Assembly (NCBI GenBank): GCA_021158055.1
Contig: JAGGVJ010000045.1
Coordinates: forward strand, 1 to 55,376
DNA: 55,376 nt
Reading direction: 5' to 3'
Source: Candidatus Iainarchaeum sp.
GTDB taxonomy: Archaea > Iainarchaeota > Iainarchaeia > JAGGVJ01
In this document: one piece after another, positions 1 to 55,376 of the stretch
How the letters are laid out: each line of letters begins with the position of its first letter
Numbering within the stretch: the first letter of the stretch is position 1
Program-made: the position numbers and the translations under genes
Notes under the pieces: model-generated
The model's input: only the letters and a program-made list of their open reading frames with translations
Database searches by the model: none
Told to the model about the DNA's origin: nothing

Positions 1-121
1 AAAGTAATTTTATGTGCCTATCAAAGTAATTTTATGTGCCTATCAAAGTAATTTTATGTGCCTATCAAAGTAATTTTATGTGCCTATCAAAGTAATTTTA
101 TGTGCCTATCAAAGTGATTCT
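1..121. repeat. 22-bp direct tandem repeat at window edge
   Basis: Five identical 22-base units start at 1, 23, 45, 67 and 89, and a diverged sixth copy starts at 111 and runs into the rfcS start codon. Each unit junction contains the five-codon ORF ATGTGCCTATCAAAGTAA (M-C-L-S-K-stop). The array begins exactly at base 1, so the true copy number is unknown and the contig may have ended here because of the repeat. It lies where the rfcS promoter would be expected. Confidence 0.95.
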
Positions 122-1084
122 ATGCAACAGACATACCTTCCCTGGACAGAAAAATACAGACCGAAAAACCTTGACGAAATAATCGGGCAAAAAAATATAG
201 TTGACCGCCTCAAAAGCTTTGTTTCCTCAAGAAACATGCCAAACCTGCTTTTCGCAGGGCCTGCGGGAATCGGTAAAACAACTTGTGCGCTTGCCATGGC
301 GCAAGAACTTTACAAAGACGGGTATTCACAGAACTTTCTTGAACTCAACGCGTCAGACGAAAGAGGAATCGACGTAGTAAGAAACACAATAAAAGACTTT
401 GCAAGAACCCTTCCTTTCGGGGGAGTCGACTTCAAAATCGCGTTTCTGGACGAAAGCGACGCGCTCACATCCGATGCACAATCGGCGCTTCGGCGAACAA
501 TGGAAAAATACACAGGCACATGCAGGTTTATCCTGAGTTGCAATTACTCGTCAAAAATAATTGACCCCATTCAAAGCAGGTGCACAGTATTTCGGTTCAG
601 GCCGTTTTCCTCTCACGACATACAGGAAATGGTCAGCCGCATTTCAAAACAAGAAAAATTCAACGTGACAGAAGACGGCCTTCGCGCAATAAACTATGTA
701 TGCGACGGAGACATGAGGCGCGCGCAAAACATCCTTCAAAGCGCATTTGCTTCATCCAAAGAAATAAACGAAAAAGTAGTGTTTGCTGTTTCAAGCCGCG
801 CTCATCCCACAGAAATAAACAAGATGATTGAATGCGCGCTGACAGGCGACTTCATCGGCTCGAGGAAGCGACTTGACGAACTGCTCTTCAACTACGGCAT
901 GTCCGGCGAAGACGTCATAAAACAAATTTACAAGAACATTGTGGACAGTGAAAAAATTGACGTTGACAAAAAAATCTGGCTAGTCGACAAAATCGGCGAA
1001 TTTAACTTTCGGATGGTTGAAGGGGCAAACGAACGCATCCAACTTGAAGCAATGCTTGCGCAGTTCATGAAAAAACAGGGATGA
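122..1084 (+). CDS. rfcS: Replication factor C small subunit (clamp loader ATPase)
   Basis: This is an AAA+ subunit of the archaeal clamp loader, which opens PCNA and places it on primed DNA. The N-terminus WTEKYRPKNLDEIIGQ is typical of the family. Walker A is GPAGIGKT (about residues 46-53), Walker B is FLDESDAL, and the sensor/arginine-finger region contains PIQSRCTVFRF. At 320 residues it has the usual family length. I chose the ATG at 122 because the family begins directly before the WTEKYRP motif. An upstream in-frame ATG at 80 would only add residues translated from the tandem repeat. Walker B reads DESD where many RFC small subunits have DEAD. No large subunit is visible nearby. Confidence 0.95.
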   Translation: MQQTYLPWTEKYRPKNLDEIIGQKNIVDRLKSFVSSRNMPNLLFAGPAGIGKTTCALAMAQELYKDGYSQNFLELNASDERGIDVVRNTIKDFARTLPFGGVDFKIAFLDESDALTSDAQSALRRTMEKYTGTCRFILSCNYSSKIIDPIQSRCTVFRFRPFSSHDIQEMVSRISKQEKFNVTEDGLRAINYVCDGDMRRAQNILQSAFASSKEINEKVVFAVSSRAHPTEINKMIECALTGDFIGSRKRLDELLFNYGMSGEDVIKQIYKNIVDSEKIDVDKKIWLVDKIGEFNFRMVEGANERIQLEAMLAQFMKKQG

Positions 1085-1185
1085 AACACGGTTTTTCAGG
1101 CCACTGCCAAAACAGGCGCTTTTTTTAGATTTAAACCAAAAAAAAATTTTTTAAATCCAAACCAATAAAGATAAAAAAGAAAAAG

Positions 1186-1208
1186 AAGGCAGCTTTTTCA
1201 GCTGCCTT
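1186..1208. terminator. Hairpin between convergent genes
   Basis: An 8-bp perfect inverted repeat (AAGGCAGC / GCTGCCTT) encloses a 7-base T-rich loop. It sits between the stops of rfcS (plus strand) and the large surface protein (minus strand), so it could end transcription from both sides. Function is inferred from placement. Confidence 0.5.
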
Positions 1209-1241
1209 TAAACCACTTTTCAATGCTTTTTTGATTGCCGG

Positions 1242-4200
1242 TCACTCTTTTGTTTTCCCTGATTTTCTTGCAAAAATCACCATTGAAGCCAAGAGCACAA
1301 ATATTGCCGCAAGCAACGGGTTTGACTCCGGGGTGTTTACTTTGACCGGTTCTTCAATCACAGTCACATAAACTATATCTGAATCAACATGAGTCGGGTC
1401 TGTTGTTCCCGCCGCGTCCACGACCACAAGCTCAAACACGTGGCTTCCGACACCCAATTCAACACCCGTGATAGTTTCCCCTGTGTAAATTTCGGATACT
1501 GAGCCGTCTTTTTCCAGTTTTGACCAGTTGTAAGACACTATCTCTTCCCCGTCAGGGTCAAAAGAACTGCTTCCGTCAAGAACTATTTCCACTTTCGCGC
1601 CACCGCTTAAAACATGTGCGTACTGATCAAACCCGGCATCTGCAACAGGAGGGAGGTTTATTGAAACATTAATCAAAGGAATAACCCCCGAACATTCAGG
1701 ATCATAAAACGGTGGTGGACCCTCACCCAAACAGCCGATCTGGCAACAAGGCGGTATGCTTATGCCGCAAGGAACACCTGCGTCCGGACCGCAGTCAGGG
1801 TCATGGCTTCCGCAGACATCAATACAAATGCCGCCTCCGGTGGTCCCCCCCTCGCAATTCGGGGTGCATATCGTTGTAAGATTACAGCTGTCAGCATCCG
1901 TCTCACCATTATCATCAACAACTTCCAGACAATATCTTGTCACCCTGCTCACACCCGACGAAGAGACAGCATAACTCAGCACTTCACCGATTCCAGACCC
2001 TGTTATTGGGAATTCATGCAAAACCGGCCCCGAACAGCCCTCATTGCCGTAAAGCCTGACAACTGCATCGCTGGTGTCAATATCAACATCATAATCAACG
2101 GCCAGTGAATCAGGGGCAAGCACCACAGAATCAGCGCTGTTGCAGGTTATCTCGGGGGGATAGTCGCCGCTGATATTTTCTGTAACCTCAATATCTGCGC
2201 ATGCAATAGCTTCGCCGTCAATATCTGTCACCTTGACACAAACACGGGCAGTGTAAGGAAATGATCCAGGGGGATCCCTTGAAGGCAGATAATCAACAAC
2301 TGCATTATTATACGGGTTGTCATACTCATCATAACCCTGCTCTGTTACAAAAATCTCGCCTGTACGGCCATTTGGATCAGAACCGTCCGGATTAAATATC
2401 GCAAAAGTGCCGTCATCCTGTCTAAATCCGTCTTCCGGGTCACTCGGATACCCTGAAGTTTCATCATACAAGACATATGTCAAGGTCCCGCCGTCCGGAT
2501 CCACGGCATCCAACAAGAAATCAGTCGGAGACTGTTTAAGCTCATCGATTGAAGGCCTTTCCGGAGCAAATGAATTTATTACCGGACCGCTGGTCGCCCT
2601 GACATGGAACACCCCGCAAGAGGCAGCCATATCCAGACTCACCTGCTTTTCAGGCGCAACACTTTCAACCGCCTTCAGATAATACGGGACATCTGTTCCG
2701 ATACTCTCTGAAACAACGTAACTTGAAGAACAGGAAGAATAAGCCGGTCCGCAGTCAACAGTTGAATAGGTCAGCACAGTGGAAGACCCGCCAAACGGAT
2801 TGCTCAAAAGGTCATCGGCGCTGAGTCCGCCGCAATCGGCAGTCGAACACACAAACACCCTCAAAGTGTTTCCATCAAGGTCGTTTACATTGCTGTTATC
2901 CAGAATGAAATCCAGATTTTGCGTCGGTGACACAGGGTCAGGGGAATCAACGTCTGAAGTGCAACTCACTGTCGGGGCATTGGGGCTTACCGGTTCAGGG
3001 CTAACGCCGCCTCCGCCGCCCCCGTCATCTCCCCCACAACTCAATGGAGTGTTTGAACTTAACAGGCACCAGTCAGCGTACCCCGGGCTATAATGGCTGG
3101 GGTCTGCAACATCTTCCGCTCTCAGGGAAGGGCTTGCGCAAGGCGCCGTGCCTGCATAACCGCCGCCGTAGTAAACATTTATTATATTCACTTCGTTTTC
3201 ATTGTCGCATTCCGGGAACGGAACGTCCGCGCTTCCAATAATCCAGTCCTCGGGATGGATCCCTGAACGGTGAAGATTGCCGGTCCACCTTTCTTCGGCT
3301 TTAACCACCAAACCGTTCCTTACCTGAACCAGATACCAGTAAGTATCTGTACTTCCGCCGGCTTTTCTTATCTGCACGGGACCCGTAACAAACTCATATT
3401 CCAATTCCTGCCTCTCACCCGGATCCAACAACGGCTGCGAATGGGTCGGTTCATCCCACCAGTTGGAAGCACCTCTGGATTCAACAGTAAACGGGTAAAT
3501 TGAGTAAATATCACTACTATCACCTGATTGAGGGCCGACAAGCAAGATAAGCCATTTGTCTTCCCCAACCCAGTTCGCCAGTTCAGTGTTTCGTTCATAA
3601 TTTGCAAATGTCCTGAAGTCAGTGTTTTTAAGAATCTTTGAACCGCTTGTGTTTGTTCCAAGACTCCACTCCGAAAGGGATGACGGGACGTTTTTAAGGA
3701 AATTTTCTGACGCCAGGAGAGTCATATTCACCTTGCAACCCTCTAAGGTGGCTGCATTCGGATCCCTGCAACTGGACGGGTTTGACTCACAAGGCGCTCC
3801 AGTTTCACAGCTTATTATAAAATTTGTCCCGTTCACAAACAGGAGAGTAATCTCATCACCGGCCGTGTAATTCCCTTTCTCTTCAACATCGTAGGAAAAA
3901 TTAAACTCATACTCGACCCCGTCAATTCCCGGGGCGTATACGACGTCCGGAGACCCGGATTCAGGCAGGGAAACAGTTAATTCCAGATTGCCCTGTCCTT
4001 TTACCACATCCACTTTAATCAGATATTCGTCATTGGCAACAACCGTGTAACTTATTGACTCGGTTGAAGTGTCTGCAGTTACACTGCTAGCCAACCCTGA
4101 ACCGTCGTCTTCAAGGAAATAAAGATCAACATCAAGATCTGAACTCAACTCGTCAGGAAGCAACATTGTTGAAATGTTCAATAACCCGCTTTCCACGGGT

Positions 4201-5246
4201 TTCACTTTAATGTAATCCACCTGGTCCCCGCAGAAATAATAATGTGACGGCAGGATTTTCGTCTGCCCTCCTGAAATGGAAATATTGGGTCCGCCAACTA
4301 CACCCTGCAAATCCTTTGGATCGGCCTGATTCACAGCAATGCCTGTGACACATTTGCCGAAAAAACATTTGCCGTCAGGACAATCAGTGGAAGTTCCAAA
4401 CTCTGCGCCCAAAATGTCGCCGAAACCCAGCGTGCAGGTAAATTCATCGTGCGTGTAAACTGTGACACTTGTGGCAAGACTGCCGGGAACATTTTGAATG
4501 ATATCATCGCAACCCGCACCTTCCTGAGAATACAATCCCGGGAACAAATGATTACAATCGGAAGGGAACGTCCTATAAATTGCTTTCAAATCAATATTCT
4601 TGCTGACAACACAGACAGCGTCTTTATTGACATCATCCACTACACAAGTGTGGTTTTCTGCACGCCCGCTTGACCCGCAATACCCACTTAAATCAAAACA
4701 ATCAACATAAGCTTTGATAGGGGAAACAAAATTGCTGAAAATATCCTTTTCTATATCACAGGTTTGTTTTACAGCCACTTCGTTATCTGCACAGTGGCTG
4801 TTTGGATCAGCCAATCCATTGAAATAATCTATGCAATCATTCACATCTGACGATTCAATCTCAATTACCGGGTTTCGTACTCCGTCATCAGATCCGTCAT
4901 TGCACTCAGGTATTGTATCACGGCAGTTCACCAACCCGCAATCCGTTACGGATTCACATCCAAGCGGAAGAGGGCCGATGGCAGTGCAAATCTGCCCGGC
5001 AGGTATTATATCTTCATTGCTGTAAGCACAACCATAGACAGCTGTTGTGGAGCCCGAACATCCTGAAATACAAACACATGCACCACCACCCCAGTAACAG
5101 GTATCATCATATTCATAATGCTCCGGACAACTATACAGACCGCTAGTTTCACCAGGCAAACAAGCGAAAGAGGTAACACCTGATAAAAAAAACGAGAAAA
5201 CCAAAAAAACAAACAAATAATTAATAAAACCAACTTTTCCAGACAT
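1242..5246 (-). CDS. Large secreted, membrane-anchored surface protein with PKD-like domain
   Basis: A 1334-residue predicted cell-surface protein. It opens with a Sec-type signal peptide (basic start, then a hydrophobic core ending near TSFA). The first 350 or so residues are unusually rich in cysteine. A Gly/Asp-rich linker followed by a Pro-rich stretch lies in the middle, and several Ig-like or cadherin-like segments follow (motifs such as DPDGGTLTYVLYD). A PKD-like domain near the C-terminus has NLPPVADAG and LDGSSSFDPDGEEIVSYNW. The end is a hydrophobic helix followed by ARKSGKTKE, which fits C-terminal membrane anchoring. Many N-x-S/T sequons are present. It is transcribed alone and converges on rfcS. 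The exact role (S-layer, adhesin or binding protein) cannot be assigned. Confidence 0.8.
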   Translation of the reverse strand: MSGKVGFINYLFVFLVFSFFLSGVTSFACLPGETSGLYSCPEHYEYDDTCYWGGGACVCISGCSGSTTAVYGCAYSNEDIIPAGQICTAIGPLPLGCESVTDCGLVNCRDTIPECNDGSDDGVRNPVIEIESSDVNDCIDYFNGLADPNSHCADNEVAVKQTCDIEKDIFSNFVSPIKAYVDCFDLSGYCGSSGRAENHTCVVDDVNKDAVCVVSKNIDLKAIYRTFPSDCNHLFPGLYSQEGAGCDDIIQNVPGSLATSVTVYTHDEFTCTLGFGDILGAEFGTSTDCPDGKCFFGKCVTGIAVNQADPKDLQGVVGGPNISISGGQTKILPSHYYFCGDQVDYIKVKPVESGLLNISTMLLPDELSSDLDVDLYFLEDDGSGLASSVTADTSTESISYTVVANDEYLIKVDVVKGQGNLELTVSLPESGSPDVVYAPGIDGVEYEFNFSYDVEEKGNYTAGDEITLLFVNGTNFIISCETGAPCESNPSSCRDPNAATLEGCKVNMTLLASENFLKNVPSSLSEWSLGTNTSGSKILKNTDFRTFANYERNTELANWVGEDKWLILLVGPQSGDSSDIYSIYPFTVESRGASNWWDEPTHSQPLLDPGERQELEYEFVTGPVQIRKAGGSTDTYWYLVQVRNGLVVKAEERWTGNLHRSGIHPEDWIIGSADVPFPECDNENEVNIINVYYGGGYAGTAPCASPSLRAEDVADPSHYSPGYADWCLLSSNTPLSCGGDDGGGGGGVSPEPVSPNAPTVSCTSDVDSPDPVSPTQNLDFILDNSNVNDLDGNTLRVFVCSTADCGGLSADDLLSNPFGGSSTVLTYSTVDCGPAYSSCSSSYVVSESIGTDVPYYLKAVESVAPEKQVSLDMAASCGVFHVRATSGPVINSFAPERPSIDELKQSPTDFLLDAVDPDGGTLTYVLYDETSGYPSDPEDGFRQDDGTFAIFNPDGSDPNGRTGEIFVTEQGYDEYDNPYNNAVVDYLPSRDPPGSFPYTARVCVKVTDIDGEAIACADIEVTENISGDYPPEITCNSADSVVLAPDSLAVDYDVDIDTSDAVVRLYGNEGCSGPVLHEFPITGSGIGEVLSYAVSSSGVSRVTRYCLEVVDDNGETDADSCNLTTICTPNCEGGTTGGGICIDVCGSHDPDCGPDAGVPCGISIPPCCQIGCLGEGPPPFYDPECSGVIPLINVSINLPPVADAGFDQYAHVLSGGAKVEIVLDGSSSFDPDGEEIVSYNWSKLEKDGSVSEIYTGETITGVELGVGSHVFELVVVDAAGTTDPTHVDSDIVYVTVIEEPVKVNTPESNPLLAAIFVLLASMVIFARKSGKTKE

Positions 5247-5459
5247 GCACTACCCCTCCACTATAATTAAAACAAACACATTAAATACATATTACATGAT
5301 ATATTACTCAAAAATTACTCAAATAAATATACACAACTCAAAAATGCCCAAATGAATACAAAAAGAATACTAATACTATTAATATAAACCTTTTGCAAAA
5401 AAAAGTTAAAAATACATCTACACTCTGCCAGTATCAATCTGTGCCACTTCAGGCACCTG

Positions 5460-6752
5460 TCACTTCAAATACTTGAAAAGCAGGTTTCTTGAGCCAAACA
5501 ATTTTACAAGCTCGCTTTCCTTTTTCCAGGTCTTGATCGGAATTTTAAGTTTGGCGGATGCAAATGAAAGCGCTTCTTCAATACTTGAAAACGCAACCGG
5601 CTTTGACTCAAGTGCTTTTCTCAATCCCTCACGTACCTGCCAGACCCCGAGAGGCGCCCAGTAACCGGAGTGAATCTCCCTCAATATAAGCGCGGCTGAC
5701 TGGTGTTTTTTCTCAAGCATCTTCTCGCAAACCGCAAGCCTGCCTGCAAAATATCCACCGGCCACGTTGAAAGGATAATTTTTCCTGCCCTTGTTCGGTT
5801 CAAAATCACCCATTATTACCGGTTCTTCTTTGGACTCTTCAACTAAACCGACTGCACCGGCGCCGGAACCGGAATCGCCCTGCCCGCCCCACGAAGAACC
5901 CGGAAGCCATGCCTCAAGCTGTTCAAAAGCCCACGGCATCGGAATAAAAATTACAACGTAATGGTTGTCCATCAGATCCCCACAGTAAACCTCAAACTCC
6001 CCTGCTTCAGAAAGGTCTTTTACTTTTGAGACAAGTTCTTTTGAAACATTCGAATCAACTGCTGTGATACTCCACCTTGTGGGCACAAGTTTTCTTTTCC
6101 TGCCCTCGCCAAGCAAGCCCGCAGTTAAAATCTTGTTTATCCTGTCAACTGAAACACCGCCCATATAAAGCTCCATGATTGCGTCAATTGACTTTGCGTT
6201 GGTGTCACCTGTCAGATAATCAACTTTTCTCGGAATCAAAGGGTTTTGCGCCAAAGAAAAATCCTTCAAAGGAGCAGAAGGGCCCATTGGCATGGTCTCA
6301 AACCCAAAATCAATTTTCAGAACCGGTTTTTTTTCAAGAGACACTTCAACATCAACCGGCTTTTCACTCATTGACAGCTCCTGGGTCAACGAAAGCCATT
6401 TTCCCGGGTCTCTTGCTTCAGTTACGTCGGCGTCAAAAGTGGATCGGAAAAGAGAACTTCTAAAATCAACAATCGAATCAACAGACAGATCCCTCCAGCG
6501 CGAAGGGTTGTCAAAAAGGTCAGGGTCAACCACAACTGAAGGAGTGGACAACGGCGAAACAGAAATTTTCGGGTAATTATGCCAGCCCGCAAAAAGAGAC
6601 GGTGGGGAATTCCCGGACAATTCCTTTTTCAGCAACTCTTTTGGAAAAGTACTTTTGAACTCAAGCTTTTTCAAAATGGGGCAAAATTTTCTGCCACACC
6701 AAAGCCGCCCCTTGCAGCGCATGCACTGCTCCCTCTCTTCAGCCGAAACCAT
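5460..6752 (-). CDS. nre: Nre family DNA repair protein
   Basis: A 430-residue protein whose N-terminus has the zinc-finger-like motif CMRCKGRLWCGRKFCP, typical of the archaeal Nre (DUF650/DUF651) family. NreA-type proteins are linked to DNA repair with PCNA. Motifs such as SPPSLFAGWHNYPKISVSPL, DNHYVVIFIPMPWAFEQLEAW and REIHSGYWAPLGVWQVREG agree with that family. A low-complexity insert (GGQGDSGSGAGAVG) lies in the middle. The C-terminus ends FGSRNLLFKYLK; no clear PCNA-binding box is visible. The family call is firm but the biochemical role comes from relatives only. Confidence 0.85.
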   Translation of the reverse strand: MVSAEEREQCMRCKGRLWCGRKFCPILKKLEFKSTFPKELLKKELSGNSPPSLFAGWHNYPKISVSPLSTPSVVVDPDLFDNPSRWRDLSVDSIVDFRSSLFRSTFDADVTEARDPGKWLSLTQELSMSEKPVDVEVSLEKKPVLKIDFGFETMPMGPSAPLKDFSLAQNPLIPRKVDYLTGDTNAKSIDAIMELYMGGVSVDRINKILTAGLLGEGRKRKLVPTRWSITAVDSNVSKELVSKVKDLSEAGEFEVYCGDLMDNHYVVIFIPMPWAFEQLEAWLPGSSWGGQGDSGSGAGAVGLVEESKEEPVIMGDFEPNKGRKNYPFNVAGGYFAGRLAVCEKMLEKKHQSAALILREIHSGYWAPLGVWQVREGLRKALESKPVAFSSIEEALSFASAKLKIPIKTWKKESELVKLFGSRNLLFKYLK

Positions 6753-7058
6753 GATAAAAACGTATCGCTTGAAATATTAGAAGTTTTGCAACGATATAAC
6801 CAACTTTAATAGAACAACAAAATAATGATAATTATTTAAACAACAAACCCTTTATCCCATACGGTGAAAAAAATGATCGGGTGGTCTGAAACACAACTTA
6901 AAATCTAAACCCTGTTTTTATTCCTATTCAGTTAGCCGGTGCTTTGACTCCCAAAACAGACTTGGTTCAAATCCAGTGTCTTTCATCTCTTTTTTACGCT
7001 TAGTTTATTCAGAATCTTTTAAAAAACAAAAAACTATAAAACATGCTGAGGTGTACCT
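6753..7058. other. Gene-poor stretch with divergent promoters and a possible 11-codon ORF
   Basis: This 306-base gap separates nre (minus) from thrS (plus). A TTTAAA box at 6834-6840 precedes GGTGA at 6863-6867 and a short ORF at 6873-6908 encoding MIGWSETQLKI. A second A/T box (TTTTAAAAAA near 7017) and GAGGTG just before 7059 fit thrS itself. A T-loop-like string GGTTCAAATCC at 6964-6974 is followed by a T-rich run, but I could not fold a tRNA around it. Confidence 0.4.
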
Positions 7059-8978
7059 ATGAGTGAAATAATCGTAACTTTGCCTGACAAAAGCAAAAAA
7101 AAGTTCAAATCAAAAGTAAGCGTTCTTGACATTGCGTCATCCATCGGCGAAGGGCTTGCACGGGCGGCAATAGCCGGGGAGATAAACGGAAAACCCGTTG
7201 ACCTCGACACTCAAATAACCGCTGATTCAGACCTGAAAATACTTACTTTCAAAGACGAAAAAGGAAAACAGATTTTCTGGCACTCAACAGCCCACCTTCT
7301 GGCACAAGCGGTAAAAGAACTCTTTCCCGACGCAGTGCTCGCAATAGGGCCGGCGATAGAAAACGGTTTTTACTACGACTTCGACGTTAAAAAACCGTTC
7401 AGCCTGGAAGACTTTGAAAAAATAGAAGCAAAAATGAACGAACTTGCAAAACAAGACCTCAAAATCACCCGCGAAACCAAAAGCAAAAAAGAAGCAATTG
7501 ACCTGTTTGAAAAACAAGGCAACCGGTACAAAAAAGAAATCCTTGAACAAAACATAAAAGGCGACTCCGCAAGTTTTTACACCCAGGGAAACTTCAGCGA
7601 CATGTGCATCGGTCCCCACCTGCCAGGCACTGGAAAAATACAGGCAGTCAAGCTGCTCAAGGTTGCAGGGGCTTATTGGAAAGGAAACGAAAAAAACAAA
7701 ATGCTTCAGAGAATCTACGGAATCAGCTTCCCGGACAAAAAACAGTTAAAAGAATTCATTGGACTGCAGGAAGAAGCGCAAAAACGGGACCACAGGAAAA
7801 TCGGAAAAGCACTTGACCTTTTTAGCTTTCACCCTGCTTCAGCCGGGTGTGTTTACTGGCACCCGAAAGGATTCATCATATTCAACGAGCTTGAAAACTT
7901 CTGGCGGCAGGAGCACATCAAACGAGGATACACTGAAATACAGACCCCTCAAATATTCAACAAAAGCCTCTGGGAACAATCAGGCCACTGGGAACACTAT
8001 AAAGACGAAATGTTCACTTTCAAAGTCGACGACGAAGTGTACAGTTTAAAACCAATGGACTGCCCTGACTCCATCGTGGTATACCAAACCAAAAAAAGAA
8101 GCTACAGAGAACTTCCCCTGCGGTTCAATGAAATCGGAAGAATATTCCGGAACGAATTGTCAGGGACGCTCGGGGGGCTTTTTCGGGTAAGGCAAATCAC
8201 CCAGGACGACGCGCACATCTTTGCCATGCCCGACCAGATACAGAAAGAAATAAGCCGGATAATAGAGTTTGTAAAATCATTTTACGCAATATTTGACTTC
8301 AATCCGGAAATTTACCTGAGCACCAGGCCTGACAAGGCAATGGGAAGCAAGGAAATGTGGGACAAGGCAGAATCAGACCTAAAAAAAGCACTTGAAGCAA
8401 ACAACATGGAATACGGACTCAAAGAAAAAGACGGTGCCTTTTACGGGCCAAAAATCGACATACACATGAGGGACTGCTTAAACCGGGACTGGCAGCTTGC
8501 AACAATCCAGCTTGACTTTCAGCTCCCAAACCGGTTCAAGATCCGTTACGTGGGCTCGGACGGCAAAGAACACGAGCCGGTGATGATACACAGGGTGATA
8601 TTCGGGTCTTTTGAAAGATTCATAGGGATATTAATCGAAGAATTCGCGGGCGCATTCCCGTTATGGCTTGCCCCGGTCCAGACAACTGTCATTCCCATTG
8701 CAGACCGGCACAACAAATACGCTGAAAAAATTGCAGGCACCTTAAGAGAAAACGGGGTGCGTGTTGAAATCGATTCACGGCAGGAAAAAGTAGAATACAA
8801 AATACGCGAAGCACAACTGCAAAAAGTGCCTTACGTGCTTGTGCTTGGAGACCGGGAAGAACAAAACAACACAATTACTGTGCGCGACCGGTCCGGAAAA
8901 GTCGAGCAAAAAGTAAACGTGAACGAATTCCTGTCAAAAACCCTTAAAGAAATTGCTGAAAAAACAATAAAAAGCTAA
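7059..8978 (+). CDS. thrS: Threonyl-tRNA synthetase, full-length with TGS and editing domains
   Basis: This enzyme attaches threonine to tRNA-Thr. The 639 residues cover a TGS domain (1-65), the editing domain with HSTAHLLAQA and DMCIGPHLPGTG metal/active-site motifs, the class II catalytic core (motif 2-type FRNELSG, zinc cysteine in KPMDCP, motif 3-type GSFERF) and a C-terminal anticodon-binding domain (about 540-639). This layout is the bacterial/eukaryotic type; many archaea use a different editing domain. The usual KPMNCPGH stretch reads KPMDCPDS. The start has GAGGTG about 8 bases upstream. It seems to be a single-gene unit. Confidence 0.96.
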   Translation: MSEIIVTLPDKSKKKFKSKVSVLDIASSIGEGLARAAIAGEINGKPVDLDTQITADSDLKILTFKDEKGKQIFWHSTAHLLAQAVKELFPDAVLAIGPAIENGFYYDFDVKKPFSLEDFEKIEAKMNELAKQDLKITRETKSKKEAIDLFEKQGNRYKKEILEQNIKGDSASFYTQGNFSDMCIGPHLPGTGKIQAVKLLKVAGAYWKGNEKNKMLQRIYGISFPDKKQLKEFIGLQEEAQKRDHRKIGKALDLFSFHPASAGCVYWHPKGFIIFNELENFWRQEHIKRGYTEIQTPQIFNKSLWEQSGHWEHYKDEMFTFKVDDEVYSLKPMDCPDSIVVYQTKKRSYRELPLRFNEIGRIFRNELSGTLGGLFRVRQITQDDAHIFAMPDQIQKEISRIIEFVKSFYAIFDFNPEIYLSTRPDKAMGSKEMWDKAESDLKKALEANNMEYGLKEKDGAFYGPKIDIHMRDCLNRDWQLATIQLDFQLPNRFKIRYVGSDGKEHEPVMIHRVIFGSFERFIGILIEEFAGAFPLWLAPVQTTVIPIADRHNKYAEKIAGTLRENGVRVEIDSRQEKVEYKIREAQLQKVPYVLVLGDREEQNNTITVRDRSGKVEQKVNVNEFLSKTLKEIAEKTIKS

Positions 8979-9085
8979 AAAACCCACCTGCCAAGACTTA
9001 CAAACTAAGATACAGGATAAACATAAATACAATAACAAAACAATGGCAGAAACACATAACCCGGACACAAGCCACAAACAATAGG

Positions 9086-9097
9086 TATATATAAAAT
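9086..9097 (+). promoter_or_regulatory. TATA box of the pilus operon
   Basis: TATATATAAAAT is centred about 26 bases before the ATG at 9117, which is the archaeal TATA-to-start distance. The mRNA would therefore begin at or next to the start codon and be leaderless. No Shine-Dalgarno sequence is present before that ATG, which agrees. Confidence 0.65.
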
Positions 9098-9116
9098 AAA
9101 CAAGTTAATTTTTTTA

Positions 9117-11018
9117 ATGGGTTATCTAGACGACATAATAAAAAAGACACGCGAATCAAAACTGGGCGCCGCGCAAAAACAGCCGGACTTTCAACAGGCA
9201 CAACCAGAATCTCCTGTTGAAAACACAGCTGATTCACCCAAACCGACTGACGCAAACGTTCCAGAGAATATTGAAAAAGTTTCCGATTCGCACTCACAAA
9301 ATACAATAAAAAAAATTGCCAGAGCAGTGCTTGGAACAAACAACACTTCAACCCAGGCAAAAAACGCAGCTCAAACCGACCAAGCCAAAACCCAACCTGG
9401 CTTGGTTGAAAGCCAAGATCAAGGCAGTCCAATCGGAATCCAAGCGCCCCCCGTTGCAAGCGCACCGCCGCAGGATCCAGGCGCAAATTCTCAAAACCCC
9501 CAAACACAAGAAGCAATGCCACCAGCTCAAAAACAACCTGCTGAAGAAGAACCCCGCGCCCCGGAAGTGGAAATAAGCGGAAAAAAAACTCTTTTGAACA
9601 GTTACAACAAAGTAAAAATATACAAAGTTGAAAACAAACACATGCTTTTATACGACGTGCCTGTTCCAAAACTCAAGGGCAACGAAGAAATAGTCCTGAA
9701 AACTTTGAAAGAAGCGGCCACAAGACTCATTACTATTGACCCGTCAAAAATACGCGACCCGAAAAGAAGAAGAAACCTGTATCTCCAAAAAGTCAGGGAA
9801 ATCATCAAATCATCCCCAGAGCTTGGGGTGCCAACATTCAAACAAGAGTTCTACGCAGACGCCGTGGTGCGTGAAATGATTGGTTACGGCGTGCTTGACA
9901 TGGTTGTTGAAGACGACAAACTCGAAGAACTCATGGTCATCGGGCCAAACAAACCGGTTCACGTCTACCACCGCGAGTACGGAATGATGCTCACAAACAT
10001 CATGTTCTACAAAGACAGCGAAATAGAAGACATCATCAACAGGATAGCCAGAATGGACGGCAAACGCGTTGACAGGATGAGTCCGTTGCTTGACGCAAAA
10101 CTCGCAGACGGCTCCAGAGTAAACGCAACCATAAAGCCCGCTTCAATTGACGGGGCAACAATAACCATCAGAAAATTCCGGGAAGACCCATTCACAATAA
10201 CAGACCTTATCAAATCACAGACAATAGACACTGACCTGGCCGCGTTTCTGTGGATGTGCGTTGACGGCCTCGGGGCAAAACCGGCAAACATCCTGATTGC
10301 AGGAGGAACCGGTTCAGGAAAAACCACCACCTTAAACGTGCTTTCAAGCTTCATCCCAATATTTGAAAGAGTGGTGTCAATTGAAGACACTGCCGAATTA
10401 CAGCTTCCGCTAAACCACTGGATACGGCTTGAATCAAGGCATGCGGGGGTTGAAGGAACCGGTGAAATAACAATGGACGGTCTTGTAAAAAACTCACTCA
10501 GAATGAGGCCGGACAGAATCATAGTGGGTGAAGTCAGGGGAAAAGAAGCATCAACACTTTTCACTGCAATGAACACAGGCCACGACGGGTGCTTTGGGAC
10601 AGTTCACGCAAACTCGGCAAAAGAAACAACCATCAGGCTGCAGTCATCACCGATGAACGTCCCGAGAATCATGCTTGGAGCACTGAACTTCATTATCATA
10701 CAACGCAGGATACACGACAGGAGAAAAGGAACCATCAGAAGAATAACAGAAATCGCCGAAATAAAAGGCGTGCTTGAAGGAAACCTTGAAGTCGACCCGC
10801 TTTACGTGTGGGATGCAGCGACCGACAAAATGAAATCAACCGGAATACCCTCAAAATACCTTGAAGAAATATCAAAATACACGGGTCTGAATCTAAACGA
10901 AATAGAAAAAGAAATACAGGCACGCAAAAAAATAATTGAAAAAATTGTGAAATCAAACATCAGGGAAATGGACAAAGTGTGTGAAATAACGCAAAACTAT
11001 ATATCCAACAAAAAATAA
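9117..11018 (+). CDS. Type IV pilus assembly/secretion ATPase (GspE/TadA/FlaI family)
   Basis: A cytoplasmic hexameric motor that powers pilin assembly with the TadC-like membrane proteins encoded next. Residues up to about 150 form a long Pro/Gln/Ala-rich, probably disordered segment. The core follows, with Walker A GGTGSGKTTT, an Asp box near SIEDTAELQLP, Walker B RPDRIIVGEVRG and the His box GHDGCFGTVHANSA. The length of 633 residues exceeds most archaeal FlaI/PilB proteins because of the N-terminal tail. It is the first gene of the pilus operon. Confidence 0.93.
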   Translation: MGYLDDIIKKTRESKLGAAQKQPDFQQAQPESPVENTADSPKPTDANVPENIEKVSDSHSQNTIKKIARAVLGTNNTSTQAKNAAQTDQAKTQPGLVESQDQGSPIGIQAPPVASAPPQDPGANSQNPQTQEAMPPAQKQPAEEEPRAPEVEISGKKTLLNSYNKVKIYKVENKHMLLYDVPVPKLKGNEEIVLKTLKEAATRLITIDPSKIRDPKRRRNLYLQKVREIIKSSPELGVPTFKQEFYADAVVREMIGYGVLDMVVEDDKLEELMVIGPNKPVHVYHREYGMMLTNIMFYKDSEIEDIINRIARMDGKRVDRMSPLLDAKLADGSRVNATIKPASIDGATITIRKFREDPFTITDLIKSQTIDTDLAAFLWMCVDGLGAKPANILIAGGTGSGKTTTLNVLSSFIPIFERVVSIEDTAELQLPLNHWIRLESRHAGVEGTGEITMDGLVKNSLRMRPDRIIVGEVRGKEASTLFTAMNTGHDGCFGTVHANSAKETTIRLQSSPMNVPRIMLGALNFIIIQRRIHDRRKGTIRRITEIAEIKGVLEGNLEVDPLYVWDAATDKMKSTGIPSKYLEEISKYTGLNLNEIEKEIQARKKIIEKIVKSNIREMDKVCEITQNYISNKK

Positions 11019-11083
11019 ACATTAAAAACTACATACTTATGAATAACAATGATACATAAACTTGAAATCCAAGGGGAACACCA

Positions 11084-12208
11084 ATGAGCAGCAAAGACGA
11101 AGAAGACAAAATAAAACGACTCAAGGAAATTGTCGAAGGAGACAGCGGTGAAAAAGAACTCATTGATTACTCCAAAGTGGAAAAAATTGTCTCAAGGCTA
11201 AAAAAAGACGAAGGAAAATACGGCGACGACGAAGAAGCCCTTGAAAAAATCGGGCTCAAAAAAGGGACAAAAACCGGGCAGTTAAGCGGGGAGCGAATCA
11301 GCGACCTTTCCGAAAACGAAAGCCCGCTTATCAGGGCAATCGGCTCCATTTACAGCAAACTCGGGGGACCGGCACAAGCCATTGACAACCTCCTGAAAAA
11401 AACACCTCTCGCAAAAGGACTGAAACATTACTTAATCGCGGCAAAAATGAGGTTTTCTGTCGCGCAATACCTTGCAATAACTGTCACCGTACTCCTTCTC
11501 TCCATAATCATCTCCACAATACTCCTCATTACACTTACTGCCGCGCTAAAACTTCCGCCGATGACAGTCCTGCTCGGAGTTCCGGCACTAAACCTGTTTG
11601 TCTTAATAATCCTCTTCACAATTCCGAAAAGCAAGGCAAAATCAAGAGCATCAGCTGTTGACAAGGAACTGCCGTTTGCGCTTCGGCACATGGCAACAGA
11701 AATAAAAGCAGGTCTTGGACTGCACAAGTCAATGGCTTCAATTTCAGACGCCAACTACGGCGTTCTGTCAGACGAATTCTCAACCACCCTGAAAGAAATA
11801 GAACAGGGAACCTCAACTGAAGGAGCACTTCGAAGAATGGCAGGGCGCTCTGAATCAGAAGGCCTGAAACGCGCGATAAACCACATAATACGCGCTTTGA
11901 AAACAGGCGGAAACCTTTCAGACCTGATAATCTCAATTGCAGACGACGTGTCATTTGAACTCAGGATGAAGCTTGCCGACTTCACGGAAAAACTGAATTT
12001 CTTTGGATTAATCTACATATTCATGGCAATAGTGACGCCGGTTTTCTTTTCAATAATAAACGCAATCATGAACATCCCAATAGAAGGGGGGGTAAAACTG
12101 TTCACGCCGCTGCCGTTGAACTTAGTTGCGGTAGTGTATTTTCTGGCATTCCCCATGCTTCTTGTTTTACTGGTGTTTTTGGTAAAATCAAGCCAACCGG
12201 AGATATAA
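11084..12208 (+). CDS. TadC-like type IV pilus membrane platform protein
   Basis: A 374-residue integral membrane protein of the GspF/TadC type, which forms the inner-membrane platform for the pilus ATPase. About 110 charged cytoplasmic residues precede two membrane helices (about 125-190). A soluble T2SSF-type domain follows (motifs LPFALRHMATEIKAGLGLHKSM and RAINHIIRALKTGGNLSDLI), then two more helices at the C-terminus. GGGGAA precedes the ATG. It follows the ATPase and lies 23 bases before a second TadC-like gene; such paired TadC genes are common in archaeal pilus loci. Confidence 0.88.
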   Translation: MSSKDEEDKIKRLKEIVEGDSGEKELIDYSKVEKIVSRLKKDEGKYGDDEEALEKIGLKKGTKTGQLSGERISDLSENESPLIRAIGSIYSKLGGPAQAIDNLLKKTPLAKGLKHYLIAAKMRFSVAQYLAITVTVLLLSIIISTILLITLTAALKLPPMTVLLGVPALNLFVLIILFTIPKSKAKSRASAVDKELPFALRHMATEIKAGLGLHKSMASISDANYGVLSDEFSTTLKEIEQGTSTEGALRRMAGRSESEGLKRAINHIIRALKTGGNLSDLIISIADDVSFELRMKLADFTEKLNFFGLIYIFMAIVTPVFFSIINAIMNIPIEGGVKLFTPLPLNLVAVVYFLAFPMLLVLLVFLVKSSQPEI

Positions 12209-12231
12209 TAAAATAAGGTACAGGTGCAAAA

Positions 12232-13143
12232 ATGAACGGAATTGAATTATCAGAACGGTTTGAGTTTCTTGCAAAGTACAAAAAGTATATGAACTCAGCA
12301 AAACTCGCAGCCCCTCCAGAAATCTGGATAGTCGGTTCAATCATAGCATCAGCAGTCCTTTCTTACCTGTCATTTATCCTGCTGAACGACTTTTTCGGAA
12401 GCATTATCTTATTATTGTTTTTGGGAACATTCAGCCTGGGATACCCATACATGCTGCACCAAAAACGCATTGAAGACATTGACAAAAACCTTCCCGGGGT
12501 GTTAAGGGAGATTGCGACCTCGCTCAAGTCCGGGGGAACCATGGAACACTCACTCAAAGAAGTCATTGAATCCGATCACGGGGCAATGACACACGAGATA
12601 AAAGTAGTGATTAAAGAGATGCGGGACGGGAAAACATTTTCCGACGCAATGAAATCCATGGCCAGACGAGCCGATTCACAGCTCCTTGAAAGGTCTGTGT
12701 TTATAATCGTGGACGCGGTAAAAGCAGGTGCAAGCATCGCTGATGTTCTGGAGGCGCTGGCTGAAGACATCAGAAAAATATACAGGCTGAAAAGAGACAG
12801 GGTCTCAAAAACAACCATGCAGTTTATGTTCATAATCTTCGCAGGGGGACTGATTGCACCAGTACTATTCGGGCTCTCGGTCCAGATACTCCACTTCATG
12901 ATCACAAGCGCCACTTCGGGAACAAGCGACATCGCATTAAAAGCACTTGACGCAGAAAAAACATTAACTGACTATATGACAATTTATTTAATCATAGAAG
13001 CGGCTTTCTCATCGCTCATGATCTCAATAATCCGCACAGGAAAATTCACAAAAGTAATCACGTACGGCCCGATGATGATTGCAATGGCTTACTTTTTCTT
13101 CAAAGTCGGCCAGGTGTTTGGAGGCATGCTTCTCGGGGCATAA
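12232..13143 (+). CDS. Second TadC-like pilus membrane platform protein
   Basis: A 303-residue paralog of the preceding gene without its long cytoplasmic N-terminus. Two helices (about 25-65) are followed by the T2SSF-type domain (LPGVLREIATSLKSGGTMEHSLKEV and RSVFIIVDAVKAGASIADVLEAL) and several C-terminal helices. It probably pairs with the upstream protein as the platform. Pilin genes begin 18 bases downstream, so all of these are likely one transcript. Confidence 0.88.
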   Translation: MNGIELSERFEFLAKYKKYMNSAKLAAPPEIWIVGSIIASAVLSYLSFILLNDFFGSIILLLFLGTFSLGYPYMLHQKRIEDIDKNLPGVLREIATSLKSGGTMEHSLKEVIESDHGAMTHEIKVVIKEMRDGKTFSDAMKSMARRADSQLLERSVFIIVDAVKAGASIADVLEALAEDIRKIYRLKRDRVSKTTMQFMFIIFAGGLIAPVLFGLSVQILHFMITSATSGTSDIALKALDAEKTLTDYMTIYLIIEAAFSSLMISIIRTGKFTKVITYGPMMIAMAYFFFKVGQVFGGMLLGA

Positions 13144-13161
13144 TTAAAGCAAGGTGGTTTA

Positions 13162-13326
13162 ATGGATGAAAAAGGACAGGCATCAATCGCACAACTGCTC
13201 ATGATCGGAGCCGCCGTAGTTATTACTGTAATCGTCATAGGTGTTTACAAATCAACCCTGAGCGGAACTGTCGGAAGTTCTAAAACGCAACTTGAAGAAT
13301 TTGCGGAACAAGCAGGGGAAATTTAA
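13162..13326 (+). CDS. Short type IV pilin-like protein (54 aa)
   Basis: The start MDEKGQASIAQLL carries a class III (prepilin) signal peptide with cleavage expected between G and Q, then about 20 hydrophobic residues and a short charged tail ending EEFAEQAGEI. AAGGTGG precedes the ATG. Unlike its neighbours, the mature protein lacks glutamate at position 5 (the string is QASIA), a residue normally important for pilin docking, so it may be a structural variant or accessory pilin. Confidence 0.85.
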   Translation: MDEKGQASIAQLLMIGAAVVITVIVIGVYKSTLSGTVGSSKTQLEEFAEQAGEI

Positions 13327-13443
13327 ACCAAACCAGAGCAAACGCCTGAAAAACAAAACTTATTTAAAAACAAAAGCATTTAAAGGGTTAATCAAAAACA
13401 AAAAAGTTAACTGGAAACAAAAACAACTTCGGAGATGGGTAAA

Positions 13444-13557
13444 ATGAAAATTACAACTGGAATAAAAGGACAGGGAGCAATCGAATACCTGCTCATGATA
13501 GCCGGGGCCGTTGCCTTGGCAATTGTAGCCATAACAGTTTTACAGGGAGTACTATAA
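13444..13557 (+). CDS. Minimal class III signal-peptide pilin (37 aa)
   Basis: The 37-codon ORF starts with MKITTGIKG, the predicted prepilin leader. Mature sequence QGAIEYLLMIAGAV then continues as pure hydrophobic helix and stops after LQGVL, leaving only 28 residues. Glutamate 5 is present. GGAGATGGG lies upstream of the ATG. Its N-terminus nearly matches the next gene, so it could be a pilin made only of the N-terminal helix, or a shortened duplicate. Intact start, ribosome site and operon position argue that it is expressed. Confidence 0.8.
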   Translation: MKITTGIKGQGAIEYLLMIAGAVALAIVAITVLQGVL

Positions 13558-13592
13558 TCTAAATCAATCAATCTATATATGGAGGCGTGGAA

Positions 13593-14129
13593 ATGGTTTT
13601 TACAAAAGACAAAATAGGGCAGGGAGCAATCGAATATCTTCTGATGATTGCAGGAGCAGTCGTTGTGGCTGTCGTGGTCATCGTGCTCATACAGGGAATG
13701 GCTCAAAGCGGAGAATCACAGGCGCTTGACGCACAATACAACGCGCAAGTAGAAACATCAAAAATCGGGGCAACAATATTAACAGGGGCAGGTACCAGCG
13801 TAGGAAGCGGCTTAAAATTATGCGGAGGATCAGTCATTGGAACAGGGGTAATCATACCTACCGGCACAACAATCCCTGCTAAAACATACTTCCCGTCAAA
13901 TATGGTAATTCCAGATACTAACGATTTTATGTACAATGGTGCAAATATGACTGGAGGCAGTCAACTTGCCGGCTCTGTAATAATAGATAATGACATAGTA
14001 CTCAATTCTGCGTACACCTTAGGTTTTGATATGTTAATACCGCAAGGCACACATGTACTTGTGGGCGCATCAGCTATGGAGCCTGGCGTGTACACAATAT
14101 GGCAAAAAGGAAAAATTAACGGGTGCTAA
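13593..14129 (+). CDS. Type IV pilin with C-terminal globular domain (probable major pilin)
   Basis: The prepilin leader MVFTKDKIG precedes QGAIEYLLMIAGAVVV, with glutamate 5 present and a long hydrophobic helix. The mature domain is Gly/Thr/Ile-rich (repeated GSG, GTG and IPTG-like turns) and suggests a beta-rich head. Two cysteines (in LCGG and the terminal NGC) could form a disulfide. GGAGG at 13581-13585 decides the ATG at 13593 over an upstream in-frame GTG. A strong hairpin terminator follows directly, which fits an abundant product. Calling it the major pilin is inference. Confidence 0.87.
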   Translation: MVFTKDKIGQGAIEYLLMIAGAVVVAVVVIVLIQGMAQSGESQALDAQYNAQVETSKIGATILTGAGTSVGSGLKLCGGSVIGTGVIIPTGTTIPAKTYFPSNMVIPDTNDFMYNGANMTGGSQLAGSVIIDNDIVLNSAYTLGFDMLIPQGTHVLVGASAMEPGVYTIWQKGKINGC

Positions 14130-14133
14130 ATGT

Positions 14134-14160
14134 GAAGGGCTTTTGCCCTTCCTTTTTTCT
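14134..14160 (+). terminator. Hairpin terminator after pilin
   Basis: A 7-bp stem GAAGGGC/GCCCTTC with a TTTT loop is followed directly by CTTTTTTC. It sits 4 bases after the pilin stop and may separate the abundant pilin message from the minor pilins downstream. Confidence 0.75.
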
Positions 14161-14187
14161 TTTTAAAAAAATCAAACAAGTGTAAAA

Positions 14188-14391
14188 ATGGATGAAAAAG
14201 CACAGGTTTCAATCGAATACCTTTTCATGGTAACCGTCTCCCTAATTCTTATCTCGATTGTTTCCAGTGTGGTATTTGGATTCGGTCGATTCAGCAACGC
14301 AAACACTGACTTAATAGACAACACTTCAACAGCCGACCCGGACGACGGCCTGAAAAACGAAATGCTTAAAGGGTGGCTAAACACCACTTAA
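14188..14391 (+). CDS. Short type IV pilin-like protein (67 aa)
   Basis: MDEKAQVSIEYLF is a class III signal peptide in which alanine replaces the usual glycine before the cleavage site; glutamate 5 is present. One hydrophobic helix is followed by a polar tail with an NTSTADPDDG stretch. It belongs to a series of three very short pilins between the terminator and the prepilin peptidase. No strong ribosome site is seen; the ATG follows a GTGTAAAA string. Confidence 0.82.
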   Translation: MDEKAQVSIEYLFMVTVSLILISIVSSVVFGFGRFSNANTDLIDNTSTADPDDGLKNEMLKGWLNTT

Positions 14392-14448
14392 AGAGCGGAT
14401 AAACACCGCCACTTCATAATAAAACAATAGTAATTGTGATATGATACT

Positions 14449-14613
14449 ATGGATGAAAAAGGACAAGCTGAAATCGAATACCTGCTCATGACCGTTCTTG
14501 GGATATCCATGATAAGTGTTGCAATAATAGTCGCATCACAATCAGAACTCATAGTAAACCAAACACGAACAGGAGTGCAGAGCATACGGGAAACACTTCT
14601 CATAAACAGCTAA
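14449..14613 (+). CDS. Short type IV pilin-like protein (54 aa)
   Basis: MDEKGQAEIEYLL gives a standard class III signal peptide with G/Q cleavage and glutamate 5. A hydrophobic helix of about 20 residues is followed by a polar stretch ending SIRETLLINS. It lies in tandem with near-identical leaders before and after it, which points to duplication of a minimal pilin module. Confidence 0.85.
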   Translation: MDEKGQAEIEYLLMTVLGISMISVAIIVASQSELIVNQTRTGVQSIRETLLINS

Positions 14614-14624
14614 AAGGCAATAAC

Positions 14625-14795
14625 ATGAACATGGATGAAAAAGGACAAACATCAATAGAATACCTCCTGATTGTATCAGTCCTGCTTTTAATAGTTGCAT
14701 CTGCGTCCTCAATAGCCATACAAATAAGAAAAATCGGGGTTGCCATGGACTCCCGCGCACTTGAATACAAATCAGCAGTAATCTCAAAAATGTAA
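14625..14795 (+). CDS. Short type IV pilin-like protein (56 aa)
   Basis: The leader MNMDEKG precedes QTSIEYLLIVSVLLL with glutamate 5 and one helix, then a short polar tail (KIGVAMDSRALEYKSAVISKM). The start is either the ATG at 14625, with AAAGG about 8 bases upstream, or the ATG at 14631, which would match its neighbours (MDEKGQ). I used 14625 for ribosome-site spacing. Confidence 0.83.
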   Translation: MNMDEKGQTSIEYLLIVSVLLLIVASASSIAIQIRKIGVAMDSRALEYKSAVISKM

Positions 14796-14886
14796 CCTTG
14801 TTCAGACAGATCAAACAAGCAACCGGCAAACCGAACTATTCAGCAAAAAGTATTAATTTCAGCGCAACTCTTTCTTTACTGATCAA

Positions 14887-15984
14887 ATGTATGCATACCT
14901 CACGCTCTTTCTGACAACAATCTACCTTGCCGCAGCAAGCTATTCAGACATCAAAACCAGGTTTGTCAAAAACAAACTCACTTACTCAATGACTGCACTC
15001 GGATTCCTGATCCATGCAACCCAAAGCATTCTTGAATCAAACCCGCAACCCCTCATGTTCTCAATTGCCGCCGCAACCACAGCATACGTTTTTGTTTACT
15101 TTCTCTGGAGGCTCGGCGTGTTTGCAGGGGGAGACGCAAAACTCATAGTCGGCATCGCAGCAATGCTTCCGACCCACCCGTTTTCAGCTTACCCGTCACT
15201 CACGAACCCGCTGCTTGAAATCACCACTGCAACGGCATATCCCTTGTTCTGGGCGACCGTGACAGCAATGAGCTTTATCTCAATCGCCCCATTCATACTG
15301 ATCTACTGCGCATACCATTCAATTCGGCTCAAAAAAACAGGCCTTCATATGCTTTCAAAAAAACCGTTTCTTGACGCAATGCTTTTAACCGGGTGGACAA
15401 CAATCTCTTTTCTTTCAAACCTTCCCTGGTTTATTGTGATTCCTGGAATCTTCGCGGTTTTTGCAGCAAACTCAAAAATCAAAACCCCTGTTCTTCCCAT
15501 TGTGTTGATTTCAACAGGGTTGTTTTTGGCGCTTGAGCTGACAGTGCAGGTTTTAGCCCCGACAATTTTCCTGCTTTACACATTTGATCTCGGCAAAAAG
15601 TTTTACAAAACCACAAGCAAACACGTGCTGTCACAGGAAAAAAAAATAAGCGAACTTGAAGAAGGAGACATAATCAGTGAAGAAGTGTTTTTTGAAGACA
15701 ACCGGCTTGTCAAAAGAAAACACGATTTTTTTGAACCAATAAAACTTCTTCTTTCAAACAACAAGGAAAAACTGGCAAAACTCAACTCAAGGCAATGGAT
15801 TGCAAACCCAAAAAGGGCAGCCGGACTTACAGAAGAAGAGCTCGCAAAATTAAACGAGCTCTCAAAAAAAGGACTCATTAACTCACTCACCGTGAAAAAG
15901 TCAGTTCCCTTCACACCCGCAATATTTATAGGGTTCCTGTTATCTATGATAATTGGAGATTTCTTATGGCTTGTGATAAAATGA
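14887..15984 (+). CDS. Archaeal type IV prepilin peptidase (A24 family)
   Basis: A membrane aspartyl protease that removes class III signal peptides from the pilins encoded around it. The first catalytic aspartate is D21 in SYSDIKTR and the second is D83 in FAGGDAKL, the GxGD-type motif. About six or more hydrophobic segments are visible. The 365 residues exceed a minimal A24 domain, and the C-terminal third (from about residue 240) is a charged cytoplasmic region (KISELEEGDIISEEVFF, AAGLTEEELAKLNEL) followed by a final helix. A paralog with the same architecture lies at 48167-49306. The stop overlaps the next pilin gene. Confidence 0.9.
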   Translation: MYAYLTLFLTTIYLAAASYSDIKTRFVKNKLTYSMTALGFLIHATQSILESNPQPLMFSIAAATTAYVFVYFLWRLGVFAGGDAKLIVGIAAMLPTHPFSAYPSLTNPLLEITTATAYPLFWATVTAMSFISIAPFILIYCAYHSIRLKKTGLHMLSKKPFLDAMLLTGWTTISFLSNLPWFIVIPGIFAVFAANSKIKTPVLPIVLISTGLFLALELTVQVLAPTIFLLYTFDLGKKFYKTTSKHVLSQEKKISELEEGDIISEEVFFEDNRLVKRKHDFFEPIKLLLSNNKEKLAKLNSRQWIANPKRAAGLTEEELAKLNELSKKGLINSLTVKKSVPFTPAIFIGFLLSMIIGDFLWLVIK

Positions 15985-16427
15985 CAAAAACTCTTTGCGG
16001 GACAAAAAGAGGACAAATTGCAGTGGAATTCATTTTTTTAATGCTCATAATTTTCACTTTAATTGCAACCATTGTCGCACCCGCATCATCAGTTGCAGTT
16101 GACAGCGTGAAAGAAGTCGGAGGAACCGCGCAATGCAAACTGAACGCCAGGATGCTTGCAAACGCAATTGACTCAGTGAACATCGCGGGAGACGGTGCAA
16201 AACAAACACTTTACCTGCAACTGCCCCCAAACTGCTCGCTTGACACCACAGCGGGTTCAGAAGAAGTGAACTTTGAATTCACCCAGGCAGGCAACACAAA
16301 CCAAGGCACAGTCGGATTAAAAACTTCAACAAATGCAATTACCTGCAACAACCCGGATTCCGCAGCACCTGCAACAATAGAAGCAGAAATCACTGCGACA
16401 TCCGTAACCTGCACAACCACCCCGTAA
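15966..16427 (+). CDS. Type IV pilin-like protein (about 153 aa)
   Basis: The segment KRGQIAVEFIFLMLIIF is a class III signal peptide with glutamate 5 and a long hydrophobic helix. The C-terminal domain is about 110 residues, with three or four cysteines (AQCKLN, PNCSLD, ITCNN, VTCTTTP). The start is the ATG at 15966, with GGAG 8 bases upstream, or the ATG at 15981, which overlaps the peptidase stop. Either way translation is coupled to the peptidase gene. Confidence 0.82.
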   Translation: MACDKMTKTLCGTKRGQIAVEFIFLMLIIFTLIATIVAPASSVAVDSVKEVGGTAQCKLNARMLANAIDSVNIAGDGAKQTLYLQLPPNCSLDTTAGSEEVNFEFTQAGNTNQGTVGLKTSTNAITCNNPDSAAPATIEAEITATSVTCTTTP

Positions 16428-16449
16428 ACGCAACCAACAAGACGGTAAC

Positions 16450-16872
16450 ATGAAAAACCATTCCATGAAACGCGGGCAAACAGCAATTGAAGCGCTGCTT
16501 GCATTAAGCATTGTCCTAATACTTGCCACAGCAAGCTTTTCAGGCCTGAACGAAGAAACCCTATTAAACAACTCGGCAATCCTTTCAAGAGAATGCACCC
16601 TCCGCGCAATCAACGACACACACTACAACTCCGGAGCAGTGAACACAAACAACGTCATGAGAATAACCGGAATAACCCCTTCCAGCCCGCCCGGCCCGAC
16701 ATCATTCGACGCCGACAGTGCTGAAATGATTGTCTACAGCGAAGAAAGCGGACAGATAAATGCAGGATCTTCGCTGGAAACCAGCATCAATACTTACTGC
16801 AACGGAAACCCGACTCCGGACGACATCATATCCGGGTTTCTTGAAAACGTAAACGTTTCACTTCCCCCATGA
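16450..16872 (+). CDS. Type IV pilin-like protein (140 aa)
   Basis: MKNHSMKRGQTAIEALLALSI has a class III signal peptide (RG/Q cleavage, glutamate 5) and a hydrophobic helix to about residue 30. The polar C-terminal domain has a Pro-rich turn (TPSSPPGPTSF) and two cysteines (RECTL, TYCNG). It ends the main pilus operon. An alternative start is the ATG six codons in (MKRGQ). Confidence 0.82.
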   Translation: MKNHSMKRGQTAIEALLALSIVLILATASFSGLNEETLLNNSAILSRECTLRAINDTHYNSGAVNTNNVMRITGITPSSPPGPTSFDADSAEMIVYSEESGQINAGSSLETSINTYCNGNPTPDDIISGFLENVNVSLPP

Positions 16873-16895
16873 TAATTTTTTAAAGGCGGGATTGC

Positions 16896-17525
16896 ATGAA
16901 TGAAAACAAACAAGAAAAAAAACATGACAAAACCGCAGGCAACACAAAAAGGAAAAAACACATCCTGCTTGCTCTTCAGATACTCATAATCGCGACAATT
17001 GTTGCAAACACTTTCGCAGTCATATTCCCTGACATTTGCATCACCGCCTTTTTAGTGACCCTGGCGTTTTTTGCAATCATTGCCTACATCATAAGAACAA
17101 AAATTTCGCAGATCTACCCGCAAGACAAACATGCATACTACGTGTTTTTTGCAGGAATAGCTTTTCTTGCAGTCCTGATGCCTCAAATACCAAAACTGCT
17201 TGTCAACGGCACAGTTAACCTGCGCTTTGTTTACTACAACTTTCTCTGGAGCACGTTTCTTTTAATCGGCGCAATTGTCCTGTTTTACATCGGCTTCTTT
17301 GTGTTCTTCGGCAGAAACTACACCTACGCAAAAGTAGTGTTGGCAGACAATGAAAAAGCAGCTGTTGAAACAACTTTCGATCTCCTGGCGCGCTCGCAGG
17401 AAGGAAGCTTTGTGGTTGAAAACAGCGCAAAAGCAAAAAAAGGCGACAAAGTAAAAGTGCGGGTCCGCGGAAGCCTGTTCGGCACAAGGAAACCGACAGA
17501 AACAATTGAGGTAACAAGTGAATGA
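16896..17525 (+). CDS. Polytopic membrane protein of unknown function (209 aa)
   Basis: A Lys-rich cytoplasmic start is followed by about four membrane helices (roughly 22-45, 48-68, 83-100 and 115-140), then a soluble C-terminal domain of about 65 residues with a Lys/Arg-rich stretch (KAKKGDKVKVRVRGS). It may relate to archaeal DUF2101-type membrane proteins, but I cannot confirm this. It overlaps the next gene by 8 bases, so the two are co-translated and probably work together. Confidence 0.65.
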   Translation: MNENKQEKKHDKTAGNTKRKKHILLALQILIIATIVANTFAVIFPDICITAFLVTLAFFAIIAYIIRTKISQIYPQDKHAYYVFFAGIAFLAVLMPQIPKLLVNGTVNLRFVYYNFLWSTFLLIGAIVLFYIGFFVFFGRNYTYAKVVLADNEKAAVETTFDLLARSQEGSFVVENSAKAKKGDKVKVRVRGSLFGTRKPTETIEVTSE

Positions 17526-17910
17526 CACGCAGCTAAACCAAATCGGACTCACTGCGTCAGTAATCGGCTTAGTCCTGCTTTTCGTGTTCTCAACGCAGAC
17601 CGTGCCTGAAAAAACCAAGCTTTCAGACCTGCAGGAAATGCCCTTGGGCTCAACAGTGCTTACAAAAGGATACATTAAATCAAGCTACGTAAGCCAAAAC
17701 AACAACCTTTTTCTGAAAATCGTCGAAGGAAGCGCCTCAATTGACGTCGTCATGTTTGAAAGAACATACTCAAAATACAAAACATTGAACGAAAACAACC
17801 CGGTTTCCCTTGCAAAAGGAAAACTTGCGGTCGTGTGCGGGAAACTCACTGAATACGAAGGAAAAAACGAGATAATAATCAACTCGCCTGACTGCCTGAA
17901 AATCATCTGA
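17518..17910 (+). CDS. Membrane-anchored OB-fold protein
   Basis: A 130-residue protein with one N-terminal helix (about 10-25) and an OB-fold-like domain: GSTVLTKGYIKS, NLFLKIVEGSASIDVVMFE, KLAVVCGKLTEYEGKNEIII, a pattern like tRNA_anti/OB nucleic-acid-binding domains. The start is a GTG at 17518 inside the end of the upstream gene. Partner and ligand are unknown. A membrane-tethered OB domain paired with a polytopic partner suggests an envelope-associated complex, but that is inference. Confidence 0.65.
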   Translation: MNDTQLNQIGLTASVIGLVLLFVFSTQTVPEKTKLSDLQEMPLGSTVLTKGYIKSSYVSQNNNLFLKIVEGSASIDVVMFERTYSKYKTLNENNPVSLAKGKLAVVCGKLTEYEGKNEIIINSPDCLKII

Positions 17911-17951
17911 AAACGGCCATAAATAATTAACTGCAAAAACCAATTAATTAC

Positions 17952-19145
17952 ATGGTCTTTGAAATCATAATCGCTGCTTTTCTCGGCGTTGCCTTTGGAG
18001 TGATTACCGGCCTCGTGCCGGGACTTCACGTGAACGCGGTCGCGCCAATCGCCGCTTCACTAAATGTTTTCTCGCCGATAGGACTTGCCGTCTTCATCGT
18101 CTGCGTTGCGATAACACACAGCTTCGTGGACTTTATTCCCTCAATCTTTCTCGGGGCGCCAAACGAGGACACTGCCCTGTCCATTCTCCCCGGACACGCG
18201 CTTTACCTTCAGGGCCGCGGGTTTGAGGCAGTGAAAATCACAGTAATCGGCGGGCTTTCAGCGCTTTTTGTAAGCATTCTCCTGGTGCCTGTGTTTTACC
18301 TTGCGCTTCAAAACTACTCGGCACTTGAAACAGCAATGCCCTTTATCCTTCTCGGAGTCGCGTTCTACCCGGTCCTGACTGAAAAAGGCAAAAACAAAAT
18401 AAACACTGCTTTAGTGATCGGGCTTGCGGGCGCGCTCGGAATAATCACACTCAAAACCAACCTAAACTCCGCACCGCTTATCTTTTGTGCGCTAAGCGGG
18501 TTTTTCGGGGTCAGCACCCTGCTCACAGCAGTGCAAAAACAAGCGGTTTCAAAACCGCAGACACTCAAATATGAAAAAATACCTGCGACTTCAGTTGCGC
18601 AACTCTCGTTCGCAGGAGTGGTAAGCGGAGCGCTCACCGCAGCCCTTCCCGGGGTCGGGGCGTCACAGGCAGCAGTCATCTCAAAAACCGCGCTTTCAAA
18701 AATAAGCCAAAAAGACTTTCTTTTCATGCTCGGCGCAATAAACACCTCAAACGCAATATTTTGCTTTGCAGCCCTGTGGTTCATGAACCGCGCGAGAAGC
18801 GGTGCCGCACTCCAGATAAAAAACATCCTTGAAACAAACTTTTCAAACCTGCTTATTGTCGGCTCTGCCGTGCTGTTCGCGTGCGGGACAGCTGCCCTGC
18901 TCACACTCGCAATCGCCAGAAAAGCGTCGCTTTCAAGAACCAGTAAAAACGACGTGAGAAAAATTTACATCGCAGTAGTCGGTTTCCTGACTGTTTCCTC
19001 TGTTGCGGTCGGGGGGCTGACAGGGCTCATCGTACTTTTCACGGCGACAGGAACAGGATTGTTCTGCCAGTCAACAGGAATCAAAAGAATGTATTGCATG
19101 AGTTACTTATTAATACCAACTGCACTTTACTTTCTAGGGATTTAG
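17952..19145 (+). CDS. TctA-like membrane protein (tripartite tricarboxylate transporter permease family)
   Basis: A 397-residue membrane protein with about ten hydrophobic segments. GVITGLVPGLHVNAVAP and the internally similar GALTAALPGVGASQAAVIS are the paired G-x-x-P-G-x repeat motifs of the TctA family. Archaeal versions of this length usually occur without the TctB and TctC partners; no binding protein is seen here, so the substrate is unknown. It probably starts its own transcript and is followed 33 bases later by the JAMM gene. Confidence 0.8.
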   Translation: MVFEIIIAAFLGVAFGVITGLVPGLHVNAVAPIAASLNVFSPIGLAVFIVCVAITHSFVDFIPSIFLGAPNEDTALSILPGHALYLQGRGFEAVKITVIGGLSALFVSILLVPVFYLALQNYSALETAMPFILLGVAFYPVLTEKGKNKINTALVIGLAGALGIITLKTNLNSAPLIFCALSGFFGVSTLLTAVQKQAVSKPQTLKYEKIPATSVAQLSFAGVVSGALTAALPGVGASQAAVISKTALSKISQKDFLFMLGAINTSNAIFCFAALWFMNRARSGAALQIKNILETNFSNLLIVGSAVLFACGTAALLTLAIARKASLSRTSKNDVRKIYIAVVGFLTVSSVAVGGLTGLIVLFTATGTGLFCQSTGIKRMYCMSYLLIPTALYFLGI

Positions 19146-19178
19146 ACACAAGACACACCCACACATCCGGAGATTCAG

Positions 19179-19544
19179 ATGCACTACAAAATAAACAACG
19201 ACGCGCTTGAAGTGATACTCGAGGCATCAAGAAACGTTTACCCGAATGAATTCATCGGGCTGCTCGGGGGAAACAAAACAACCATAACAGAAATAATCCT
19301 GCTTCCCGCAAGCGTTTACGGAAACGGGTTCTCTTCCTTTTCACCTTTCATGGCGCCGCTTTCACTCAATCACATGGGGACGGTCCACTCTCATCCAAGC
19401 GGTTTTTCACCCTCAAGACAAGACCTGACAGTTTTTTCAAAACAAGGAAAAGTCCACATAATCGCAAAACCGCCATATGAATCAATCAACGACCTGAGGG
19501 CATTTGACTCAAACGGAAAACAAGTGGAAATTTCAGTGAAATAA
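19179..19544 (+). CDS. JAMM/MPN metalloprotease-like protein
   Basis: A 121-residue Mov34/MPN/PAD-1 domain protein. The zinc-binding JAMM motif is complete: an upstream glutamate in YPNEFIGLLGG, then HSHPSGFSPSRQD (H-x-H-P-x6-S-x2-D). Archaeal relatives include isopeptidases that remove ubiquitin-like modifiers and uncharacterised stand-alone forms. No ubiquitin-like protein is encoded nearby. The intact motif supports metal-dependent hydrolase activity; the substrate is unknown. Confidence 0.82.
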   Translation: MHYKINNDALEVILEASRNVYPNEFIGLLGGNKTTITEIILLPASVYGNGFSSFSPFMAPLSLNHMGTVHSHPSGFSPSRQDLTVFSKQGKVHIIAKPPYESINDLRAFDSNGKQVEISVK

Positions 19545-19591
19545 ACCATTGAATTTAATAAACAAAAATAATTAATGCTAAGGGGAAAGCA

Positions 19592-21148
19592 ATGCACAAA
19601 AAAACAAAACAAGAACCGCGTCCGGTGGCACTCATAATCATGGACGGATGGGGCTACTCAAGAAACATAAAATCAAACGCGGTACGCATTGCAAAAACAC
19701 CCAACTTTGATCATTTCTGGAAAAACTACCCGCACACATTGCTTGACGCCTCCGGAACAGCAGTGGGGCTGCCAAAAAACCAGATAGGCGGATCTGAAGT
19801 AGGGCACATGCACATCGGCGCGGGAAGAAAAATAAAGCAGGAACTCTGCACAATAAATGATTCAATAAAAGACAAATCTTTTTTCAAAAACAAAGCACTT
19901 ATTTCAGCGATTGAAAACGCAAAAAAACACAACTCAAAACTTCACTTGATGGGGCTCCTGTCAGACGGGGGAGTGCACAGCGACATAACCCACTTGTATG
20001 CATTGCTTAAGCTTGCAAGACAGCACAACTTCAAAAACGTTTTTATCCATGCTTTCCTTGACGGGCGCGACACACTGCCGAAAAGCGCCCTGGGTTTTGT
20101 AAAAAAGACACAGGAAAAAATCAATCAGACCGGAATCGGGCAAATTGCAAGCGTCAGCGGCAGATATTATGCAATGGACCGTGACAAACGATGGGACAGG
20201 ACAAAAAAAGCCTTTGATGCATTGGTTCTCGGCTCGGGAAAAACAGCAAAAGACCCGGTTGAGGCAATGAAAAAAGCATACTTCCGGGGAGAGACAGACG
20301 AATTTGTGCTGCCGACAGTTGTAAGTGAAAACAAAAAACCGACAGGGCTCATAGAAACCAATGACTCGGTTGTATTTTTTAACTTCAGGGCAGACCGCGC
20401 AAGGCAACTGACCCGCGCGTTTACTGATTCTGATTTCAGTGAATTTGAAATCCCAAAAAACAAGCGGCCAAAAGTATTTTTCACGTGTTTTGAACAATAC
20501 TTTGATGAATTTTCCGGGCCTGTCGCGTTTGAAAAAACCCCCGTGCCAAACACGCTTGCGGAAACCCTGAGCAAAAACAATGTTAAACAATTCCACGTTG
20601 CTGAAACAGAAAAATACGCCCACGTGACATTTTTTTTCAACGGCGGCCGTGAACAGCCCTTTGAAGGCGAAGACAGGAAAATAGTGCACTCGCCAAAAGT
20701 CGCCACCTACGACCTGAAACCTGAAATGAGTGCAAAAGGTGTGACAGATGCATTTTTGAATGCTTTAAAAAGTGGAAAATACGGGTTCTTGATTGCCAAC
20801 TTTGCAAACCCAGACATGGTAGGGCACACCGGAATAATGAAAGCAACAGTGAAAGCAGTTGAAACAGTTGACTTTTGCGTGGGAAAAATAATAAAAGCAG
20901 TAACTGAATCCAAAGGAATTGTCATTCTTACTGCAGACCACGGAAACGCAGAAAAGATGCTTGACCAAAAAACAAACGCAGTACTGACCGCACACAGCAT
21001 GAACCCCGTGCCCTGCATCATAATCGGGGCAGGAAAAATAAAACTGAAAAAAGGAAAACACGGCCTTGAAAACATTGCGCCGACCATCCTTGAACTCATG
21101 AAAATTGACAAGCCAAAAGAAATGACTTCAAAAAGTCTTATCTCATAA
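19592..21148 (+). CDS. gpmI: 2,3-bisphosphoglycerate-independent phosphoglycerate mutase
   Basis: A glycolytic/gluconeogenic enzyme interconverting 3- and 2-phosphoglycerate. Alkaline-phosphatase-superfamily motifs are MDGWGYS at the N-terminus, the nucleophile serine in GGSEVGHMHIGAGR, DGRDTLPKSA and TADHGNAEKM near the C-terminus. The 518 residues match the bacterial GpmI form with an inserted transferase domain, longer than the archaeal ApgM type of about 400. This bacterial character suggests old transfer. AAGGGGAAAG precedes the ATG. Confidence 0.94.
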   Translation: MHKKTKQEPRPVALIIMDGWGYSRNIKSNAVRIAKTPNFDHFWKNYPHTLLDASGTAVGLPKNQIGGSEVGHMHIGAGRKIKQELCTINDSIKDKSFFKNKALISAIENAKKHNSKLHLMGLLSDGGVHSDITHLYALLKLARQHNFKNVFIHAFLDGRDTLPKSALGFVKKTQEKINQTGIGQIASVSGRYYAMDRDKRWDRTKKAFDALVLGSGKTAKDPVEAMKKAYFRGETDEFVLPTVVSENKKPTGLIETNDSVVFFNFRADRARQLTRAFTDSDFSEFEIPKNKRPKVFFTCFEQYFDEFSGPVAFEKTPVPNTLAETLSKNNVKQFHVAETEKYAHVTFFFNGGREQPFEGEDRKIVHSPKVATYDLKPEMSAKGVTDAFLNALKSGKYGFLIANFANPDMVGHTGIMKATVKAVETVDFCVGKIIKAVTESKGIVILTADHGNAEKMLDQKTNAVLTAHSMNPVPCIIIGAGKIKLKKGKHGLENIAPTILELMKIDKPKEMTSKSLIS

Positions 21149-21229
21149 CCGTTGCATTTCAAACAATTTACCTCAACCGCCACAAAATCTTCACAAAAGT
21201 ATTTATGTAATCAAACAGTAATTTTTGAT

Positions 21230-21835
21230 ATGAGCATTACGTTCAAAAAAGGATTTATTACATTTGATTTCATCCTGGCGTCGCTTGTGTGTCTTGCACT
21301 GCTTTCAAGCATGATCCAGTACGCAAAAGGGCTTGAAGACACCTCAGACATCCACTTGTTCCGGGCGACCACAAAAGCATACGCCGAACACACTGCCCAC
21401 CTGATAAACACTGCTGTTGCAGACCAGATAGGGCAAGTTGACACAGACACAACCCCTTTGACAAGGTGGTTTGTACTGGGCGACCGCCTTCCGTTTCCTG
21501 TTGCCGCAGACTATAACCTGCACTCCTGCTTTGTATGGATGGAAGACTCAGGGTCAGGTTCAAAAGACACCCTGGTTGTCAAAACAATGGTAAAACCCAA
21601 AGACGCTGTTTTAAACGAACATCCCGACCCATCCAACACTTTCAAATACCCTGACATGGCAGACAACATCAGTTCATATACCGTCACAGTAAAAACACCG
21701 GTCACTTCCCTTGCAACGCTTTACAACGCAAAAATTGAAGGCGGAGCTGAATGTGAAAGCTCAGAAAACCCTGCTGAAGAAAACAACTGGTGCTTTTGCA
21801 ACGCGCTGAAAATAAAGTCGGTGGCAACAGTATGA
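21230..21835 (+). CDS. Minor pilin-like secreted/membrane protein (cluster 1, gene 1)
   Basis: The N-terminus MSITFKKGFITFDFILASL resembles a prepilin signal (basic KKG, then a hydrophobic helix) without the usual Gln/Glu. The external domain of about 170 residues ends with a small Cys-rich stretch (ECESSENPAEENNWCFC). I chose the ATG at 21230 because the hydrophobic helix follows directly. It is first of four overlapping genes, all with one N-terminal helix. The set resembles the minor pilins/pseudopilins that prime pilus assembly, but family membership cannot be confirmed by eye. Confidence 0.7.
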   Translation: MSITFKKGFITFDFILASLVCLALLSSMIQYAKGLEDTSDIHLFRATTKAYAEHTAHLINTAVADQIGQVDTDTTPLTRWFVLGDRLPFPVAADYNLHSCFVWMEDSGSGSKDTLVVKTMVKPKDAVLNEHPDPSNTFKYPDMADNISSYTVTVKTPVTSLATLYNAKIEGGAECESSENPAEENNWCFCNALKIKSVATV

Positions 21836-22287
21836 AACGCGGACAACTGTTTTCAATCGATTTAGTCATTGCTTTTTTCATGATGATCGTCGGAATCTCA
21901 TTCATTCTGGTTTACTACGAAGACATCGCATACAGCATTGACCACGACCTTGAAATGCAAAAAATGCAGAGGATTGCAGACGACGCCGCTCATCTGCTGA
22001 TGAACCACCCCATGTTTTTGGATGACTTTGACGCAGGCGCAATGGGCGACAATGAAAAAATCGGCGGCATAAACTACAAAAATGATGCTATAATCAGCAC
22101 TTTCAAATCACAGGGCTCTGTTGATTTAAGCGCCGTTCCGGGAAACAAGCACAATCTCGGCGCGTATGGATATACACTTGATGTGAACCCCGGTGTTCCG
22201 CCTGGCCTGTGTGCCGGCAGCTCAAACATTGCAAAATCACAAAGGATTCAAAAAGACGGAACCCTTTTGGAGGTTTACGTATGCTGA
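21832..22287 (+). CDS. Minor pilin-like protein (cluster 1, gene 2)
   Basis: MKRGQLFSIDLVIAFFMMI is a class III-like signal with aspartate just past the glutamate position, then one helix and an external domain rich in Asp and His (DDAAHLLMNHPMF). The start overlaps the upstream stop (ATGA), showing translational coupling. The layout resembles the KRGQ protein of the reverse cluster at 42993-43730. Confidence 0.72.
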   Translation: MKRGQLFSIDLVIAFFMMIVGISFILVYYEDIAYSIDHDLEMQKMQRIADDAAHLLMNHPMFLDDFDAGAMGDNEKIGGINYKNDAIISTFKSQGSVDLSAVPGNKHNLGAYGYTLDVNPGVPPGLCAGSSNIAKSQRIQKDGTLLEVYVC

Positions 22288-22688
22288 AACAAAGAGGGAT
22301 TTTTTTCAGCACAGATGCGTTTTTCGGGTTGATCATTGTATTCATGGGAATCGCAATGATTACCTCTCTATATGTCCTGCCGCACGGAAACGATGATTTA
22401 GTTACAATGGAGCGGCTTGCAAGAGATTCCGCTATATCGCAGACAAACGTCGATTCAGACACTGTATTTAAAAGCGAAACAGCTGCAGACCCGCACACCA
22501 GCATAAAAGTTAACCGCTACACCTGTTTTGGAGAACTTGACTTTAGCGGATGCGCCGTTACCGGTTCACTTTGCGGCACTGCCGAATATTCAATGCCTAA
22601 AGTATGCCAGCTCAACAAAGAATATGACCCAAACGATTACTCCACCCTTGACACGCACGACTCAAACGTGGAGGTGCACTTGCCTTGA
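22281..22688 (+). CDS. Minor pilin-like protein (cluster 1, gene 3)
   Basis: MLKQRGIFFSTDAFFGLIIV has a basic lead, RG, an acidic residue near position 6 of the mature form and one helix. The external domain has several cysteines (RYTCFGELDFSGCAV, SLCGTAEYSMPKVC), likely disulfide-bonded. TTGGAGG about 9 bases upstream decides the ATG at 22281, which overlaps the previous gene by 7 bases. Confidence 0.7.
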   Translation: MLKQRGIFFSTDAFFGLIIVFMGIAMITSLYVLPHGNDDLVTMERLARDSAISQTNVDSDTVFKSETAADPHTSIKVNRYTCFGELDFSGCAVTGSLCGTAEYSMPKVCQLNKEYDPNDYSTLDTHDSNVEVHLP

Positions 22689-23647
22689 TCAGCATCAACA
22701 GCAAAAAACGCGGGTTTGTAATGATTGCAATACTTTCCGTAATGGTTTTCGCGGTCTTTTTGCAGGTAATTCAGGTTTCAAAAAACGAGGCAAACTACCA
22801 GGCTTCAAACCAATCCACAATACTGATGGACAAAGTGCATTACGCAGCAGTGGATGCAATAGAAGGCAGCTGCTACAAAACGCTTGCCTGGAAAGAACTC
22901 CAAAGCCTCATAAACAAAAGCACAAATGATGATTCAAACACTGTCGACGTATTGATCAAAAGGTACAACCCGCCCGGAAGCGGGACATACATCCACAGCT
23001 GGCCGGGCGACGGATACGACTCCGTTTCTAATTCAACATCCGACGTCAGCATTCCGGCGCGATGCGGGAACAACGAATGCGACTACAACTGCAAGATAAA
23101 CGTCGTGTGGAAAGATGGCGCAAATGTTAAATTTACATGCGGAGAACTGCGAAGAAACAGCTGTGAAATCACCAACTGCACTGTTGCTGCCTGCACTGCC
23201 GCCATTGGCGGGTGCGGGGGTTACAGTGAGGAAAAGACAATAGTACGGGAATACCTTGAAAACGGAACCCTTGACAACACAGAAGACGCATACAACCCTT
23301 CTTTTTACTGCCCGGACGACTGCGAAGCAGCATGCTTGAAGACCTGCTGGGAAAACGATGACAACGGCGATGCAGCTGCATTGGGAATTATAGAATGCAG
23401 CACCATTGATAGTGATTATGCCACTCAAGATGCAGCATATCAATCTGACAAATGCGACTCGCCCATAGCAGGCACTGCAGCAGGAACATGGAAAGCAACC
23501 CCGGGGGGTGCAGAAATAATCTTGGAAGTGAGCGCGCACGCATACAAGCCACCAATACAATCATTAATCAACGAAGACTACAACAACATAATGCAAAGAG
23601 ACGAAATAATCTGCCCTCCGCCGCACATAAACGCGGACGCGTCCTGA
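22685..23647 (+). CDS. Cys-rich minor pilin-like protein (cluster 1, gene 4)
   Basis: A 320-residue protein starting with TTG at 22685, 4 bases inside the upstream gene, with GGAGGTG upstream. One N-terminal helix follows KKRG. The external domain contains many cysteines in short-range patterns (CGNNECDYNCK, CEITNCTVAACTAAIGGCGG, YCPDDCEAACLKTC), suggesting a disulfide-rich or metal-binding tip protein. Being the largest and last gene of the set, a pilus-tip role is plausible but inferred. Confidence 0.68.
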   Translation: MISINSKKRGFVMIAILSVMVFAVFLQVIQVSKNEANYQASNQSTILMDKVHYAAVDAIEGSCYKTLAWKELQSLINKSTNDDSNTVDVLIKRYNPPGSGTYIHSWPGDGYDSVSNSTSDVSIPARCGNNECDYNCKINVVWKDGANVKFTCGELRRNSCEITNCTVAACTAAIGGCGGYSEEKTIVREYLENGTLDNTEDAYNPSFYCPDDCEAACLKTCWENDDNGDAAALGIIECSTIDSDYATQDAAYQSDKCDSPIAGTAAGTWKATPGGAEIILEVSAHAYKPPIQSLINEDYNNIMQRDEIICPPPHINADAS

Positions 23648-23664
23648 GTTCAAATCAGATAAAT

Positions 23665-25077
23665 TCATCTGAAAAGAATTGACTTCAAAAACTCTTCAGT
23701 AAACCTGCTTCCGTGAGTCTCGCGCGAAAAACCGTTTTTTCTCGCAACCGCCCTGACCGCATCCTGCGAACCGGAACCGTACTGCATGGATTTCTTTGGC
23801 TTGACTGCAATTTCTTTCGGCACCCCAAGCTCAAGAGCCATCTTGCGTACAGGGTGCTTTCTCAGATTGTCATCAACCGACAGAATTTTTTCACAACAAG
23901 GAATCCCAAGGGCCGCGGGAACAAAATACCTATCAAGGAAAGGCAAACGCACGTCAAGTTCAAAATCGGAAAAAACACTGTAATCGCGGACCAGGTTTCT
24001 TGACTGCATGTCACCAAGCTTTTGAACCACCTTTCTTTCAACACCTTCAAAACCACTGCCTGAAAGCGTTTCAACAAAGGAATGGTAACTGCAGAAAAGC
24101 TCGTCAGAACCCTGCCCGGACAACACAACATTTAAACCGCTTTGTTTAATCTGGCTTGCCGCAACAAACTCTGTCACTGCGAGAGCTGCATGCATGGGGT
24201 GAGAGGTGCCAATCAAGGGAACAACTTTCCAAAGCACATCTTCAACCTCATCAAGGCCGACTTCAACCACAGTCAATGGTAATCCAAGGGCGTTTGCGGA
24301 TTTTTTTGCTTCCACAACATCTTTTGAACCTGAAAGCCCTGCAACAAAAAGAGAAACACCACAGTAATCTGAAGCAGATTTCGCAACAGTTGAAGAATCA
24401 ACCCCCCCGGAAAAAAGCACTGCTGCTTCCTTTACACCTTTGAGCCTTTTTTGCACCGCAATCTCAAAAATTTCTTTCAATTCAGTTACAGTCGGGTGAA
24501 ACAATTCCTTTTTTTCTTTTTTAATATCCAAAACATCAAAAGCATCGCAAAAAGAATTTTTACCTGAAGCGTGAACAAGCGACCGGCCGCGGCAAAGAAT
24601 CTGGGGATCTGCTGTTTGAAGGCCTGCTGTCTGAAGGCCTGCCGAACTGCCAAAAACAGTTTTCGGGGTTCCGACTTCGGTTCTAAGTTCAGTTCCGGCT
24701 TTGCTCTCAAGGTACCAGACAGGTCTTGAGCCAAGAAAATCGGAAAAACACACAATGGTTTCACCCAAACCCGCAACGCATGAAAACTCGCCGTCAATCA
24801 ACCTGCCTGCTTCAAAGACAGCCTTGTCAACAGAGCCAGATTTTTTAAGTTTCTTCAAAAGCAACTCAAGAACAGACAAAGCCTGCTTATCCTGAACTTC
24901 ACGGGGTTTGCTTTCAAGACTGCTTTTTAGTGAATAGATATTTCCGGAAATAACACACCAGTTGTCATCCGCATCAGAAAAAGAACTCACACCCCCTGCA
25001 TTGCCGTGCAAAAAGCCATGCTTTTGTTCTTCAAAAGAAATTTTCACAACAACACCCCCAAACCCTGCTTTTATCAC
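23665..25077 (-). CDS. Asparagine synthase-like ATP pyrophosphatase
   Basis: The 470 residues contain an asparagine-synthase domain: PP-loop LFSGGVDSSTVAKS, SGQGSDELF, DVRLPFLDRYFVPAA and RKHPVRKMALELGVPKEIAVKPKKSMQYGS. The first 200 residues resemble a class II glutaminase fold but have no N-terminal nucleophile cysteine, so ammonia would have to be free or supplied by a partner. Whether the product is asparagine or another amidated/adenylated compound is unknown. The start is a GTG overlapping the ABCE1 stop by 4 bases, so the two genes are coupled. A small internal duplication (AGLQTAGLQTA) lies near residue 150. Confidence 0.82.
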   Translation of the reverse strand: MIKAGFGGVVVKISFEEQKHGFLHGNAGGVSSFSDADDNWCVISGNIYSLKSSLESKPREVQDKQALSVLELLLKKLKKSGSVDKAVFEAGRLIDGEFSCVAGLGETIVCFSDFLGSRPVWYLESKAGTELRTEVGTPKTVFGSSAGLQTAGLQTADPQILCRGRSLVHASGKNSFCDAFDVLDIKKEKKELFHPTVTELKEIFEIAVQKRLKGVKEAAVLFSGGVDSSTVAKSASDYCGVSLFVAGLSGSKDVVEAKKSANALGLPLTVVEVGLDEVEDVLWKVVPLIGTSHPMHAALAVTEFVAASQIKQSGLNVVLSGQGSDELFCSYHSFVETLSGSGFEGVERKVVQKLGDMQSRNLVRDYSVFSDFELDVRLPFLDRYFVPAALGIPCCEKILSVDDNLRKHPVRKMALELGVPKEIAVKPKKSMQYGSGSQDAVRAVARKNGFSRETHGSRFTEEFLKSILFR

Positions 25078-26831
25078 TTGTAGTAATACTCACCGGAACT
25101 CTTCTGGCCTGAATCAAGCTGGGAACCCGGCTTGTTTGCCCTCGGCCTTCCGGTTTGCTGGTCTCTTCTGAAAGTCACACTCATTTCCTTTAAAAAACTA
25201 TTCATTCCGGTCCGCATGTCAGTTATTTTCGAAGCAAACCCTTGTTTTGAGGATTCGCCTGAAAAATTCAGCAACCTGTCTGAAATAAAATCAATGACAA
25301 GAATATCGTGATCCACAACCAACGTGGTACTCCCGCGCTTTTCAGTTACGCGCCTTATGACTCCTGCAACTTCAAGCCTCTGGTCAATATCAAAAAACGC
25401 GGAGGGCTCGTCAAGCAGGTAAAGATCTGCCTTTTTTGCCATCGCAACAGAAACCGCAACCCTTTGAAGCTGGCCGCCGGAAAGGTCATTCATTTTCACA
25501 TCCATCAGCACATCAAGATTCATCTGGTTTTTAATCTCCGACTCAAACACATCCTTTTCAAAATCCCCCTGGCAGGCTATAAAATCACGGACCGTTCCGT
25601 CAAAATCACTTTTCAGGTACTGCGGCTTGTAAGAAATTTTAAGATCGCTTTTGAACTCTGTGTTGTCAGGGGCAATTTCCCCAGCAAGCATTTTAACAAA
25701 CGTTGACTTTCCGGTGGCGTTCGGCCCGAGAATCCCAACCACTTCACCGCGCCTTACAGAACCGGATTCAACTTTCAGCGAAAAACCACCGAGTTTTTTT
25801 TCAAGAGCAGGGTAATCAAGAAGATTTGCTCCCGCCCACTCTGAAGGCGGGGCACGGACCTCAAACTTTACCGCGCGCTCGCGAACCCTTGTGTTTTCGT
25901 CCCTGAGAAAACCCAAAAGGTACTCGTTTATTCCAAGACGCACTGACTTCTCTGCTGAAACCACTCCAAATGCGCCTTCTTTTCCAAAAAAAACCCGCAC
26001 AAAATCCGACAGGTAATCAAGGATCGCAAGGTCGTGTTCAATCAGCACAACCGACTTCCCGTTTTCGGTAAGCATTCGCAAAACCCTTGCGATTTTAAGC
26101 CTTTGGCTGACATCAAGGTAACTTGTGGGCTCGTCAAAAAAATAGATATCCGCTTCCTTCAAAGCAGCCGCAACAATTGCAACCCTCTGCAGTTCCCCCC
26201 CGCTGAGGTTTGAAAGATTCTTATCAAGCACGCCGGTTATTTCAAGCTCTCCCGCAAGCTTGCTTTCAACCGCTTTTCCGTCAACTTTTTCAAGAAGCTG
26301 CCTTGCTGTCCCGTCAAAAAACTTCGGGATCAACTCCACGTTCTGCGGCTTGAACGAAACAATCACTTTTTTGTCCCTTAGTTTTTCAAAATAACTCTGA
26401 AACTCAGTTCCGCGAAACGACTCTGTTACCTCGTCAAGTGTTTTTTCAGATTCAAAATCACCCATATTCGGAATCAGGTCGCCTGCAAGAATCCTCATTG
26501 CAGTGGTTTTTCCAATGCCGTTTGCCCCGATAAAACCAAGGACAGAGCCCTGCCTCGGAAAAGGCAAACCAAACAGCCTGAACGAATTCGCTCCGAACTG
26601 GTGAATGGGTTTTCCTGTTTCTTCAGGCAGGTTCACGATAGTTATCGCGCCAAAAGGACACTTGTTCACGCAAATCCCACACCCTGTGCACAAATCCTCT
26701 GAAATAAACGGGAAATTTCCCTTCTCGATGATTGTCTCCTCACCCATCCTGACTCCCGGGCAAAACTTTATGCACACAAAACCGCATTTTTTGGGCTTGC
26801 ATTTCTTCCTGTCCAAAACCGCAATTCTCAT
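25074..26831 (-). CDS. rli1: Ribosome recycling ATPase ABCE1/Rli1
   Basis: A cytoplasmic ABC protein that splits ribosomes after termination or rescue, together with pelota or aRF1. N-terminal iron-sulfur motifs are present: CKPKKCGFVCIKFCP and CTGCGICVNKCP. Two nucleotide-binding domains follow (Walker A GANGIGKTTAM and GPNATGKSTFV; signatures NLSGGELQRVAI and DLSGGQLQRVAV; Walker B FFDEPTSYLD and LLDEPSAFFD). The C-terminus FRRDQQTGRPRANKPGS is the family end. Its 585 residues are the normal length. Pelota is encoded 2 kb away on the other strand. Confidence 0.97.
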   Translation of the reverse strand: MRIAVLDRKKCKPKKCGFVCIKFCPGVRMGEETIIEKGNFPFISEDLCTGCGICVNKCPFGAITIVNLPEETGKPIHQFGANSFRLFGLPFPRQGSVLGFIGANGIGKTTAMRILAGDLIPNMGDFESEKTLDEVTESFRGTEFQSYFEKLRDKKVIVSFKPQNVELIPKFFDGTARQLLEKVDGKAVESKLAGELEITGVLDKNLSNLSGGELQRVAIVAAALKEADIYFFDEPTSYLDVSQRLKIARVLRMLTENGKSVVLIEHDLAILDYLSDFVRVFFGKEGAFGVVSAEKSVRLGINEYLLGFLRDENTRVRERAVKFEVRAPPSEWAGANLLDYPALEKKLGGFSLKVESGSVRRGEVVGILGPNATGKSTFVKMLAGEIAPDNTEFKSDLKISYKPQYLKSDFDGTVRDFIACQGDFEKDVFESEIKNQMNLDVLMDVKMNDLSGGQLQRVAVSVAMAKKADLYLLDEPSAFFDIDQRLEVAGVIRRVTEKRGSTTLVVDHDILVIDFISDRLLNFSGESSKQGFASKITDMRTGMNSFLKEMSVTFRRDQQTGRPRANKPGSQLDSGQKSSGEYYYK

Positions 26832-26928
26832 AAAAAAACCTAAATTATCAAAAATTACAAAAAATCAACTGTAAAAAACCAGGCGTGTTTACCCGCACAT
26901 TTAAACAGTAATACATCATTACGTGAAT

Positions 26929-27050
26929 GTGAACTACCCCGCCCTTATGGATGGGGCTTCCTGATTCATAGAAAAAACTTGCTGTTTGCTTGTACAACAA
27001 ACAGTAGAGGTGTTGTCTCCAACAGGCTTGGATTCGGACAGTTCCTGCCC
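26929..27050 (-). ncRNA. Probable omega RNA scaffold overlapping tnpB 3' end
   Basis: In this family the guide RNA is made from the last part of tnpB through the right-end hairpin, and the guide is the flanking DNA after GTTCAC. Here the scaffold would end at 26929 and the guide would begin ATTCACGTAATGATG on the minus strand. The 5' limit is a guess. The call rests on position and the hairpin only. Confidence 0.4.
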
Positions 27051-28157
27051 TAGTTTCAATATGTTTAGCGAAGCGTTAGTATCCCTGTCAAGCACTAACC
27101 CACAATTGCATTTGTGAGTTCGCACTGCTAATGATTTCTTGACTATTTCTCCGCAATTGCTGCATCGTTGTGATGTGTTTCTTGGATTGACTGATTCAGA
27201 AACCAAAGATTTCTGAATATTACAGAATCCCGCGGGATTCTGTAATTTTACAACCCTGCCACCGGCACTTTCAGCCACGTAACCAAGTTTTTCTAAAAAG
27301 TTTCCCCAGGACACATCGTTTATTGACTTTGCCAAGCAATGGTTTTTAACCATGTTTTTTATGTTCAAATCCTCAACACAGATAAAACCGTATCTTTTGA
27401 CTAAATCATTGCTTAGTTTCCACGCAAAGTCATCTCTGATATTTATTATTCTTTCATCAACCACAGCAATCTTGACTCTTTTTTTGTTCCGGTTTTTGCT
27501 TTGCTTCATTGTCTTGCTGAAGTTTCTGTTTAATCGTTTTCTTTTCTTTGCAAAGTATTTCAACGGTTTAGGGTGTTCAACAAACTCATTATCACTTGTT
27601 GCAATGAAATAATTCAACCCCAAATCCAAACCCACTTCTTTATCTGTAGTTGTCTTTTTGTTATCAGTTGGGTTTGCACAAACCACTGTTGCAAAATATT
27701 TTCCCGTCTTTGCTTTTTTTATTGTAAGTGTTTTAGCATTACCTGTTATTTCCCTGTGGTATTTAGTGTTTAGCCAGCCAACTTTAGGAAAAAATGTTTT
27801 CTTGCCTATATTTTCAGGGTTATTGACTTGAGGCATTGTAATGCTTCTGTTTGCCCCGAACTTTTTATATCTCGGAAAACCTTTCTTCCTTGCGTTTTCC
27901 TTTACTCTCCTGAAAAAGTTTCTGAAACCCTTGTCCACCCTGTCCGCAACGTTTTGCACTACCTGAGAATGGGTTTCTTTAGTGCCTTTCACTTCTGAAT
28001 ACAAGTGTTTTCTCCCTAAATTTGCATTGTATTGATTATGAGCAAGTTTTTTCAGGGCAAGCAGTTCATTGAATGTTTTTCTGCAAAACTCTATTTGTTT
28101 GTCTATTTCTGTGGCTTGTGCCTTTGAAGGATAAACCCTGTACCTGTACGCTTTCAT
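26934..28157 (-). CDS. tnpB: TnpB RNA-guided nuclease of IS200/IS605 family
   Basis: The protein is about 407 residues when started at MKAYRYRVYPSKAQ, the standard TnpB beginning (an in-frame ATG at 28178 would add seven residues). RuvC catalytic residues look intact: the first Asp in EVGLDLGLNYF, the Glu in FICVEDLNIKNM and the last Asp in DRDTNASLNIL. The zinc finger is SQRCSNCGEIVKKS...HKCNCG. TnpB proteins cut DNA guided by an RNA from the element end. The complete frame and catalytic residues suggest it is active. Confidence 0.93.
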   Translation of the reverse strand: MKAYRYRVYPSKAQATEIDKQIEFCRKTFNELLALKKLAHNQYNANLGRKHLYSEVKGTKETHSQVVQNVADRVDKGFRNFFRRVKENARKKGFPRYKKFGANRSITMPQVNNPENIGKKTFFPKVGWLNTKYHREITGNAKTLTIKKAKTGKYFATVVCANPTDNKKTTTDKEVGLDLGLNYFIATSDNEFVEHPKPLKYFAKKRKRLNRNFSKTMKQSKNRNKKRVKIAVVDERIINIRDDFAWKLSNDLVKRYGFICVEDLNIKNMVKNHCLAKSINDVSWGNFLEKLGYVAESAGGRVVKLQNPAGFCNIQKSLVSESVNPRNTSQRCSNCGEIVKKSLAVRTHKCNCGLVLDRDTNASLNILKLGQELSESKPVGDNTSTVCCTSKQQVFSMNQEAPSIRAG

Positions 28158-28244
28158 TACACCCATAACAATACCCATGTCTTATGTGTCTTATATATCA
28201 TATATTCCTATCCCCTCCCTTTCAGAAGGGGACTTACGAAAAGG

Positions 28245-28751
28245 TTAAATATTTTTTGCAGCCAGAAACTTTTTGCACGCACTGCAGAGTTTTGCCGGCT
28301 TCAGATCAATGTCTTCAACAGAACTTGAAAAACGCATCGCGCAAGCATTTTTGCAATGCGTCAGCCCAAGACAGTGACCTATCTCGTGCAATGCCTCTTT
28401 GGCAATCCTGCCTGTGTTTCCTTCAAAACCACTGGATGAAACCACGCAACACACGCCGTTTACAATCGCCGCTCCAAACACAAAATCTGAATCACTGCAA
28501 CCCAGTTCATTTCCTGTAAAAACAGCGAGTATGTTTTTTTCCGTGCATTTTTGCAGGTAAGACAAAAGCAGGTCAGCGTCAATTTTTCCCCCGGAAAGTG
28601 AAAAAACTGACTTTGGCTCGGCAATGCTTTCACCTGCAACAACCGCCTTCAACGAAAGCTCTGCCTCAATCACTTTTTTTATCTCTGAAAAGGCTTCTTT
28701 TTCGCGAAACGATTCAAAGGGCAACAAAACTGCTTTTCTTTCATTTTTCAT
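28245..28751 (-). CDS. amzA: Archaemetzincin zinc metalloprotease
   Basis: A 168-residue protein with the extended zinc motif HEIGHCLGLTHC followed by CAMRF and a late CSACKKF. This is the archaemetzincin pattern, HExxHxxGxxH plus four cysteines that bind a second zinc. Substrates are unknown in the family. The mobile element is inserted just after its stop, which may have separated it from downstream ABCE1 on the same strand. Confidence 0.92.
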   Translation of the reverse strand: MKNERKAVLLPFESFREKEAFSEIKKVIEAELSLKAVVAGESIAEPKSVFSLSGGKIDADLLLSYLQKCTEKNILAVFTGNELGCSDSDFVFGAAIVNGVCCVVSSSGFEGNTGRIAKEALHEIGHCLGLTHCKNACAMRFSSSVEDIDLKPAKLCSACKKFLAAKNI

Positions 28752-28839
28752 TCAGACAACTTCCAAAAAACGCATAAAAACTATCACAGTGAATTTATAA
28801 AAGCTGACGCCCATTTAATCTACAAAAAAGGACAAAAAC

Positions 28840-29895
28840 ATGAAAATCGAATACATTGACAGAAAAAACGGTTTTGCAAAATTTTGGGTTGAAACACTTG
28901 ACGACCTCTGGCACGTTGAAAACCTTGTCGAAAAAGGAGACCTGCTTTACGCAAGCGTTTTTCGCAGGATAAAAAACGAAAAAGACCCGGAGAAAAAATC
29001 AGAAAGAAAACCTGTGAAAATCACCCTTGAAGCAGAATCCGCGAAATTTGACAGGTACGCGGACAGGCTGCGGGTATCGGGAGTGATAAAAGAAGGGTTT
29101 CCTGAAAAATTTGTTTCAATCGGCGCCCACCAGACAATAGACATCGAAACAGGTTCAAAAATAAAAATGTGGAAGCCAAAATGGAAAAAATATCACATCT
29201 CAAGACTCAAGGAAGCTGAAATCGCAGTAAAACGGCCAAAAATGATTATCGTAAGCATGGACGAAAGCGAATCAGAAGCCGCAGTAATAAAAGAATACGG
29301 GCTTGAGTTTCTTGGAAGAATAGAGTCAAAAATACCCGGAAAGAGAATGGTCGTAAAAAAAGATACCTCAAAAAAAGAATTCTTTGAAGAAATCGAACAA
29401 CAACTTTCAGGCGTTCCGGTCGACGCCATAATACTTTCGGGGCCCGGGTTTACAAAAACAAACTTCAAAACATTTCTTGCTGAAAAAAAAAGTCCGCTCC
29501 TTGAAAAAACCACTGTGAAAAACACAGGGCAATCAGGCAAAACAGGCGTGTTTGAAATAATAAAAAGCGGGGGAGTGACTCAAGGACTTGAGGAAGCGCG
29601 CGTAATCAAAGAGACAAAAATGCTTGAAGAGATACTCAAAGAAATTGCCGTCGGCGGAAAAGCAACTTACGGGCTTGCCCAGGCTGAAAAAGCAGCAAGT
29701 GTGGGTGCTGTTGAAACGCTTGCGATTAACGACTCGCTTCTTCGCGAAAAACGAAACCAATGCGAAAAAATATTCACTGACACGGAATCTTCAAACGGAA
29801 AAGTGATGATTTTCAACTCTGAAAACGAAAGCGGAAAAATACTTTCAGGAATCGGAAACATCGCATGCCTTTTAAGATACCAATGGGAAGAATGA
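28840..29895 (+). CDS. pelA: Pelota (aPelota/Dom34) ribosome rescue factor
   Basis: A 351-residue eRF1-like protein that enters the A site of stalled ribosomes and acts with aEF1A and ABCE1. The N-terminal Sm-like domain has ETLDDLWHVENLVEKGD, the central domain has MIIVSMDESESEAAVI, and the C-terminal domain ends GIGNIACLLRYQWEE. The GGQ loop of release factors is absent, as expected. Its last codons and stop form the first unit of a degenerate tandem repeat. ABCE1 and an NFACT-R protein in the same window make a ribosome-rescue theme. Confidence 0.95.
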   Translation: MKIEYIDRKNGFAKFWVETLDDLWHVENLVEKGDLLYASVFRRIKNEKDPEKKSERKPVKITLEAESAKFDRYADRLRVSGVIKEGFPEKFVSIGAHQTIDIETGSKIKMWKPKWKKYHISRLKEAEIAVKRPKMIIVSMDESESEAAVIKEYGLEFLGRIESKIPGKRMVVKKDTSKKEFFEEIEQQLSGVPVDAIILSGPGFTKTNFKTFLAEKKSPLLEKTTVKNTGQSGKTGVFEIIKSGGVTQGLEEARVIKETKMLEEILKEIAVGGKATYGLAQAEKAASVGAVETLAINDSLLREKRNQCEKIFTDTESSNGKVMIFNSENESGKILSGIGNIACLLRYQWEE

Positions 29896-29965
29896 GCGAG
29901 CAATAGGAAGAATAACCAGAGCACTAGGAAAAATGACACGCCAGCGGGAAAAATGACATGCTGAT
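29885..29965. repeat. Four degenerate 20-21-bp tandem copies starting at the pelA stop
   Basis: Units begin at 29885, 29905, 29926 and 29946. The first, GGGAAGAATGAGCGAGCAAT, contains the last pelA codons and TGA; the others keep an R-GGAA-R-AAT-R-A core. The array fills most of the gap before the NUDIX gene. Confidence 0.75.
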
Positions 29966-30012
29966 AAAAGAACAGGCAACAGACAAAAACAAATCAAAAC
30001 ACAGGTAATCAA

Positions 30013-30459
30013 ATGAAACACGGAAAAGACTTCATCGGAGTTGGAATCGGCGGTTTTATAATCAATGACAAAAACGAACTGCTCCTGCTGAAAAGAAAAA
30101 CACCGCCTGAAGCGGGATACTGGAACATTCCCGGCGGAAGGGTCAAGTTCGGGGAAACACTTGAAAAAGCCGTTGCAAGAGAAGTTAAAGAAGAAACCGA
30201 CTTAGACGTGGAAGTCTTGTCTGTTCTCGGTTTTGTAAACCACATAATAAAAGAAGAAAACGCCCACTGGGTCGCCATTCACTTCCTGTGCAGGATAATT
30301 GACGGGCAAGTGAAGATAACAGAGCCTGAAAAACACGAGTCAATAGAATGGTTTTCCTTTGACAACCTGCCTGAAAAACAGACAATAACACTGAAGCAGG
30401 CAATAAAAGAATACAAGACCATCAAACAACAGGCAGTTAATTATCACTCATTGAAATAA
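30013..30459 (+). CDS. NUDIX hydrolase
   Basis: A 148-residue protein with a complete Nudix box (G-x5-E-x7-REVxEE-x-D, at GRVKFGETLEKAVAREVKEE). The preceding PGG and the following AHWVAIHFLCRI agree with the NUDIX family as found in dGTP/8-oxo-dGTP or ADP-ribose pyrophosphatases. The sequence does not show the substrate. Imperfect tandem repeats of about 26 bases (around 30477-30530) follow the stop. Confidence 0.9.
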   Translation: MKHGKDFIGVGIGGFIINDKNELLLLKRKTPPEAGYWNIPGGRVKFGETLEKAVAREVKEETDLDVEVLSVLGFVNHIIKEENAHWVAIHFLCRIIDGQVKITEPEKHESIEWFSFDNLPEKQTITLKQAIKEYKTIKQQAVNYHSLK

Positions 30460-30476
30460 ATGTTGCCGCTCATTTA

Positions 30477-30530
30477 CAACCAAAACTACAAATGCCTGCT
30501 TACCTGTAACCAGAACAACAAATGCTTACC
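30477..30530. repeat. Two imperfect direct repeats after the NUDIX gene
   Basis: AACCAAAACTACAAATGCCT plus GCTTACC is followed by AACCAGAACAACAAATGC plus TTACC, about 25-28 bases per copy. It lies between the convergent NUDIX and YjbQ genes. It resembles the other gene-end duplications in this window but is more degenerate. Confidence 0.55.
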
Positions 30531-30554
30531 CATTCACAACATAACAAAAACTGC

Positions 30555-30968
30555 TCACTCGCCAACAATCTGCACAATCAATTTTCTGTGGCTTCTCGGC
30601 CCGTCAGTCTCAACAAAAAACACGTTCTGCCAGGTTCCGAGAACAAGCTCGCTGTCAATCACGGGAATTGTTTTATCTGTCCCTACAAAACAACTCAATA
30701 TGTGAGAACTCGCATTGTCGCGCCCGCAGTGGTGCCTGTAACTGCTCTTTTTTGGGGCAACAGACTCAATCGCATCAAATATGTCTGACTTTAAATCCCC
30801 CTCGTTTTCATTGAGCACAATCATCCCTGTTGCGTGAGGGGAAAAAACAGTGCACAAACCGTTTTTGACACCGCTTTTTTCAACCGCGTCCAAAACTTCC
30901 GCTGTAAGATCGACAAATTCGTTTTCCAGACAAGTGGAAAACGCAATCACTTTTGAAAAACACTTCAT
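30555..30968 (-). CDS. YjbQ/UPF0047 family protein
   Basis: A 137-residue protein with the family signature HHCGRDNASSHILSCFVG and the C-terminal string LVLGTWQNVFFVETDGPRSH. Members were described as having weak thiamine-phosphate synthase activity; the main physiological role is unclear. I chose the ATG at 30968 because AGGTGA lies 5 bases upstream and the family starts near MKCFSKVI. An in-frame extension to 31079 would overlap the next gene. Confidence 0.88.
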   Translation of the reverse strand: MKCFSKVIAFSTCLENEFVDLTAEVLDAVEKSGVKNGLCTVFSPHATGMIVLNENEGDLKSDIFDAIESVAPKKSSYRHHCGRDNASSHILSCFVGTDKTIPVIDSELVLGTWQNVFFVETDGPRSHRKLIVQIVGE

Positions 30969-31008
30969 AAAATCACCTGTAACCCGATTCGCCCACTGGA
31001 CAAAAAAA

Positions 31009-32202
31009 TCAACAAAACTCAAGGTCTTCAACTGCTGCGCAGACACCTTCTTTAACTGCCTGCTTTGAAGACAAATCAAAAACTGCCCTGTTGCAGTTTA
31101 TCACCAGAACCGCGGGATAATCAACATCCCTGTAAAGCGCAAGCAACCCCTGTTCTTTTGAAGGCGCGTCAATCAAATGAAAACTTTTCTTCAGGACAGA
31201 CGCTTCAAAAGGCACCTCAAGATCTCCTGAAAACTCAGCCGTGTTTTTTACGGCATCAACAGAAGCAAGGTTGTTTTCGCTGACAAGCAACAGCATCTCA
31301 AGAGAATCACTTCCGCAGTCCCTGTAAGGAAACTCAAAAAACCTGTCTTTTTCAACCGGCTTCAACGGCCTTTGGCCTGAAACAAACGATTTCACTGTTG
31401 CAAGGGAAGACGGAAAACCTTCAAACCCGAACTTTTCCGGATCAACTGCCAAAAAAAGGTTCCCGTCAATGAAAAACACTTCCCTGAAATCACTTAACAG
31501 CTCTTTTTTTGCTGCGGCTGCTTTTTTCAGGTAAAAAACAGCGTTGGAATGATTGTTTTGTGAAATTGCATTTCCAAGGTTTGAAACTTCATCAAGAAAC
31601 TTTTCTTTGCCTGCCTCGAAATCTTTTTTGACAACCACGTCTTTTGGAACACTCATTTTGCTAAAGGTTTCTGCCTCGCGTTCAAGGTGTAAAAAAGCAC
31701 TTCCCGCAGACAACATGCTTGCGGTGCCAAGCGAATAATCCACTTCAAGCATTGCTTCGTGCATGGATGTCAATATGTTCTCATCCCATTCAACACTTGC
31801 CTGCAAAGGCAAAGCTTTTGGATCTCCAAAATAAGGAATTAAATCGATCGGGATAAACGGCAGCAAAAAATAAACCAATGCGACTCCAAGCGTTGCCAAC
31901 AAAAGAACCATCAGCATATTGTCCAACGGGTTCATCGGGTTCACCTGCTTTGATGAAAACTTATTATCCCCCTGAATTTTTTGCCCGCCATCCTGAAGCG
32001 ACTGCTTCTCAAAATCAGCGTATCGAAAATCCTGTGAAGAACTCTCAAAAGAAGCCACAACTACGTCGTGGTCATAGCCAAGCTTCAAAAGCGATCTTAC
32101 AATCTCGCCTTTTTCAACGCCCTGCGATTCAAGTTTTTTTATGAATCCAATTACCTGCAGGTTCGGTTCTGCGCCTGATTCGTTTTCTTCAAATTCACTC
32201 AT
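31009..32202 (-). CDS. Single-pass membrane protein of unknown function (397 aa)
   Basis: I do not recognise this family. About 45 N-terminal residues look like a small helical UBA-type or SHOCT-like module (IKKLESQGVEKGEIVRSLLK). One membrane helix lies at about 100-120 (MLMVLLLATLGVALVYFLL). A 270-residue, probably extracytoplasmic domain follows. Its last part (YPAVLVINCNRAVFDLSS) has a beta-alpha look and two cysteines, so a thioredoxin-like end is possible. It is upstream of yjbQ on the same strand, and the stop is 40 bases from the yjbQ start. Confidence 0.6.
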   Translation of the reverse strand: MSEFEENESGAEPNLQVIGFIKKLESQGVEKGEIVRSLLKLGYDHDVVVASFESSSQDFRYADFEKQSLQDGGQKIQGDNKFSSKQVNPMNPLDNMLMVLLLATLGVALVYFLLPFIPIDLIPYFGDPKALPLQASVEWDENILTSMHEAMLEVDYSLGTASMLSAGSAFLHLEREAETFSKMSVPKDVVVKKDFEAGKEKFLDEVSNLGNAISQNNHSNAVFYLKKAAAAKKELLSDFREVFFIDGNLFLAVDPEKFGFEGFPSSLATVKSFVSGQRPLKPVEKDRFFEFPYRDCGSDSLEMLLLVSENNLASVDAVKNTAEFSGDLEVPFEASVLKKSFHLIDAPSKEQGLLALYRDVDYPAVLVINCNRAVFDLSSKQAVKEGVCAAVEDLEFC

Positions 32203-32307
32203 AATGCATCAAATAAAAAATAAGTGCAATTTATTTAATCCTGCCGAAAAAACACCAGTTCAATGGCTACCCACAGCTATAATGCCCTAGTCATAACAAG
32301 CTTAAAA

Positions 32308-32419
32308 TGGTGGGGTTGCGAAGATTTGAACTCCGGTTACGAGCTTTTTCCACTCTCAAAATAATTGAAAATGAGAGTTCCCGAAGCTCGTGTGCTGGAC
32401 CAAGCTACACTACAACCCC
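32308..32419 (-). tRNA. tRNA-Pro (CGG) with 34-base intron
   Basis: On the minus strand the acceptor stem GGGGTTG (32419-32413) pairs with CAACCCC (32318-32312), followed by discriminator A and an encoded CCA. The anticodon stem CGAGC/GCTCG encloses 41 bases. Removing 34 bases (32346-32379) after position 37 leaves loop TTCGGGA with anticodon CGG. The intron edges form a helix (ACTCTCA with TGAGAGT), giving a bulge-helix-bulge for the archaeal splicing endonuclease. The T loop TTCAAAT is standard. Confidence 0.93.
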
Positions 32420-32594
32420 AAAACCGAAAAAAAATTTAAACAATGCAGAATATAATTATATCCTGTAAAGAATAATAACTATATCCTGTCTTGTGAAATA
32501 TGTCATTTTAAATATTTAAAGATATTAGAAGTCATAACTTTTCAAGGCAAAGCAACAAATTTTTAAAAAACAAAAAACAGACGGAAGTGAAAAA

Positions 32595-32948
32595 ATGACA
32601 AAAAAAACACTAATTGCAGTACTCAGCACAGGAAAAGGAACATGGGGACACGTCGGGAGGCTCATTGCAGACGGCGAATGGGCAAAAATAATCCTTATTT
32701 CAAACGATTGGGCAAAAGAAAACTTTTCATGCGAAAAAGACGTGGAATGGATATGTGTAAACAACCGCGCGCCACTTGAAGACATAATAGAGGAAATAAA
32801 CGAAAACCTCACTGCAAAAGAAAACATTTGCGTGAACATGATTTCAGGCTCCGGAAAAGAACACATGGCATTGCTTGCGGCACTCAACAGGAAAACAATC
32901 GACTACGAGCTGACAGTTCTTGCAGGAGACGGCATCAGTTACATGTAA
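32595..32948 (+). CDS. Small CARF-like Rossmann protein (117 aa)
   Basis: The chain alternates beta and alpha segments. It begins TLIAVLSTGKGTWGHVGRLI, continues with AKIILISNDWAKENF and ends with ICVNMISGSGKEHMALLAAL followed by a short beta strand (YELTVLAGDGI). The glycine turn in SGSGKEHMALLAAL resembles the ligand-binding motif of CARF domains, which sense cyclic oligoadenylates in CRISPR systems. No CRISPR array or cas gene lies in this window, so another ligand or role is equally possible. Confidence 0.5.
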   Translation: MTKKTLIAVLSTGKGTWGHVGRLIADGEWAKIILISNDWAKENFSCEKDVEWICVNNRAPLEDIIEEINENLTAKENICVNMISGSGKEHMALLAALNRKTIDYELTVLAGDGISYM

Positions 32949-32963
32949 CACAACAAAAAGAGA

Positions 32964-33287
32964 TCAAAGGGAAAAACCTTCTTTTACCTTTTTCAGCCTT
33001 TCAAGAAGGTCTACTCCCTCGTTTGTTACAAAATACATAAAACCCTGGTCCAGCTCCAGCTTTCCAACAAGGTGCAGTTCAGTCAGGTGAATCAAAATCA
33101 ACTCAAGGCGCGTTTCAGAAATACCCGGAAAAGCAGCCCTGATCTGCGGGAAAAACTTCGCGTTTTCCTTCAATAACTCAAGAATGTTGACCTTTTCACC
33201 TGAAAAAACCACCCCTGAATAATTCGGGTGCTCTTCAAGATAAAGCACAAAATCCCTTGGCAAACTCTCCATACTTTTAATATCCAT
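32964..33287 (-). CDS. Winged-helix-like small protein
   Basis: A 107-residue protein with a helical start (LPRDFVLYLEEHP) and a helix-turn-helix-like part (FPGISETRLELILIHLTELHLVGKLEL) followed by a beta wing (GFMYFVTNEGVDLLERL). This looks like an archaeal winged helix, perhaps DNA-binding. It starts at the ATG at 33287 or at a TTG at 33308 that overlaps the gatE stop. It is the third gene of the gatD-gatE unit, so it may regulate or simply ride along. Confidence 0.6.
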   Translation of the reverse strand: MDIKSMESLPRDFVLYLEEHPNYSGVVFSGEKVNILELLKENAKFFPQIRAAFPGISETRLELILIHLTELHLVGKLELDQGFMYFVTNEGVDLLERLKKVKEGFSL

Positions 33288-33304
33288 GCAAACCAACCAA
33301 TAAA

Positions 33305-35275
33305 TCAACTTTCAGACAAAAGTCTTTCAATTTCAAGCTTAACAACCCTGCTTACCTTTTTCCCGTCCGCACCGCCGCCAAGCGCTTTCATGGACTCCCC
33401 CATCACAACGCTGATTGCGCGAAAACCTTTTTCCAAAACAACAGGCCTGTTTTTTGAAACAACTTCTTTCACAATCTTCTTTATCAACTCATCGCCTGCC
33501 GCACTCAAACCCAGTTTTTCAACGGCTTTCTCAAGGCTGAAACCGGGATTTGAAGCCATGAAAGACACCAGTTTCGGAATGCTCTTGTTTGAAATCTTTC
33601 CCGACGCGGCAAACCTGAACATCTCCAGCAAAACAACACTATCCAACTGCTCCAAGTCAACCCCTTCACGCGAAAGGCTCTTGAAATCCTCAGTCAGAAC
33701 AGTTGCAATAGTCAACGGGTTTGCCTGCGTATCTGAAACCATCTTTTCAAACAAAGGCCAATAAGTTGAACCCACCAAATTTCCCGCGACTTTCCTGTTC
33801 AAACCAAACTCCTTCAGATAACGCTTTTCCTTTTCTTCAAGGATTTCAGGAAGGCATTCTTTGATTTGCCTGACTTTTTCCTTTGTCACCTCAATCAAAC
33901 GCACATCTGTTTCAGGGTACATCCTCGCAGAACCTGCAAGAGGCCTCAGGTACTCTGTGTTTGCGTCAGCAAGAGCGTTTCGGGTTTCTTCAGGAACCCT
34001 GCCTGAAAGGGTTCCTGCGCGCTCAATAACTGCTTCAAGCGCTTTTTTAGCGCTGTTCTTTTGCGCGACAACCATCACAAACAAGTCGCCTTTGCCTGCT
34101 TTAAGGGCCTTTTTCACTTTGTCTGCCTGCGAATCAGTAACCGGGTACTTTGACAGATCCTCGTCGCTGTGAATAATCCCCCCGACACCTGCTTTTGCCT
34201 TTGCATAACCTGAAAGCTCCAGTCCAAGCGTTTTTGTCGGAGTGACTTTTTGCTTCAGCATCCCGGAAAACCCAGGCATGACTGCGCAAAGAACCACCGT
34301 GTCTTTTCCGGACGCTCCCTTTTTTATGAACGCGCACTTTGAATCTGTAAACAACTCAGACACGTCAACAATTGATGCACGGGCGGTTTCAAGCCACAAA
34401 GGACCAACAATCTTTTTTGCTTTCCCTGCAATTAAAATCAGCGACTTTTGCCTCTCGACCTCAAGCCCGACAATCTCAGGAATCAAACCAAGCTCTTGAG
34501 CTCCTTTTATTTCAGTCCTTGCGCCGCCGAAAATCGACACGTTTATGTCCTGCCTGATAGAACCGATCCCGCGCTTTACCCTACCTGTGGAACGGCAGAT
34601 CATGCCTATTTTTTTCGCGGTTTCTTTCGCGTGCTCAAAATCCATTATGTCAGGGTCTGTCACTATCTCAACCAAGGGGAGACCAAGCCTTTCAAGAGAA
34701 TACCTTACCAGACCGCTTTTGCGCTCCAGAATCCTTGAAGCGTCTTCCTCAAGCTGCACCTGCGTAATCCCCACTCTCCCCCTGCTTGTCTCGACAAAAC
34801 CCTCAGTTGCAAGCAAAAGCGTACGCTGGAAACCGCTTGTGTTGCTCCCGTCAACAACAGTTTTTCTCATTGTATGAAGCTCGTCAACAGGAGTGCAGTT
34901 CAAAAGCAGGGAAATCTCAAGAGCAATATCAAGCGCGTCAGCATTCATTTCCGGCATCGGAGGCTCCTCGTCAAGCTCCACAAGACAGCAGTTCTGAGAG
35001 AAAAAATCATAGGAAAAAGTTGACTTTTTTCCTGCCGCCTCCAAAGCCGCAACATCAACTTCCCCGAGTTCGCCGGCAGAAACCCTCAACCTGCGTTCTG
35101 TAACCACTTCAGGAACAGCGTTTGTCGGAAGAGGGTTTGTCGGACACCTGCAAAAAAGCTTCCCGCAGTCAAGCTGCTGGTGAATCTCAAGACCTGCTTT
35201 GAAACCAAGCTTTCTGCACTCCGGCACTTTTCCTTCCCGTGTTTTTTTCACTTTAAACAACTCCAAAAACCACAA
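33305..35275 (-). CDS. gatE: Glu-tRNA(Gln) amidotransferase subunit E
   Basis: GatE is the archaea-specific tRNA-binding kinase/amidotransferase subunit that converts Glu-tRNA(Gln) to Gln-tRNA(Gln) with ammonia from GatD. Motifs are KAGLEIHQQLD at the start, RMYPETDVRLIEVT in the middle and a GatB/YqeY-type helical tail (KALGGGADGKKVSRVV). The 656 residues are typical. gatD is 40 bases upstream on the same strand. Its presence means the organism makes Gln-tRNA by the indirect route. Confidence 0.97.
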   Translation of the reverse strand: MWFLELFKVKKTREGKVPECRKLGFKAGLEIHQQLDCGKLFCRCPTNPLPTNAVPEVVTERRLRVSAGELGEVDVAALEAAGKKSTFSYDFFSQNCCLVELDEEPPMPEMNADALDIALEISLLLNCTPVDELHTMRKTVVDGSNTSGFQRTLLLATEGFVETSRGRVGITQVQLEEDASRILERKSGLVRYSLERLGLPLVEIVTDPDIMDFEHAKETAKKIGMICRSTGRVKRGIGSIRQDINVSIFGGARTEIKGAQELGLIPEIVGLEVERQKSLILIAGKAKKIVGPLWLETARASIVDVSELFTDSKCAFIKKGASGKDTVVLCAVMPGFSGMLKQKVTPTKTLGLELSGYAKAKAGVGGIIHSDEDLSKYPVTDSQADKVKKALKAGKGDLFVMVVAQKNSAKKALEAVIERAGTLSGRVPEETRNALADANTEYLRPLAGSARMYPETDVRLIEVTKEKVRQIKECLPEILEEKEKRYLKEFGLNRKVAGNLVGSTYWPLFEKMVSDTQANPLTIATVLTEDFKSLSREGVDLEQLDSVVLLEMFRFAASGKISNKSIPKLVSFMASNPGFSLEKAVEKLGLSAAGDELIKKIVKEVVSKNRPVVLEKGFRAISVVMGESMKALGGGADGKKVSRVVKLEIERLLSES

Positions 35276-35315
35276 AGCACAATTTTACTTTTTAATCCCC
35301 ATCATCAAAAACAAC

Positions 35316-36671
35316 TCACTTCAACCCTGGCATGCAGACAAAAGTCCGCGGGTCTGTCCTTTCAGTGATCTCGCCGGCAAGATTTTCAACCATCAACGCA
35401 CGCGCCCTGTCAGCAGTCCTTGAATTTGAAAGAGCCCACTTGAGCTTGACAAAAGCGGTTTCGCAAAGCATGTCCTCAAGGGAAACAACCCCACAATCCT
35501 GAATTTTTCTCCCGTCTTCATACACATCGTTTCTGACCCTGCCCCAAACAGTCTGGGTGCACATGCAGACAACAACCCCTGCTTTTTTCGCGGCAAGCGC
35601 GGCTTTGAAAAACCCCTCGCTTGTAATGTGGCCGAGACCCGTGCCCTCCAAAACAATCCCTTTCGTGCCCTTTTTTATCTGGTACAAAAAATCCTCAACA
35701 GGAAAACCATTGTAAAGCTTTATCAACGCGACTTTTTCCTCCAAACCAAAACCTGACGAAAGTTTTCTTTTTTTGTCGCGTTTTTTAAAATCAGTTCTTA
35801 CAAACTCGATTTTTCCCTCTGGCCAGACACGCGCAAAAGGAAGCGCGTTAATTGACTGGAAAGCGTCACGCCTTGAAGAATGTGTTTTCCGGACCTTTGT
35901 CCCGGGATGTACAAAACAATAACTGTCACTTGACTCACCATGCATGACAACGCTCACTTCAGCGACATCTGAAACAGCAGTGTGAACAGCGCAAACCAGA
36001 TTCATTGCAGAGTCCGCGGAAGCGCGGTCAGTGGAACGCTGGGCACCGGTCAAAACCACCGGCACCGGAAGGTCCTGAAGCATAAAAGACAACGCGGCAG
36101 CCGAATAACCCATGGTGTCGGTTCCGTGGAGAATCACAACGCCGTCAACCCCCAAATCAATGTGTTTCTTCACTGCCTTTGCAATCTGTTGCCAGTGCGA
36201 CTGGTCCATCCACTGCGACCAGACAGAACAGACCATTTCAGCATTTATGTTTGCAATTTCATCCAGCTCTGGGACCGCCTCAACCAAATCCTGCGCACTG
36301 AAAGAAGAAATCACCCCCCCGGTTGCGTAATCCAGGCGGGAGGCGATTGTTCCGCCGGTGCTGAGCACTGCAATGGTTGGTTTTTTTGGGTCATGCTTTT
36401 GGGGGGAAAATTTTTTTCCTGAATCTTTTTTTTGCATCTTCGCACCTCCAACCTTGGTTATCTCCCTTATATCGTCAAACTTTACGCCAACGTTGTAGCC
36501 GTTTTTCAGCTTGACTATCAAGTGGTCCTGCGCGTAAATTGCAGGCCTTGGAATCAGCCTGCCTGAATAGAAGACATCCTGCTTTTTGACCGTGACTTCG
36601 TCAAAATCACTGATTTCCTTTTTTTCAAGAACTTTTTTTATTTTCCCGGAATAAGAAACAGTCATTTTCAC
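35316..36671 (-). CDS. gatD: Glu-tRNA(Gln) amidotransferase subunit D
   Basis: GatD is the asparaginase-like subunit that releases ammonia from glutamine. A small N-terminal beta domain (1-90) precedes the asparaginase fold, with catalytic threonines in VLSTGGTIASRLDYATGGV and in HGTDTMGYSAAAL. The 451 residues match archaeal GatD. AGGTG precedes the ATG. It is the first gene of a gatD-gatE-winged-helix unit and shares a 287-base divergent promoter region with the NFACT-R gene. Confidence 0.97.
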   Translation of the reverse strand: MKMTVSYSGKIKKVLEKKEISDFDEVTVKKQDVFYSGRLIPRPAIYAQDHLIVKLKNGYNVGVKFDDIREITKVGGAKMQKKDSGKKFSPQKHDPKKPTIAVLSTGGTIASRLDYATGGVISSFSAQDLVEAVPELDEIANINAEMVCSVWSQWMDQSHWQQIAKAVKKHIDLGVDGVVILHGTDTMGYSAAALSFMLQDLPVPVVLTGAQRSTDRASADSAMNLVCAVHTAVSDVAEVSVVMHGESSDSYCFVHPGTKVRKTHSSRRDAFQSINALPFARVWPEGKIEFVRTDFKKRDKKRKLSSGFGLEEKVALIKLYNGFPVEDFLYQIKKGTKGIVLEGTGLGHITSEGFFKAALAAKKAGVVVCMCTQTVWGRVRNDVYEDGRKIQDCGVVSLEDMLCETAFVKLKWALSNSRTADRARALMVENLAGEITERTDPRTFVCMPGLK

Positions 36672-36958
36672 ACCTGCATTTCAACTACACAAATTACATA
36701 AAAAATTACTCAAAGCCGTTATTTAACACTGTCGGCAACATCCCATGCCAAAAAACACTTTTGACCAAAAGCATTTTTGACTGGTAAACATATTTATCTC
36801 TGCAAAACAAAAAAGTAATTGCAATACATATAACATGTTTGAATAACACAATTGAATTGATAACTGTAAAAATACATTTTGAATAACCTATGATGAAAAT
36901 TTAAACCCCCCGACAGCATGCAAATCACCGGAAAAATAACACGGAAACAAATGATAAC

Positions 36959-37753
36959 ATGGAAACAGAACTTGACTTAAGAAAAACCCTGCGGCAAAAC
37001 GCAAACCTGTACTACTCAAAATCCAAAAAAGCAAAGGCAAAGCTTGCCGGGGTCAAAACTGCCCTTGAAGAATCAAAAAAACAGCTTAAAGAAGTGCTTG
37101 AAAAAAAACAGGTTCTTGAAAACGAAAAAATAGAGCTGAAAAAGAAACGGCAGGCAAAATGGTTTGAAAAATTCCACTGGTTTTTCACGTCAAAAGACAC
37201 CCTTGTAATCGGCGGAAAAGACACCAAAAGCAACGAAACAATAGTCAAAAAACACATGGAGCCAACCGACGTATACTTTCACGCCGAAGTGTTCGGCGCG
37301 CCGCACGTGATTGCAAAAACAGAAGACAAGGAACTGGAGAGCAGTGAACTTGAGGAAATAGGGGTTTTTGCAGTTTCATACTCAAGGGCATGGAGGGAAA
37401 AAGTCGCAAGAGCAAACGTATTTTGGGTCGACCCCTCGCAGGTCACAAAAGAAGCGCCTTCAGGAGAATACCTCGGAACAGGTTCTTTCATGATCCGCGG
37501 CAAAAAAAACTTTATCAAAAAAGCAAACCTCAAGCTTGCGATAGGCCTGTCCGGCTCTGTCGTTGTATGCGGGCCAAAAAAAGCGATTGAAAAAACCACG
37601 AAAATCTTCAAAGAAATAACCCCTGGGGAAACGCGCCCAAGCGACATGGCAAAAAAACTAAAGGCATTTTTTGAAAAACAATCAAAAGAAACAGTTTCCC
37701 TTGACGAAATCATCAAAATGCTTCCCCCGGGAAACAGCGACTTTGCGAAATGA
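36959..37753 (+). CDS. Stand-alone NFACT-R/coiled-coil half of a RqcH/NEMF-like protein
   Basis: A 264-residue protein. The start (DLRKTLRQNANLYYSKSKKAKAKLAG) is the coiled-coil-M segment of NEMF/Tae2/RqcH proteins. The RNA-binding NFACT-R (DUF814) domain follows: FHWFFTSKDTLVIGGKD, DVYFHAEVFGAPHVI and GTGSFMIRGKKNF. The N-terminal NFACT-N and HhH domains of full-length proteins are missing, and no coding sequence for them lies immediately upstream. It is either a split form whose N-half is elsewhere or a natural short version. Relatives sense peptidyl-tRNA on split large subunits. Confidence 0.82.
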   Translation: METELDLRKTLRQNANLYYSKSKKAKAKLAGVKTALEESKKQLKEVLEKKQVLENEKIELKKKRQAKWFEKFHWFFTSKDTLVIGGKDTKSNETIVKKHMEPTDVYFHAEVFGAPHVIAKTEDKELESSELEEIGVFAVSYSRAWREKVARANVFWVDPSQVTKEAPSGEYLGTGSFMIRGKKNFIKKANLKLAIGLSGSVVVCGPKKAIEKTTKIFKEITPGETRPSDMAKKLKAFFEKQSKETVSLDEIIKMLPPGNSDFAK

Positions 37754-37782
37754 AATTGATATGCCGATTCCTTGACAGCGTA

Positions 37783-37851
37783 TTCAGGTATCTTCAACTG
37801 TTCAGGTATCTTCAACTGTTCAGGTATCTTCAACTGTTCAGGTATCTTCAA
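37783..37851. repeat. 18-bp tandem repeat duplicating the radB 3' end
   Basis: TTCAGGTATCTTCAACTG occurs at 37783, 37801 and 37819, followed by a 15-base partial copy at 37837 that is the real radB C-terminus. Read on the minus strand, each unit is GTT GAA GAT ACC TGA, the codons V-E-D-T-stop. The gene end has therefore been copied three extra times downstream. Confidence 0.92.
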
Positions 37852-38551
37852 CACCGTTTTGAGTCAGCCTGAAAAACGCGGTTGTCCCTTCAGGAACCCA
37901 CTGGTGTTTCTTCACAATGGCCTTTCTTTTGCCAAGCGAATCAACCCTTTGAAGCTCCACAATTATATTGCTTGAATAACGCAAAATGTCCCCGCTCACC
38001 GGCTTGACCCCCCCGCTTGCAGAACCGATGTCCGCGTAAACCTGATTGCTTACAAGAACCGCGATATTGTTTTTTCTTGCTATCCCCATTAATTTTGAAA
38101 TCTGGCCCCCGAATTCGCGGTTCAGCTTTACCACATCATTTTCTTCACCAAGCTCCAGCCTGTAAAGGGAACTGATTGAATCAACCACTATGACCTGCGT
38201 CTCTTTTGTAACCGCTTTTTCAATGTTTTTCAGGGCAAGCTTTTGCTCGGAAAAAGTTGTCGGCTCAATCAAAGTTATTCTTGAAAGAGCCTCGCGCGGG
38301 TCTTTCAAAATCTGGCCTGCGCGCTCAAAAGAAAACCCGCTTTCAGTGTCCACAAAAATAACATTCACACCGTTGCTGGCCAGCAAAAGACTGCACTGCA
38401 TGCAAATATTTGTCTTTCCGACAGTTGAAGGACCGTAAAACTGAGTTATCAGCCTGCGCTTTATTCCGCCGCCAAGCAAAGAATCAATATTTTGACACCC
38501 TACAGAAATATAATCCTGTTTTTTGTCTGCCTGCCTTAATTCCATCAACAA
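37838..38551 (-). CDS. radB: RadB recombinase paralog
   Basis: A 237-residue RecA/RadA-superfamily ATPase consisting of the core only. Walker A is GPSTVGKTNI, Walker B lies in VIVVDSISSLYRL, and LVSNQVYADIGSASGGVKPVSGDILRYSSN is the L2/C-terminal region typical of RadB. It modulates homologous recombination in archaea that also have RadA; radA is not in this window. The stop codon lies in a tandem repeat. Confidence 0.92.
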   Translation of the reverse strand: MLMELRQADKKQDYISVGCQNIDSLLGGGIKRRLITQFYGPSTVGKTNICMQCSLLLASNGVNVIFVDTESGFSFERAGQILKDPREALSRITLIEPTTFSEQKLALKNIEKAVTKETQVIVVDSISSLYRLELGEENDVVKLNREFGGQISKLMGIARKNNIAVLVSNQVYADIGSASGGVKPVSGDILRYSSNIIVELQRVDSLGKRKAIVKKHQWVPEGTTAFFRLTQNGVEDT

Positions 38552-38779
38552 CTATATTGTTTTCAAAAAATATTAATGTAATTGACAAAAACAAAAAATG
38601 CTGCGCAAAACAAGGGATGCAACTCAACAAACAAACCAATAAATACATAAAAAACACTATGTTGTAAGTTAATCATTCCCGGCACTCCGCCTGGTTCCAT
38701 AACAAAATAACCCGGTCCCGCAACAAAATAAACTGCGGGGTTCCTCTGTGAAATTATTTAAGCAACAAACGGTGAAAAA

Positions 38780-40993
38780 ATGGTCGTCAACAAAAAACCC
38801 AAAAAACCAGAAGTCACATTAAAAATTCAGGAAACATTCCAGGACTACGTCGGAAAAGGACTTGTCACAATCGACATTAAAACAAAAGAACACCTTAACT
38901 TAAGCAGCGGCGACATCGTGGAAGTTGAAGGAAAGAAAAAAACCGCGGGAGTAATCTGGCCGGCGCCATCCCAAGACGAGGGCTCGGACATAACAAGACT
39001 TGATCCGCTTGTAAGACAAAACGCCGACGTGACCATAGGTGAAAAAGTAATCATCAGAAAAGCCGATTTTGTGGACGCGCAAAAAATAGTCCTTGCTCCA
39101 AGCGAAGCAATCAGGTTTGTCGGGGAAGGATACGAACGCATGATAAAACGCCAGTTCATGGGAAGGCCTTTTATCAAAGGCGACAAAGTCATGGTTAAAA
39201 TCCTCGGAGGAGGAATCTCATTTTTAGTGGTGAACTCAAAACCAAGCAACTCAATAGTCAGGATAACCCCTGCAACCGAATTTGAAATAAAAGAAGAACC
39301 GGTAAAAGAAATAGAAACCGCCAGCCAGCTGACTTACGAAGACATAGGGGGAATCAAAGACGAAGTCCTGAAAGTCAGAGAAATGGTAGAGCTCCCGATG
39401 CGCCACCCGGAACTTTTTTCAAAACTCGGAATTGACCCACCAAAAGGCGTTTTGCTGCACGGTCCGCCCGGAACCGGAAAAACCCTTCTTGCAAAAGCAG
39501 TCGCCAACGAAACAAACGCACACTTCATTTTGCTCAACGGCCCGGAAATCATGAGCAAATTCGTGGGAGAAGCAGAAGAAAGGATAAGGGAAATATTTGC
39601 CGAAGCAGAAAAAAACATGCCTTCAATTATCTTCATTGACGAGCTCGACGCAATCGCACCGAAAAGAGACGAAACCTCAGGTGAAGTCGAACGCAGAGTA
39701 GTTGCACAAATGCTCACGCTAATGGACGGCCTGCAGGGAAGGGGACAAGTAATTACAATCGGCGCCACAAACAGGCCGAACTCCATTGACCCCGCGCTGA
39801 GAAGACCGGGAAGATTTGACCGCGAAATAGAACTTGGGATTCCGGACAAAAAAGCGCGCTTTGAAATACTTCAAATCCACACCCGCGGAATGCCACTCAA
39901 CAAAGACGTTGACTTAAACGCGTTTGCGTCAATCACACACGGTTTTGTCGGAGCCGACCTGTCAGCGCTTGTAAAAGAAAGCGCAATGAAAGCGCTTAGA
40001 AGAATACTTCCGAAAATAAACCTGGAAGAAGAGACCATTCCCATTGAAGTGCTTGAAAAACTTGAAGTCAACAAAAAAGACGTCACAGAAGCACTCAAAG
40101 AAATCCAGCCATCGGCACTGAGGGAGGTCTTAATAGAGGTCCCGAACGTTAAATGGGAAACAGTCGGAGGGCTCGAAAACGTGAAAAAGGCGCTGAAGGA
40201 AGCAGTTGAATGGCCTCTTTCAAACCCGAAAATGTTCAAGCGGCTTGGAATACGGCCCCCGAAAGGAATACTTTTATACGGTCCGCCCGGATGCGGAAAA
40301 ACCCTGATTGCAAAAGCAGCTGCAACAGAAAGTGAAGCAAACTTCATTTCCATCAAAGGACCGGAAGTCCTGTCAAAATGGGTAGGTGAAAGCGAAAAAG
40401 CAATCAGGGAAATTTTCAGAAAAGGAAGACAAGCATCCCCCGTCATAATATTTTTTGACGAGCTTGACTCAATCGCGCCGCACCGCGGAGAAGACACCGG
40501 ATCTCATGTAACAGAACGGCTCGTGAACCAACTTTTAACTGAAATGGATGGGATGGAAGACCTCAAAGACGTTGTTATCATAGGAGCAACAAACAGGCCT
40601 GACATAATCGACGCGGGACTCTTAAGGCCGGGAAGGTTTGACAAAATGATTCTTGTCCCGTCGCCGGACTATGACGCAAGACTTCAAATACTGAAAATCC
40701 ACGCTTCAAAAACACCGATTGCACAAGACGTCAGCCTGGAAGGAATTGCCAAAAAAACAGACCAGTACACCGGAGCAGACCTTGAAGCGCTTGTTCGCGA
40801 AGCGGCAATGAGTGCACTTCGCGAAGACATAAACGCAAAAACTGTTGAAAAAAAGCATTTTGACCAGGCACTTGAAACAATCAAGCCATCAATTGACTCT
40901 GCAGTTCGCGAGTTTTACCGCGAATTTGCAGAACGGCACAAAGAAAAAATAAAGAAAAAACCGGAAAAAGACAGAAACGCATACATCGGGTAA
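38780..40993 (+). CDS. Cdc48/VAT AAA+ ATPase
   Basis: A 737-residue unfoldase that feeds substrates to the proteasome. The N-domain (1-190, double-psi barrel beginning [19 protein letters not shown]) is followed by D1 (Walker [14 protein letters not shown], Walker [15 protein letters not shown]) and D2 ([28 protein letters not shown]). Arginine fingers occur in [13 protein letters not shown] and [12 protein letters not shown]2 has Cys in Walker A as in many Cdc48 proteins. The C-terminus RNAYIG is short. A TATTTAAG box and GGTGA precede the start. Confidence 0.96.
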
Positions 40994-41017
40994 CACTTGT
41001 TGCCCCGTGTTTTTTTC
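40992..41017 (+). terminator. Terminator after cdc48
   Basis: AACAC/GTGTT can form a 5-bp stem with a 10-base loop and is followed by seven or more T residues. It overlaps the cdc48 stop and lies before the convergent protease gene. Confidence 0.5.
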
Positions 41018-41040
41018 TTTTTATTTCTTGATTAACAGTT

Positions 41041-41625
41041 TTATTTCGGAAAATAGAGCAAAAAAGCAGGGATTGCAAACACAATCGCCCAGACAGCCGG
41101 GTTCCACACAAACACTTTTCTGCCGTCAAGCGGACCAAAAGGAATCATGTTAAACAAGGCAAGAATTAAGTTTATTCTAAAACCCCAAAAAGCAACACCT
41201 TGAATCAAAGTATTGCCAGTCTGAATTTCAATCAAGGAAAAAATTGCGGCAAGAACAAGATTCATAACTGGGCCTGCAACTGAAATAATCCCGTTTTCCC
41301 TCGTGCTCAAATACTGCTTATAAATCCATACTGCCCCAGGCGCCGCAAACACAAACCTAAAGACAATGGAAAAAATCAAAGCCATTGCAAGACCTTCTTT
41401 CCAAAGCCTGTAGCCTGCAGTGCAGCCAAACCTTTGCGCAACAAACTTGTGCGCAAGCTCGTGCAAAATAAAACCAATGCCCACAGTGAAAAATGACAGC
41501 ACAACAAAAAACGGAAAACTTGCAACATCACGCGTCATGACAAAAGCAAACGCTACGCTCAAAGTGACTACAGAAATTGCTATGTGACTTGCTTCAGTTG
41601 AATCCACTTCAAACACCCATGACAA
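41041..41625 (-). CDS. Site-2 protease family membrane metalloprotease (M50)
   Basis: A 194-residue polytopic protein with the zinc motif HELAH in GIGFILHELAHKFVAQRFGC and the third ligand region NMIPFGPLDGRKVFVW. About five or six hydrophobic segments match the compact archaeal S2P core without PDZ or CBS domains. Such enzymes cleave membrane proteins within the bilayer; the target is unknown. Confidence 0.92.
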   Translation of the reverse strand: MSWVFEVDSTEASHIAISVVTLSVAFAFVMTRDVASFPFFVVLSFFTVGIGFILHELAHKFVAQRFGCTAGYRLWKEGLAMALIFSIVFRFVFAAPGAVWIYKQYLSTRENGIISVAGPVMNLVLAAIFSLIEIQTGNTLIQGVAFWGFRINLILALFNMIPFGPLDGRKVFVWNPAVWAIVFAIPAFLLYFPK

Positions 41626-41731
41626 TTAACAAAAAACCAAAGTGCAAACAGGAGCTCTGCTGCCTGCCAAACATTACATCGCTATATATAAATAGTTTCA
41701 ATGCATTAATATTCTTTGCGGGGGTGGTAGA

Positions 41732-41896
41732 TTGGACCAAAAAGGACAGATCTCAGTGGAACTAATTATAGTGATGGCTGCAATTATAGCCATAGCGCTT
41801 GTCTTGATTACCCAGTTCCAGGCAACAGTCAAGGAAGGATCAAGCGCAATCGAAACAAAACGAAGCGAAATTTTCTCAAAAATAGGTGATATCTGA
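41732..41896 (+). CDS. Short type IV pilin-like protein with TTG start (54 aa)
   Basis: Reading from TTG at 41732 gives MDQKGQISVELIIVMAAIIA, a class III signal peptide with glutamate 5, then a helix and a polar tail ending FSKIGDI. GGGGTGG lies just upstream (41720-41727). The leader is nearly the same as the MDEKGQ pilins at 13-15 kb. The stop overlaps the next start (TGATG), so the three genes here form an operon. Confidence 0.82.
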   Translation: MDQKGQISVELIIVMAAIIAIALVLITQFQATVKEGSSAIETKRSEIFSKIGDI

Positions 41897-42078
41897 TGAC
41901 TACACTGTCAGAAGACAAAAAAGCACAGATATCACTTGAAACAATGCTTGTAGCCTCGGCGCTTGTTGCCTGCGCGGTTGCAATAGTCGTCCTGATGAAA
42001 ACAAGCATGGGAAAAGGAGAAAATGAATTTTCAAAAGGAGTTTCAAGCGCTCTCAAAGAATCAAAAAAAATCAGGTGA
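41896..42078 (+). CDS. Short type IV pilin-like protein (60 aa)
   Basis: MTTLSEDKKAQISLETMLVA has a class III signal with alanine before the cleavage site and glutamate 5, one hydrophobic helix (ASALVACAVAIVVL) and a basic tail. It is coupled to the upstream gene, and its 3' end overlaps the next gene in another frame by 56 bases. Confidence 0.8.
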   Translation: MTTLSEDKKAQISLETMLVASALVACAVAIVVLMKTSMGKGENEFSKGVSSALKESKKIR

Positions 42079-42532
42079 GCTTTTCAGGCGAAACCCACAG
42101 TTGTTTTTCGGTCAGGCGTCGCTTGAATTCATAATCCTTTTAGCTGCAGGGCTAGCCGCGCTTGGAGTAATCATTGTTGAGATAAACACGGTTGTTGAAA
42201 CAAGCGACTTTGCCCTCGGGACAATCCAGTCGCGTCAGGCAGTGCAGCAAATAACCTCGGCAATAAACACGGTTTCTCTTCTTGGAAACGGGAACACCGT
42301 AAGAGCAGAAACACAGCTTTCAAAAGGAAAACTTACTCTTGAAATACAAAACCAATCAACCGAAGCCAAAAGAAAAGAGCTTTGCGCCACGTTTGACCTG
42401 CTTGGCCAAAAAAAGAAAACGTGTTCAAAAATAGTTGCCGAAATCGAATCAATCCCGAAAAAAGTTGAATCCGGCAGGACAAGCTTTACCGCTGAAAACA
42501 AAAACGGGAAAATAACAGTAAAAATTATATAA
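42023..42532 (+). CDS. Type IV pilin-like protein (169 aa)
   Basis: After a longer basic leader (to about residue 29) the string FFGQASLEFIILLAAGLAAL is a class III cleavage site with glutamate 5 and a hydrophobic helix. The external domain is Lys/Gln/Thr-rich with two cysteines (ELCATF, KKTCSKIV). AAGGAG 4-5 bases before 42023 supports this start inside the previous gene. A TTG at about 42101 would give a shorter leader. The stop lies in a tandem repeat. Confidence 0.78.
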   Translation: MNFQKEFQALSKNQKKSGELFRRNPQLFFGQASLEFIILLAAGLAALGVIIVEINTVVETSDFALGTIQSRQAVQQITSAINTVSLLGNGNTVRAETQLSKGKLTLEIQNQSTEAKRKELCATFDLLGQKKKTCSKIVAEIESIPKKVESGRTSFTAENKNGKITVKII

Positions 42533-42598
42533 TCAATCGCAAATTATACAATTAATCGCACAACCACCCACCCAACCGCACAACCACCCAATCACCCG
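42522..42598. repeat. Tandem duplications at the pilin gene end
   Basis: AAATTATATAATCAATCGC (42522, containing the last codons and stop) is followed by AAATTATACAATTAATCGC (42541). Two copies of ACAACCACCCA-based units follow at 42560 and 42580. The array fills the gap between two convergent pilin-like genes. Confidence 0.75.
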
Positions 42599-42615
42599 TA
42601 ACTTATCCGACCCAC

Positions 42616-42996
42616 TTACCTAAACCCGGCTTCCAAAACCACCTCCTTGAGCACCCCAGAAGAATCAGCAAGCAACCTTGATTCCACTGCACAAAATCCA
42701 CACGAACCATTTGAAACAACAACGCCGTCAAACTCAAAACAGTATACAAGTTCTGGATTAACCAAAAAGAAAACCTTGTCAAGATTTTCTTTTATCCTTT
42801 CCCTTCTTGAAAAAGCCAAATCCTCAAAAAGACCGTTTTCCTCAAGAGCAGTCAAAGCATCAGAAACCATAATCTGAAGGATCTCTTTATCATGCAGCAC
42901 ATTCTCCTGAAACGAAAAAGTTGACGCAACAACCAAAAAAGAAACCAATGCCAAAAGCAACAGCGATGATTCAATTGAATAAATTACACCTTTCAT
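42616..42996 (-). CDS. Minor pilin-like protein (cluster 2, last gene)
   Basis: A 126-residue protein with an N-terminal helix directly after MKG (MKGVIYSIESSLLLLALVSF) and an external domain with a compact cysteine group (YCFEF, SCGFCAVE). It overlaps the upstream gene by 4 bases (ATGA). The start resembles a prepilin leader with a very short basic part. Confidence 0.72.
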   Translation of the reverse strand: MKGVIYSIESSLLLLALVSFLVVASTFSFQENVLHDKEILQIMVSDALTALEENGLFEDLAFSRRERIKENLDKVFFLVNPELVYCFEFDGVVVSNGSCGFCAVESRLLADSSGVLKEVVLEAGFR

Positions 42997-43730
42997 TCAC
43001 ACACCCCCACCCTCAAAACCCCGACACCCACATCGCTTTCGGTTTTAACAGAAACAATCCTTGAAACAACCACACAATCACCACTCCAACCGGCTTCTTT
43101 TTCAGCAAATCCCTTGTTTTCAGCGCAGTACTCACGCGGAAAACACACCGAAACCAAATCAGACTCCACACTCACCGCAAGCTCTTTTCCAGTATCCAAC
43201 ACATCATTTAACATTGCTGAATCAAGCGACTCAAGAAAAACAACCCTTTTTTCAGGAAGAAAAACAACCGACTCTTTCACCTGACGCTTCAACGAATCAT
43301 AAAAAGCAAGACCAAACCTGTCAGGAAACCCAGTCCAGTCAACAGGGTGGCCAGGATCATTCAAAAACAGCTCGGAAACAGAAAACGCCACACGCTGCCT
43401 TTCAACTGTCTTTTGCCAAACCAAAGCCCACCCTTCAAAACCCGAAACAAACGCAACCGTGTAAAAAAGCATAAGCATCACCAACATCGAAAAAACAAGA
43501 GAATCCAAAAGCATTGCCTGGCCCCTTTTGAAACCTGCTTTGCTTCCGGTTCCGATCTTGATTTTGGGGTTTCGTTTGGTTCCAGCCATGGTTTTATAAT
43601 CAAAAAGCGTGAGAGCAAAAGGCGTGAAAATAAAAGTTAACAAAAACTGTAAGGGAAATAAAGTTTTTCCCTTTCTGAAAACTGAAGCAAACCCAGCAAC
43701 CAGCATCAAAAACGCCGAAATCTTTTGCAT
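42993..43730 (-). CDS. Minor pilin-like protein (cluster 2, gene 3)
   Basis: The core FKRGQAMLLDSLVFSMLVMLM resembles the KRGQLFSIDL protein of cluster 1, and an external domain of about 170 residues with three cysteines follows. The start is uncertain. The ATG at 43730 overlaps the upstream stop (TGATG), like the other junctions in this operon, but adds about 65 residues with extra hydrophobic stretches before KRGQ. The ATG at 43589 would place KRGQ near the N-terminus as in a prepilin but leaves a 140-base gap. I used the coupled start. Confidence 0.62.
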   Translation of the reverse strand: MQKISAFLMLVAGFASVFRKGKTLFPLQFLLTFIFTPFALTLFDYKTMAGTKRNPKIKIGTGSKAGFKRGQAMLLDSLVFSMLVMLMLFYTVAFVSGFEGWALVWQKTVERQRVAFSVSELFLNDPGHPVDWTGFPDRFGLAFYDSLKRQVKESVVFLPEKRVVFLESLDSAMLNDVLDTGKELAVSVESDLVSVCFPREYCAENKGFAEKEAGWSGDCVVVSRIVSVKTESDVGVGVLRVGVCE

Positions 43731-44107
43731 CAGCAAAACACCTCTGCTTCGTACGGGCAATACGTTTCTATGTTTTTTTGGTCAGAAGCAGCTAACGCCA
43801 CAGTAAACTTCACCGGTTTTCCTGTCTCGTCGCAAACCCTGTTTTTTTCACACACGCTCCAATCCAGGCTGATTTTCTGTGCATTGCTTTCATTGCCGTG
43901 CAGCTCAAGAAAACAACCCTTGCCGCACACCGCAATCGCATCCAGCCTGACTGCGGTTTCTTCAAATGCCAGGTAAAGTTCTTTTTCGCTTGCGTGTTGT
44001 TTTGCGTGGCTGAAGAACTGATTTTGGGACTCAAGCGCAAACCCTGTTGCAAGCAATACAATGACAATTGAAAAAAGGGCTTCAATTGTTATCTGGCCCT
44101 GCTTCAA
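43730..44107 (-). CDS. Type IV pilin-like protein (cluster 2, gene 2)
   Basis: MKQGQITIEALFSIVIVLLA is a clear class III signal peptide with G/Q cleavage, glutamate 5 and one helix. The external domain of about 95 residues has six cysteines (VCGKGCF, SVCEKNRVC, TYCPYEAEVFC), likely disulfides. It overlaps the upstream gene by 4 bases. This is the canonical pilin of the reverse cluster. Confidence 0.82.
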   Translation of the reverse strand: MKQGQITIEALFSIVIVLLATGFALESQNQFFSHAKQHASEKELYLAFEETAVRLDAIAVCGKGCFLELHGNESNAQKISLDWSVCEKNRVCDETGKPVKFTVALAASDQKNIETYCPYEAEVFC

Positions 44108-44811
44108 AGAACCAACTCCTCAATCAACTGCAGCGCGGTTTTTTTCACAACCAGGGTGTAGCCTGTTGGAAAAATCACGGTTTTTGTGAGAGTTGAATTG
44201 CCTGACTTTGCAGTGATTGTCGCTCCAAGAACAAGCCCCTTGTGCTCTGCCAAAACGAACTCTTGCGCAACAGGGTTTGAAATCTTTTTTTCTTCACCCA
44301 ATTCAAGGATTTTTAAAGCAAGCTCTTTGTTATCTACAAAAGCCAAAAGATAACTTTTCAGGGAATGGTTTCTTACAGCAATTATTTTCTCAATGTCACT
44401 TTTTTTAATCGGCTGTTTTTGAAGCGCAGTTGTGTTTTCGTAACTTTCAGGGTTTAATCCAGATGAAAAATAACCGGCACCCGTTTGTTTTTTCACCCAC
44501 AAATCGACTTCAACTGCCCCAGAATACTTTTTTTCAAGTTCTTGTTCCAGGCAAAGTATTTTTTCAGCCAGAGCAATTCGTTCCAAACCAGGCTCTGTTA
44601 AAAGCTGGTGTGAAAGAACGGAATAAACAAGAGATTCAAAGGAATGCAAGATGTCTTTTTTTACCTGTTTTGCTTTCATTTCCAAAAAAATAGCCTGATC
44701 TGCCTCAACAAGCCTTGAGTGCATGACTGCGTTTGACGCGATTAAAACAAGCAACCCTGCAACGATTACAGTCACTACAATAAAAGAAGTTATCCCTTTT
44801 CTCAAATCCAT
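44104..44811 (-). CDS. Minor pilin-like membrane protein (cluster 2, gene 1)
   Basis: A 235-residue protein from the ATG at 44811 (MDLRKGITSFIVVTVIVAG), with one helix after RKG. A helical stretch (EMKAKQVKKDILHSFESL) precedes a C-terminal beta domain (LGATITAKSGNSTLTKTVIF). An upstream in-frame start at 44874 would put 21 extra residues before the helix and is less likely. First gene of the four-gene set. Confidence 0.7.
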   Translation of the reverse strand: MDLRKGITSFIVVTVIVAGLLVLIASNAVMHSRLVEADQAIFLEMKAKQVKKDILHSFESLVYSVLSHQLLTEPGLERIALAEKILCLEQELEKKYSGAVEVDLWVKKQTGAGYFSSGLNPESYENTTALQKQPIKKSDIEKIIAVRNHSLKSYLLAFVDNKELALKILELGEEKKISNPVAQEFVLAEHKGLVLGATITAKSGNSTLTKTVIFPTGYTLVVKKTALQLIEELVL

Positions 44812-45223
44812 CCCCGCAAATAACTCACGGTTAAAACAAGTAATATATTTTTCGATTGCGGCTGCAAAAAGCAAAGTGATTATTGGCGTGATTAGCGATT
44901 ATGGGTAGTGCTTAGTGTTTTTTGATGGTGCTTAACAGCAGGGAGTGCCTTTTCAATCGCTGTCAAAACATACAATCATAGAATATATCCTGTTTTGAAG
45001 CTGTTTTGCTGAATTTCAAAGGTTTTAACAAAAAATACTTTTATTTTCAGATAACTTTAATAAAGCCCTTTTTCATAAATTATAATTACTAAGATGCAAT
45101 CCAATCAAACCAATCAATTTGGTCAAACCTGAGTATCTTACATTTTTTTTAATTAACACACATCTTTTATGATTTTTTATTAATACTCTTATTTTTTAAT
45201 CCGCAGATTAACTGGTAGATTTG
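44812..45223. other. AT-rich intergenic stretch with divergent promoters
   Basis: About 410 bases separate the minus-strand pilin operon from the plus-strand coiled-coil gene. The sequence is A/T-rich with several TTTAAT and TTAATTAA strings (for example around 45145-45155) that could be promoter elements. I find no convincing ORF, RNA or repeat. It marks the boundary between the pilin region and the radical SAM island. Confidence 0.4.
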
Positions 45224-46123
45224 ATGACTGACAAACAAGAAGACAACACTGATTTATTAACCGATATCAAAGGCGAAAGAGACAAACTAAACGAAAAGGT
45301 AAAGTCTCTTGCTTCAAACAGAAAGGAAATTCGGGAAAAGTTCAACAAAATACTTGACATTGCACGCGAAGCAAAAATCGAAAGAGACCTTGAAAACACT
45401 CATGTAAGCAGTTTCAAGGCAGAGCGCGAGGAAATAAGAAAAAAACTTGACGCGTCACAGGCAATATTAAACGAGCTTGAAAAAACCCACCGCGAACTTG
45501 CAGGCGACTCACCGGTTTCTTACGCAAACCTGAAAAAACGCATGAACGCCATTGACTGGAAAATCCAGACCGAGCTTGTGGGTCGGGAAAAAGAACGCTC
45601 TCTTGTAGAAGAAGTCACGAGGATCCAAAAACAGCTTGACGAACTCAAAGACGTCAAAGACGTTGAAGAAAAACTTTTCAAGGCGAAAAACGAGTTCAGT
45701 ACAAATCTTAAAGAATTCAAGGTGAAAAAAGCCGCCGTGATGAAACACGCTGCAAGAAGCGAAAAATGCCACCAGAAAATGCTTGAAGCGTTTAAAAAAG
45801 CAGATGAGTTGCGCAAACAACTTGACGAGTCAGACCCGCAGTTTGAAGAACTCAAGCAAACCGCAAACGAAAAACACGAGGAGTTTGTAGGCAAACTCAA
45901 AAAAATAGAGGAAAAAGACAAAGCCGTCAAACAAGAGACACAAAAGAAAATCAGTGAAAAACGCGCAAAAGTAACAAAAGAAAAACAAGAACGTGCAGAA
46001 GACATTTTCGAGGCGTTGAAGTCAGGGCAAAAAATTGATTTGGAAGACATTCTTATCCTGCAGAAATTCGGGCTTGACAATCCAAAAGCTGATAAGAAAA
46101 AAGTTGTTGAAAGCAAAAAATAA
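45224..46123 (+). CDS. Long coiled-coil protein (COG1340-like)
   Basis: A 299-residue, highly charged, almost entirely helical protein with heptad-like repeats (KGERDKLNEKVKSLASNRKEIREKFNK, QKQLDELKDVKDVEEKLFKAKNEFS). The central VSYANLKKRMNAIDWKIQTE is the recognisable part of an archaeal coiled-coil family. The C-terminal GQKIDLEDILILQKFGL is a short conserved-looking helix pair. Function is unknown in the family. The ATG at 45224 was chosen over a TTG one codon earlier. Confidence 0.78.
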   Translation: MTDKQEDNTDLLTDIKGERDKLNEKVKSLASNRKEIREKFNKILDIAREAKIERDLENTHVSSFKAEREEIRKKLDASQAILNELEKTHRELAGDSPVSYANLKKRMNAIDWKIQTELVGREKERSLVEEVTRIQKQLDELKDVKDVEEKLFKAKNEFSTNLKEFKVKKAAVMKHAARSEKCHQKMLEAFKKADELRKQLDESDPQFEELKQTANEKHEEFVGKLKKIEEKDKAVKQETQKKISEKRAKVTKEKQERAEDIFEALKSGQKIDLEDILILQKFGLDNPKADKKKVVESKK

Positions 46124-46204
46124 GAGCATGGAACAAATCCTGAAAAGTTCAAAAGGGATCATTTGCCACCCCCTCTTAAACTTTGAAATTTGTCTGATGC
46201 GAAA

Positions 46205-46213
46205 TTTTAAAAA
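46205..46213 (+). promoter_or_regulatory. TATA box giving a leaderless radical SAM transcript
   Basis: TTTTAAAAA is centred 27 bases before the ATG at 46236 and no ribosome site precedes that ATG, so the mRNA probably starts at the start codon. The gene would have its own promoter, independent of the coiled-coil gene upstream. Confidence 0.6.
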
Positions 46214-46235
46214 TTCTCCTTACTAACTTATACAC

Positions 46236-47138
46236 ATGAAACGAATTGACGTAAAAACAGGTTACACCTGCAACAACAATTGCCTTTTCTGTGCTGTTGC
46301 CGGTCACAAGCATGTAGAAGATCTTTCAACCCTCAAAATAAAAGAAAAGATAACGCATGCAAAAAACAGCAAAGCTGACATACTGCTACTGACCGGGGGA
46401 GAGCCGACCATCCGGCACGATATCTTTGAATTGATAGAATTTGCTTCGCTGGCGAAATTCAATGATATAGCCATAGAATCAAACGGCAGAATGTTCAGTT
46501 ACGACTGGTTTGCAGACAAAGCAATGTCCTGTGGAGCCTACACCTTTTTAATATCTTTTCATGCACCAAACCCCCTGTTAGGCGATTATCTTGCAAACGC
46601 AAAGGGGAGCTACAATCAAACACTTAACGGTCTGAAAAACCTGACTGACCTCGGAGTAAAAATATGCGTAAACTCCGTCATCGTAAAACCGAACTACAAA
46701 CTACTTGAGCAAACCGCTGAAATATTAATCAATTTAAACATAAGCAAAATTCATTTCCCTTTCGTCGACCCCACAGGAAATGCTTTTAAATACCGTGAAG
46801 AAATCGTCCCGCGGCTCTCGGAAATTGCCCCGTACCTGCACAAGGCGTTTGACTTATGCAAAGAACGCGGGGTAAAGGCAACCACTGAAAAAATTCCTTT
46901 TTGTTATCTTGCAGGTTATGAGGAATCTATTGGGGAACAAAACATGCCTGAAACTGAAATATGGGCTCCTGATTATACCACGCCTGATTTTAACCGGTCC
47001 AGAACCACAGAAGGAAAATCAAAGGGCCCGCAATGCACATCATGCGCCTTTTTTCATAAGTGCGAGGGAGTCATGAATAATTATTCAAACCTTGTCGGTT
47101 ACGGCGAACTAAAACCAGTCAATAAAAACAATCAATAA
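46236..47138 (+). CDS. Short radical SAM enzyme with C-terminal Cys cluster (rSAM-1)
   Basis: A 300-residue radical SAM protein. The [4Fe-4S]/SAM motif CNNNCLFC lies at about residues 12-19, and the GGEP motif is LLLTGGEPTIRHD. A C-terminal set of four cysteines, FCYLAGY then CTSCAFFHKCEG, probably binds one auxiliary cluster as in SPASM/twitch enzymes. The final motif C-x-G-x4-Y-x5-G-x2-E-L-x-P is shared by all five short radical SAM proteins here. It is closest to rSAM-5 (both have PETEI and KSKGP before the last cysteines). Substrate unknown; peptide modification is inferred from the neighbourhood. Confidence 0.85.
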   Translation: MKRIDVKTGYTCNNNCLFCAVAGHKHVEDLSTLKIKEKITHAKNSKADILLLTGGEPTIRHDIFELIEFASLAKFNDIAIESNGRMFSYDWFADKAMSCGAYTFLISFHAPNPLLGDYLANAKGSYNQTLNGLKNLTDLGVKICVNSVIVKPNYKLLEQTAEILINLNISKIHFPFVDPTGNAFKYREEIVPRLSEIAPYLHKAFDLCKERGVKATTEKIPFCYLAGYEESIGEQNMPETEIWAPDYTTPDFNRSRTTEGKSKGPQCTSCAFFHKCEGVMNNYSNLVGYGELKPVNKNNQ

Positions 47139-47194
47139 ACTTTGCGGGAAAAATCTTATGCAAATCTCAGATACAACATTACAAAGATTACAAA

Positions 47195-48052
47195 CTACAA
47201 AGGGTTCAACTCTTCTGCCCCGACAAATTTTTTATAGCTTCTCCAGATTCCCGAGCAATCAGAAAAATATTTGCATTGATTGCATTCCTCTTTGAAAAAC
47301 AACCTTTTCCTTTCTGTAGTGACTCCTTCTGCGTATCCCCTGAACTTCTCTGAAAGCACGCATTTTGGAAAATGATACAAGATAAAATCCAGCTCATTTT
47401 CCTTTAATACCGAACACGCTTTCTCTAAAAAGGGAACAACTTCTGAATATCTTACAATCAACTGTTTTTTGTTCAATGCAGCCGATCCCACGATATTAAA
47501 ATAAAGAAAAACAACATTGGACACACTCGGCATGTTCAAGGAAATAAATTTCGCTATTCTGGGCAACGCCTCATAATTAAGATTATGCACAACTACCCTG
47601 ATCTCAACTTCCACCCCCAACCTTAACAGGTTTTGAATCCCTTCAATGGTCTGGATAAAACTCCCTTTCGCTTGAGTGATCTTTTCAAAAAGTTCCTCTT
47701 CCCCGGCATGTAAGGGCACTGCCACACTCTTTAAACCCAAATCTGTCATTTTTTTTGAAAAATCAGCGTAACAGAACATTCTTGCATTGGTGAGCAGTCT
47801 CTTCTTGGCTTTCGGAAACCTTTTTTCAAGGCAGCTCATTATATCAAATATGTCAGATCTTATTGTCGGTTCACCTCCCCCTGTGACGCTGATCTCTGAC
47901 ACGTTTTCATCAAGCGAGTTTATCATTTGTTTAATGTCCTCTGTTGAAGGCCCTTCTTTAATTTCACACTGCGTCTTTGAATAACCCAACCTCACAATCG
48001 GACACATGACACAATTATTATTACATGAAAAACAAATATTAAGATCAATCAT
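47195..48052 (-). CDS. Short radical SAM enzyme (rSAM-2)
   Basis: A 285-residue protein with CNNNCVMC near residue 9, SVTGGGEPTIRSD as the GGEP motif and the C-terminal set PKCVLSEKF then CNQCKYFSDCSG, followed by the shared Y-x5-G-x2-E-L-x-P end. It starts at the ATG at 48052, four bases after the stop of an 18-codon ORF (48057-48113), so translation could be coupled. GGATGA overlaps that stop and may act as its ribosome site. Confidence 0.83.
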   Translation of the reverse strand: MIDLNICFSCNNNCVMCPIVRLGYSKTQCEIKEGPSTEDIKQMINSLDENVSEISVTGGGEPTIRSDIFDIMSCLEKRFPKAKKRLLTNARMFCYADFSKKMTDLGLKSVAVPLHAGEEELFEKITQAKGSFIQTIEGIQNLLRLGVEVEIRVVVHNLNYEALPRIAKFISLNMPSVSNVVFLYFNIVGSAALNKKQLIVRYSEVVPFLEKACSVLKENELDFILYHFPKCVLSEKFRGYAEGVTTERKRLFFKEECNQCKYFSDCSGIWRSYKKFVGAEELNPL

Positions 48053-48056
48053 TTTA

Positions 48057-48113
48057 TCATCCGCAAAGCATATCTATCATCTTACAAATATAATCTTTGT
48101 TCATTTCACACAT
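48057..48113 (-). CDS. Candidate 18-residue Cys-containing peptide upstream of rSAM-2
   Basis: Reading gives MCEMNKDYICKMIDMLCG, with three cysteines and two aspartates in 18 residues. AGGAGGA lies about 11-12 bases upstream (48125-48131), and a box AAAAATATAAC is centred near 26 bases before the ATG, so it could be read from a leadered or leaderless message. The stop is 4 bases before the radical SAM start. It may be a modified-peptide precursor, an upstream regulatory ORF, or chance. Too short to judge from coding statistics. Confidence 0.4.
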   Translation of the reverse strand: MCEMNKDYICKMIDMLCG

Positions 48114-48166
48114 TTTATGTTTTATCCTCCTGATGTTATATTTTTAGTGCTGAAAACAGCAAAAAA

Positions 48167-49306
48167 TCAAGCAAAAAAATTAACAAGCAAATACGTCAAA
48201 AAATTTCCTTTGAAAAAATAAGTCAAAAGAACCCCCACAAAAAGCACCGGTGCAAAAGATATCGTTTCCTGAACTTTTATCCTGTCTGAATCAAGCAAAC
48301 CATTCTCCAGCCTGTAAAGCATCTCGCGAATATCCCATTCAGCTAAACCACCTGCTCTTCGCAAAAAAAGCACATTGTGATACCTTCGGAAGTCATCTGG
48401 AGATGAATCAAAAAGTATTTCCTTACCTTTTCCAGACATTGATTTTTCAAGAATCACTTTTTTGTAATGGTGGCGGCCTTTTTTGTTATCAATATCTTTT
48501 ATTCTCTCAAATGTTTCAACAGGCATCATTCCCGGCGCAAGATCAATTATTCTTTTTTCAATAGTAAAATTCCTTTTTGTAAGAGAAATAAGAATTAAAT
48601 AACCAAAAACGAACAATACAAATTTTTCAAAAAAACCTATCCAAAAAGAATAAGAAAGCATAACAGAACCTGCAAAAACAATTCTGATAATCACAAAAAT
48701 TGCCATCACAACATCTGTTTTCGAAGCAAACAATTTCTTTATTTTCGGAAAGATAATTATCATGACCGCCAGATTCAAAAAAGGATCAGATGGCATCCCA
48801 ATAAACAAAATAAACTGATTAAATACCCAGTAAAACCCCAGTAAATAAAGAACTTTTGAAACTATCCTTTCAAACGAAAAAATGTTTTTTACCTCCTGAG
48901 CCAATGTTTCCATCCTGAAAGAACGCACATTAAAAATTGTCAACGCGAAAAAAGCCAGCAAAAAACTGTTTATGAATATGGCAAACGAAGGAAAAAAAGA
49001 TATTAATTTGAAGTCATAAATACTGGTCGGAATAAGCAACGCATATGCTGTCATCAACTTGGCATCACCGGCAGGCCAAAAACCAACATACCACAATCCA
49101 AAGCCAAGAATAAACATGATCATTACATTTAGCAGGATATCAAATAAAAGCACGGGTTTTTGAAAAACCAAAAAAGAAGTAATAATTACGCCCGCTAAAA
49201 GAGCAATCATTATACATTTGTTGCTTACTTTTTTGTATTTTATATCATAAAAAGAAGTTACTAACCCAAAAATAAACACAAAGAAAAAATCAATCATAAC
49301 CAACAA
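48167..49306 (-). CDS. Second A24-type prepilin peptidase
   Basis: A 379-residue polytopic protein with the A24 catalytic aspartates at D21 (SFYDIKYKK) and D81 (WPAGDAKL). It has the same layout as the 14887-15984 peptidase, including a cytoplasmic C-terminal region (AGGLAEWDIREMLYRLENGLL) and a last helix. Its nearest neighbours are radical SAM genes, not pilins. It may process pilins elsewhere or other leader-bearing proteins. The sequence is more AT-rich than the pilus-locus copy. Confidence 0.86.
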   Translation of the reverse strand: MLVMIDFFFVFIFGLVTSFYDIKYKKVSNKCIMIALLAGVIITSFLVFQKPVLLFDILLNVMIMFILGFGLWYVGFWPAGDAKLMTAYALLIPTSIYDFKLISFFPSFAIFINSFLLAFFALTIFNVRSFRMETLAQEVKNIFSFERIVSKVLYLLGFYWVFNQFILFIGMPSDPFLNLAVMIIIFPKIKKLFASKTDVVMAIFVIIRIVFAGSVMLSYSFWIGFFEKFVLFVFGYLILISLTKRNFTIEKRIIDLAPGMMPVETFERIKDIDNKKGRHHYKKVILEKSMSGKGKEILFDSSPDDFRRYHNVLFLRRAGGLAEWDIREMLYRLENGLLDSDRIKVQETISFAPVLFVGVLLTYFFKGNFLTYLLVNFFA

Positions 49307-49408
49307 TAGTTATTTTAAGTTTAAATCAATTTAGCTAAAATCAAACAAGTATTCATCCATAGCTGTATTTTGGAAAAGATGCTAATTTATCCCAAACAAA
49401 CTACTGCG

Positions 49409-49675
49409 CTACTCGCTTTCAGAATAAAGCCCTTCACACAACCTATTAATCTCCCTTACCTCTTCTTTAACTTCTTTTATATCCCTCTTCAATGAAGATA
49501 TGCCATCGTCCTGATTTTGATCAAGAACCAATACGCGAACAGCAGTCCTTTCTGAAATCTCAAGAGCCATTGAAGATTTATCCATAATTGAAGTCAGATA
49601 ATATATTGTCACAGCCTGTGCCAAAATAATTAAAACAAGAAGCACTGGGACCAATTTATTAGTATTACTGCTCAT
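49409..49675 (-). CDS. Small membrane-anchored coiled-coil protein
   Basis: An 88-residue protein with one N-terminal helix (VPVLLVLIILAQAVTIYYL) and a charged helical tail (SSLKRDIKEVKEEVREIN) ending with a single cysteine (RLCEGLYSESE). GGGAGGGAGG directly precedes the ATG at 49675. No family recognised. It is divergent from the rSAM-3 module and upstream of the prepilin peptidase on the same strand. Confidence 0.65.
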   Translation of the reverse strand: MSSNTNKLVPVLLVLIILAQAVTIYYLTSIMDKSSMALEISERTAVRVLVLDQNQDDGISSLKRDIKEVKEEVREINRLCEGLYSESE

Positions 49676-49772
49676 ATACCTCCCTCCCGAATACAATCAA
49701 AAATTATACTTGAATCTATTATTTACTAAAAATCTTTTATAAGTATATTAATATTACTTTATATTAATAGGT

Positions 49773-49844
49773 ATGCTGTCAAAAAACATATCGTCAGCGG
49801 GTCGAAGTATCTCTGCACCTGCAATTGATAAAAAACAAAAGTGA
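49773..49844 (+). CDS. Candidate 23-residue peptide upstream of rSAM-3
   Basis: A short ORF begins MLSKNISSAGRSIS and ends in a lysine-rich tail (DKKQK). Its stop lies 7 bases before the radical SAM start at 49852. A TATA-like string (GTATATTA near 49743-49750) is about 26 bases before the ATG, so the transcript could begin at this ORF. There is no good ribosome site. It has no cysteine. It is comparable in position to the ORF before rSAM-2, but the support is weaker. Confidence 0.3.
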   Translation: MLSKNISSAGRSISAPAIDKKQK

Positions 49845-49851
49845 ATCCAGG

Positions 49852-50697
49852 ATGATAAAACGTTTCAACATCAATACCGGCACAATGTGCAACAATAACT
49901 GTCGTTTTTGTGTGATTGATCACAACGAAAAACCACGGAACACTTGTTTTGAAGATATAGAAAAAGAACTTGAAGTATTCAGAGAAAAAGGCATAAGAGA
50001 AATAGCCTTCGTTGGCGGCGAGGTTACAATTCGCAGAGATATCATTGAAATGATTTCGCTTGCGAAAAAACTTGGTTACGCTAAAATCCGGATTGTGAGC
50101 AATGGGAGGATGTATTGCTATCCTGATTTTTTGGAAAAAATCATCAAAGCAGGAGTGAACGGATTTACTGTCTCAATACACGCTCACAATGCGTCACTTG
50201 GGGATTACCTGTCAAGATCCAAAGGCAGTTTCACGCAGACAACAACAGGAATAAAAAACCTACGCAAAATGGGTTTCATTCCAAACATAAATATTGTGAT
50301 AAACAAATTAAACTATAAGCACCTTCCGGAAATCATCTCACTTTTAAATAGCTTTGACATAAACAACATACGCATGTCAATCATAAACCCTGAAGGGAAT
50401 GCAATGACTAATTTCAATGAAGTAGTGCCTACGCTGACTGAAATTACACCATATATAAAAAAATCAGCAAAAATCTGTGACAAAAACAACATCAGCCTAA
50501 CCATAAACTCCCTTCCTTTTTGCATACTGCCGGAGTGCAACAGATACAAAGACGAACCTTACAATATCTTAAACAAAATAAACATAAAACCCGAAAAATG
50601 CAATTCATGCATATATTTTGAGGTTTGTGACGGACTTCGGAAGGAATACGCTAAAAAATTCGGGTTTAAAGAAATAATGCCAATAAAAAATAACTAG
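49852..50697 (+). CDS. Short radical SAM enzyme (rSAM-3)
   Basis: A 281-residue protein starting MIKRFNINTGTMCNNNCRFC (the SAM-cluster motif is CNNNCRFC). The GGEP region is altered to FVGGEVTIRRD, with V where P is usual. The C-terminal cysteines are PFCILPEC then CNSCIYFEVCDG, followed by the shared Y-x5-G-x2-E-I-x-P end. I chose the ATG at 49852 because the other four paralogs start 9-16 residues before the first Cys. A TTG at 49825 is an alternative. Confidence 0.84.
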   Translation: MIKRFNINTGTMCNNNCRFCVIDHNEKPRNTCFEDIEKELEVFREKGIREIAFVGGEVTIRRDIIEMISLAKKLGYAKIRIVSNGRMYCYPDFLEKIIKAGVNGFTVSIHAHNASLGDYLSRSKGSFTQTTTGIKNLRKMGFIPNINIVINKLNYKHLPEIISLLNSFDINNIRMSIINPEGNAMTNFNEVVPTLTEITPYIKKSAKICDKNNISLTINSLPFCILPECNRYKDEPYNILNKINIKPEKCNSCIYFEVCDGLRKEYAKKFGFKEIMPIKNN

Positions 50698-50786
50698 TCA
50701 GTCTCAGCATGGATTGCAAAAAAATTAAAGCACGAATATTAAAAGGAAAAATTTCAATATTTTGTCATTTCAATCAATTTAATGCT

Positions 50787-51731
50787 TTATTGAATCGGCC
50801 TCAGTTCATCAGTGCCATATATATCCGCATAACTTTTCCAAACCCCCAGACAATGAGCATCCTCCACGCACAACTTACACGAAGGAGATTTTACTTTATT
50901 CCTCATCACACTAACAACAGAAGAATGAAGCGGACTTTTTGGATCAGAAGAAAGTATCTTATATTCATCACAATTTTTCAAATATTTATAAAAATAACAC
51001 AATGGCACACCGCAAAAAGGATTGGAAAAACCAATGCCTTTCTTTTCACATTTTTCTGCGGCTTGATCCAGATAACGTTCAACTTCTGATATCTTCGGGA
51101 CAATCCACTTGTTTTTTTGAGGACTGCCGTAAGGTTGTACAAAAGAAAATACAATCCTGCCAATTGAACCTGAAAATTCTTTGTCGATAAATTCCACAAA
51201 CTCGGGAAGAATCCTGTAATTAACAGAGTTTACAACAATATTCAAATCAACCGGAACACCCTCATGAATAAGGTTGTGAATTCCCGCAATAGTTTTTTTG
51301 AATGTGCCGGGGCTTCTTGTCAAAAAATCAGACATCTCCTCCAAATGCGAATGCAATGATATAAACGCACTTGCCAAGCCAGCTGAGACAAGGGCTTTCG
51401 TATAACTTTTATATGCAAATCTTATCGCGTTTGATTGAACGACAATCTTAACACCTTTTGAGTGGGCAAAAGAAATCAAATCAAATAAATCATCCCTTAT
51501 TGTCGGTTCGCCTCCTGTAAAGGTTATTTGGGTGCAACCTGTGCTAAGAAAACTTTTCAGCTCATTTAAAAGAAACTGCGGTTTCGGATTCTCAAATTGA
51601 GAATTACAAAATTCAACTGTTTTTTCTTGGCTAATCTGCATAATCTCTGATGTCTTATTTCCACCTTTGACATTGCAAAAAAAACAATTCTGGTTACAAG
51701 CCAACCCCGTCCTGAAAATATTATCCACCAT
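50787..51731 (-). CDS. Short radical SAM enzyme (rSAM-4)
   Basis: A 314-residue protein with CNQNCFFC near residue 13, ITFTGGEPTIRDD and the C-terminal cysteines PLCYFYKYLKNC then CKLCVEDAHCLG, ending in the shared motif (WKSYADIYGTDELRPIQ). The start is one base after the rSAM-5 stop, so rSAM-5 and rSAM-4 form a tightly coupled pair. Confidence 0.84.
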   Translation of the reverse strand: MVDNIFRTGLACNQNCFFCNVKGGNKTSEIMQISQEKTVEFCNSQFENPKPQFLLNELKSFLSTGCTQITFTGGEPTIRDDLFDLISFAHSKGVKIVVQSNAIRFAYKSYTKALVSAGLASAFISLHSHLEEMSDFLTRSPGTFKKTIAGIHNLIHEGVPVDLNIVVNSVNYRILPEFVEFIDKEFSGSIGRIVFSFVQPYGSPQKNKWIVPKISEVERYLDQAAEKCEKKGIGFSNPFCGVPLCYFYKYLKNCDEYKILSSDPKSPLHSSVVSVMRNKVKSPSCKLCVEDAHCLGVWKSYADIYGTDELRPIQ

Positions 51732-51732
51732 A

Positions 51733-52641
51733 TTACCCTATTGGCTGAAACTCTTCCCACCCTCTCTTTTGAGGATACTCACACCAAGGACCCTCACACT
51801 GACTGTCATAAATGCATTTGCTGCACAACGGTCCCTTTGATTTTCCCATATTTCTTCGCACTTCCGTAAAATTTCTGATATTGGAACTTACACTGCGTAT
51901 CTCTGTTTCAGGTATGAATCTCTCTGAGCAAAAAGATTCATAACCTTTCATAAAACAAAACGGGTATGCTTCAGCCATCACAGAAACACCCGCGTTTATA
52001 CCAATATCAAGAGCACGGTGAACAAACGGTTCTACTTTGCTTTTTAGCGGAACAATGCTATCAAAATATTTGAATGCATTTCCCTGAGGATGCACAAAAG
52101 CAAACTGAAACTGATCAACCCCAAGATTAACAAGCAACTTGGCTATATCAGGCAAAAATTCATAGTTTGGTTTTGTGATTACAGTATTTGAAGCGACATA
52201 CAACCCCAAAGATTTTGCGTTCACAATCCCTTGAGAGGTCTGCTTAAAGCTGCCTGGTGAACGGGTCAGGTAATCATGAAGTTGGGAATTGTGCCCATGA
52301 AGAGCAGGGGATATTTCGGTTGCCCCGCAATCCACAAGTTTCCTTACAAATGATTTATAATAAAGCATTCTTCCGTTTGTCTGAATCTGAATTATTTCAT
52401 AATCAAGAGCCCTTGCAAAAGAGACTATTTCAAATACATCAGGGCGAATAGTGACCTCGCCCCCTGTAAAAACCACTTCTCCAGCACCGTTTTCTTTTCC
52501 TACTGCAAGGTCTTTTTTTATCTCTTCAGTTGTTTTATCAAGGCTTTTTCCCGAATTTCGGTTTTCTGCGATAACGCAAAAACGACAGTTATTGTTACAT
52601 TTAAATCCAACTTTTAAGTCAAGCCGGTCCTTTTTTTTCAT
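51733..52641 (-). CDS. Short radical SAM enzyme (rSAM-5)
   Basis: A 302-residue protein from the ATG at 52641 (MKKKDRLDLKVGFKCNNNC). The SAM motif is CNNNCRFC. The GGEP region reads VVFTGGEVTIRPD, with V for P as in rSAM-3. The C-terminal cysteines are PFCFMKGYESFC then CSKCIYDSQCEG, ending WCEYPQKRGWEEFQPIG. It is divergently transcribed from the hxs operon about 130 bases away and may share its control. An in-frame extension to 52731 is possible but would run through that promoter region. Confidence 0.84.
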   Translation of the reverse strand: MKKKDRLDLKVGFKCNNNCRFCVIAENRNSGKSLDKTTEEIKKDLAVGKENGAGEVVFTGGEVTIRPDVFEIVSFARALDYEIIQIQTNGRMLYYKSFVRKLVDCGATEISPALHGHNSQLHDYLTRSPGSFKQTSQGIVNAKSLGLYVASNTVITKPNYEFLPDIAKLLVNLGVDQFQFAFVHPQGNAFKYFDSIVPLKSKVEPFVHRALDIGINAGVSVMAEAYPFCFMKGYESFCSERFIPETEIRSVSSNIRNFTEVRRNMGKSKGPLCSKCIYDSQCEGPWCEYPQKRGWEEFQPIG

Positions 52642-52731
52642 AAAGTTATTTAAACATTCAAAACATATTAACTTTGTGTAAAATAACGATGTCAAGTTGT
52701 TATTTTTAAATTTTGAGATTGCCGCCGTCAT

Positions 52732-52745
52732 TATATATTTAAAAA
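52732..52745 (+). promoter_or_regulatory. TATA box of the hxs operon
   Basis: A strong A/T box (TATATATTTAAAAA) is centred about 35 bases before the ATG at 52772, predicting a transcript start near 52763 and a leader of about 9 bases. The 130-base gap also contains A/T boxes on the minus strand for rSAM-5. Confidence 0.55.
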
Positions 52746-52771
52746 TAAGAACCTTAAAAACAGATGATCTT

Positions 52772-53113
52772 ATGCCTGAAGAAAGTACTTTTCAAATGCT
52801 TGATAATGTAAAGATTGACAGCAAAAAAATGAACGCACACATAACTGTAAATCCGAAAATACACCCACCATCAACAATATACTCTTCATGTTACACCCTC
52901 TTTGATAAAAATTATGTTTTCATAACTGAATCTGACGATAAATTCAAAATAGAAATAACCCCAAAAAAAGATACTTCAATAAAAGATTTCGGACTCACCT
53001 GCGGCAATTTCAACAACCTGCTCATTACACAAACAAGCAACCTGTTTTTCATATCCAAAAACAAGAAACTAAATAACATCATCCTAAAAGGGGTTGAAAA
53101 AGCACATATTTAA
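52772..53113 (+). CDS. HxsD-like protein 1
   Basis: A 113-residue small soluble protein. The pattern is a beta strand (AHITVNPKIHPP), a helix region (TIYSSCYTLFDKNYVFI), a strand pair (FKIEITPKKD) and a C-terminal helix (GNFNNLLITQTSNLFFISKNKKLNNIIL). This matches the layout of HxsD, the small partner protein of His-Xaa-Ser radical SAM systems, whose C-terminal half carries an N-x-L-L-type helix. The match is by pattern, adjacency to HxsB and small size, so it is moderately supported. It was started at the ATG at 52772, just after the promoter. Confidence 0.6.
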   Translation: MPEESTFQMLDNVKIDSKKMNAHITVNPKIHPPSTIYSSCYTLFDKNYVFITESDDKFKIEITPKKDTSIKDFGLTCGNFNNLLITQTSNLFFISKNKKLNNIILKGVEKAHI

Positions 53114-53181
53114 CCAACTAATACACTAAATCATATTCATCTCTTGGATGAATATTACCCATCAACAGGAAAAGGGATTAA

Positions 53182-53448
53182 ATGAAAGAAATTGAAATTG
53201 ATGAAAACAATAAAAAAGCAACAATCTCGTTCACAAAAAAAATATATTTCATTGAAGCAGTTATAAAAACAATTAACAATTTTCGAGAATTCTGCGACGT
53301 AACACTTGCAGAAACAGATGATTCAATCCAGATAACAATTGAACCAAAATCCAACACCCTGCCCCTAACTGAAATCGCAAATGAATTTTGCAACCACGTT
53401 TTAAATGAATCAAAGAATACATATGATGACAGTCAAAAGGTGATTTAA
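53182..53448 (+). CDS. HxsD-like protein 2
   Basis: An 88-residue paralog of the preceding gene. It starts KEIEIDENNKKATISFTKKIYFIEAVIKT, continues with DDSIQITIEPKS and ends with the helix LTEIANEFCNHVLNESKN, the equivalent of the HxsD C-terminal helix. AAAAGGGA is 4-5 bases before the ATG. Its stop directly abuts the hxsB start with no gap, as expected for a partner subunit. Two HxsD-like genes in one locus is unusual. Confidence 0.65.
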   Translation: MKEIEIDENNKKATISFTKKIYFIEAVIKTINNFREFCDVTLAETDDSIQITIEPKSNTLPLTEIANEFCNHVLNESKNTYDDSQKVI

Positions 53449-54894
53449 CTGACTTTTAGTTTTTTTGACACTCCAATCAACCTTAAATATATCATCAACG
53501 ATTACACGGCAAAAAAAATAGGTGACAACCAATATTTCGTGTCAGTAAAACACGGCCCGTGGGCAATACTTGATTCAGAAGATTTTGATCTTTTGAAAAC
53601 CGGCCGGTTAAACGAAAAAAAAGAACTCCTTGATTTTTTACACGAAAAACACATTGTCTTAAGTGAAAACAACATCAATAAAGCAGCACATATCCTGAGT
53701 GAAAGATGCAGTCATATTACTAACGGCGTAACTCTTCACATTGTTGTCCCGACACTGAGATGCACCAACAAATGCGTCTACTGCCATGCCAAATCAAAAG
53801 ACGAGAACGCAAAGGGATATGATATGGATGAGGACACTGCAAAACAAACTGTTGACTTTATATTTGACACTCCTTCAAACAATCTCACTATTGAATTCCA
53901 GGGAGGAGAACCGCTTCTGAACTTTGATATTGTGAGATATATCGTGGACTACGCAAAACTGCTTGGAAAGGAAAAAAACAAAGAAATCCAGTTTGCTCTT
54001 GTCTCAAACTTTGCAAAAATGGACAAAGACATAGCTGACTTTATCATCTCAAACAGAATCGGACTTAACACATCTCTTGACGGCCCGAAAGAAGTCCATG
54101 ACAAAAACAGAAAATATAAGGGCAGGGGCACATATGAAACAGTGGTTTATTGGATTGATTACCTGCTCAAGGAACGAAACTACAAGTCCCTTTCAGCTTT
54201 ACCGACGCCTTCAAGACATTCGCTTGATTATCCAAAAGAAATAGTTGATGAATACATAGAAAGAGGCTTCGACAGGATTTTCATACGCTACCTGAACCGC
54301 GCCGGATTTGCCGAACAGGACTGGGATAAAATTGGATACACTGCCGATGAATTTTTGGATTTTTGGCTAAAGACATTGGATTATATAATTGAATTAAACA
54401 AGCAAAAAGTCGAAATCAGAGAAAGGTGGACTGAAACAATACTTTCAAAACTGATAAATCCAATACACGGCGGATACACCTGCTTGGGATCCCCTTGTGG
54501 AGCGACACTCATCCAGTTAGCTTACGAATCAAACGGAGACATTTACTCTTGCGACGAATCAAGATCTGTTGAATTATTCAAGATAGGGAACGTAAAAGAA
54601 CAAAGATACAGTGATGTAATCACATCAGAACAGGTAAAAACAATCATTTCGCTTTCTTCAGGACTAATGAACAGTTGCGATTCGTGTGTTTGGCATCCTT
54701 ACTGCGGAGCGTGCCTTGTCAGTTTATACAATTCAACCGGAAGCTTCAATTCCAACCCGCGGCAGGACGTGGGGTGCTTAATTAAAAGCGGCTCTATCGA
54801 ACAGATAATAAAAAAACTTGCACAAAAAGATGAAGACACCGACATATTACTTGGGTGGCTGGAAAAGAAAAGATTAATATACAAAATAAAGTAA
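53449..54894 (+). CDS. hxsB: HxsB-type radical SAM/SPASM maturase, CTG start
   Basis: A 481-residue radical SAM enzyme expected to modify the His-Xaa-Ser protein encoded next. The N-terminal part (YTAKKIGDNQYFVSVKHGPW, DSEDFDLLKTGRL) matches the HxsB leader domain. The SAM motif CTNKCVYC lies near residues 105-112, and EFQGGEPLLNFDIV and SLDGPKEVHDKNRKYKG follow. The C-terminal SPASM region has CLGSPCGATLIQL, YSCDESR and CDSCVWHPYCGAC. No ATG lies near the conserved beginning; a GTG at 53539 would cut off 30 conserved-looking residues. CTG at 53449 has AAAAGGTGA 5 bases upstream and abuts the hxsD2 stop. Confidence 0.86.
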   Translation: MTFSFFDTPINLKYIINDYTAKKIGDNQYFVSVKHGPWAILDSEDFDLLKTGRLNEKKELLDFLHEKHIVLSENNINKAAHILSERCSHITNGVTLHIVVPTLRCTNKCVYCHAKSKDENAKGYDMDEDTAKQTVDFIFDTPSNNLTIEFQGGEPLLNFDIVRYIVDYAKLLGKEKNKEIQFALVSNFAKMDKDIADFIISNRIGLNTSLDGPKEVHDKNRKYKGRGTYETVVYWIDYLLKERNYKSLSALPTPSRHSLDYPKEIVDEYIERGFDRIFIRYLNRAGFAEQDWDKIGYTADEFLDFWLKTLDYIIELNKQKVEIRERWTETILSKLINPIHGGYTCLGSPCGATLIQLAYESNGDIYSCDESRSVELFKIGNVKEQRYSDVITSEQVKTIISLSSGLMNSCDSCVWHPYCGACLVSLYNSTGSFNSNPRQDVGCLIKSGSIEQIIKKLAQKDEDTDILLGWLEKKRLIYKIK

Positions 54895-54926
54895 ATGTGT
54901 TTACAACTGATAAAAGATAGATATTC

Positions 54927-55376
54927 ATGAAAAAACTGCAACTCCCAAAAATAAAAAAAACAATTGAATCATTCCTGTGTGAAGAAACTGCAAAACTCTC
55001 AAAAGAACAAGTGGTTACAACAGGACTCAAACTGTCAATAATAGCTGGAGCTGCAACACTTATTACTTCAGACAGCCACGCATGCAACTGTGATTGCGTA
55101 AGTGTATGTCACTGCAAACACGCGAGTCATGACAATTATGACGGCCCGCATGAACCTGACGCAGTAAGTGGTGAAGGCATGGAAATGGATTACAACTCGG
55201 CTTGTGCCTCAAAACTGTCTGCATTCCACACCCATTACGATCCAGAAAATTATAGCTGTTCTTGCAAAAACGATTGCGGTTGCAACTCATATCACAATTC
55301 CCACGGAAGCCACTCAAGCCACGGAAGCCACGGAAGCCACGGAAGCCACGGAAGCCACTCAAGCCACAGCAACAGT
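54927..55376 (+). CDS. hxsA: HxsA-like His-Xaa-Ser repeat protein, truncated by window end
   Basis: The 150 visible residues run off the window. A basic/acidic leader (MKKLQLPKIKKTIESFLCEE) and TAKLSKEQVV precede a hydrophobic segment (LKLSIIAGAATLI). A Cys-rich middle follows with C-x-C strings (CNCDCVSVCHC, CSCKNDCGC). The tail has repeated H-G-S/H-S-S triplets. This is the substrate layout of Hxs systems, in which the repeated region is thought to be modified by HxsB (with HxsC where present). The two C-x-C clusters are an addition I do not associate with the bacterial proteins. The chemistry of modification is unknown. Confidence 0.78.
   Translation, partial: MKKLQLPKIKKTIESFLCEETAKLSKEQVVTTGLKLSIIAGAATLITSDSHACNCDCVSVCHCKHASHDNYDGPHEPDAVSGEGMEMDYNSACASKLSAFHTHYDPENYSCSCKNDCGCNSYHNSHGSHSSHGSHGSHGSHGSHSSHSNS
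55308..55367 (+). repeat. 9-bp coding repeat for His-Gly-Ser triplets
   Basis: CACGGAAGC and CACTCAAGC units repeat in frame, encoding HGS and HSS, with nearly identical codons throughout. The window ends within or just after this array, so the total number is unknown. Identical codons suggest recent expansion by slippage. Confidence 0.9.

What the first reader, a model, noticed from the sequence alone, without database searches (positions are those of the whole stretch)
52772..55376. Archaeal His-Xaa-Ser radical SAM system with two HxsD-like proteins and no visible HxsC
Seen: a compact four-gene unit of two small paralogous proteins, a large radical SAM/SPASM enzyme abutting the second, and a secreted-looking His-Gly-Ser repeat protein. 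Known: bacterial Hxs systems consist of HxsA (repeat protein), HxsB and HxsC (radical SAM maturases) and HxsD. Inference: this is an archaeal version with a duplicated HxsD and no HxsC in the window. One of the five short radical SAM enzymes next door might replace HxsC. The modification and function of Hxs products are not established, which makes an archaeal form valuable.
Basis: partly seen in the sequence, partly recalled or inferred. Interest (0 to 1): 0.88.

Follow-up and report, generated by a model that had tools for sequence, protein, structure and literature searches.

The report
Archaeal His-Xaa-Ser system with dedicated peptidase
An archaeon carries a poorly understood system in which radical enzymes are thought to alter a secreted histidine-serine repeat protein; all the usual parts are there, including the one thought missing, plus a membrane protease that travels with this version of the system in archaea and gut bacteria and hints at how its product is released or displayed.

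Summary
The four-gene unit is real: hxsD, an hxsD-like gene, hxsB and an HxsA-type repeat protein. HxsB passes its NCBI cut-off (435.5 vs 370 bits). "No visible HxsC" is wrong: 47195-48052(-) scores 194 bits on the HxsC model (next best window enzyme 112) and groups with bacterial HxsC. The two HxsD proteins are no local duplication: the pair is adjacent in 23 archaeal loci, and NCBI already has an "HxsD-like" family. The repeat protein looks complete: the window's last 11 bases equal the start of contig C5, where a stop codon and a 667-aa radical SAM gene follow.

Beyond the finding: the A24 prepilin-type peptidase directly upstream of hxsC (48167-49306) belongs to a subfamily found in 23 of 32 HxsB-bearing genomes and in none of 258 others, usually touching hxsD or hxsB. 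It goes with a distinctive acidic HxsA leader and a full set of HxsB SPASM cysteines, also in the only two bacterial loci that have it. This suggests two Hxs subtypes. Best model: radical modification of the HxS tail in the cytoplasm, then leader processing by the dedicated peptidase. Chemistry and product function remain untested; literature coverage was open-access only.

The parts
52772..53113 (+). hxsD (first small protein, 113 aa)
   Evidence: TIGR03976 29.8 bits, below cut-off 50; orthologues in the same gene position score 49.9 and 54.4; archaeal HxsD profile 124 bits, this sequence being in the seed
53182..53448 (+). hxsD-like gene (second small protein, 88 aa)
   Evidence: NF038315 56.4 bits, cut-off 41
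53449..54894 (+). hxsB, radical SAM/SPASM maturase, probable CTG start
   Evidence: TIGR03978 435.5 bits, cut-off 370; start aligned with relatives
54927..55376 (+). hxsA-type repeat protein, 150 aa; stop codon lies just past the window on contig C5
   Evidence: 8 tandem HxS; HxsA4 38.2 and HxsA3 31.8 bits, both below cut-off; leader shared with many archaeal HxsA
47195..48052 (-). hxsC (radical SAM, 285 aa, lacks the N-terminal extension of bacterial HxsC)
   Evidence: TIGR03977 194 bits, cut-off 267.9; best plasmid matches annotated hxsC; tree support 93 with bacterial HxsC
48167..49306 (-). A24 prepilin-type membrane peptidase, Hxs-linked subfamily
   Evidence: Pfam A24 33.0 bits, cut-off 26.5; both aspartates; linkage and co-occurrence
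51733..52731 (-). rS5, radical SAM enzyme of a conserved HxsB-linked family
   Evidence: 48-57% identity across 10 members; 12 of 14 genomes with it have HxsB
50787..51731 (-). rS4, radical SAM enzyme of the HxsC-like archaeal expansion
49825..50697 (+). rS3, radical SAM enzyme of the HxsC-like archaeal expansion (75% identical to a copy on contig C29)
46236..47138 (+). rS1, radical SAM enzyme of the HxsC-like archaeal expansion
55366..55376 (.). 11-base overlap with the start of contig C5 (L077), which goes on with a 667-aa double-SPASM radical SAM enzyme
   Evidence: homologues of 618-653 aa lie downstream of hxsA in three relatives

Best explanation
This is a complete His-Xaa-Ser (Hxs) system of the HxsA3-like subtype in a small-genome archaeon. 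Shown by sequence: HxsB and HxsC homologues, a conserved pair of HxsD-type proteins, an HxsA with a tandem HxS tail, further radical SAM enzymes, and an Hxs-linked A24 prepilin-type peptidase with both catalytic aspartates. Inferred: HxsA is made with a short basic then acidic leader in front of a hydrophobic helix; the HxsD pair, perhaps as a heterodimer, helps present it to HxsB and HxsC; these use 5'-deoxyadenosyl radicals to modify the His/Ser-rich tail in the cytoplasm; the A24 peptidase then cuts the leader near the conserved E-E-x-G/A motif at the inner membrane face as HxsA is inserted or exported, leaving the modified tail outside. Extra radical SAM enzymes (rS5, the 667-aa enzyme on C5) add lineage-specific steps.
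For: HxsB and HxsD-like over cut-off. HxsC by model score, tblastn and tree. hxsD and hxsD-like adjacent in 23 of 27 cases, usually followed by hxsB, in two by an HxsC-type gene. A24 subfamily in 23 of 32 HxsB genomes and 0 of 258 others, touching or within 100 bases of hxsD or hxsB in 19 of the 22 other archaeal loci that carry it. Peptidase and leader go together: 22 of 23 HxsA from A24-bearing loci or genomes have the acidic leader by a fixed pattern, the 23rd (FLLSEEGK) missing it only by spacing, against 4 of 30 without A24. The only two bacterial loci with A24 (L123, L132) are the only two bacterial ones with this leader and with the full HxsB SPASM cysteine set.
Against: No chemistry, cleavage or export was tested. 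The HxsA leader hits no Pfam pilin family. Three f42 archaea have a similar leader (DESA/EEKA) but no A24 of this subfamily. The window's own leader has EETA in place of EExG. The window's HxsC, HxsD and HxsA fall below NCBI cut-offs, and a tree separating archaeal from bacterial HxsC is not rejected (p 0.127). The A24 profile was trained on Hxs-linked members, so its score gap is partly built in; the gene adjacency is not.
Confidence: 0.58

Rival explanations
1. The A24 peptidase serves ordinary archaeal pilins or another target; HxsA is exported by Sec and cut by signal peptidase I at the AxA-like sites after the hydrophobic stretch, as expected for plasmid-type bacterial HxsA.
For: Several HxsA proteins have A-x-A just before the His-rich tail. 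Pilin-like genes lie about 3 kb away in the window (43730-44107). Plasmid-type HxsA has plain Sec-like signals and no A24.
Against: The genome has a separate housekeeping A24 peptidase at 14887-15984. The Hxs-linked subfamily is absent from 258 genomes without HxsB, many of which have other A24 peptidases, and it sits against hxsD or hxsB in most loci.
Confidence: 0.27
2. 47195-48052 is not HxsC in function; it is one more member of the archaeal HxsC-like expansion, and the HxsC step is lost or done by the 667-aa enzyme or rS5.
For: 194 bits is below the 267.9 cut-off. A tree with all archaeal members apart from bacterial HxsC is not rejected (p 0.127). rS5 is more often found with HxsB than this gene is.
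Against: It alone among the five prefers the HxsC model over HxsC4, joins bacterial HxsC with support 93, shares all seven cluster cysteines with them, and its orthologues lie beside HxsA or HxsD pairs in relatives. In L123 and L132 an HxsC gene also follows the A24 gene directly.
Confidence: 0.2
3. HxsA is an unmodified metal-binding (His-rich) surface protein, and the radical SAM enzymes act on other substrates encoded nearby.
For: His-rich tails bind metals (general knowledge). The number of radical SAM enzymes exceeds the number of known targets.
Against: hxsA is the gene directly after hxsB here and in many archaeal loci, and its presence beside HxsB holds across two domains.
Confidence: 0.1

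Closest known systems
HxsA3-type His-Xaa-Ser system (NCBIfam NF038309 with TIGR03976, NF038315, TIGR03977, TIGR03978), e.g. human-gut scaffold MT837156 (L123)
   Same: Two HxsD-type proteins, hxsC directly after an A24 peptidase gene, HxsB with full SPASM cysteines, HxsA with acidic leader; in L123 all five Hxs proteins pass NCBI cut-offs
   Different: Archaeal host; hxsC on the far side of the cluster and without the N-terminal extension; four more HxsC-like enzymes; a 667-aa enzyme after hxsA
Plasmid- and phage-borne bacterial Hxs systems (hxsD-hxsB-hxsC with hxsA or hxsA2)
   Same: Homologous HxsB, HxsC, HxsD and HxS repeats
   Different: One HxsD, Sec-type HxsA signal, no A24 peptidase, HxsB without the SPASM cysteines at 368 and 422
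SCIFF and PapB-type ranthipeptide maturases
   Same: HxsB shares the radical SAM/SPASM architecture: PapB model 159 bits, SCIFF model 139 bits, both below cut-off; best solved relative 5wgg, E 5.5e-44
   Different: Different partner proteins and a His-Xaa-Ser rather than Cys-rich target
Archaeal prepilin peptidases (A24)
   Same: A24 domain over the Pfam cut-off with both aspartates
   Different: Separate subfamily tied to hxsB genomes; the housekeeping enzyme is a second gene at 14887-15984

Membership tests
His-Xaa-Ser (Hxs) system | HxsB maturase over the curated cut-off of TIGR03978 | tested here: met
   435.5 vs 370 bits
His-Xaa-Ser (Hxs) system | HxsC maturase over the cut-off of TIGR03977 | tested here: inconclusive
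   194 vs 267.9 bits, but groups with bacterial HxsC at support 93
His-Xaa-Ser (Hxs) system | HxsD over the cut-off of TIGR03976 | tested here: inconclusive
   29.8 vs 50 bits; syntenic orthologues 49.9 and 54.4
HxsD-like protein family NF038315 | score over cut-off | tested here: met
   56.4 vs 41 bits
HxsA3 / HxsA4 repeat protein families | score over cut-off of NF038309 or NF038313 | tested here: not met
   31.8 vs 65 and 38.2 vs 55 bits; so called HxsA-type here, not HxsA3 or HxsA4
His-Xaa-Ser (Hxs) system | tandem HxS repeat protein beside the maturases | tested here: met
   8 tandem triplets, 32 bases after hxsB
His-Xaa-Ser (Hxs) system | radical modification of the repeat protein | not testable with these tools
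   needs expression and mass spectrometry
HxsC4 (NF038332) | score over cut-off 500 | tested here: not met
   best window enzyme 181.8 bits (rS5)
A24 prepilin peptidase | Pfam A24 domain over cut-off and two catalytic aspartates | tested here: met
   33.0 vs 26.5 bits; D20 and D80 invariant in 19 homologues
Prepilin / pilin (for HxsA) | match to a pilin family | tested here: not met
   no Pfam pilin hit for seven HxsA proteins

The most novel reading that the evidence does not exclude
HxsA of this subtype is a pilin-like protein: its leader is a prepilin-type signal cut by a dedicated A24 peptidase, its hydrophobic helix anchors or polymerises it, and radical SAM enzymes chemically alter the exposed His-Xaa-Ser tail, giving a radical-modified surface fibre or anchored tail shared by archaea and gut bacteria.
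Probability: 0.22. Interest if true: 0.88.

Novelty: new variant of a known kind. Interest (0 to 1): 0.64.

Why it matters
No paper found here reports the product or function of an Hxs system. A prepilin-type peptidase that travels with one subtype is a concrete handle on where HxsA goes after modification and where it may be cut. The split by peptidase, leader and HxsB cysteines also predicts two chemically different HxsB types, which iron content and product masses can test. A review of leader-removing proteases for modified peptides (PMC10885120) contains none of the terms prepilin, aspartic, aspartyl or A24.

Tried and rejected
HxsC on another contig: not needed, it is in the window. An HxS continuation elsewhere in the genome: the only other own-genome HxsA4 match (C36, 67 aa with a stop) looks unrelated, and C5 gives the stop codon directly. 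The 647- and 682-aa CxxxCxxC proteins after hxsA in L097 and L072 read as beta-propeller-like repeat proteins, not radical SAM enzymes. HxsD fold search: no PDB match at E <= 0.001; weak recurrent hits to the Rpb11/Rpo11 dimerisation fold (best E 0.006) are only a hint of heterodimer formation. HxsD profiles find no solved relative by sequence. Host: not named by the tools; the nearest named HxsB is from Candidatus Aenigmatarchaeota (50% identity), and window genes (archaeal Nre, RFC, CDC48, GatD, RLI) are archaeal. Literature: no functional study of Hxs found; only open-access papers are held. Structure jobs used only window proteins and loci from the search for related loci, so the alignments were four deep.

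Full report
Observation. The window is the whole of contig C28 (55,376 bases) of a 1.15 Mb, 45-contig genome; its gene content is archaeal. HxsB scores 435.5 bits on its NCBI model (cut-off 370), the second small protein 56.4 on the HxsD-like model (cut-off 41), and the first 29.8 on HxsD (cut-off 50), with orthologues in the same position at 49.9 and 54.4. The repeat protein ends in eight consecutive His-Xaa-Ser triplets, where shuffles of its residues give at most three. HxsB most likely starts at CTG 53449: this codon directly follows the stop of the HxsD-like gene and aligns with the start Met of relatives.

Contig end. The last 11 bases of the window equal the first 11 of contig C5. Reading on, HxsA meets a stop codon at once, so the protein is 150 aa. 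C5 then carries a 667-aa radical SAM enzyme with two SPASM-like cysteine regions, a 341-aa HxsC-like enzyme and a 784-aa tandem one. In three relatives a 618-653-aa homologue of the 667-aa enzyme also lies downstream of hxsA, which supports the join. It matches no NCBI family over cut-off. Full-length members occur in four of 290 genomes, all with HxsB.

HxsC is present. Of the five short radical SAM enzymes in the window, 47195-48052 scores 194 bits on the HxsC model and 101 on HxsC4; the other four score 90-112 on HxsC and 109-182 on HxsC4. Its best plasmid matches are annotated hxsC. In a 75-row tree it joins ten bacterial HxsC and five archaeal orthologues with support 93, apart from the other four; the alternative is not rejected, p 0.127. 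Orthologues over 280 bits occur in 8 genomes, all with HxsB. The assignment is well supported but below the curated cut-off.

Two HxsD proteins. They are homologous and adjacent in 23 of 27 cases with an archaeal HxsD, mostly just before hxsB and in two before an HxsC-type gene. A human-gut scaffold (L123) has the same pair, both over NCBI cut-offs. This is an old and known variation, not a duplication here. AlphaFold models share a beta-beta-alpha-beta-beta-alpha order (pLDDT 75 and 87) but find no significant PDB match. A third HxsD lies on contig C29.

A dedicated peptidase. Directly upstream of hxsC, on the same strand, is an A24 prepilin-type membrane peptidase (48167-49306). Homologues lie in 24 of 37 HxsB loci, and in 19 of the 22 archaeal ones other than the window they touch or lie within 100 bases of hxsD or hxsB. 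Over 290 related genomes the subfamily (over 180 bits) is in 23 of 32 with HxsB and 0 of 258 without; a split copy in one more HxsB genome scores 150 and other A24 peptidases at most 146. The 23 genomes cover 9 of the 14 families with HxsB, so close relatedness alone does not explain it. The profile was trained on linked members, so the score gap is partly by construction, but gene adjacency is independent evidence. Both aspartates are invariant in 19 homologues, the window's and bacterial L123 included. The genome has a separate housekeeping A24 enzyme at 14887-15984. Neither the window's nor the L123 peptidase matches an NCBI family.

Leader and HxsB cysteines. HxsA of peptidase-bearing systems has a leader of the form P-x-I-K-K-x-I-x-S-F-L-x-E-E-x-G-x-I-S/T-K before a hydrophobic stretch. 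By a fixed pattern 22 of 23 have it (the exception, FLLSEEGK, only by spacing) against 4 of 30 without the peptidase. Plasmid-type HxsA has plain Sec-like signals. HxsB of archaea keeps cysteines at 350, 368 and 422 (34, 35 and 34 of 35); 17 plasmid- or phage-borne bacterial HxsB have 1, 0 and 0. Two bacterial loci, L123 and L132, have the peptidase, the acidic leader and all three cysteines together; the other viral-contig HxsB lack 368 and 422. These traits define two subtypes that cut across the archaea/bacteria divide. Three f42 archaea break the full correlation: similar leader and cysteines, but no peptidase of this subfamily. The samples are not phylogenetically independent, so the p values overstate significance.

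Other enzymes. rS5 (51733-52731) belongs to a well-conserved family (48-57% identity) found in 14 genomes, 12 with HxsB, and lies just upstream of hxsB in five related genomes. The slot after hxsA is filled by different radical SAM families in different lineages: the 667-aa type here, AhbD/StsB-like in f13, PapB-like in f42. This suggests lineage-specific extra modifications (inference).

Mechanism. The best model is cytoplasmic radical modification of the HxS tail by HxsB and HxsC with the HxsD pair as helper, then leader removal by the A24 peptidase at membrane insertion or export. The first half follows from family membership and gene order; the peptidase step is inferred from co-occurrence, adjacency and the leader. 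HxsA matches no pilin family, so a pilin-like fate is a possibility, not a finding.

Novelty. The Hxs system, the HxsD-like family and HxsA3 are known to NCBI's curators. The dedicated A24 peptidase, the subtype split and the 667-aa enzyme were not found in the open-access papers searched, which is a limited search. I rate it a new variant of a known kind.

Noticed in passing
window 53449: HxsB appears to start with CTG immediately after the stop codon of the HxsD-like gene; automatic callers would start at GTG 53539 and lose 30 residues. It could also be a base error for ATG.
   Followed up: partly
L078 (contig C29) 9647-10096 and 11467-15042: A third HxsD with the conserved DPxGIxKPW tail, an HxsC4-like enzyme 75% identical to rS3, and an 841-aa protein that looks like fused HxsC-like domains.
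   Followed up: partly
L077 (contig C5) 3148-5499: 784-aa protein with a second HxsC-like half that lacks the CxxxCxxC motif: possibly an enzyme/pseudo-enzyme fusion.
   Followed up: no
L075 8138-8494: Small protein ending in WDH-type repeats, directly upstream of HxsC-like and HxsB genes: possibly an Hxs target with a different repeat.
   Followed up: no
L056 4068-5738: 557-aa HxsA-type protein with the usual leader, long Ser-Thr-Thr repeats and a large C-terminal part instead of HxS runs.
   Followed up: no
L123 (MT837156): A record filed as 'Bacteriophage sp.' from human faeces carries a FabZ-like gene and a complete Hxs cluster with A24 peptidase; it looks like bacterial chromosome.
   Followed up: partly
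HxsB of 35 archaeal and 17 plasmid/phage-borne bacterial loci: The bacterial HxsB lack SPASM cysteines 368 and 422 (and 350 in 16 of 17) that archaeal HxsB keep.
   Followed up: yes
window 43730-44107 (-) and neighbours 42993-44874: Pilin-like small proteins (KQGQITIEALFSIVIVLLATG) about 3 kb from the Hxs cluster.
   Followed up: no
window 26934-28178 (-): IS605 OrfB/TnpB-type (Cas12f-like) protein.
   Followed up: no
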